A stretch of DNA of 37,368 bases from Eubacteriales bacterium (GTDB taxonomy: Bacteria > Bacillota > Clostridia > Oscillospirales > Oscillospiraceae): assembly GCA_030533415.1 (NCBI GenBank), contig JAUNJE010000029.1, forward strand, positions 1 to 37,368, given 5' to 3'. Below the pieces are notes generated by a model that had not been told where the DNA came from, made no database searches, and saw nothing but the letters and a program-made list of their open reading frames with translations. A program made the position numbers and the translations under genes. This document shows positions 1 to 37,368 of this stretch, piece by piece; the stretch's first letter is position 1; every line of letters starts with the position of its first letter.

Positions 1-19
1 GAGAATACTGTCTAGGCAT
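1..19 (-). CDS. fusA: Elongation factor G, first codons only (partial)
   Basis: Only the first six codons are present; they read MPRQYS, a start typical of clostridial EF-G. An AAAGGAG ribosome site lies 7 bases before the ATG, and the gene follows rpsG by 15 bases. The order rpsL-rpsG-fusA is the conserved str operon order, which supports the call more than the few residues do. The rest of the gene lies beyond the left edge. Confidence 0.72.
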
Positions 20-34
20 TGGTTTTCTCCTTTA

Positions 35-505
35 TTACCAGCGGAAATGGGCGAATGCCTTGTTGGCTTCAGCCATTTTGTGGACGTCTTCGCGCTTCTT
101 CACGGATGCACCGGTGTTGTTGGCGGCGTCCATGATCTCAGCGGCCAGCCGCTCCTTCATGGTGTTCTCATTGCGGTTGCGGCTGTAGGTGGTGATCCAA
201 CGCAGACCCAGGGTCTGACGCCGGTCGGGACGAACTTCGATAGGCACCTGGTAGGTGGCGCCGCCGACACGGCGGGCCTTCAGCTCCACAGCGGGCATGA
301 TGTTTTCCATCGCCTGCTGGAACACTTCCAGGCCGTTCTTGCCGGTCTTGTTCTCGACAATTTCAAATGCACCATAAACGACTTTCTGGGCAACACCCTT
401 CTTGCCGTCCAGCATGATGCTGTTTACGAGCTTGGTAACCAGAACGGAATTGTAATTGGGATCCGGAAGGACCTCTCTCTTGGGAACATTACCTCTTCTG
501 GGCAC
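35..505 (-). CDS. rpsG: Small ribosomal subunit protein S7
   Basis: S7 nucleates assembly of the 30S head by binding the 3' domain of 16S rRNA. The 156-residue product starts [10 protein letters not shown], carries the conserved [12 protein letters not shown] segment near residue 75 and ends AFAHFRW, all family hallmarks, and the length is the usual one. The frame stays open to an ATG at 523, but that ATG overlaps the AAGGAGG ribosome site. The start chosen is the GTG at 505, six codons further in, which gives the normal S7 N-terminus. It is preceded by rpsL and followed by fusA, so it belongs to the str operon. Translation probably follows from the rpsL transcript and perhaps from a weak internal promoter. 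Confidence 0.97.
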
Positions 506-546
506 TTTGCTTCCCTCCTTCATAATATAATGATTTCATCGGTACT

Positions 547-625
547 CGAAAGTGTGACTTTCGTTGTGCCTGGCCAGAGGTTTTTATACTCTATATAAAA
601 ACGCTGTGGCAAGGCCTTGCCTTGC
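547..625 (-). promoter_or_regulatory. rpsL-rpsG intercistronic region with two hairpins and a possible internal promoter
   Basis: The 163-base gap between rpsL and rpsG is long for this operon. It holds two perfect 7-bp inverted repeats, 609-615 with 619-625 and 547-553 with 557-563. A possible minus-strand promoter (TTGCCA at 607-612, 18-base spacer, TATAAA at 583-588) lies between them. In E. coli S7 represses by binding the rpsL-rpsG intercistronic RNA; whether these hairpins act in that way is inference. Confidence 0.35.
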
Positions 626-668
626 GAAAGGGCGTGGGAATTGTCAAATTTGGTTTTGGCGGAAAGAA

Positions 669-1094
669 TTACTTCTTCTTACCGGCCTTGGGACGCTTCG
701 CACCGTACTTGGAGCGGGACTGCATCCGGTTCTGCACGCCCTGGGTATCCAGAGTGCCGCGGATGATGTGGTAACGGACACCGGGCAGGTCCTTGACACG
801 GCCGCCGCGGATCAGAACCACAGAGTGCTCCTGCAGGTTATGGCCAACACCGGGGATATAAGCGGAAACTTCCATACCATTGGTCAGACGCACACGGGCG
901 ATCTTACGCAGTGCAGAGTTCGGCTTCTTGGGGGTGGTGGTACGGACAGCAGTGCACACGCCGCGCTTCTGGGGGGAAGGCAGGTTGGTAGCCTTGTTCT
1001 CCAGAGTGTTCAGACCTCTCTGCAGAGCAGGAGCGGTGGACTTGTAGGTGACCTGCTGACGGCCATTTCGAACGAGCTGATTAAAAGTAGGCAT
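669..1094 (-). CDS. rpsL: Small ribosomal subunit protein S12
   Basis: S12 sits at the decoding centre of the 30S subunit and governs accuracy. The 141-residue product starts [12 protein letters not shown], carries [12 protein letters not shown] and [13 protein letters not shown], the two loops around the streptomycin site, and ends in a lysine-rich tail. Both key lysines are wild type, so no streptomycin-resistance change is seen. It is longer than the E. coli protein because of an insertion after residue 25, as in other Gram-positive S12 proteins. The start at 1094 has AAAGGAG 6 bases upstream; the longer open frame to 1328 has no better site and overlaps the preceding gene. Confidence 0.97.
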
Positions 1095-1167
1095 CAATTT
1101 TCTCCTTTCTTTTGTTCTCGCCTTCTCGGCGGGTATATATTCTTCGGAAAATCCGACAGAACCAGGG

Positions 1168-1449
1168 TTAATTGACGACGGCTGCCGCCGCAGCGCCCAC
1201 CTCGATACCGCAGGCCCGGCCAAGCTCGGCCATGCTGGGTACCCAGGCGATCTGGATATTATGTTGGCTGCACATTCTCTCGATGCTTCCGGTGATGGCA
1301 GGATCGGCGTTTTCCGCCAGGAAAACATACTTGGCGCGGCCCGCCTCCACAGCCTTTTTCAGCTGTTTGGCACCCACGACCACCTTCTCAGCGGTAAGGT
1401 CGGGGAAAGTGCCGCACTTCGGTATTTTACAATCAATTTTCTTATCCAT
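1168..1449 (-). CDS. L7Ae/L30e/S12e/Gadd45-family RNA-binding protein (YbxF-like)
   Basis: A 93-residue protein of the L7Ae family, which binds kink-turn RNA. The core [18 protein letters not shown], the AENADP segment and the C-terminal [16 protein letters not shown] match the family. In many Firmicutes the ybxF/rplGB gene sits between rpoC and rpsL, as here apart from the intervening pot operon. The ATG at 1449 has no Shine-Dalgarno sequence and lies only 10 bases after a TATAAT box, so the mRNA may be leaderless or nearly so. The open frame extends further upstream, but that part covers the promoter and is not protein-like. Confidence 0.88.
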
Positions 1450-1459
1450 ACAAGATGAT

Positions 1460-1487
1460 ATTATACGCGATTTTTTAGAAAAGTCAA
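1460..1487 (-). promoter_or_regulatory. SigA-type promoter of the L7Ae-rpsL-rpsG-fusA operon
   Basis: TTGACT at 1482-1487 and a perfect TATAAT at 1460-1465 (read on the minus strand) are 16 bases apart. The first base of the L7Ae start codon is 11 positions past the -10 box, which puts the expected transcription start within a few bases of the ATG. The promoter lets the ribosomal-protein genes be expressed independently of rpoBC. Confidence 0.75.
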
Positions 1488-1586
1488 CAAAAACCTGAGA
1501 ATTTTTTTGCTCTGGCGCTGTTTTTTCCCATTTCACCGTTTGTTTTTCAGGAAACCGCGTTTGCCGTAATGAATTCTGATTCTGGT

Positions 1587-1740
1587 TATAGTACCGCAGC
1601 TGCGTTAAGAACTGAATGATACTGATATTCCATTAGAAAGTTTCATTTGCCAGAATGGAACTTTTTAATAGGAAGATCATAATGAGACGGCTTTTGCGGC
1701 GGTTTTCCACAAATGGAAAGCGCCGTTAGGCGGTTTCTTT
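1587..1740 (+). repeat. Dispersed intergenic repeat, copy A, carrying an inserted hairpin
   Basis: The 33 bases at 1587-1619 match 30 of 33 bases of 21011-21043 on the opposite strand. The following block from 1684 (GAGACGGCTTTTG...) also matches the second copy in pieces. Here about 65 bases (1620-1684) are inserted between the two blocks, bounded by the direct repeat AATGA. The insert can fold as an 11-bp stem with one G-U pair (AAAGTTTCATT with AATGGAACTTT). This fills most of the gap between potD and the L7Ae promoter; no protein-coding gene is seen there. Confidence 0.5.
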
Positions 1741-1753
1741 CATGTTGGAAACA

Positions 1754-1788
1754 GGGTGCATATGGTGTGCTTTGCCCCATATGCACCC
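1754..1788. terminator. 12-bp perfect stem-loop downstream of potD
   Basis: Bases 1754-1765 pair perfectly with 1777-1788 around an 11-base loop. It lies 40 bases past the potD stop on the minus strand. No T-run follows on either strand, so it is either a non-canonical terminator or an mRNA 3'-end stabilising hairpin. Confidence 0.4.
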
Positions 1789-1828
1789 GTTTGATACGAT
1801 TTCTTGATTAAACACTTTGTTCGCGCGG

Positions 1829-2935
1829 TCAATTGATTTTAATATTCTCCCAAAGGGTATTCAGGTAGTCCAGCATGCCGGCATCCAGGTTGCGGTAGGC
1901 CTGGGTGTTATACTGTTCGGCAAAGTTGCCAAGCTCGGGATACAAAACCTCCATGGCATCCTCCCCCATATCCTCCTGATAGCCGGCGTTGGAATAGACC
2001 AGGCTGTTAGGGGAGGCATAGTAGGTATACTCCGCATTGGCGATGGCGGGCTCCTCGGAGAGCATATAGTTGATGAAGATTTCCGCCAGCTCCTTGTTCT
2101 GGGCGCAGGAGGGAATGCACATGGCATCCACATAGAAGTTGGTGCGCTCAGGATAGTAGAACTGCAGGTCCACATTCTCCGCCTGGGCATCCGCCATGGT
2201 GAAATAGTCGCCGGCATAGTACGCGCCGATGGCCGCCTCGCCGGACTCCATCATATTGAAGATCTCGTCCATGACCCAGCTGTACACCAAAGGGCGCTGG
2301 CTCAGCAACTCCTCATAGGCCTGGTCCCAGACGGCTTTGTCGGAGGAATTCACATCCAGCCCCAGCTTGTACATAGCGGTACCGAAAGCATCCCGGGCAT
2401 TGTTAAATTGCAGGATGGAACCGGAATATTTGGCGTTCCACATCACATCCCAGCCGCCCACATCGGCTTCGTCCACCACATTGGCATTATAGATCACGCC
2501 CACAATGCCATAGGCATAGGGCACGGTATATTGGTTGTCGGGATCATAGTACAGTCCCCGGAACGCCTCGTCGATATACTGGTAATTGGGAATGTTCCCG
2601 AAATCCAGGGGCAGCAGCATTCCCTCCTCCGCCATCCGGGCAATCATATAATCCGAGGGGATGATCACATCGTAGCTGACCGCTCCGCTGGAAATCTTGC
2701 TGTACATATCCTCGTTGGAGGCAAAGGTGCTGTAATTCACCGTGACCTTCTGGCCGTAAGTCTCCTTGTACCAGCTTTCAAACTCCCGGATCGTATCAAA
2801 GCTGCCCTCGCTGCCATCGGAGATATATTCGCCCCAGTTATAGACATTCAGCGTCAGCGCACCGGAACCGCCGCAGCCAGCCAGGCACAGGCAGAGCGCC
2901 AGTGACAGGGCCAGCGCACAGATTTTTTTCCTCAT
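1829..2935 (-). CDS. potD: Spermidine/putrescine-type ABC transporter, substrate-binding lipoprotein
   Basis: This is the extracellular polyamine-binding subunit of the importer. The 368-residue product has a lipoprotein signal with lipobox LAGC and Cys21, followed by the PotD/PotF start LNVYNWGEYISDGS. The family segments VIIPSDYMIARM and PYAYGIVGVIYN follow. It is the last gene of potA-potB-potC-potD, 23 bases after potC, and is probably the most conserved marker that the substrate is a polyamine. Exact substrate (spermidine or putrescine) cannot be read from sequence. The ATG at 2935 has an AGGAGG site upstream. Confidence 0.94.
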   Translation of the reverse strand: MRKKICALALSLALCLCLAGCGGSGALTLNVYNWGEYISDGSEGSFDTIREFESWYKETYGQKVTVNYSTFASNEDMYSKISSGAVSYDVIIPSDYMIARMAEEGMLLPLDFGNIPNYQYIDEAFRGLYYDPDNQYTVPYAYGIVGVIYNANVVDEADVGGWDVMWNAKYSGSILQFNNARDAFGTAMYKLGLDVNSSDKAVWDQAYEELLSQRPLVYSWVMDEIFNMMESGEAAIGAYYAGDYFTMADAQAENVDLQFYYPERTNFYVDAMCIPSCAQNKELAEIFINYMLSEEPAIANAEYTYYASPNSLVYSNAGYQEDMGEDAMEVLYPELGNFAEQYNTQAYRNLDAGMLDYLNTLWENIKIN

Positions 2936-2958
2936 TTCATTTCCTCCTTGATATTTGA

Positions 2959-3786
2959 CTATTTTGCCGCCTTTTTCCTGACCTTTTCCTCTTTCAGCTT
3001 CCGGCGGTCCTCGTTGTCCACCAAATTGCTCACCAGCAGCAGCGACATGGTCACAAAGAAGATAATGGTGGCCAGCGCGTACATTTTCGGCGTAACTGTT
3101 TTTTTCGTCATGCCGTAGATTCGAATTGGCAGGGTTTCAAAGCCGTTTCCGGCAGTAAAGTAGCTGATGACGAAATCATCCAGAGACAGGGTAAAGGCCA
3201 TGATGGCTCCCGTAATGATGCCCGGCAGGATCTCGGGCAGCTCCACCTTGAGAAATGCCCGCATCGGCGTGCAGCCCAGGTCCATCGCCGCCTCCGGCAG
3301 GGCCTTGTCCATCTGCTGGAGCTTCGGCAGCACCTGCAAGATCACATAGGGCAGGCAGAAGGTCACATGGGCGATGAGCATGGTCCAGAAGCTCAGGCTG
3401 GTAGATGCCCCAAAAAGCCTGCCCACAAACACAAACATGAGCATCAAAGAAATGCCGGTGATGATATCCGGGTTGGTCATGGGGATGTCCGTAACGGTAT
3501 TCATAGCCGTCCGGTACCATTTGCTGCGAAGCTTATTGATGCCCACTGCCGCCGCGGTCCCCATAACGGTGGAGATCGCCGTGGCGGAAAGGGCCAGGGT
3601 GAAGGTATTTTTCACCGCATGCAGGGTGTTGCGGTCATTCAAAAGCTCTCTGTACCACCGCAGGGAAAAGCCGGAATACACGGACAGGCTTTTCGCCTCA
3701 TTGAAGGAATAGATCAGCATGACTACAATGGGCGCAAACAGGAATGCGAGAATGATTCCGGTATAAATCTTGGCATGGAGTTTCAT
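2959..3786 (-). CDS. potC: Spermidine/putrescine-type ABC transporter permease
   Basis: The second inner-membrane permease of the PotABCD importer, 275 residues with about six membrane segments. The cytoplasmic EAA loop EAAMDLGCTPMRAF near residue 180 docks on PotA. The start is the ATG at 3786, one base after the potB stop, with GGAGGGG inside the end of potB as ribosome site. An in-frame ATG seven codons earlier lies upstream of that ribosome site and is rejected. The tight junction implies translational coupling. Confidence 0.94.
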   Translation of the reverse strand: MKLHAKIYTGIILAFLFAPIVVMLIYSFNEAKSLSVYSGFSLRWYRELLNDRNTLHAVKNTFTLALSATAISTVMGTAAAVGINKLRSKWYRTAMNTVTDIPMTNPDIITGISLMLMFVFVGRLFGASTSLSFWTMLIAHVTFCLPYVILQVLPKLQQMDKALPEAAMDLGCTPMRAFLKVELPEILPGIITGAIMAFTLSLDDFVISYFTAGNGFETLPIRIYGMTKKTVTPKMYALATIIFFVTMSLLLVSNLVDNEDRRKLKEEKVRKKAAK

Positions 3787-3787
3787 T

Positions 3788-4657
3788 TTAATCCCCTCCG
3801 TAAACATACCGTGTGGTCACATATTTCACCAGCGCCATGGCGGCCAGCAGGATCACCATCAGGATAAAGGCAATGGCTGCCGCAAAATGGAGGTTGTTGG
3901 CGACATACTGACCCTCAATGGCATCACCAATCAGGAAAAATTTACCGTTGCCCAGCTTCTGGGAGATGTAGAACGTGCTGATGGAGGGAATCAGGACCAT
4001 GGTAATACCGGAAACCACACCCGGCATACTCAGGGGGAAGATCACCCTGCGCAGTACGGCAAAACTGCCGCAGCCCAGATCCCGCGCCGCCTCCAGCAGC
4101 CGCACATCCATTTTCGCCATGATGGAATAGATAGGCAGCACCATATAAGGGAAATAGTCATATACCATACCGATGATGACCGCCGTTTCCGTGCCAATGA
4201 TGTGGACCGGCCCCATTCCCAGCGGCTTAAGGAGGTTATTGAGGATACCGGTGTCCTGCAAAATGGTCATCCAGGCATAGGTGCGGATCAGGAAGTTCAT
4301 CCACATGGGGATCATGATCAGCGTCATCATGGTTTTCTGGGTCTGCTCCTTGGCCCTGGCCATGATATAAGCCATGGGATAGCCCAGCAGCAGGCAGATG
4401 AAGGTGGAGATCACCGCCAGCTTGACCGACCGCAGGAAAATCAGCAGGTAGGTGCGGACCTCCTGGGTGGTGCCATCCTCGGCGGTAATGCTGCTGGTGG
4501 CAGTGAAGAAACGGACAAAGTGCTCTGTGGTAAAGGAAAAGCTGTTGTCCGTCAGCGCATAGTAGCCGATAAAAGCCAGGGGCACCAGAATAAACAGCAC
4601 CGCCCAGATGGAATAAGGGGCCAGCGCGGCATGGTAGGTGTTCAGCTTTCGTTTCAT
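3788..4657 (-). CDS. potB: Spermidine/putrescine-type ABC transporter permease
   Basis: The first permease of the polyamine importer, 289 residues. It has a short cytoplasmic N-terminus, about six hydrophobic segments, a large external loop after the first one (about residues 40-70), and the EAA motif [16 protein letters not shown] near residue 190. Its ATG overlaps the potA stop in an ATGA junction (4654-4657), so it is translationally coupled to potA. Confidence 0.94.
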
Positions 4658-5772
4658 TCTTCCGCCTCACTTCCCGGGTCGGACAGCTCATCCAGTTCGC
4701 TGGAGAAGGAGGAGTAATCTCCAAACATGCCGGAATATTTGGACTTTTTCATGATATGAATGGCGTCCGGGTCCAGCTTCAGGCCAATGTGTTCCCCTTC
4801 GTCCGCACTTTCCGTGGTCTGGATCATCCACTTGAAACCGTTAATATCCACAATGATCTCATTGTGAACGCCCATGAAGGTAACAGAGGTAACGGTGCCG
4901 TTAAGCATCCCCTGCTCCACGGGGACAATGTCCACATCCTCCGGACGGACCACCACATCCACCGCTTCGTTTTTTCCGAAGCCGGCATCCAGGCAGGTAA
5001 ACGTATTCCCGGCAAACCGCACCCGGTAGTCCTCCAGCATGACGCCGTCCAGAATATTGCTTTCGCCAATGAAATCCGCCACGAAGGCGTTGACAGGCTC
5101 ATTATAAATGTCAGTGGGCGTTCCGATCTGCTGAATTTTGCCCTCACTCATGACCACAATGGTATCGGACATGGACAGGGCCTCTTCCTGGTCATGGGTC
5201 ACGAAGATAAAGGTGATCCCGGTGCTCTTCTGAATTTTTTTCAATTCCTGCTGCATATCCTTGCGCAGCTTCAGATCCAGCGCACCCAAAGGCTCGTCCA
5301 GCAGCAAAATCCGCGGGTGGCTGATCAGCGCCCTGGCAATGGCCACCCGCTGCTGCTGTCCGCCGGACAGGCTGGTGACCCGGCGTTCGGCAAAGCCGGA
5401 GAGCATCACAAGGGACAGCATTTCATTTACCTTTTCGGTGATTTCCTTTTTGGGGACATGCTTTTCCCGCAGGGGGAAAGCCACATTTTCAAATACGTTC
5501 AGGTGGGGAAACAGGGCGTATTTCTGAAACACGGTATTGACGTTGCGCTTATGGGGCGGTGTGTCGTTGATGCGCTCCCCCATGAATACCACATCGCCGC
5601 TGTCCGGATGTTCAAAGCCGCCGATGATGCGCAGCGTGGTAGTCTTGCCGCAGCCGGAGGGACCAAGCAGGGTGATAAATTCATTGTCGTAGATGTCGAG
5701 GCTGATGCCGTCCAGCACCGTTTCGCCGTCAAATGCCTTGGAGATGTTCTTTAATTCGATGATCTTGTTCAT
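4654..5772 (-). CDS. potA: Spermidine/putrescine-type ABC transporter, ATP-binding subunit
   Basis: The ATPase that drives polyamine import on the cytoplasmic face. The 372 residues contain Walker [10 protein letters not shown] (37-45), the signature [15 protein letters not shown] near residue 135, Walker B ILLLDEP followed by THDQEEA, and a C-terminal TOBE-like domain ([12 protein letters not shown] near residue 270). It ends in an unusual acidic tail (about 20 residues) rich in Ser, Asp and Glu. It is the first gene of the operon; its leader holds a terminator about 40 bases upstream and a long structured RNA, so expression is likely controlled by attenuation or read-through. Confidence 0.95.
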
Positions 5773-5812
5773 ATTCTCTCTCCTATTCTCTCTTCGCCGG
5801 CTCTATAAACGC

Positions 5813-5841
5813 AAAAAAAGCATGCCGCATACGCAGCATGC
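5813..5841 (-). terminator. Intrinsic terminator in the potA leader
   Basis: On the minus strand GCATGC arms (5836-5841 and 5820-5825) with two further inner pairs are followed directly by seven T's (5819-5813). It sits only 40 bases before the potA start. This placement would stop most transcripts from the upstream promoter, or act as a regulated attenuator. A second inverted repeat (TTCGTG...CACGAA) lies just upstream, near 5850-5885. Confidence 0.6.
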
Positions 5842-5959
5842 CACTTGCACTTCGTGATATTCCGGCAAGCGCTTCCGGCACGAAAATACTGAGGTCCCCC
5901 AAAAAACGCCAGGAATCCCGATATTCCACATCCAAAGCATTCACCGAATCACAATGGAA

Positions 5960-6207
5960 TCAGAGTCTATATAGCAAAGATTACTCTTACTACTCTTATT
6001 GACCATTTCACAAGTTTTGCCGCGAGGCCATGGTTTATAGTAACCAACTTATAAAACTGAGCTTTTAACTCAATCAATAAGGCAACAGAAGTTGCCAACC
6101 GCTCACTGCGGTTTTCGGCATTCGACCCGGCTGTCCGTATGGCCTTAGCCGGCAAACTGCCGGCGGTCGTACATCTTGCTTTGGAAAGACTCTTTCCAAT
6201 TGAGACT
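5960..6207 (-). ncRNA. Structured RNA of about 245 nt upstream of potABCD (possible raiA-motif RNA)
   Basis: A promoter ends at 6213 and transcription should begin near 6207 with AGUCUC. A complementary AGACU at 5964-5968 can close a long-range helix. Between them many local stems are visible on the minus strand: TTGGAAA/TTTCCAA, GCCGGCA/TGCCGGC, CGACC/GGTCG, ACCGC/GCGGT and GGCAAC/GTTGCC. That density of compact helices and the absence of a plausible protein mark a noncoding RNA. Size and architecture resemble the clostridial raiA motif, but I cannot confirm that from memory of its consensus. It could instead be a cis-regulatory leader of potA. Confidence 0.6.
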
Positions 6208-6212
6208 TTATA

Positions 6213-6241
6213 AGGATAGCATATTCCTTAAGAATTGTCAA
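6213..6241 (-). promoter_or_regulatory. SigA-type promoter of the structured RNA and pot operon
   Basis: On the minus strand TTGACA (6236-6241) and TATCCT (6213-6218) are separated by exactly 17 bases. It lies downstream of the rpoC hairpins, so the pot operon has its own start rather than depending on rpoBC transcription. Confidence 0.75.
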
Positions 6242-6356
6242 TATATTCTTGTACTTTTGCTTGTTTTTCTAACTTTTATATTCCGTTTCCGCTGCGATAT
6301 TGTTCAAAATGCAACATCTGCGCCCCTGCCGGGAATCCAAAAAGAACCAGTATAAG

Positions 6357-6440
6357 ACGGCCTTGCCCTCCGCAATGGACGCAAAAGGACAAGGCCGTGG
6401 TGGTGTCCCTCCGGGGAAAAGCTTCCTTTTCCCCGGAGGG
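6357..6440 (-). terminator. Two stable hairpins after rpoC
   Basis: A perfect 14-bp stem (6407-6420 with 6427-6440, 6-base loop) begins 22 bases past the rpoC stop. A second stem of 9 bp (6357-6365 with 6390-6398) follows. No long T-run comes directly after either, only TTCTTTTT further on. They probably end or stabilise the rpoBC transcript. Confidence 0.55.
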
Positions 6441-6461
6441 CGTATCAGACGGGCTTTCTCA

Positions 6462-10157
<3,696 letters not shown>

Positions 10158-10169
10158 GTTTCAGCCTCC

Positions 10170-13856
<3,687 letters not shown>

Positions 13857-13930
13857 CACAGCCTTTCTTTCGAATTGTGTGTTGCTTATGATACGCTTGG
13901 AGCAGTTGTCAAATTTGTCAAACTTAACAC

Positions 13931-13959
13931 TTGACAGCGTCCCGATCCTGTGATAAAAT
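13931..13959 (+). promoter_or_regulatory. Strong plus-strand promoter facing the rpoB promoter
   Basis: TTGACA (13931-13936) and TAAAAT (13954-13959) are 17 bases apart on the plus strand. No plus-strand gene follows; transcription would run through the rpoB leader and promoter to a terminator at 14060-14082. Confidence 0.65.
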
Positions 13960-13965
13960 GTTCAT

Positions 13966-14082
13966 GTTGGAAAAGATGGCTATTGGGCATGTTATCACAG
14001 TTTGGATTACCATTTTATCATCCTCCATCAAATTTGTCAATGAATATTTTTCACAATTCCGGGGCTTTTGCCTCGTTTTTTT
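13966..14082 (+). ncRNA. Candidate antisense small RNA across the rpoB promoter
   Basis: Bounded by a consensus-like promoter (13931-13959) and an intrinsic terminator: CGGGGC (14060-14065), TTTT loop, GCCTCG (14070-14075), then seven T's (14076-14082). The predicted transcript is about 117 nt. It is antisense to the first 40 or so bases of the rpoB mRNA and crosses the rpoB -10 and -35 boxes. No ribosome site or convincing reading frame lies inside. The role is inferred: interference with, or titration of, rpoB initiation. Confidence 0.5.
14012..14040 (-). promoter_or_regulatory. rpoBC promoter
   Basis: On the minus strand TTGACA (14035-14040) and TAAAAT (14012-14017) have a 17-base spacer. 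The expected start near 14005 gives an rpoB leader of about 150 bases. In many bacteria rpoB follows rplL; here it begins its own transcription unit, with a different operon upstream. Confidence 0.8.
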
Positions 14083-14128
14083 GTACCCAAATCAACAATT
14101 TCCGCAGGAAGTAAATGAAATTTCCGGT

Positions 14129-14161
14129 AAAACCGGCGTGGCAAAAGTCACGCCGGTTTTT
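14129..14161. terminator. Bidirectional intrinsic terminator after the redox operon
   Basis: A perfect 12-bp GC-rich stem (14129-14140 with 14149-14160) is flanked by A and T runs on both sides. It ends the minus-strand cupin operon and also backs up the plus-strand terminator of the antisense RNA. Confidence 0.8.
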
Positions 14162-14242
14162 CTGTGGCTGAAAGCGGGATATGGATTTTCCCACATAAGT
14201 GAAGTAGGCCTCAACCGTGATGTGCTCTTTCCCACCGCTGGT

Positions 14243-14653
14243 TTATTTCAGGTGGCTGTAGTTTTCTTGTGATACTGCTTCCAGCCATTCTGTTGAAACG
14301 CCTTCGCCAGGAACCTCCACAGCCAAATGCGCAAACCAGCTATCCGGTGCGGCCCCGTGCCAGTGCTTTACCCCTGCTGGGATGATTACGACATCTCCGG
14401 GGTGAAGCGCCTGCGCTTCCTTTCCCCATTCCTGATAATAGCCCCGGCCAGCGGTACAGAGAAGAATCTGTCCGCCTCCCTGCTGTGCATGGTGAATATG
14501 CCAGTGATTCCGGCATCCCGGCTCAAAGGTCACATTGCCAATCGTCACGCCCTCCGTTGTCAGCATGTTCAGATAGCTTTGTCCCACAAAATACTTTGCA
14601 AACGCCTCATTTTTCCCACCAACCGGGAATACGCTTACTTCTTCCGGTTTCAT
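14243..14653 (-). CDS. Cupin-domain protein
   Basis: A 136-residue single-domain cupin. The first cupin motif reads GCRNHWHIHHAQQGGGQ (metal-binding histidines) and the second PGDVVIIPAGVKHWHG, so a mononuclear metal site is likely. Similar small cupins occur beside carboxymuconolactone decarboxylase and aldo/keto reductase genes; the substrate is unknown. The start is the ATG at 14653, which overlaps the flavodoxin stop by one base (TAATG) and has GGAGG 8 bases upstream. It is the last gene of the operon. Confidence 0.85.
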   Translation of the reverse strand: MKPEEVSVFPVGGKNEAFAKYFVGQSYLNMLTTEGVTIGNVTFEPGCRNHWHIHHAQQGGGQILLCTAGRGYYQEWGKEAQALHPGDVVIIPAGVKHWHGAAPDSWFAHLAVEVPGEGVSTEWLEAVSQENYSHLK

Positions 14654-15153
14654 TACAACATCCTCCTGATTTGTTCTGTCCACGCATCAATGCTGCCATC
14701 CGCTGTTACCAATTCCGCTCCGCCGGTCGAATCAAATTGTATCTCCATTTCATGAGAAAATGCGGCTCCTTTGCAGACGCCCTTCATATCTTTGATCACA
14801 TGCCCCGGCCAGCCGCCGTGGGTCTGAAACGGAATGACGGTCTTTCCCTGCCAGCTGCAGGATTTCAAAAATGTCAACACTGCCGGAGCCATTGTGTACC
14901 ACCATGTGGGAGTGCCTACGGCGATCACATCATAATCAGCCGGATTTACGGCCAAAGGCTTGATTGCCGGCTGATACCCGCGGTTTACCTCCCGGTGTCC
15001 CTGCTCCACAATATTATTGTAGGAACCGGAATAGGGCTTTACCGTCTCGATGCGGACAATATCCGCGCCTGTAGCTTTCTGCAGCCGTTCGGCAATCCGC
15101 TTTGTATTGCCGTTGGACACAGAATAATATACGATCAACATTCTTTTTCCCAT
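14653..15153 (-). CDS. Flavodoxin
   Basis: A 166-residue flavodoxin-fold protein, a soluble FMN electron carrier. The N-terminal strand and phosphate loop MLIVYYSVSNGNTKRIA is visible, as are the flavin-loop segments GTPTWWYTMAP and THGGWPG. It probably supplies or takes electrons for neighbouring reductases. The ATG at 15153 has AAAGGAG 10 bases upstream and lies 5 bases after the preceding stop; the frame open to 15198 would start before that site. Confidence 0.9.
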   Translation of the reverse strand: MGKRMLIVYYSVSNGNTKRIAERLQKATGADIVRIETVKPYSGSYNNIVEQGHREVNRGYQPAIKPLAVNPADYDVIAVGTPTWWYTMAPAVLTFLKSCSWQGKTVIPFQTHGGWPGHVIKDMKGVCKGAAFSHEMEIQFDSTGGAELVTADGSIDAWTEQIRRML

Positions 15154-15158
15154 TTTGT

Positions 15159-15890
15159 TTACGCTCCTTTCACCGGGCGTACCCGATAGCGCAGCCACAC
15201 GCTGCCGCCATTTCTTACCTCGGCACTTTGCAGGTCAAAGCGTACCGGCGCTTCATCACTCAATCCGTCCCGCGCCATAAAAAGTGTTTGGGTCGTAGGG
15301 GAACCGTCAGCCGCAGCCGCAATCACAACGCTCACTTCATCACACATTCCTGCCTGAATAAAAGACCAGTTGAGCGCGGCACCGCCGCCCAGCATCAGTG
15401 TTTCAATGCCAAACAGTTTTTTCAGCTTTTGCATTGCCAGCGCATAGTCTAACCTGTCCGTCCCTGCAATGATATAAGAAATTCCCAGTTTCCGCAGGAA
15501 GGCTTTATAAGCATTTCCGGCCCGTTCCGTCAGCACCTCCAGCACATGGGCCTTTGTATCGGAGTAGGTCAACGTGCTGCTTTTCCAGCCAAGCCGCCCC
15601 GACGGATCAACGGAAACATAATACATATCCGTTTTCTTTGCAACGAAATCACCCTCCGGCACGGCCGGAGCCGCTTCATCCAGCTCTGGCTTCTCATAAA
15701 AGGTGAAATTGTCATCCGTTGTGATACGCCCGGACAGCCATCCCTGATGCCGGTAATATGGCTCTTTTCCGAAAGCAATGTTGTAAAACACATCCCCGGC
15801 GGCGCCGCCTTCCGGCGTATCCATGTAATTCCCCATGATCTTCCCGTCCAGGGATGTCATCATGTGGCAAAAAATATAAGGTCTGGTCAT
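15159..15890 (-). CDS. Dihydrofolate reductase-like / RibD C-terminal-domain protein
   Basis: A 243-residue reductase of the DHFR/RibD-C fold, which typically reduces a heterocycle with NADPH. The start MTRPYIFCHMMTSLDGKI and the nucleotide-binding segment LMLGGGAALNWSFIQAG near residue 175 are diagnostic. No deaminase domain is attached, so it is not a full RibD, and it lacks the pattern of a housekeeping FolA. The ATG at 15890 has GGAGG 8 bases upstream. Its substrate is unknown; operon context suggests detoxification or general redox metabolism. Confidence 0.85.
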   Translation of the reverse strand: MTRPYIFCHMMTSLDGKIMGNYMDTPEGGAAGDVFYNIAFGKEPYYRHQGWLSGRITTDDNFTFYEKPELDEAAPAVPEGDFVAKKTDMYYVSVDPSGRLGWKSSTLTYSDTKAHVLEVLTERAGNAYKAFLRKLGISYIIAGTDRLDYALAMQKLKKLFGIETLMLGGGAALNWSFIQAGMCDEVSVVIAAAADGSPTTQTLFMARDGLSDEAPVRFDLQSAEVRNGGSVWLRYRVRPVKGA

Positions 15891-15915
15891 CGCTGGTTCC
15901 TCCTGCTTGATCAAT

Positions 15916-16026
15916 TTATTTTTTCTGTTCCTTAAACTCGTCAACCGCCAGCGGCGTCACAATAATTCCTGGGGCAACCGCATTGATTCGGGCACCCCGT
16001 TTGCCCCATGTAACGGCTTCCGCCAT
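15916..16026 (-). pseudogene. C-terminal remnant of a short-chain dehydrogenase/reductase
   Basis: Between two intact genes the minus strand encodes 36 residues reading MAEAVTWGKRGARINAVAPG and then IIVTPLAVDEFKEQKK with a stop. This is the typical region after the catalytic helix of classical SDRs (GARIN.(I/V).PG...TP). The frame continues a few codons upstream into the end of the neighbouring aldo/keto reductase gene and then has no SDR sequence. The N-terminal 200 or so residues are absent, so the operon once held an SDR that was deleted. Confidence 0.7.
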
Positions 16027-16033
16027 GACACGC

Positions 16034-16921
16034 TTACCAGTTCTTCTTTTCTTTGGAACTGTCATGGTTGTTTCTCCGTTCTTCCACCATTTTTACAAAC
16101 CACTCCACCATTGCCGGGTCATAGTGAGAGAAGAACGAGCTTTCCCTCTTATCCAGCGCGGCAACCGCCTGCATATCCTCCTCATTCAATGCAAAATCGA
16201 ATACATGGAAGTTTTCTTCCATCCGCTCTTTATGCGTGGACTTTGGAATAACCACCACGCCCCGCTGCAAATGCCAGCGCAGCATGACCTGTGCCGTGGT
16301 CTTTCCGTATTTTTTCCCGATTGCGGAAAGAACGGGATTCTCAAACAGACCTCCCCGGCCCTCGCCAAAGGGCGCCCATGCCTCAATTTGTACCTGGTAT
16401 TTATCCATATATTCCTTTGCGAGCTTTTGCTGATTGTATGGGTGCGTTTCCACCTGATTCACCATCGGCTTGATTTCCGCAAAGGAAGCAATATCTACCA
16501 GACGGTCAGGATAGAAGTTGGAAACGCCGATTGCCCGGGCCTTTCCTTCTTTGTATAATTCCTCTAAAGCCCGGTAAGCGCCGTAATAATCCGCAAAAGG
16601 CTGATGGAGTAAAATCAAATCCAGATAATCAGTCTGGAGCTTTTCCATGGATTCCAGCACCGACTGTTTCGCCTGTTCATAGCCATAGTGTTCGATCCAT
16701 ACCTTTGTGGTGAGGAAAATTTCTTCTCTGGGAACGCCGGATTTTGCAATGGCATTTCCCACCTGTTCCTCATTAAAATAGCTCTGCGCGGTATCCAGGG
16801 AACGGTAGCCTACCTCCAAAGCATCCAGGACACAGCGTTCACATTCCTCCTTCGTCACCTGATAGACGCCATATCCAAGCTGGGGCATCTTCACGCCGTT
16901 ATATAAAGCCACATATTCCAT
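16034..16921 (-). CDS. Aldo/keto reductase (2,5-diketo-gluconate reductase-like)
   Basis: A 295-residue NADPH-dependent reductase of aldehydes or ketones with a (beta/alpha)8 barrel. The catalytic tetrad is visible in RSLDTAQSYFNEE (Asp and Tyr), LTTKVW (Lys) and ILLHQPF (His). The NADP-binding IPKSTHKERMEEN segment is near residue 235. Start at 16921 has AAGGAGG upstream. It lies 14 bases after the carboxymuconolactone decarboxylase-like gene. The extreme C-terminus (NNHDSSKEKKNW) abuts the SDR remnant and may have been altered by the same deletion. Confidence 0.92.
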   Translation of the reverse strand: MEYVALYNGVKMPQLGYGVYQVTKEECERCVLDALEVGYRSLDTAQSYFNEEQVGNAIAKSGVPREEIFLTTKVWIEHYGYEQAKQSVLESMEKLQTDYLDLILLHQPFADYYGAYRALEELYKEGKARAIGVSNFYPDRLVDIASFAEIKPMVNQVETHPYNQQKLAKEYMDKYQVQIEAWAPFGEGRGGLFENPVLSAIGKKYGKTTAQVMLRWHLQRGVVVIPKSTHKERMEENFHVFDFALNEEDMQAVAALDKRESSFFSHYDPAMVEWFVKMVEERRNNHDSSKEKKNW

Positions 16922-16935
16922 TTGAATCCTCCTTC

Positions 16936-17685
16936 TTATTTTGCCGCCTCATTGACGCACCGCAGGGCATTCAGGCTTCTTGGATAGCCGATATACGGCA
17001 GACATTGCGAAATCACTTTGATCAGAAGCTCTTTGTCATTGCCGATTTTCATGTTCGCGGCAGCATGGCTGGTAAGCTGCGGTTCACAGCCGCCCTGGGC
17101 CGCCAGAAAGCAGAAGGTAATCATTTCCCGCTGTTTATAGTCAAGCCCTGTCCTGGTGTAATAATCCCCGAAGCAGTTCGCCGCAAGCCATAAATTGATA
17201 TGACGGCTTTCCTCCGGGCCGGATTTCCAGAAGTCCCGCATGTTCTCCCCGAAAATATCCACCTGTGCCTGTGTGCCTGCTTCCCGGCGGGTTTCCACTG
17301 TGGTCGTGGCCTGACCGGGCAGGGGAAGGCTGACCCCGACCTCCGACAATACTTCATTGGTGATTTTCAGAAAAGGATATACCCTGCCGATGCCGAGATA
17401 GGCTACTGCCTGATACACAAGCTCCTTGATCTCTACCGGCGTGACGCCGTAATTTAGTGCGGCCGGGAGCATAACTCGGAATGTATCGCTGCCCTGGCAG
17501 CCAAGCAGCGCCGCTAAAATCGCCATAAAACGGGTCTTACCGTCCAGATCATCCTGGTTTATTACCGCATCAAAAGCGAAGTTCTCAAACCGCTCCATAA
17601 ACTCCGGATCTGTTTCCGAAAATTCGGAAGTACCGTCCGGAAACATTTTTTCGTGATACTGTTTCGCAAATTCACTGATTGCCAC
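16936..17685 (-). CDS. Carboxymuconolactone decarboxylase (CMD)-family protein
   Basis: A 249-residue protein with two CMD/AhpD-like halves (about residues 45-115 and 155-245). The second half contains QREMITFCFLAAQGGCEPQL and SHAAANMKIG, the family's Cys and His region. Such proteins act as decarboxylases or as peroxide/thiol enzymes; the CMD-reductase-cupin grouping suggests peroxide or electrophile handling, which is inference. The start is a GTG at 17685 with AGGAGG 9 bases upstream, 13 bases after the preceding stop. The frame extends 56 codons further but that part overlaps the upstream gene. Confidence 0.88.
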   Translation of the reverse strand: MAISEFAKQYHEKMFPDGTSEFSETDPEFMERFENFAFDAVINQDDLDGKTRFMAILAALLGCQGSDTFRVMLPAALNYGVTPVEIKELVYQAVAYLGIGRVYPFLKITNEVLSEVGVSLPLPGQATTTVETRREAGTQAQVDIFGENMRDFWKSGPEESRHINLWLAANCFGDYYTRTGLDYKQREMITFCFLAAQGGCEPQLTSHAAANMKIGNDKELLIKVISQCLPYIGYPRSLNALRCVNEAAK

Positions 17686-17698
17686 TTGTAACTTCCTC

Positions 17699-18823
17699 CT
17701 ATTTTTTCTCAAATTCATTTGCCACAGTTTCCAGCAGCTCACGGATCTGTAAATGCTGGGGACAGGCTTTTTCACACCTGCCGCATTTGATGCACTCTGA
17801 GGCTTTTCCCTTTCCGCCGCCGGTATGCACCACATTGTAGTAGTAGTCGGCATTCCAGTCGTGATAAATCTGCTTGGTGTTCATAACCGCAAACAGGTCG
17901 GGAATGGAAATCTGCTTCGGACATCCGGCCACACAATAACGGCAGGAGGTACAGGGAATCAGATTCATAGACTGAAAAATCTCCTGAACCCGGCGTACCG
18001 CGGCCAGTTCACGATCCGATAAAGGCCGAAAGTCCTTCATGAAGCTCACATTATCCTCCATCTGGGCCATATTGCTCATCCCGGAAAGCACCATCCGGAT
18101 TCCCTCAAACCCGGCGGCAAAACGGATCGCATAGCTGGCAGGACTTCCGCCCTGTAACTCTTCAAAAACAGCCTTCGCGTTTTCCGGCAGATTGACCAGA
18201 TTCCCGCCTTTGACCGGTTCCATGACAATGACCGGTTTGCCAAATTTCCGGCAGACCTCGTAGCACTTGCGGCTTTCCACAGCCGGGTCATCATAGTCCA
18301 CATAATTGAATTGAATCTGTACCACTTCAATCTGCGGGTATTCCGTCAGAATCTGCTCCAAAACCTCGGCCCGGTCATGAAAGGAAATGCCGAAATGACG
18401 AAATTTTCCCTCCGCCATCATTTCCAGAGCGGTTTCATAGGCGCGGCATTTTTTGAAATAGGCAAAGTTATCCGCACCCTGGGCGTGCATCAGATAGATA
18501 TCAAAATAGTCCACGCCGCAGGCTGCAAACTGGCTCTCAAAAAACGGGCGGATGTCCTCCTGCTTTTTGAAAAAGAAATTCGTCAGCTTATTGGTCAAAA
18601 TATAGCGGTCGCGGGGATAGCGGCTGGTGAGGCAGTCCCGAAGTGCGGTTTCACTTTTGCCGCCCAGGTATCCATGAGCCGTATCGAAATAATTAAATCC
18701 GTTTTCCAGAAACGTATCCACCATCCGGCACATCTCGCTTTTGTCAACCGCTCCATCCTTCATGGGAAGGCGCATACATCCAAAACCAAAGTTCTTTTTT
18801 ACATGTTCAAAACAGGTATTCAT
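17699..18823 (-). CDS. Aldo/keto reductase with C-terminal 4Fe-4S ferredoxin domain
   Basis: A 374-residue fusion. The N-terminal aldo/keto reductase barrel (about 1-285) has NYFDTAHGYLGGKSE, ILTNKLT and YLMHAQG, giving the catalytic Asp, Tyr, Lys and His. The tail holds two CxxCxxCxxxCP motifs, CTSCRYCVAGCP near residue 295 and CIKCGRCEKACP near residue 350, consistent with two 4Fe-4S clusters. The design suggests that electrons come from ferredoxin or the neighbouring flavoproteins rather than only from NADPH. Its ATG overlaps the upstream stop (ATGA, 18820-18823), with AGGAGG before it. Confidence 0.93.
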   Translation of the reverse strand: MNTCFEHVKKNFGFGCMRLPMKDGAVDKSEMCRMVDTFLENGFNYFDTAHGYLGGKSETALRDCLTSRYPRDRYILTNKLTNFFFKKQEDIRPFFESQFAACGVDYFDIYLMHAQGADNFAYFKKCRAYETALEMMAEGKFRHFGISFHDRAEVLEQILTEYPQIEVVQIQFNYVDYDDPAVESRKCYEVCRKFGKPVIVMEPVKGGNLVNLPENAKAVFEELQGGSPASYAIRFAAGFEGIRMVLSGMSNMAQMEDNVSFMKDFRPLSDRELAAVRRVQEIFQSMNLIPCTSCRYCVAGCPKQISIPDLFAVMNTKQIYHDWNADYYYNVVHTGGGKGKASECIKCGRCEKACPQHLQIRELLETVANEFEKK

Positions 18824-19362
18824 TTTGCTCCTCCTATTGTCTTGCCTATCTCATAGGCTTTTTCAAAGGATGGGTGCCGGTATACATCGCCCTTATCCCA
18901 GGTTCCAGTGCCATAGATAATCCCTTTTTCCTTTGCCCCGGGCAAACACCGCAGATACCCGCGCAGTCCGGCAATGGTTTCATCCGCCGCAGAATGCTCC
19001 GGATCAGCTGCCGTAATGATGTAATAAAAATCCTTGTCCTTGATTTCCTGATACCTGGGCAAACAGCGGTCAATCATGATTTTCATTTGCGCGTCCATAG
19101 AATAGAAGTACACAGGTGTTGCCAGGATAATGGTGTCGGCATGAATCAGTTCCTCAAGAACCCGCTCCATATCGTCCTTTTTCACGCACTTCCCGGATTT
19201 CCGGCAGCCATAGCAGGCCACACAGGGACTGATTTTCAGTCCCGACAGATTGATTTTCTCTACTTCATTTCCACTTTCGGAAGCGCCTTTCAAAAGCTGG
19301 TCACACAAAACATCTGAATTACCGCCCTTGCGGGGGCTTGCGCAGACTGCCAATACCTTCAT
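18820..19362 (-). CDS. Isf-like iron-sulfur flavoprotein / NADPH-dependent FMN reductase family
   Basis: A 180-residue flavodoxin-fold protein. The FMN phosphate loop is ASPRKGGNSD (8-17). Cysteines 47, 50, 53 and 59 form CxxCxxCxxxxxC, the compact 4Fe-4S pattern of iron-sulfur flavoproteins (Isf), followed by KKDDM. ATPVYFYSMDAQMKIMIDR is the family's flavin and dimer segment. It is likely an electron-transfer flavoprotein reducing oxygen or peroxide species or feeding the neighbouring FeS reductase; that role is inference. GGGGG lies upstream of the ATG, and it overlaps the next gene by 4 bases. Confidence 0.87.
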   Translation of the reverse strand: MKVLAVCASPRKGGNSDVLCDQLLKGASESGNEVEKINLSGLKISPCVACYGCRKSGKCVKKDDMERVLEELIHADTIILATPVYFYSMDAQMKIMIDRCLPRYQEIKDKDFYYIITAADPEHSAADETIAGLRGYLRCLPGAKEKGIIYGTGTWDKGDVYRHPSFEKAYEIGKTIGGAK

Positions 19363-19377
19363 AGCTGATTCCCCCTT

Positions 19378-20238
19378 CTATTTGCCGCTGAACACAGGAA
19401 ATACGCTGTATTCTCCATAGCTTTCAATCTTTTGCACCGACTTTAGCAGTTCCATATCTTCGTCCGAAATCCCAAAGTCTACATCCGTATTGTTCTTCAT
19501 ATGCTCCGGGTCTGCTGTCTTTGGCAGCGCAACCATGTTAAGCTGCAATACATACCGGATACAAAGCTGCGCGGGGGTTACGCCATATTTTTCCGCCATT
19601 TCCGCAATCTCCTTGTTTTTCAGGGCTTCCCCATGGGCAATGGGAGAGTAGGCCTCCGGCAGAATACCATTCTCTTTACAGAAAGAAATCAATTCAAGCG
19701 GCGTATTGCTGATATGGGTTAGAATCTGGTTTACCATTGGCTTTATTGTGCAGCAATCAAGGATATTCTGCAAATCGTCTATCAGGAAATTGGAAACGCC
19801 GATTGCCTTGACTTTGCCAGCCTGATATGCATCCTCCAGCGCTTTCCATACTTCTCTGTTCTCGGCAAAAAAGCGGCTGTCTGCCCGAAACTGCTCCCAC
19901 GGCTGTGGGCAATGAATGATCATCAGGTCAATGTATGACAGACCCATTTTTGCAAGGGATTCGTCAATGGACTTCGCCGCGGCTTCATAGGATTTTGCTT
20001 CTGCCGCGATTTTGTCCGTCACAAACAGCTCGCTTCTGGGAACACCGCAGTCGTTGATTCCACGGCCCACTCCGGCCTCGTTGCCGTATGCCTGCGCCGT
20101 ATCAATGTGGCGGTAGCCAATCTGTACAGCCTGTTTCACTGCGTCCGGCACTTTGCTGTCCTCAATAAACCAGGTCCCTAATCCTAATTTGGGAATTTTA
20201 ACTCCATTTGAAAGCGTGTAATACTCGTTTAATACCAT
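19378..20238 (-). CDS. Aldo/keto reductase
   Basis: First gene of the MerR-linked operon, 286 residues. The tetrad residues are in RHIDTAQAYGNEA (Asp, Tyr), FVTDKIAAE (Lys) and MIIHCPQPW (His). LPKTADPEHMKNN near residue 245 is the NADP-binding segment. It resembles the other plain reductase in this operon but is not a recent duplicate. AAGGAG lies upstream of the ATG at 20238. A promoter with a MerR operator lies about 65 bases upstream. Confidence 0.92.
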   Translation of the reverse strand: MVLNEYYTLSNGVKIPKLGLGTWFIEDSKVPDAVKQAVQIGYRHIDTAQAYGNEAGVGRGINDCGVPRSELFVTDKIAAEAKSYEAAAKSIDESLAKMGLSYIDLMIIHCPQPWEQFRADSRFFAENREVWKALEDAYQAGKVKAIGVSNFLIDDLQNILDCCTIKPMVNQILTHISNTPLELISFCKENGILPEAYSPIAHGEALKNKEIAEMAEKYGVTPAQLCIRYVLQLNMVALPKTADPEHMKNNTDVDFGISDEDMELLKSVQKIESYGEYSVFPVFSGK

Positions 20239-20253
20239 TTTCGTTTCTCCTTA

Positions 20254-20282
20254 TTGACTTTTTTGTAGGGGGTTGGTAAGAT
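20254..20282 (+). promoter_or_regulatory. Probable promoter of the merR-family gene
   Basis: TTGACT (20254-20259) and TAAGAT (20277-20282) are 17 bases apart on the plus strand. The transcript would start near 20289 and pass through the MerR operator before the merR start at 20370, which would allow autoregulation. Confidence 0.5.
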
Positions 20283-20302
20283 ACTCATGCAAGCTCAACT
20301 AC

Positions 20303-20333
20303 AATATACAACTTAAAGCTAACTTTAAGTCAA
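20303..20333 (-). promoter_or_regulatory. MerR-type promoter/operator of the redox operon
   Basis: On the minus strand TTGACT (20328-20333) and TATATT (20303-20308) are separated by 19 bases, the overlong spacer that MerR activators untwist. A perfect 8-bp inverted repeat, ACTTAAAG (20311-20318) and CTTTAAGT (20323-20330), is centred in and around the spacer. It controls the eight-gene operon and sits directly beside the divergent regulator. Confidence 0.82.
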
Positions 20334-20369
20334 GAGGCTTTCAAAAAAAATTTTAAGGAGCTTTATGCA

Positions 20370-20825
20370 ATGTTCTATACGGTTGGAGAAATGGCAAAAA
20401 GATTTAACGTAGCACCTTCCACGCTGCGGTATTATGACAAGGAAGGGCTTTTACCCTTTGTGGAGCGTTCCGGCGGCGGTATCCGCATGTTTCAGGATTC
20501 TGATTTTGAATGGCTATCTCTTATTGAATGTCTGAAAAAAACAGGGATGCCGATTAAAGAGATCAAACATTTTATTGACTGGTGCATCGAGGGCGATTCC
20601 ACCATAGACCAAAGGCTCGCCTTAATTAACAGGCAGCGGGAAACTGCGCTGCAGCAATTAAAGCAGGTGCAGGATACTTTGGATATGCTTGATTACAAGC
20701 GTTGGTATTATGAAACAGCAAAAGTGGCCGGAACCTGCGCTGTTCATAAAACCATGCCGGAAAACGAAATACCGGAAAAATATCATGCTGTCATAAAAAG
20801 GGCAAAGGGATTGGATATCGAATAG
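20370..20825 (+). CDS. MerR-family transcriptional regulator (AdhR-like)
   Basis: A 151-residue activator. The N-terminal winged helix reads MFYTVGEMAKRFNVAPSTLR and YYDKEGLLPF, followed by a long dimerisation helix (about 80-115). Cys54 (in LIECLKKTGM) is at about the place of the reactive Cys52 of B. subtilis AdhR, which senses aldehydes and other electrophiles; Cys72 is also present. It probably activates the divergent reductase operon in response to carbonyl or electrophile stress (inference from position and motif). AAGGAG lies 8-9 bases before the ATG. Confidence 0.9.
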   Translation: MFYTVGEMAKRFNVAPSTLRYYDKEGLLPFVERSGGGIRMFQDSDFEWLSLIECLKKTGMPIKEIKHFIDWCIEGDSTIDQRLALINRQRETALQQLKQVQDTLDMLDYKRWYYETAKVAGTCAVHKTMPENEIPEKYHAVIKRAKGLDIE

Positions 20826-20850
20826 ACTATAGAAAATCTTTATAAAACTG

Positions 20851-20970
20851 TTGCATTGCTACCCGCAGGCAATGCAATCCTCCGTAAGATGCGTATTTTA
20901 GGCAGGAAACCGTTTCCGGTATTCCTGCCTATACTGTTTCTTTATAAAAATGTTTCATTTTTATAAAGAA
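20851..20970. repeat. Cluster of three perfect or near-perfect hairpins after merR
   Basis: Three consecutive inverted repeats lie in 120 bases: 20851-20859 with 20869-20877 (9 bp); 20900-20908 with 20922-20930 (9 bp, plus an inner ACCG/CGGT stem); and 20938-20952 with 20956-20970 (perfect 15 bp, A/T rich, 3-base loop). None is followed by a classic T-run. No coding sequence is seen in 20826-21297. Confidence 0.6.
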
Positions 20971-21063
20971 GGCACCGCCTGATTTGTGGCGAATCGCCAC
21001 AAAAGCCGTCTCATACAGTTCTTAACGCACCTGCGGTGCTATAAAAAGGTTTTCAACCTTTTT
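20966..21063 (-). repeat. Dispersed intergenic repeat, copy B
   Basis: Read on the minus strand, 21043-21011 matches 1587-1619 at 30 of 33 positions, and the bases from 21013 on (GAGACGGCTTTTG) match 1684 onward, without the 65-base insert present in copy A. A further 10-bp inverted repeat (21042-21051 with 21055-21064) flanks the element. Two copies 19 kb apart suggest a genome-wide intergenic family. Confidence 0.55.
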
Positions 21064-21153
21064 AATAAGAACTAGGTATGAGATCGACCCTTCAGGATGG
21101 CTGTGCGTTTCTGCGAAATGCCGAAAAGACGAATCGGCATATTTCCGAAAATG

Positions 21154-21197
21154 AAAAAACTCTATGTGACTGATTTCTCAATCCCATAGAGTTTTTT
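21154..21197. terminator. Bidirectional terminator between merR and the phosphoribosyltransferase gene
   Basis: A perfect 13-bp stem pairs 21154-21166 with 21185-21197, with A-run and T-run ends so that it reads as a terminator on both strands. It ends the minus-strand transcript 100 bases after the stop at 21298, and could end merR read-through. Confidence 0.75.
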
Positions 21198-21297
21198 GAT
21201 TTTCCGTTTACCTGGCAAAAGTCATATTTTCTTCAATGTTTCCTTACGGCTCTCTGCCATTCGAGAGCGGGCATATTTTCTTTTCCCGGGTATTTCC

Positions 21298-21933
21298 TTA
21301 AAGTGCGGAATAGCCGAAGCTGTTGACCAGCGCGTCCACCTTCTTGCCAGCCTTGCAGTAGGGGCAGTCGTGGTAATCGTAGCTTTCATAATCCGGCAGG
21401 TCGGCAATGGAATAGACAGAGCGGACAGGATGCCCCGCCACATCGTCCACCGCCCGGTATATGGCCGCAATGCCGGCCACATAGCCGCCGTAGTATTCAA
21501 TGGCCTCCACGGAGCGCTTGGCGGTAAAGCCGGTGGTGACGGAAGCCATCAGCACCAGAACGTGCTTGCCCCGGATCATGGGCTGAATGTTATCCCGGAA
21601 AATGATCTGGGAATTCGCGTTATATTCAGGCTCCACAACATAAATGCTCTGGTGGGCGTTGATGGTACGGAAGCCGCTCTTGGTCAGCTCTTCGGCAATG
21701 CAAGTACCCAAAACGGCGGTACCGTCCAGACACAGGATGGTGTCCACGGGGGTATCATTGATAAAATGGGAAACCAGCTGATAGGCGCTGTCTCTGGCTT
21801 CGCTGAGACGGGTCTTCTGGTAGGTAATGTCGATGTAATAGTTAATGTGGGAATGGTTGGTGACAAAGTGTCCCTTGGCAAGGCGCAGGGGCGCGTTGCC
21901 GCGCTGTACAGGCAGTTTCATGAGCTGGATCAT
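21298..21933 (-). CDS. Phosphoribosyltransferase-like protein (orotate phosphoribosyltransferase family), altered PRPP loop
   Basis: A 211-residue type I PRTase fold. TILCLDGTAVLGTCIAEEL (about 66-84) fits the pyrophosphate-loop region. The PRPP loop reads VLVLMASVTTG (125-135): the glycine and threonines remain, but the two acidic residues normally before them are Met and Ala. A CPYC pair (190-193) near the C-terminus could bind metal. Catalytic activity is therefore doubtful; a regulatory or nucleotide-sensing role like PyrR is possible. The start at 21933 has GGAGG 8 bases upstream; ATGs six and five codons earlier overlap or precede that site. Its leader holds a candidate attenuator. Confidence 0.78.
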   Translation of the reverse strand: MIQLMKLPVQRGNAPLRLAKGHFVTNHSHINYYIDITYQKTRLSEARDSAYQLVSHFINDTPVDTILCLDGTAVLGTCIAEELTKSGFRTINAHQSIYVVEPEYNANSQIIFRDNIQPMIRGKHVLVLMASVTTGFTAKRSVEAIEYYGGYVAGIAAIYRAVDDVAGHPVRSVYSIADLPDYESYDYHDCPYCKAGKKVDALVNSFGYSAL

Positions 21934-21970
21934 AGGTCTTTCCTCCATCATTTCTTAAAATAGGAAAAAT

Positions 21971-22031
21971 AAAAACGCTTTTCACGTCCGGCAACAGCGT
22001 TTTTGCCGGACACCTGAAAAACGCTTTTTTT
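21971..22031 (-). promoter_or_regulatory. Candidate attenuator or pseudoknot switch in the PRTase leader
   Basis: Three 9-base segments alternate: AAAAACGCT (21971-21979), AGCGTTTTT (21996-22004) and AAAAACGCT (22017-22025). The middle one can pair with either neighbour but not both. A separate 9-bp stem, 21986-21994 with 22003-22011, puts the middle segment largely in a loop. On the minus strand, pairing of the middle with the 3' copy makes a hairpin followed by TTTTTATTTTT, a terminator, just 40 bases before the gene start. Pairing with the 5' copy would block it. Transcription should start right at the first copy. Confidence 0.55.
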
Positions 22032-22032
22032 G

Positions 22033-22061
22033 ATTATACCCCAGCTGGCAGAAAAAGGCAA
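22033..22061 (-). promoter_or_regulatory. Promoter of the PRTase-like gene
   Basis: On the minus strand TTGCCT (22056-22061), a 17-base spacer and a perfect TATAAT (22033-22038). The start near 22026 places the whole three-segment structure at the very 5' end of the mRNA. Confidence 0.7.
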
Positions 22062-22090
22062 GCGCAAACCCCTCCCCTGCCTGCCAAAAT

Positions 22091-22618
22091 TCAGTGGCCA
22101 AACTTAGGCATATTGCGCAAACGCAGCTGCTTCTCCTGACGCTTAAACTGGCTCCCGATAATCTTGCAGATCCTGCCGCTGCGGATCATCCAGTGAATTT
22201 TGCCGAAGCTCGCCCACATCACGCCGTCGGTCTCTCCTGGCTGCAGGGCAATGTCCTTTATTTTCACCCGGCGTTTGAGACAGTAGTGGTCATAAAACAT
22301 ATTTCGGTCCTTATCGGTATCCAGAAGCTCAAATTCCTCCTCGGCAGCACGGATACCGGTCTCCTCAAACAGCTCCCGGGCAATGGCCTGGCGGCTGGTT
22401 TCCCCCGCCTTCACAGCCCCGCCGGAATTTTCCCAGGTCCCGGCAAAGCTCTTACCCGCGGCCCGCCGGGTCAAAAGCAGATGGCCCCAGCCATCATAGA
22501 CCCACACGCAGGCCACGAGTCCATACTCCCCCGGGTTCCAGGGCGTTCCCCGCTGGTGAACGTTTCCGGTAAGATTCCGGTTTTCGTCGTAAATATCATT
22601 CCATTCCAACAGTTCCAT
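22091..22618 (-). CDS. Nudix hydrolase
   Basis: A 175-residue hydrolase of nucleoside-diphosphate-linked compounds. The Nudix box is complete, running from GGAVKAGETSRQAIA to RELFEETGI, with the metal-binding REL.EE. The N-terminus (WNDIYDENRNLTGNVHQRG) resembles YfcD/isopentenyl-diphosphate isomerase-like Nudix proteins, but the real substrate cannot be read. The C-terminus is unusually basic. It is transcribed from its own promoter; the PRTase gene downstream has a separate one. Confidence 0.9.
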   Translation of the reverse strand: MELLEWNDIYDENRNLTGNVHQRGTPWNPGEYGLVACVWVYDGWGHLLLTRRAAGKSFAGTWENSGGAVKAGETSRQAIARELFEETGIRAAEEEFELLDTDKDRNMFYDHYCLKRRVKIKDIALQPGETDGVMWASFGKIHWMIRSGRICKIIGSQFKRQEKQLRLRNMPKFGH

Positions 22619-22647
22619 GATATTTCCCCACTTCCTGTTTTGCGGTA

Positions 22648-22676
22648 ATCATAGCATCTTTCGCAAAGAAAGGCAA
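22648..22676 (-). promoter_or_regulatory. Promoter of the Nudix gene
   Basis: On the minus strand TTGCCT (22671-22676), 17-base spacer, TATGAT (22648-22653). The -35 box overlaps the terminator stem of the preceding mgl operon, and its -35 sequence is the same as that of the PRTase promoter. Confidence 0.6.
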
Positions 22677-22696
22677 GCCAAAAACCGGCTTGCCTT
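22670..22696. terminator. Terminator of the mgl operon
   Basis: A perfect 10-bp stem pairs 22670-22679 with 22687-22696 around a 7-base loop, 8 bases after the last stop of the operon. The T-run is stronger on the plus strand than on the minus strand. Confidence 0.65.
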
Positions 22697-22704
22697 CTTT
22701 TTTA

Positions 22705-23091
22705 TCACTGCTTTGCTTCCCAGCCTGCGTAGAGAGTTATATCCTCGCAAATCGTATCCGTCTCCACATTCCACTTTTCATAACAGGCAGGATCCCGATA
22801 CCATCCGGTAAAGATGTACCCCTCCCGGGTGGGCGGCTCTGGCACCTCCAACAGCTGTCCATACATCTGGTTGTGTGCAACCACATCCGTGCCGCCCCTG
22901 GAATCAAAGGTAATCGTGAAGCCAGGATTGCGCAAGTCTATGGCAAGTACCACCACGATCACCAGTATACAAGTGATGATGATGGCATCCAGCGCCCGCA
23001 CAGAAATTTTTACATGCTTATATAGGCCACGAAACTCCCTGAGTTGTTTTGGAGCGCCCTGTCCCTCATGGGTGTCACAGGAATCCGCCAT
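22705..23091 (-). CDS. Small membrane protein with one InlB/Listeria-Bacteroides repeat
   Basis: A 128-residue protein: a charged, Gly-rich N-terminus (1-33), one membrane helix (about 34-53, IIITCILVIVVVLAIDL), then one extracellular beta-grasp repeat (57-126). The repeat has the hallmarks FTITFDSRGG, PPTREGYIFTGWY and DITLYAGWE. Such repeats usually occur in tandem in surface proteins; here a lone copy sits on a membrane anchor. The ATG overlaps the mglC stop by one base (TAATG) with only a weak ribosome site, so it is translationally coupled to the sugar permease. It could be an accessory subunit of the transporter; that is inference. Confidence 0.8.
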   Translation of the reverse strand: MADSCDTHEGQGAPKQLREFRGLYKHVKISVRALDAIIITCILVIVVVLAIDLRNPGFTITFDSRGGTDVVAHNQMYGQLLEVPEPPTREGYIFTGWYRDPACYEKWNVETDTICEDITLYAGWEAKQ

Positions 23092-24173
23092 TACTTCTTC
23101 ACCAGGTACTTGCGCATATCCAGCGAGCAAGCGCAGAGGATAATTGCCCCCTTGATGATGTATAGACTGGAGGAATCCACGCCCAGCATCGTCAGCGCTA
23201 CGAAAATGATACGCAGTACGAACACGCCTAGGATGATGCCGCTGATCTTACCAGTGCCGCCAACAAAGGAAACGCCACCGATGACACAGGCTGCAATGGC
23301 ATCACATTCCGCGTTCAGGCCAGTGCTGGCAGCAACGGAGCCGCTGCGGACGCCCTCAATAAAGCCGGAGTAGCCGTACATAGCACCAGCCAGTGTATGT
23401 ACCAGCACCGTCGTCCAAAACACATTGACACCGGACACCCTAGCGGCTTCGGCATTAGAGCCAACGGCAAACATATTCTTGCCAAAAGTAGTTTTATTCC
23501 AGATAAACCACATCAGCGCCGTCAGAATAATAGCGTACAGCACATACCAAGGAACTGACACGCCGCCCAGGCGGAACATCGTGCCGCCGACAAAATCCTT
23601 GTACTCTTGGCTCAGTCCGGAAATGGGCTGACCATTATTGCCGTTCAGAGCAAAGAACCACAGAATAATACCATAAGTAATCAACTGGGTTGAAAGTGTA
23701 ACGATGAAAGGATGTAAGCTAAATTTCGCCACAAAAAAGCCGTTGACCAACCCTATGACAGCACCGATCACTATAACCGCCAGCATTGTGACCAGAATCC
23801 AGCCGGTGCTGATGGAAGGCAGATTCTGGAACATCTTATTTGCAAAATCAGTCTTCTGCAGGAACACACCCGCAACGGCAGCAGTCAAACCAGCTACACG
23901 GCCGGCGGACAGATCAGTGCCCGTCAGAACGATACAGCCAGCAATACCCAAAGCCATAGGTAGATAAGCCGCCACCTGGGTGATTAGGTTTGCCAGAGAA
24001 CCCATTGTCAGGAAGTTAGGCCGCTCAATGGCGGTGTAGATAACGAAAATCAGCATCAGGATATACAGGGCATTATTGAGGATGCTGTCCGTAATATAAC
24101 GCTTCTTATCCTTGACATCCTTTGCCTTAAATTCCTCCGCAGTTCTGCGGAGTGTTGTTACAGGATTTGCCAT
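23091..24173 (-). CDS. mglC: Galactose/methyl-galactoside-type ABC transporter permease
   Basis: The inner-membrane permease of a CUT2-family sugar importer, 360 residues with 8-10 hydrophobic segments. Family landmarks are GTDLSAGRVAGLTAAVAG near residue 105, NAEAARVSGVNVF near 240, and GGVSFVGGTGKISG near 305. MglBAC imports galactose, glucose or methyl-galactosides in enterics; the substrate here is by homology. It lies 15 bases after mglA. Confidence 0.92.
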   Translation of the reverse strand: MANPVTTLRRTAEEFKAKDVKDKKRYITDSILNNALYILMLIFVIYTAIERPNFLTMGSLANLITQVAAYLPMALGIAGCIVLTGTDLSAGRVAGLTAAVAGVFLQKTDFANKMFQNLPSISTGWILVTMLAVIVIGAVIGLVNGFFVAKFSLHPFIVTLSTQLITYGIILWFFALNGNNGQPISGLSQEYKDFVGGTMFRLGGVSVPWYVLYAIILTALMWFIWNKTTFGKNMFAVGSNAEAARVSGVNVFWTTVLVHTLAGAMYGYSGFIEGVRSGSVAASTGLNAECDAIAACVIGGVSFVGGTGKISGIILGVFVLRIIFVALTMLGVDSSSLYIIKGAIILCACSLDMRKYLVKK

Positions 24174-24188
24174 TTCTTGTTTACCTCC

Positions 24189-25688
24189 TTAAACATACTT
24201 GGCAGCCAGGGTCATGATTTCTTCCTGGGTGGTATTCCTAGCATCCACCTCACCGGCCACACGGCCGCCGGACATGACAACAATCCGGTCGCACACACCC
24301 AGCAATTCCGGCATTTCGGATGAGACCATCAAAACAGTCTTTCCCTTGTTTGCCAGATCCAGAATCAACTGGTAAATTTCGTACTTTGCACCAACATCAA
24401 TACCGCGGGTAGGCTCGTCCAGGAGCAGTACCTCCGGCTCCGTCAGTAGCCAGCGGCCGATGATGACCTTTTGCTGGTTACCGCCGGAAAGGCTGCGGAT
24501 CTTGGTTTCCTGGGAAGGCGTCTTTGTGTGCATGGCATCAATATAATACTGTGTATCCGCCCGCTGGGACTTTTCACTCAGATAAATACCAAACCGTTTG
24601 TGCCGCTTCAGGCTAGAGATAACCGTATTATCCCGGATATTCAGTACACCAAAAATACCAGTGGCCCGGCGCTCCTCCGTCAGCAGTGCGAAGCCGTTTT
24701 TGATAGACTCTCCTGCATTACGGTTCAGGCAGGACTTTCCATCCAGGGTGATGGTTCCGTCCTTACGGGTACGGACGCCAAAGATGCTTTCCAAAGTCTC
24801 GGTACGGCCGGAACTGTCCAAGCCTGCCAGCCCCACGATTTCACCCCGGCGAGCCTCAAAGGAAACATTTTTAAGCTGATTGTACATGCCCGTCACATTT
24901 TCTACCTTCAGGTAAACTTCACCAGGGACATTGGTTTTGGGCGGGAATTGGTTAGTCAGTTCCCGGCCCACCATCAAGCGGATAATGTCGTTCATCTCCA
25001 ATTTTTCAGCAGGCTCTGTGGCGACCCACTGTCCGTCCCGCATGATGGTGATGTAGTCCGAAATGCGCTTGATTTCCGCCATCTTGTGGGAGATATAGAT
25101 GATGCCGACCCCCCGGTCCCGAAGCATATTGATAATCTTAAAGAGGTGTTCTACTTCCTCTTCGGTCAGAGATGAAGTAGGCTCATCAAAGACAATGACC
25201 TTGGAATTATAGGAAACCGCTTTGGCGATTTCCACCATCTGGCGTTGGGAAACGGGCATAGTGCTCATAATCCGATAGGGATCCACATTGATGTCCAGCT
25301 CCTCAAAAACCGCCATGGTATCCTTGTACATTTTGCGCTCATTGACGGCAATGCCACCAATGGTCGGATAGCGTCCCAGCCAGATATTGTCCATAACACT
25401 GCGCTTTAAGGCCTGATTCAGCTCCTGATGCACCATAGCAACGCCATTTTCCAGCGCTTCCTTGGAGCTTTTGAAATTGACCTCTTTGCCTTCCAAATAA
25501 ATGTGTCCATCGTCTTTATTGTAAATACCAAACAGACACTTCATCAGCGTGGATTTTCCCGCACCGTTTTCGCCCATAAGAGCGTGGACGGTTCCCCGCT
25601 GAACTTCCAGACTGACACGGTCCAGCGCCTTGACCCCGGGAAATGTCTTGGTTATGTCCACCATTTTCAGCAGAACATCCTGCTGCAT
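24189..25688 (-). CDS. mglA: Galactose/methyl-galactoside-type ABC transporter ATP-binding protein
   Basis: The double ATPase of the CUT2 sugar importer, 499 residues. The first domain has Walker [10 protein letters not shown] (39-47), the variant signature [12 protein letters not shown] and Walker B VIVFDEP. The second has the degenerate P-loop [12 protein letters not shown], the signature [15 protein letters not shown] and [16 protein letters not shown]. The ATG at 25688 has AAGGAGG 8 bases upstream; the frame stays open 34 codons further, but that part is the intercistronic hairpin region. The gap to mglB is 200 bases and carries strong stems. Confidence 0.94.
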
Positions 25689-25741
25689 ATTGCGTTCCTC
25701 CTTTACTGGAATGAAAAATACCGAAACGTGCCGCAAACACG

Positions 25742-25867
25742 CGATAGAGAACGGCAGGTACCGTTTCTGTCGGAGCAGTGACGGCAGCACGGTGCCTCCC
25801 GTTCTCTACCGAAGCACGTCGGGTTTCCTTATGAAAGGGGCAGCTGCCGCCGGAACGACAGCTGCCC
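25742..25867 (-). repeat. mglB-mglA intercistronic stem-loops
   Basis: An imperfect stem of about 22 bp joins 25742-25764 to 25789-25811, with a 24-base loop. A second perfect 9-bp stem pairs 25838-25846 with 25859-25867, 22 bases past the mglB stop. Such structures after binding-protein genes usually protect the upstream mRNA, giving more binding protein than ATPase and permease. Confidence 0.65.
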
Positions 25868-25888
25868 GGAATTGGTTACGTAATCTGC

Positions 25889-26992
25889 TTATTCACCAGT
25901 ATAGGGAGCGTAAGCAACGTACAGCTTGGAAGCGCAGTCGGAAGCAATGCTGAAGCGATCATCGGACAGGGATGCCAGAGCCTCAGCGGGCGTCTTGCCG
26001 CCGACAATGGCGCTGACGGTCTGGGCAATAGCGGCAGCCATGCCCTGAGCATCCTGCTTGACAGTACCAGTCATGGCACCTTCTGCAATCAGGGCCTTAG
26101 CATTGTCGGTTGCATCGACGCCAAAGACAGGAACCACATGGGCACCTTCCTTGTTGTAGCCCTTCTCCTGCAGAGATGCGACAACGCCTTCCGCCATACC
26201 ATCATTATTGCAGATGACCAACTCAATCATGTTGTTGCTGGATTCATTATAGGTGACGAAGTTGGTATCCATATACTCCTTGGCAGCAGCAGCGGACCAT
26301 GCACCGCCCTGATCAACCTGGTAGCAATCAGTGTTGGCAGCGTCAAAGTACTGCAGTGCGGGCTTGCCAGCAGCGGTCAGGACAGCGTCAGCATCCTCAA
26401 CACCGTATTGGGTACGGTAGATTGCCTCAATGTTGGCCTCTTCGCCCTTCATCATAGCGTAAGAAATCACGCCGTCATTATTGACATCAATATCGTCATA
26501 GTGCTCCAGAACATATTCACCAATCATCTTACCCTGCATATGGCCGGCCTCAGGAGCATCCGTGCCGATGAAGCAGACAGTGGAGTGTCCTTCCAGCACA
26601 GGCAGGTCGGAGCCGTCGGTACCAATGGCTCGGTTGAAGAAGACGACAGGAATCTCACCGGCTGCAGCCAAGATATCCTCAGCGGTGTCAGCAGCGCCAG
26701 AAGTAACCTGATTGATAACCAGCAACTTCGCGCCGCCGGCAACAGCGGTCTTAATCTGATCCAGCTGCTTGGACTGGTCGTTAGCTGCAAACTGGTTGTC
26801 GTACTCAACGTTCTCCAAAGCATCCAGCTCCTTGTTCAGCGCATCACGGACAGAACTCAGATAAACGTCACTTTCATCGTACCAGAAAACAGACACCTTT
26901 GTCTTACCGCCAGTGCTGCCAGCGCCGCCGCCACAAGCCGCCAAGCTAAAAGCCAGCACGACTACCAGCAGCATTGCAATGATCTTTTTCAT
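25889..26992 (-). CDS. mglB: Galactose/glucose-type sugar-binding lipoprotein
   Basis: The extracellular sugar-binding subunit, 367 residues. A lipoprotein signal ends in LAAC with Cys20. VSVFWYDESDVYLSSVRDAL is the N-terminal strand region. DVNNDGVIS near residue 170 matches the EF-hand-like calcium loop characteristic of the galactose-binding protein, which supports the mgl naming. NNDGMAEG and FGVDATDNA lie in the sugar-binding cleft region. The ATG at 26992 has AGGAGG upstream; 26 more in-frame codons upstream lie before that site. It is the first gene of the operon. Confidence 0.93.
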   Translation of the reverse strand: MKKIIAMLLVVVLAFSLAACGGGAGSTGGKTKVSVFWYDESDVYLSSVRDALNKELDALENVEYDNQFAANDQSKQLDQIKTAVAGGAKLLVINQVTSGAADTAEDILAAAGEIPVVFFNRAIGTDGSDLPVLEGHSTVCFIGTDAPEAGHMQGKMIGEYVLEHYDDIDVNNDGVISYAMMKGEEANIEAIYRTQYGVEDADAVLTAAGKPALQYFDAANTDCYQVDQGGAWSAAAAKEYMDTNFVTYNESSNNMIELVICNNDGMAEGVVASLQEKGYNKEGAHVVPVFGVDATDNAKALIAEGAMTGTVKQDAQGMAAAIAQTVSAIVGGKTPAEALASLSDDRFSIASDCASKLYVAYAPYTGE

Positions 26993-27060
26993 TTGTTGTT
27001 TCCTCCTAAAAGAAAATATGTATGCTAATCCGGCTCTTTCCGGAAATAGCCAGGCATCAT

Positions 27061-27103
27061 TCGTTCCCATGAAATGGGAACGAGGAAAAGGGTACCCTTT
27101 TCC
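27061..27103 (-). repeat. Two adjacent palindromes in the mgl leader
   Basis: A 10-bp stem with a 3-base loop (27061-27070 with 27074-27083) is followed directly by a perfect 20-base palindrome, GGAAAAGGGTACCCTTTTCC (27084-27103). Both lie in the 146-base leader between the promoter and mglB. They could be a repressor operator, a leader hairpin or both. Confidence 0.6.
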
Positions 27104-27144
27104 GAAAAAACAGGTTATGAATGATTCTGAAATAATTTGTGAAC

Positions 27145-27173
27145 ATTATATCACCCGTACTTTTTTTTGTAAA
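27145..27173 (-). promoter_or_regulatory. Promoter of the mgl operon
   Basis: On the minus strand TTTACA (27168-27173), 17-base spacer, perfect TATAAT (27145-27150). The gap 26993-27460 holds this promoter, the leader palindromes and the divergent prfC promoter; no further gene is seen. Confidence 0.75.
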
Positions 27174-27320
27174 GCATTTCTTATATTTTTGTCATAATTC
27201 AGTATTTCTCATTCGTGTTTTTGTGCACTTTGCTGGTTTCGTGACAATTTCCTTCTTGCAGCGCTTCCCTTCCGTCAGCCGAATCCGCGCTTCCTCAGAC
27301 AAAATCTTGCGCTCTCCCTC

Positions 27321-27349
27321 TTGTATCTTTCTGAAAAATGTGGTAAACT
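27321..27349 (+). promoter_or_regulatory. Possible prfC promoter
   Basis: TTGTAT (27321-27326), 17-base spacer, TAAACT (27344-27349). A moderate match, about 110 bases before the prfC start. Confidence 0.4.
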
Positions 27350-27460
27350 GAATTAGTTTGCTAGGAATCATTCCCTTTTCTGGAGGCTTTTATGGTTTTT
27401 CACGCTCCCACATAGCCCCTCCGCCGTTTTTGAATACGATTCATTTATGGAGGGAAAATC

Positions 27461-29053
27461 ATGTCTAATTTAGTAGAAGAAATCAGCCGGCGCAGAACCT
27501 TTGCCATCATCTCCCACCCCGACGCCGGTAAAACAACCTTAACCGAAAAATTCCTGCTCTACGGCGGCGCCATTGCCCAGGCCGGTGTCGTCAAGGGCAA
27601 GAAAAATTCCCGGGCCGCCACCTCCGACTGGATGGAGATTGAAAAGCAGCGCGGCATCTCCGTAACCTCCTCCGTGATGCAGTTCCAGTATAACGGCTTC
27701 TGCATCAACATTCTGGACACCCCCGGCCATCAGGATTTTTCCGAGGATACCTACCGCACCCTGATGGCCGCCGACTCCGCCGTCATGGTCATCGACGGTG
27801 CCAAGGGCGTGGAGCCACAGACCCGGAAGCTCTTTAAGGTCTGCGCCATGCGCCATATTCCCATCTTCACCTTCGTCAACAAAATGGACCGGGAGGCCAA
27901 GGACCCCTTTGACCTGCTGGACGAGGTGGAACGGGAGCTGGGCATTGAAACCTACGCCATGAACTGGCCCATTGGCTCCGGCAAGGACTTCCAGGGCGTT
28001 TACGACCGGGAGCAGAGCCGCCTGCTGTTCTTCTCCGGCATGTCCGGCAAGCGGCGGGCGGAAAAGCAGGAGGTCGACCTGTATGATCCCGTCGTCGCCG
28101 GGTTGCTGGATTCCGAGGAAAAGCACCGGCAGCTGATCGACGATGTGGAGCTATTATCCGCCGGGCGGGAAATGGACACCCAGGCCGTTCGAAACGGCCA
28201 GCTTTCCCCGGTGTTTTTCGGCTCCGCTTTGACCAATTTCGGCATTGAGCCGTTCCTGGAGGCCTTCCTGCAGCTGACCCCGCCCCCCCTGCCAAGAACC
28301 GCCGACTGCGGCACCATCGACACCTTCAGCCCGGATTTTTCCGCCTTTGTCTTTAAGATTCAGGCGAACATGAACAAGGCTCACCGGGACCGGCTGGCCT
28401 TTATGCGCATCTGCTCCGGAAAATTCCAGCGGGATACCGAATACTATCATGTTCAGGGCCAGAAAAAAATGCGCCTGAGCCAGCCCCAGCAGCTGATGGC
28501 CGCGGAGCGGGAGATCGTGGACGAGGCCTATGCAGGCGACGTCATCGGCGTTTTCGACCCCGGCATCTTCGCCATCGGCGATACCATCACGGTCCCCGGC
28601 AAAAAGTTCCGCTATTCCGGCATCCCCACCTTCGCTCCCGAGCATTTCTGCCGGGTGTCCGCCAAGGATTCCATGAAGCGCAAGCAGTTCGTCAAGGGCA
28701 CCGAGCAGATCGCCCAGGAGGGCGCCATTCAAATCTTCAAGGTCCCCAACTCCGGTATGGAGGAGGTCATCGTGGGCGTGGTAGGCACCCTGCAATTTGA
28801 TGTGTTCCAGTACCGCATGAAAAATGAGTACGGCGTTGACCTCCGGATGGAGACGCTTCCCTATGAGGAGATCCGGCTCATCGACGAATATCCCGGCGAT
28901 CTGTCCGACCTGAACCTGGGCAGCGATGCGGAGCTGCTGGAGGATTATCGCGGCCGCAGCCTGCTGGTGTTCTCCAGCTTTTGGGCCATTGACTTCACCT
29001 GCCGCCGCAATCCGGGGTTGAAGGTATCCGAGATCGTGGTGTCCGAAGGATAA
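27461..29053 (+). CDS. prfC: Peptide chain release factor 3
   Basis: The GTPase RF3, which recycles RF1 and RF2 after termination. The 530-residue product has the P-loop SHPDAGKTT (18-26), switch II ILDTPGHQDF, FVNKMDREAKDPF and domain II/III segments through VPNSGMEEVIVGVVG. The length and the RISVTSSVM-like switch (GISVTSSVMQF) separate it from EF-G and tetracycline-protection proteins. GGAGGG lies upstream of the ATG. A terminator follows 15 bases after the stop, so it is monocistronic. Confidence 0.96.
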   Translation: MSNLVEEISRRRTFAIISHPDAGKTTLTEKFLLYGGAIAQAGVVKGKKNSRAATSDWMEIEKQRGISVTSSVMQFQYNGFCINILDTPGHQDFSEDTYRTLMAADSAVMVIDGAKGVEPQTRKLFKVCAMRHIPIFTFVNKMDREAKDPFDLLDEVERELGIETYAMNWPIGSGKDFQGVYDREQSRLLFFSGMSGKRRAEKQEVDLYDPVVAGLLDSEEKHRQLIDDVELLSAGREMDTQAVRNGQLSPVFFGSALTNFGIEPFLEAFLQLTPPPLPRTADCGTIDTFSPDFSAFVFKIQANMNKAHRDRLAFMRICSGKFQRDTEYYHVQGQKKMRLSQPQQLMAAEREIVDEAYAGDVIGVFDPGIFAIGDTITVPGKKFRYSGIPTFAPEHFCRVSAKDSMKRKQFVKGTEQIAQEGAIQIFKVPNSGMEEVIVGVVGTLQFDVFQYRMKNEYGVDLRMETLPYEEIRLIDEYPGDLSDLNLGSDAELLEDYRGRSLLVFSSFWAIDFTCRRNPGLKVSEIVVSEG

Positions 29054-29067
29054 TCATGCAGCCAGAG

Positions 29068-29090
29068 GGGCGGGGAGATCCCGCCCTTTT
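29068..29090 (+). terminator. prfC terminator
   Basis: A 7-bp all-GC stem (GGGCGGG 29068-29074 with CCCGCCC 29080-29086) followed by TTTT, 15 bases after the prfC stop. Confidence 0.75.
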
Positions 29091-29094
29091 GTAC

Positions 29095-29123
29095 TTGCAT
29101 TCCATCCCAAAAGGGGCTATACT
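29095..29123 (+). promoter_or_regulatory. Promoter of the DUF5662-like gene
   Basis: TTGCAT (29095-29100), 17-base spacer, TATACT (29118-29123), directly after the prfC terminator and 28 bases before the next start codon. Confidence 0.55.
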
Positions 29124-29150
29124 ATTCCATAGGCAAAGGAGGCATTCCGC

Positions 29151-29705
29151 ATGAAGGCATGGCAGCATTTCAAAACCATAACAAAGCACCGCTGGCTGGT
29201 TTGCTGCGGCTGCTTTCGGGTGGGCTTGTATTGGCAGGGACTGATCCATGACCTGTCCAAATACTCCCCCACGGAATTCCTTGCCGGTGCCAAATACTAT
29301 CAGGGAAACCGCAGTCCCAATGCCGCCGAACGGGAGGACAAGGGCTACAGCGAGGCCTGGATGCACCACAAGGGGCGCAACCGCCACCACTACGAATACT
29401 GGACGGATATGGCCGACGGTTCCCGCACCTATGTGCCAATCCCCATGCCCCGGAAATACCTGGTGGAGATGGTCATGGACCGCCGGGCCGCCTGCATGAC
29501 CTATCAGGGGGACGCCTACCGGGACGATTCCGCGCTGGTCTATTTCGACAAAAGCCGGGAAAAAGAACTGATGCACCCCGAAACCCGGCGGCAGCTCGGG
29601 CATATCCTGACCATGCTGGCGGAGAAGGGGGAGCAGGAGACCTTTCGTTATCTTCGGGATTCCGTTCTGAAAGGAAAGCCCTTCCCCTGGGAAGAACAGA
29701 CATAG
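29151..29705 (+). CDS. DUF5662-like protein of unknown function
   Basis: A 184-residue protein resembling the DUF5662 family. It has the Trp/His-rich motifs LIHDLSKYSPTEF (about 31-43) and AWMHHKGRNRHHYEYW (about 69-84), then PMPRKYLVEMVMDRRAA. The ordered His and Asp residues look like a metal-binding site, perhaps HD-like, but no activity is established. AAAGGAGG lies upstream. The next gene follows 10 bases later and may be in the same operon. Confidence 0.75.
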   Translation: MKAWQHFKTITKHRWLVCCGCFRVGLYWQGLIHDLSKYSPTEFLAGAKYYQGNRSPNAAEREDKGYSEAWMHHKGRNRHHYEYWTDMADGSRTYVPIPMPRKYLVEMVMDRRAACMTYQGDAYRDDSALVYFDKSREKELMHPETRRQLGHILTMLAEKGEQETFRYLRDSVLKGKPFPWEEQT

Positions 29706-29715
29706 GGAGTAAAAT

Positions 29716-30783
29716 ATGGATACAATCAAACTTATCATTCCATCCGATATCCCCCATAACTGCCAGATCATCACGGGGTTTTTGCGTCTGGATGAGCAGG
29801 GCCAGGCTGTGGAAATCACCGATATTTCCAGGAACGCCGCAAATCCCTTTTATGATTTGCCCGTGGTGCTCGCCGAGTACCGGGGAAAACGGATCGTTTA
29901 CGACCTCTGGGATGGCTATCAGAATCCGGAAGGGATGCAAAAAGGACTCGACGCCTGCGACTTTTACTTCAAGCGCAGCTTTTCCGCAGAAAAAAATGCC
30001 GCCCTGTTTCCGGCGGACGCGGAGAAAATGTATCCCCTCGGCTTTAATTACCACGTCACCCACCGGAAAAATCCCATCAACGAGCCGCTCTGGAAATCCA
30101 TGCTAAAACCCCTGCTGGGCCGTGCTCCGGACCGCTATTTTGTTACAGAGGTTTTTGAAGGCAGTGCCCCCCAAAAAGGGGATGGACCTGTCAAAATACT
30201 GTTTTTGACCCAGCTTTGGGACGATCAGGATCCCACCCTTCCGCCGGAGCTGAATCAAGAACGCACGTTGATCAATGAGATGCGGTTAGAAATCATCCGG
30301 GCGCTGCGCCGGCAGTATGGGGATGCTTTTGTTGGCGGGCTGAACAACTGTGGTCTTTCCCGGCGTCTGGCGCCGGAGCTGATCGTCCCCACAAACTATA
30401 CGGAGCGGAGAAAATATCTGAAGCTGCTGCATTCCTGCGATATCTGCATTGGCTCCATGGGGTTGCACGAAAGCATCGGTTGGAAAACCGCGGAATATGT
30501 GGCTGCGGCCAAGGCCATCGTCAACGAGAATTTTCACTATAGCGTCCCGGGAAATTTCGATCAGGGGCGGAATTTCCTGGCCTTTTCCACCGCGCCGGAG
30601 TGTATCGATGCGGTGCAGCAGCTGGTGGAATCCCCGGAGATGCTTTATGCGATGAAGCTTGCCAATGAAGATTATTACCGCAATTTTTTGAAACCGGAGG
30701 TGCTGGTAAAAAACAGCCTGAACACAGTGGACCGGACGCTTTCCCAGCCAATGGAGGAACCGCACAATACCGGTTCGCAATAA
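29716..30783 (+). CDS. Glycosyltransferase-like protein (GT-B fold, substrate unknown)
   Basis: A 355-residue soluble protein with no signal or membrane segment. The C-terminal part, CDICIGSMGLHESIGWKTAE near residue 243 followed by YVAAAKAIVNE, looks like the nucleotide-sugar-binding half of GT-B glycosyltransferases. The N-terminal half (PSDIPHNCQIITGFL, IVYDLWDGYQNPEG) is not one I recognise. A role in surface-glycan assembly is possible but not shown; no glycan cluster surrounds it. GGGAG lies upstream of the ATG. Confidence 0.6.
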   Translation: MDTIKLIIPSDIPHNCQIITGFLRLDEQGQAVEITDISRNAANPFYDLPVVLAEYRGKRIVYDLWDGYQNPEGMQKGLDACDFYFKRSFSAEKNAALFPADAEKMYPLGFNYHVTHRKNPINEPLWKSMLKPLLGRAPDRYFVTEVFEGSAPQKGDGPVKILFLTQLWDDQDPTLPPELNQERTLINEMRLEIIRALRRQYGDAFVGGLNNCGLSRRLAPELIVPTNYTERRKYLKLLHSCDICIGSMGLHESIGWKTAEYVAAAKAIVNENFHYSVPGNFDQGRNFLAFSTAPECIDAVQQLVESPEMLYAMKLANEDYYRNFLKPEVLVKNSLNTVDRTLSQPMEEPHNTGSQ

Positions 30784-30874
30784 AAAACGGATGCCCTTTC
30801 AAAAGGAAAAACATACCGGGCCAAACCGGCAGGTTACCGCGGGAATGGCCCTCACAAGGAGGAAAGAAAGCTAT

Positions 30875-32224
30875 ATGGTAGAAAACAAAAATGACTTTAC
30901 CGAAGGAAAAATCGTCCCTAAGCTTTTAACGTTCATGATTCCCATTTTAGGCTCGCTGATTTTGCAGGCCATGTATGGGGCAGTGGACATTCTGGTGGTT
31001 GGACAGTTCGGCACCACTGCGGGCATTTCCGGCGTGTCCACCGGAAGCAGTATCGTAAACCTGGTCACCTTCACCATCACGGGCCTTTCCATGGGCGTTA
31101 CGGTTGTCATGGGACGGTACTTCGGAGAAAAGAAGGAGGAAAAAGTAGGCAAAGTCGTGGGCGGTGCCATTTTCCTGTTCTTCATTTTGGCTGTTGTCCT
31201 TGCCTCTTTCATGCTTATCTTTGCAAGACCGCTTGCCTTATTGATGCAGGCGCCGGAAGAAGCCATTGACCTGACCGTTCTGTACGTCCGTATCTGCGGC
31301 GGCGGAATTTTCTTCATCATCGCTTACAACGTAATCAGCAGCATCTCCCGGGGTATCGGTGATTCCAAAATGCCGCTGGTGTTCGTGGGCATTGCATGTG
31401 TGGTAAACATTTTGGGCGACCTGCTGTTTATTGCGGTATTTCATTGGAACGTAGCGGGCGCCGCCCTGGCAACCGTGCTGGCTCAGGCAGTCAGTGTCAT
31501 TTTATCCGTTATCATCATCAAAAAACGGAACCCTCCTTTTACCATGAAATGGGAGTATATCCGTTTTAACGAGGAGATCGGAAATTTCGTGCGGGTCGGC
31601 ACGCCGATTGCATTTCAGGAGGTTTTGACACAGCTTTCCTTCCTTGCACTGTGCGCCTTCATCAACCGGCTGGGACTGGAAGCCTCGTCGGGATACGGTG
31701 TGGCAAACAAGATCGTAAACTTTATCATGCTGGTTCCCGGCTCCCTGATGCAGTCCATGGCGTCTTTTGTGGCGCAGAATGTGGGCGCGGGTCAGGAAAA
31801 GCGGGCGAAAAGGTCCATGGTTGCCGGTATGTGCATCGGCGGCGGCATCGGCATTTTCATCGCTTTCTTTGCCTTTTTCCATGGAGACCTGCTGGCAATG
31901 ATTTTTTCAGGCGACGCCGCGGTCATTGCACGCGCGGCAGAATACCTGAAGGGATTTGCCCCCGAAGCGGTTACGACCGCCATTCTGTTCAGTTTCGTCG
32001 GATATTACAACGGCCATCAGCGTACCTTGTTCGTCATGCTACAGGGACTGGCGCAAACCTTTATTGTGCGCCTTCCCATGTCCTATCTTATGAGCATTCA
32101 GCCGGATGCGAGTCTTACCATGATCGGACTGGCCGCACCATGCGCGACCGCATTTGGCATTGCCCTCAACCTCATCTATTTCGTTATGCTTAACCGGCAG
32201 CAAAAGCAGCTGAACAGGCTGTGA
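30875..32224 (+). CDS. MATE-family multidrug/cation exporter
   Basis: A 449-residue membrane protein with about 12 hydrophobic segments in two similar halves. The start (FTEGKIVPKLLTFMIPILGS), MYGAVDILVVGQFG and RGIGDSKMPL are MATE hallmarks. It probably exports toxic organic cations, dyes or drugs in exchange for Na+ or H+. The ATG at 30875 has AAGGAGG 12 bases upstream, a long spacing; an upstream in-frame ATG at 30791 gives an unlikely polar extension. A terminator lies 120 bases after the stop. Confidence 0.92.
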   Translation: MVENKNDFTEGKIVPKLLTFMIPILGSLILQAMYGAVDILVVGQFGTTAGISGVSTGSSIVNLVTFTITGLSMGVTVVMGRYFGEKKEEKVGKVVGGAIFLFFILAVVLASFMLIFARPLALLMQAPEEAIDLTVLYVRICGGGIFFIIAYNVISSISRGIGDSKMPLVFVGIACVVNILGDLLFIAVFHWNVAGAALATVLAQAVSVILSVIIIKKRNPPFTMKWEYIRFNEEIGNFVRVGTPIAFQEVLTQLSFLALCAFINRLGLEASSGYGVANKIVNFIMLVPGSLMQSMASFVAQNVGAGQEKRAKRSMVAGMCIGGGIGIFIAFFAFFHGDLLAMIFSGDAAVIARAAEYLKGFAPEAVTTAILFSFVGYYNGHQRTLFVMLQGLAQTFIVRLPMSYLMSIQPDASLTMIGLAAPCATAFGIALNLIYFVMLNRQQKQLNRL

Positions 32225-32346
32225 CGCATGGTTCATCCAATAACGGCACCGGGCAGCGGATGGCCGCACGCTCCCTTGGGGACATGTTCCGATATTCATG
32301 GATTCCCCCACGGGTCTCCCTTTCGAATCCCAGATCAAAGGCCAAT

Positions 32347-32385
32347 AAAAAACAGCAGACACCCTGTTGGGTATCTGCTGTTTTT
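32347..32385 (+). terminator. Terminator after the MATE gene
   Basis: A long stem, AACAGCAGA...TCTGCTGTT with an inner ACCC/GGGT pairing and one mismatch, ends in five T's on the plus strand. The bases 32225-32346 hold no recognisable gene. Confidence 0.7.
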
Positions 32386-32437
32386 GGCGGTTTTGAACTT
32401 AATAGATAGAAAGCAATGGAAGTCATACTAGTGGTAT

Positions 32438-32470
32438 AAAACCGCTGGTTCATTCAAAACCAGCGGTTTT
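32438..32470 (-). terminator. tRNA-Gln terminator
   Basis: A perfect 13-bp stem (32438-32450 with 32458-32470) lies 30 bases past the tRNA 3' end on the minus strand and ends in TTTTATA. Confidence 0.75.
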
Positions 32471-32499
32471 CGCCATATAGTGATTAAGGCCATATGTGT

Positions 32500-32573
32500 T
32501 GGCAGAGGATGAGGGATTCGAACCCCCGCGAACGGAGTCAGAGTCCGGTGTGCTACCGTTACACTAATCCTCT
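32500..32573 (-). tRNA. tRNA-Gln (anticodon CTG)
   Basis: The minus strand folds as a 74-nt tRNA. The acceptor is AGAGGAT/ATCCTCT with discriminator G and an encoded CCA. The D stem is GTGT/GCAC, the T loop TTCGAAT on a stem GGGGG/CCCTC (one G-U), and the anticodon loop CTCTGAC carries CTG. The first anticodon-stem pair (27-43) is a C-T mismatch. CTG reads glutamine CAG codons. It has its own promoter and terminator, so it is a single-gene unit. Confidence 0.95.
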
Positions 32574-32588
32574 ATTTGAGACGGTTAT

Positions 32589-32616
32589 ATTATATGCAAT
32601 TCTTTGGAAAAGTCAA
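32589..32616 (-). promoter_or_regulatory. tRNA-Gln promoter
   Basis: On the minus strand TTGACT (32611-32616), 16-base spacer, perfect TATAAT (32589-32594), 15 bases before the mature 5' end. Confidence 0.8.
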
Positions 32617-32712
32617 TGCCGTTTTTCATTTTTTCCATGGCAAAGTCTTCCACACTTTCTTCTCTTTCAAAGCAGAAAATGTCGAAACCCTCTATCTTTT
32701 TTGTTCTTCCGG

Positions 32713-32721
32713 TGCTAGAAT
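32713..32721 (+). promoter_or_regulatory. Possible extended -10 promoter of the aminopeptidase gene
   Basis: TGCTAGAAT matches the extended -10 form TGnTAnAAT. No good -35 box is seen 17 bases upstream. It lies 36 bases before the start codon. Confidence 0.4.
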
Positions 32722-32756
32722 AGCTGTGCAATTTTTAGAAACAGGAAGTGTTACCT

Positions 32757-34001
32757 ATGGAAAAGGCCTTTCATATCGAAAACAGAAGAAAACTCTATGC
32801 CATGCTGGAACCGGAGAGCCTGCTGGTACTGTTTGCCGGGACGGAGATCCGCAAATCCGCGGATGCCTACTACCCATTCTATGCCGACCGGAATTTCGTG
32901 TATTTGACGGGCATTGAGCAGAAACAATCCGTCCTTTTGGCGCAGAAAAACGAGGACGGCACAGTTGCGGAACGTCTTTTTCTGCTTCCCAAGGATTTCA
33001 TGGCCGAGCGCTGGACGGGAAAGCGCCTGGACAGCCGGGAGGCTGAAGCCCAATCCGGCATTGCCAACATCCGGGATCTGGAAACCTTCCGCAGCTGCTT
33101 CCATACCTTGGCTATGGGCGGGAAGTACACCAAAGTCTACCTGGACCTACACCGCCAGGCGCCGGAGGACGCAGACCGCCAGGCCCACATATTCGCCCAT
33201 ATGCTACAGCAGCAGTATCCCCACATAACGGTAAAAAGCATGAACCCCTATGTCCGTAAACTGCGCACCATCAAACAGCCCTGTGAAATCGCCGCCCTGC
33301 GCCAAGCGGAGGAAATCACCAAAGCCGGAATTCTGGCAATGATGCGCGCTTCCCGCCCCGGCATGTATGAATACCAGTATAAAGCGGAATTTGACCGGGC
33401 GCTGGGGCAGTTCAGTCCCAAAGAGGCCGGGTTTGCGTCCATTATTTCCGCAGGCGCCAACAATTTCTGCATTCACTATGACGCCTACACCGGGCAGGCG
33501 CAGGACGGCGACATGGTGCTCAACGATGTGGGTGCCCAATTTGACAACCTGATTACCGACGTTTCCCGGGGCTGGCCCTGCAACGGGAAATTCACCCAGC
33601 GGCAAAAGCAGCTGTACGAATGTGCCCTCGCCACCTCCAATTACCTATTCTCCATCATCCGTCCCGGCATGAAAATGGCCGAAGTGGACGCAACCATCCG
33701 CCGCTACAATGCCCAGTGCCTTGTGGAGGCCGGCATTATGAAATCTCCCGGGGAGGTGGGGACCTATATGTGGCATGGAGGCGCCCACCACATTGGTTAT
33801 GATGTCCACGACGCGGTGGAGACCCCGGAAATTCTCCTGCCCGGCATGGTTTTCTGCGTGGATGTGGGCATCTACCACGAGGAATGGGGCATCGGCTTCC
33901 GGTTGGAGGATAACTGCCTGGTAACGGAGGACGGCTGCGAAAACCTCTCCGGCGGAATCCCCAGAACCATTGAAGAAATTGAGGCAGTCATGTGCAGATA
34001 A
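32757..34001 (+). CDS. Xaa-Pro aminopeptidase (M24B family)
   Basis: A 414-residue metallopeptidase that removes N-terminal residues before proline. The N-terminal aminopeptidase-P domain (about 1-165) contains YYPFYADRNFVYLTGI. The pita-bread catalytic domain has DVGAQFDNLITDVSR (two metal Asp), MWHGGAHHIGYDVHD (metal and proton-relay His), VDVGIYHEEWGIGFRLED (metal Glu) and a late Glu near GCENLS. The ATG at 32757 has AGGAAG 8 bases upstream; a GTG three codons earlier is rejected. Its end overlaps the EutH-like gene by 10 bases. Confidence 0.93.
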   Translation: MEKAFHIENRRKLYAMLEPESLLVLFAGTEIRKSADAYYPFYADRNFVYLTGIEQKQSVLLAQKNEDGTVAERLFLLPKDFMAERWTGKRLDSREAEAQSGIANIRDLETFRSCFHTLAMGGKYTKVYLDLHRQAPEDADRQAHIFAHMLQQQYPHITVKSMNPYVRKLRTIKQPCEIAALRQAEEITKAGILAMMRASRPGMYEYQYKAEFDRALGQFSPKEAGFASIISAGANNFCIHYDAYTGQAQDGDMVLNDVGAQFDNLITDVSRGWPCNGKFTQRQKQLYECALATSNYLFSIIRPGMKMAEVDATIRRYNAQCLVEAGIMKSPGEVGTYMWHGGAHHIGYDVHDAVETPEILLPGMVFCVDVGIYHEEWGIGFRLEDNCLVTEDGCENLSGGIPRTIEEIEAVMCR

Positions 34002-35065
34002 GCCAAATTCTAATGTATCTCATGGCCTTTGGGGCGCTGCTGGGCGGCATCGACCGGATTCTGGGCAACCGCCTTGGCTACGGGGAATGCTTTGAGGAGG
34101 CCTTCCTCCTGCTCGGCTCCATCGGGCTTTCCATGGCAGGCATCATCTGCCTGGCCCCGGTGCTGTCAAGCCTTCTGGGCCATGTGGTCGTGCCCCTGTT
34201 TGCCGCGCTCGGCCTGGATCCGGGAATGGCAGGCAGCATCCTCGCCATCGATATGGGCGGCTACCAGCTGGCCATGGAATTATCCGCAGACCCTGAAATC
34301 GGGAAATTCTCCGGAATCCTTGTATCCGCCATTTTCGGCTGTACCGTCGTCTTTACCATCCCCGTGGGGCTGAGCATTATGGAAGAGGCGGACCGTCCTT
34401 ATTTTACCAAGGGGATTCTTCTGGGCCTGACTTCCATGCCCGGCGCCATCTTCATAGGCGGTTTGATTTTTGGATTGCCCCTTGGAAAAATCCTCCGCAA
34501 CAGCCTGCCTGTTCTGCTGGTTTCCCTATTGCTTTTTATTGGCATCGCCCGAAAGCCAAAAGCGGTGACCCGCGGCTTCCAGTATTTTGCAAGGATCATT
34601 CAGGCGATTGCCACCTTGGGACTGACGCTGGGGGCCGTACAGTACATGACCGGACTGGTTATCCTGCCCGGCCTTGCCCCTCTGGCGGAGGCAATGGAGG
34701 TTGCCTGCTCCATTTCCATTGTCATGCTTGGCAGCATGCCTTTCGCGGAGCTGGTCAAACGCCTTCTGAAAGTCCCCTTCGCATGGATCGGAACCCGCAC
34801 GGGCCTGAACAGCGCCAGCACCACGGGGATCCTGATCGGCATGGTCAGCGTCGTGCCCGCCCTGGCGATGGTCCCCCAAATGGACAAGCGGGGAAAGGTG
34901 GTAAACGGTGCCTTCGTTGTGTGCGGCGCATCCACGTTTGCGGCCCACCTTGCCTTTACGGTCAGCACGCAGCCAGAGCTGGTGCCCGCCCTGCTGGCCG
35001 CGAAGCTTTTGGGCGGACTTTTGGGGGCCGTAATTGCCTTCGCCGCCACGCGGAATCTGCAATAA
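33992..35065 (+). CDS. EutH-family permease (ethanolamine transporter-like)
   Basis: A 357-residue protein with about ten membrane segments. ILAIDMGGYQLAMELS near residue 85 and PQMDKRGKVVNGAFVV near residue 296 match EutH motifs. EutH moves ethanolamine across the membrane, but no ethanolamine ammonia-lyase, microcompartment or EutA gene is nearby. The start is the GTG at 33992, with GAGG 7 bases upstream, inside the last codons of the aminopeptidase gene, so it is translationally coupled to it. The substrate may be another small amine or amino alcohol, perhaps a product of the peptidase; this is inference. Confidence 0.82.
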   Translation: MQISQILMYLMAFGALLGGIDRILGNRLGYGECFEEAFLLLGSIGLSMAGIICLAPVLSSLLGHVVVPLFAALGLDPGMAGSILAIDMGGYQLAMELSADPEIGKFSGILVSAIFGCTVVFTIPVGLSIMEEADRPYFTKGILLGLTSMPGAIFIGGLIFGLPLGKILRNSLPVLLVSLLLFIGIARKPKAVTRGFQYFARIIQAIATLGLTLGAVQYMTGLVILPGLAPLAEAMEVACSISIVMLGSMPFAELVKRLLKVPFAWIGTRTGLNSASTTGILIGMVSVVPALAMVPQMDKRGKVVNGAFVVCGASTFAAHLAFTVSTQPELVPALLAAKLLGGLLGAVIAFAATRNLQ

Positions 35066-35108
35066 GGGGCAAACCGTGCGCTAGCCGGATTTTCCCCGTC
35101 TTGGGCAG

Positions 35109-35141
35109 AAAAAATGGACTCCTTTCCAGGAGTCCATTTTT
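35109..35141. terminator. Bidirectional terminator between eutH-like gene and fba
   Basis: A 13-bp stem, AAAAATGGACTCC paired with GGAGTCCATTTTT around a short loop. It has A and T ends suited to both converging transcripts. Confidence 0.85.
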
Positions 35142-35155
35142 ACGAAGCGAAGGGA

Positions 35156-36124
35156 TCAGGCCTTGCCGGCGCAGCCCAGAACGTCCACCAGCTTGTGGCG
35201 AACCAGTTCCTTAATGTTGGCGCGGGCGGGCTTCAGGTACTCGCGGGGGTCGAACTTGTCGGGATGCTCGCTGAAGAACTGACGGACGGTGCCGGTCATA
35301 GCCAGGCGCAGGTCAGAGTCGATGTTGATCTTGCACACGGACAGCTCGGCAGCGTGGCGCAGCTGCTCCTCGGGGATACCGACAGCGTCGGGCATCTTGC
35401 CGCCGTTCTCATTGATCATCTTCACATAGTTCTGGGGAACGGAGGAAGAGCCATGCAGAACGATGGGGAAGCCGGGCAGACGGCGGGAGACCTCTTCCAG
35501 CACGTCGAAGCGCAGGGGAGGCGGAACCAGAATGCCCTGCTCATTGCGGGTGCACTGGGCAGCGGTGAACTTGTAAGCGCCGTGGCTGGTGCCGATGGCG
35601 ATGGCCAGGGAATCGCAGCCGGTCTTGGAGACGAACTCCTCGACTTCCTCGGGACGGGTGTAGGAAGCAGCGTGAGCGGCGACCTTCACGTCATCCTCGA
35701 TGCCGGCCAGGGTGCCCAGCTCCGCCTCAACCACAACACCGTGGTCATGGGCGTACTCGACGACCTTCTTGGTGATCTCGATATTCTCGGCAAAGGGCTT
35801 GCTGGAAGCGTCGATCATGACGGAGGTAAAGCCGCCGTCGATGCAGGCCTTGCAGGTCTCGAAGTCGGGGCCGTGGTCCAGGTGCAGGGCGATGGGGATC
35901 TCGGGGCACTCGATCACAGCGGCCTCAACCAGCTTCACCAGGTATGTGTGGTTTGCGTAGGCACGGGCGCCCTTGGAAACCTGCAGAATGACGGGAGCCT
36001 TCTCCTCGCGGCAGGCCTCGGTGATGCCCTGAACGATTTCCATGTTGTTGACGTTGAAAGCGCCGATGGCGTAACCGCCGTCGTAGGCCTTCTTGAACAT
36101 CTCGGTAGTAGTAACAAGAGCCAT
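35156..36124 (-). CDS. fba: Class II fructose-bisphosphate aldolase
   Basis: The zinc-dependent glycolytic aldolase that cleaves fructose-1,6-bisphosphate, 322 residues. AIGAFNVNNMEIVQG is the N-terminal hallmark, ALHLDHGPDFETC holds the zinc His and catalytic Asp, VEAELGTLAGIEDD a loop Glu, IAIGTSHGAYK a zinc His, and PIVLHGSSSVP the third. The ATG at 36124 has AAAGG 10 bases upstream; a TTG three codons earlier overlaps that site. It diverges from the phosphofructokinase gene, giving two adjacent glycolytic steps from one intergenic region. Confidence 0.96.
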   Translation of the reverse strand: MALVTTTEMFKKAYDGGYAIGAFNVNNMEIVQGITEACREEKAPVILQVSKGARAYANHTYLVKLVEAAVIECPEIPIALHLDHGPDFETCKACIDGGFTSVMIDASSKPFAENIEITKKVVEYAHDHGVVVEAELGTLAGIEDDVKVAAHAASYTRPEEVEEFVSKTGCDSLAIAIGTSHGAYKFTAAQCTRNEQGILVPPPLRFDVLEEVSRRLPGFPIVLHGSSSVPQNYVKMINENGGKMPDAVGIPEEQLRHAAELSVCKINIDSDLRLAMTGTVRQFFSEHPDKFDPREYLKPARANIKELVRHKLVDVLGCAGKA

Positions 36125-36177
36125 TGGAATCAATCCTTTCTAAAATTACGGATGGACATCCGTTTTTTTCGGTTATC

Positions 36178-36205
36178 ATTATAGCACATTTTTCCTTAAT
36201 TTCAA
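36178..36205 (-). promoter_or_regulatory. fba promoter
   Basis: On the minus strand TTGAAA (36200-36205), 16-base spacer, perfect TATAAT (36178-36183), about 50 bases before the fba start. Confidence 0.75.
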
Positions 36206-36214
36206 TAAAAATAT

Positions 36215-36243
36215 TTGCCATTTGTTTACTTTCATGTTATAAT
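36215..36243 (+). promoter_or_regulatory. Phosphofructokinase-gene promoter
   Basis: TTGCCA (36215-36220), 17-base spacer, perfect TATAAT (36238-36243) on the plus strand. The two divergent -35 boxes are only 9 bases apart, so shared regulation is likely. Confidence 0.7.
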
Positions 36244-36323
36244 TCAATTTAATAGAGTTTGTTTGAGCAAATCCAACAAACCCGGAAGATATCATTCATC
36301 ATTTATTTGGAGGTAATACTAAT

Positions 36324-37368
36324 ATGTCTGAAAAGGCTCTCGTTGGTTCCCTGATTATCGGCCAGTCCGGCGGTCCTTCTTCCGTCATCAACTGCTCCGC
36401 TTACGGCGTTATCAAGGCCGGCCTGGAGAATCCCAACATCACTACTGTTTACGGTGCTTTCCACGGCATCAAGGGCGTCCTGAACGACCAGCTGATGATC
36501 ATGGACGAGGAAGACCCCGCAGAGCTGGCCAATATGCTGCACACCCCGTCTTCCGCCCTGGGTTCCTGCCGCTATAAGATTGCCGATCCCGATGTGGACG
36601 ACACCGATTACAAGCGCATCCTGGAGATCTTCCAGAAGTACAACGTCCGCTATTTCTTCTACAATGGCGGCAACGACTCCATGGATACCTGCAATAAGAT
36701 TTCCAAGTATATGAACCGGGTCGGCTACGAGTGCCGGGTCATGGGCGTGCCCAAGACCATCGACAACGACCTGGCCGGCACGGACCACTGCCCCGGCTTC
36801 GCCTCCGCCGCCAAATACATCGCCACCTCCTTCATGGAGGTCAGCCGTGACAGCCAGGTGTACGACACCGGCATGGTCACCGTCATTGAGTGCATGGGCC
36901 GCCACGCCGGCTGGCTGACCGCCGCTGCCGCCCTGGCCGGTGTGAAGGGCGACGGTCCCGACCTGGTCTACCTACCCGAAGTCAACTTTGACATGGACCA
37001 GTTCGTGGCCGATGTCAAGCGGGTCTACGGCGAGAAGAAGAACTGCCTGGTAGCTGTCTCCGAGGGCATCCACTATGCCGACGGCACCTTCGTTTCCGAG
37101 GCCAAAACCTCCGGCACCGACGGCTTCGGCCATGCCCAGCTGGGTGGCCTGGCCGCCCGCCTGACCGACATCATCAAGGCCGAGCTGGGCTGCAAGGTCC
37201 GTCCCATCGAGCTGAGCCTGCTGCAGCGCTGCGCCGCCCACTGCGCCTCCGGCACGGACATCCAGGAGTCCTTTATGTCCGGCAAGGTGGCCGTGGAGTC
37301 CGCCGTGTCCGGCATCACCGACAAGATGGTGGGCTTCAAGTGCACCCGTGACGAAAACGGCTACAAGT
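36324..37368 (+). CDS. pfp: Phosphofructokinase, PPi-dependent type (partial, runs off the window)
   Basis: 348 residues of a phosphofructokinase that converts fructose-6-phosphate to the 1,6-bisphosphate. The open frame has no stop before the right edge. IIGQSGGPSSVIN is the N-terminal loop. GGNDS (115-119) and PKTIDND (143-149) carry the Asp and Lys that mark diphosphate-using enzymes; ATP-using PfkA normally has GGDGS and PGTIDND. MGRHAGWLTAAAAL near residue 192 is also typical. GGAGG lies 10 bases before the ATG. The PPi preference is inferred from these two residues. Confidence 0.9.
   Translation, partial: MSEKALVGSLIIGQSGGPSSVINCSAYGVIKAGLENPNITTVYGAFHGIKGVLNDQLMIMDEEDPAELANMLHTPSSALGSCRYKIADPDVDDTDYKRILEIFQKYNVRYFFYNGGNDSMDTCNKISKYMNRVGYECRVMGVPKTIDNDLAGTDHCPGFASAAKYIATSFMEVSRDSQVYDTGMVTVIECMGRHAGWLTAAAALAGVKGDGPDLVYLPEVNFDMDQFVADVKRVYGEKKNCLVAVSEGIHYADGTFVSEAKTSGTDGFGHAQLGGLAARLTDIIKAELGCKVRPIELSLLQRCAAHCASGTDIQESFMSGKVAVESAVSGITDKMVGFKCTRDENGYK

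Follow-up and report, generated by a model that had tools for sequence, protein, structure and literature searches.

The window analysed here, a stretch of 37,368 nucleotides from a Eubacteriales bacterium, carries on its minus strand (6241-5813) a promoter, a folded RNA of ~240 nt and an intrinsic terminator, ahead of the polyamine importer genes potABCD. Comparison with homologous loci makes it quite probable that potABCD is transcribed with this RNA as its 5′ leader, most likely a large transcription-terminating OFF polyamine riboswitch with spermidine as the likeliest ligand. The locus is laid out as follows, in the direction of transcription.

6213 to 6241, minus strand: sigma-A type promoter, TTGACA (6241-6236), 17 nt, TATCCT (6218-6213), with 10 of 12 consensus positions.
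Near 6206, minus strand: predicted transcription start.
5960 to 6172, minus strand: conserved RNA core, matched by the covariance model R1 at 186 bits.
5813 to 5846, minus strand: intrinsic terminator, hairpin 5842-5819 and T run to 5813.
4654 to 5772, minus strand: potA, spermidine/putrescine ABC transporter ATP-binding protein (NF043075 at 563.7 bits and TIGR01187, both above cut-off).
3788 to 4657, minus strand: potB-like permease (best family PotB, under its curated cut-off).
2959 to 3807, minus strand: potC-like permease (best family PotC, under its curated cut-off).
1829 to 2935, minus strand: potD-like substrate-binding protein (best family PotD, under its curated cut-off).

The initial annotation had placed here a TTGACA-17-TATCCT promoter, an intrinsic terminator about 40 bases before potA and a polyamine importer behind it, and each of these is found: the terminator ends ~40 nt ahead of the potA ATG at 5772, potA is assigned by two models over their cut-offs, and the potB-, potC- and potD-like genes come next. 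In 89 of the 118 homologous loci listed (window included), a promoter of at least 10/12 positions is present between 110 and 20 nt ahead of the core, compared with 3% of shuffled stretches. The site is an unusual one for an importer. Leader and potABCD (window 35-6462) lie between a minus-strand ORF ending at 6462, which we take from its translation to be rpoC, and ORFs that, likewise from their translations, seem to encode an L7Ae-type protein and the ribosomal proteins S12 and S7.

The segment 5945-6206 has a folding energy of -91.4 kcal/mol (z = -4.98), and none of 200 shuffles was equally stable, in agreement with the earlier claim of a structured RNA, here of ~240 nt. A core-pattern scan of a species-genome collection returned at least 118 stretches. 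From 51 diverse sequences a structure was written by anatomy, giving the covariance model R1 of 204 positions; 29 of 129 loci had been left out of the first alignment for want of a recognised 3′ end or of room. In the window, the helices of the R1 core and the flanking closing helix P1 are as follows.

6173 to 6206, minus strand: 5′ strand of closing helix P1 (P1a 6192-6187, P1b 6180-6173), alternatively a local hairpin, UUGGAAAGAGUCUUUCCAA.
6169-6165/6127-6123, minus strand: core helix P3.
6096-6091/6086-6081, minus strand: core helix P5.
6080-6074/6002-5996, minus strand: core helix P6.
6056-6047/6015-6006, minus strand: core helix P8.
6045-6032, minus strand: core hairpin P9.
6028-6019, minus strand: P10 of the core.
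Near 5995/5968, minus strand: core hairpin P11.
5952 to 5981, minus strand: 3′ strand of closing helix P1, with AUCUUUGC (5981-5974), AGACUC (5968-5963) and UUCC...AUUG to 5952.

Over the 51 sequences, the 57 pairs of the model are formed in 92.6% of 2803 cells, and 29 pairs show changes on both sides. None of 500 shuffles gave counts as high on any of five measures, and slid partners were paired in 34-46%. The covariation across homologs that had been named as a check on the RNA is thus present, with a weak outcome in a stricter tree-based null of our own design, where E < 0.05 was reached by one pair only, in P3, and the other four pairs with E ≤ 1 were all in P4. Most double changes fall in P3, P4 and P5. 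P6, P8 and P11 are almost invariant, and are therefore consistent with the structure but weakly tested, and P10 is variable and poorly aligned, its pairs being formed in 50-71% of cells. Because the structure was derived from the 51 sequences themselves, the later genomes are the better control for R1.

A closing helix had been suggested between AGUCU near 6207 and AGACU near 5966. The helix is real; its register differs, the main partners being 6192-6187 (GAGUCU) with 5968-5963 (AGACUC), and 6180-6173 with 5981-5973. In the 115 loci listed, the 5′ flank pairs with its own 3′ flank at -23.8 kcal/mol, compared with -18.7 kcal/mol for swapped flanks (0/5000). P1b (AGCAAGAU with AUCUUUGCU) shares bases inside hairpin P11, so that P1b and P11 together would probably form a pseudoknot. 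In a permutation test of P1b (2000 permutations; letters from 99 loci, 59 distinct, with 16 of 115 dropped as no partner was found by motif), pair 5 exceeded the best permutation, pair 6 equaled it, and pairs 7-9 did not exceed it. A helix 12 drawn at first (AGUAA with UUGCU) was given up: it is paired in 96.4% of cells but has few double changes, and the P1b partner in the 5′ flank is better supported.

Several loci carry natural variants of the fold. P9 is doubled in tandem in L030:6339-6564 and L036:4554-4774 and absent from L055, L135 and L148, and P7 is absent from L104 and L108; these insertions and deletions hint at which parts are dispensable. In L103:5837-6191 (minus strand), a long insert inside the P8 arm splits the R1 match into two pieces (91.3 and 49.1 bits), with a PotA gene still downstream. 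Unusually long R1 matches also occur in L133 (345 nt) and L142 (275 nt).

In an Rfam 15 scan of the whole window, the sole match besides a tRNA was RF02440, within the RNA core.

6115 to 6169, minus strand: match to RF02440 (SpF59_sRNA / ldcC RNA), 69.5 bits over model positions 1-54 of 54; a 5′ subdomain within the full-length RNA.

The match covers 55 nt of the window end to end and lies above the gathering cut-off of 37.2 bits; conservation in the RNA extends over roughly four times that length. RF02440 was found in 16 of 60 genomes (the window's own and relatives), where conservation continues for ~210 nt. The 54-position Rfam model is a fragment of the longer RNA. It is filed as an sRNA gene, whereas the unit described here consists of 204 model positions together with P1 and a matched terminator, and it lies in cis to polyamine genes. 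The alternative Rfam name suggests that someone has tied RF02440 to ldcC. Within 5760-6460, the only other listing at E ≤ 5 was a Drosophila family at 22.2 bits (cut-off 55), and hence no raiA, SAM or T-box family. raiA, which had been put forward for checking against Rfam, and the SAM families thus drop out at E ≤ 5, and the one family over its cut-off, RF02440, is filed as an sRNA gene.

R1 matches 115 of the 118 pattern loci listed, 114 of them at ≥42 bits, and gave no match in L037, L061 and L091. L038:516-615 (Holdemania massiliensis) has the exact 21-nt core pattern, an R1 score of 27.4 bits and no polyamine gene in the 8-kb locus, and is a relic or a chance occurrence. Named carriers among the matches listed are Paenibacillus, Bacillus, Neobacillus, Faecalibacterium, Blautia, Acidaminococcus and Phascolarctobacterium; a MAG labelled Spirochaetes has a match of 68.8 bits upstream of SpeD and decarboxylase (L087). 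A 2.7-Mb Paenibacillus replicon filed as a plasmid carries a genuine copy (L202, 191.7 bits), ahead of CASDH- and NspC-like ORFs. Carriage by viruses was considered for two viral contigs that matched the core pattern, and was rejected as R1 finds nothing in them.

Genome surveys under strict filters, with few candidates scored per genome, detected R1 in 40 of the 293 genomes from the window's class, 39 of 398 from the Bacillus class (that of Bacillus testis) and 7 of 62 from another class, with at most one match per genome. These later sets are not all independent of the first set (119 loci from the matches listed, 115 distinct RNA sequences), since three genomes in the set of 40 and three in the set of 7 had already turned up earlier, and no fewer than 13 of the 39 Bacillus-class RNAs are >98.5% alike to first-set ones.

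The genes behind the RNA were identified with references named by NCBIfam and placed by tblastn, taking the nearest same-strand downstream hit, so that small intervening ORFs are possible. Among the matches listed in the first set, each of the 116 assessable loci (119 in total, 3 cut by locus ends) has a polyamine gene downstream on the same strand: Orn/Lys/Arg decarboxylase in 40, SpeD in 32, PotA in 26 and carboxynorspermidine synthase in 18. In these loci the median distance from RNA to gene is 150 nt, with three loci beyond 350 nt, and identity to the references goes down to 54% for PotA, 64% for SpeD, 69% for decarboxylase and 83% for the synthase. A polyamine gene likewise follows all 40 R1 matches in the window's class (two <34 bits included), 38 of the 39 in the Bacillus class and 6 of the 7 in the other class, where the exception scores 24.6 bits. 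The Bacillus-class exception, L237, is a streptococcus-like copy: the gene that follows reads as transposase-like, and the fetched stretch has no polyamine gene. L237 is the only assessable match >40 bits, in the loci listed and the later sets, that lacks one.

Three routes are found behind the RNA: decarboxylase/SpeD/SpeE/agmatinase, carboxynorspermidine synthase/NspC, and PotABCD. These different routes share the polyamine pool, with spermidine as the product or cargo that the gene sets have in common. Of the 11 genomes compared within the window's GTDB family, six have the RNA before the importer and no close homolog of the decarboxylase (no match in G000 and G015, matches at 25-29% in the other four), an absence that is not proof because several assemblies are incomplete (88% completeness for G000); in the other five the RNA precedes the decarboxylase, and this enzyme is present at 74-78%.

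An intrinsic terminator between the RNA and the start codon is close to universal, occurring in 113 of the 115 loci listed. In the window, its 5′ arm is complementary to a strand of the RNA core.

6009 to 6025, minus strand: antiterminator strand, made up of the 3′ halves of P10 and P8; complementarity to the 5′ arm of the terminator, -17.9 kcal/mol.
5831 to 5849, minus strand: terminator 5′ arm and lead-in, the partner of 6025-6009 in the duplex with the antiterminator strand.

This complementarity is specific to each locus. Among the loci listed, terminator arms paired with their own RNA at a mean of -15.60 kcal/mol, compared with -13.28 kcal/mol (sd 0.22) for permuted arms (0/5000), and the same held when arms were permuted within gene groups (0/5000); the CASDH group alone showed no difference (own -15.64, same-group swapped -15.55). 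Along the RNA of the loci listed, the duplex profile is lowest over the 3′ strand of P8, with two windows of -15.0 and -15.6 kcal/mol; elsewhere it is -11.4 or weaker in windows reached by at least 20 loci, and two single-locus windows have -12.3 and -12.4.

The result was reproduced in 28 held-out loci <95% alike to the first set (-14.17 against -11.48, sd 0.42, 0/10000; -12.00 when permuted within gene group, 0/10000). The candidates were 22 of an initial 30, eight having been left out as ≥95% alike and three of them identical, together with ten newly fetched; 28 of these 32 were tested, as no terminator was detected in L256 and no recognised anchor in L179, L196 and L255. An initial held-out test with 27 loci had also given 0/10000, with one clear failure (L198, -5.8 kcal/mol). 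A CAAGY motif in the terminator 5′ arm, present in 29 (strict) or 41 (loose) of the 113 loci listed and in 58 and 371 of 2960 control terminators, is enriched over controls but far from general, and was therefore replaced by this motif-free duplex test.

In the window, the minimum free energy (MFE) structure of the full leader consists of aptamer plus terminator (-145.9), and that of a transcript cut after the terminator 5′ arm is the antiterminator fold (-130.6). The latter does not generalise: with cut transcripts the antiterminator is in the MFE structure of only 14 of the 113 loci listed (3% with swapped arms, 1% with shuffled arms). In streptococcus- or enterococcus-like loci, the pairing is somewhat stronger than the shuffled level in L235, L236, L244 and L246 (z between -1.5 and -2.5), weak in L237 (-0.6) and L238 (-1.0), and at the shuffled level in L239-L243 (z -0.4 to 0.3). 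Streptococcus-like L245 has lost the 3′ strand of P8 (no CUUGU) with a decarboxylase gene still downstream, and is perhaps a decaying copy.

We propose the following mechanism. At low ligand, the 3′ strands of P8 and P10 would quit the aptamer and pair with the terminator 5′ arm, and RNA polymerase would read on through the resulting antiterminator into the polyamine genes. With ligand present, the aptamer, including P8, P10 and the closing helix P1, would be held together, allowing the terminator to form and transcription to end before potA, as in an OFF switch. Stabilization of the aptamer is predicted to favor termination because the antiterminator removes strands from it, and, given that genes for making or importing polyamines lie behind, the most straightforward interpretation is that a polyamine exerts feedback repression. 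While the conserved structure, the polyamine gene context, the nearly universal terminator and the locus-specific complementarity of arm and aptamer are read from the sequences, we infer direct binding, the identity of the ligand and the direction of the response.

The RNA has three of the features generally expected of a riboswitch: a conserved structure with covariation, a same-strand position before functionally related genes, and an expression platform with mutually exclusive structures, the exceptions to the last being most streptococcus-like loci and the low MFE count given above. The gene context and the terminator/antiterminator anatomy strongly support the cis-acting leader, predicted to sense a polyamine or related signal, which was one of the two readings initially offered. 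We regard the RNA as real and probably important for regulation, and see in it a strong candidate for a polyamine riboswitch class of wide distribution, the window then holding the form that controls the importer. On balance we favor a fuller version, held with somewhat less confidence, in which the RNA constitutes an uncharacterised, widespread class of riboswitches for spermidine or a close polyamine, with an aptamer of ~240 nt, a long closing helix that partly crosses P11 (likely a pseudoknot) and P8/P10 strands that double as antiterminator, serving as the main sensor of the polyamine pool in many Bacillota. If so, the RNA sits on the importer in bacteria that import and on synthesis operons in those that produce, and RF02440 is a fragment wrongly filed as an sRNA.

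Alternatively, the same leader could act by attenuation, the polyamine state being reported by a protein or some other trans factor that binds it; the same anatomy of structured leader, terminator and antiterminator would then be expected. We consider this unlikely, as the long stretches that are invariant across Clostridia and Bacillales are more in keeping with a pocket for a metabolite than with a small site for a protein, and, as far as nearby genes go, nothing regulator-like occurs in the 25 gene clusters listed. It is also rather improbable that the riboswitch recognizes another compound reporting on the pathway, such as agmatine, arginine, lysine, decarboxylated SAM or an acetylated polyamine. 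Decarboxylase and SpeD are indeed frequent first genes (40 and 32 of the 116 loci listed), but the RNA also precedes the importer in genomes with no close decarboxylase homolog, and the carboxynorspermidine synthase/NspC pair, and what connects all of these loci is the end product.

A standalone trans-acting small RNA of the raiA type, placed ahead of potA by chance, was the other reading initially offered, with raiA as the best guess. In its favor, RF02440 is filed as an sRNA gene, and F59, which we take as the namesake of SpF59_sRNA, is listed as an 82-nt RNA between SP0915 and SP0916 of S. pneumoniae (Mann et al. 2012, PMC3395615); SP_0916 is given as arginine decarboxylase in PMC7531197. 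It is nevertheless highly improbable, as polyamine genes follow on the same strand in nearly every locus and the terminator arm fits the RNA of its own locus. The raiA model RF03072 (cut-off 101.3 bits) gave no match at E ≤ 5 in the region and none in the whole genome; as a positive control, the same model was found in 18 of 98 genomes of the class. The two genomes in both lists, G462 and G477, carry raiA and the new RNA at separate places, and raiA is thus rejected by model and by position. An 11.5-bit R1 match in the raiA locus L203 is AU-rich and scattered, and was taken for noise. A leader-peptide attenuator of the speF type, to which a 62-aa ORF crossing the RNA in the window might point, has practically no chance, as 46 of 51 homologs have no frame open through the core and their lengths spread over all three phases (18, 18, 15), making coding unlikely and in line with the absence of a conserved protein read through the region, and as bases and pairs are what is conserved.

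The RNA differs from the polyamine-related RNAs described so far in the literature examined. The one polyamine riboswitch class described there, a spermidine-binding SAM-I variant with a consensus from 13 representatives (Salvail et al. 2023, PMC10853860), likewise precedes polyamine genes, including ldcC; a SAM-I type aptamer was looked for here, and no SAM family was listed at E ≤ 5 for 5760-6460. Salvail et al. 2023 (PMC10853860) find earlier polyamine-riboswitch claims unconvincing, describe their own class as narrowly distributed, and expect that further polyamine riboswitch classes are surely still to be discovered. The raiA motif (ModT, RF03072; PMC11706538) resembles the present RNA in length (209 model positions), in having its own promoter and in occurring in Bacillota; it is described as acting in trans (PMC11706538, PMC11477304), and its model is negative here. 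The speF and odc1 RNAs (PMC11477304, PMC8632094) are also leaders of polyamine genes, and are set apart by their descriptions, speF as an alphaproteobacterial motif (PMC11477304) and odc1 as a hairpin with a pseudoknot (PMC8632094), and by the lack of any such family at E ≤ 5.

We found no description of the long RNA in the literature searched, which was mostly open-access, so that an earlier description is possible, and 'ldcC RNA' appeared in no listing. Term searches of the accessible text found neither ldcC nor SpF59 in the structured-RNA discovery papers PMC11109978, PMC8632094, PMC6429828 and PMC8040213, and none of the terms looked for in the 2018 TIGR4 transcript map (PMC6296669). As a polyamine riboswitch, an RNA whose only filing is that of a pneumococcal sRNA would gain a regulatory role; present before polyamine genes in many gut and soil bacteria, it resembles a switch for turning off uptake or synthesis genes when polyamines abound. 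The question is directly testable, because the RNA is large and common and L237 alone stands without a polyamine gene among assessable matches >40 bits.

Polyamines bind RNA unspecifically, and binding assays would therefore need strict controls.

In G462, raiA and the new RNA lie ~325 bp apart on opposite strands (L207:2342-2541, minus strand, and 2867-3053, plus strand), flanked by an ORF taken for a hibernation factor and by a decarboxylase operon. In two related genomes, glycine riboswitches occur <500 bases from the RNA (L005:1855-1946 and L008:1108-1200).
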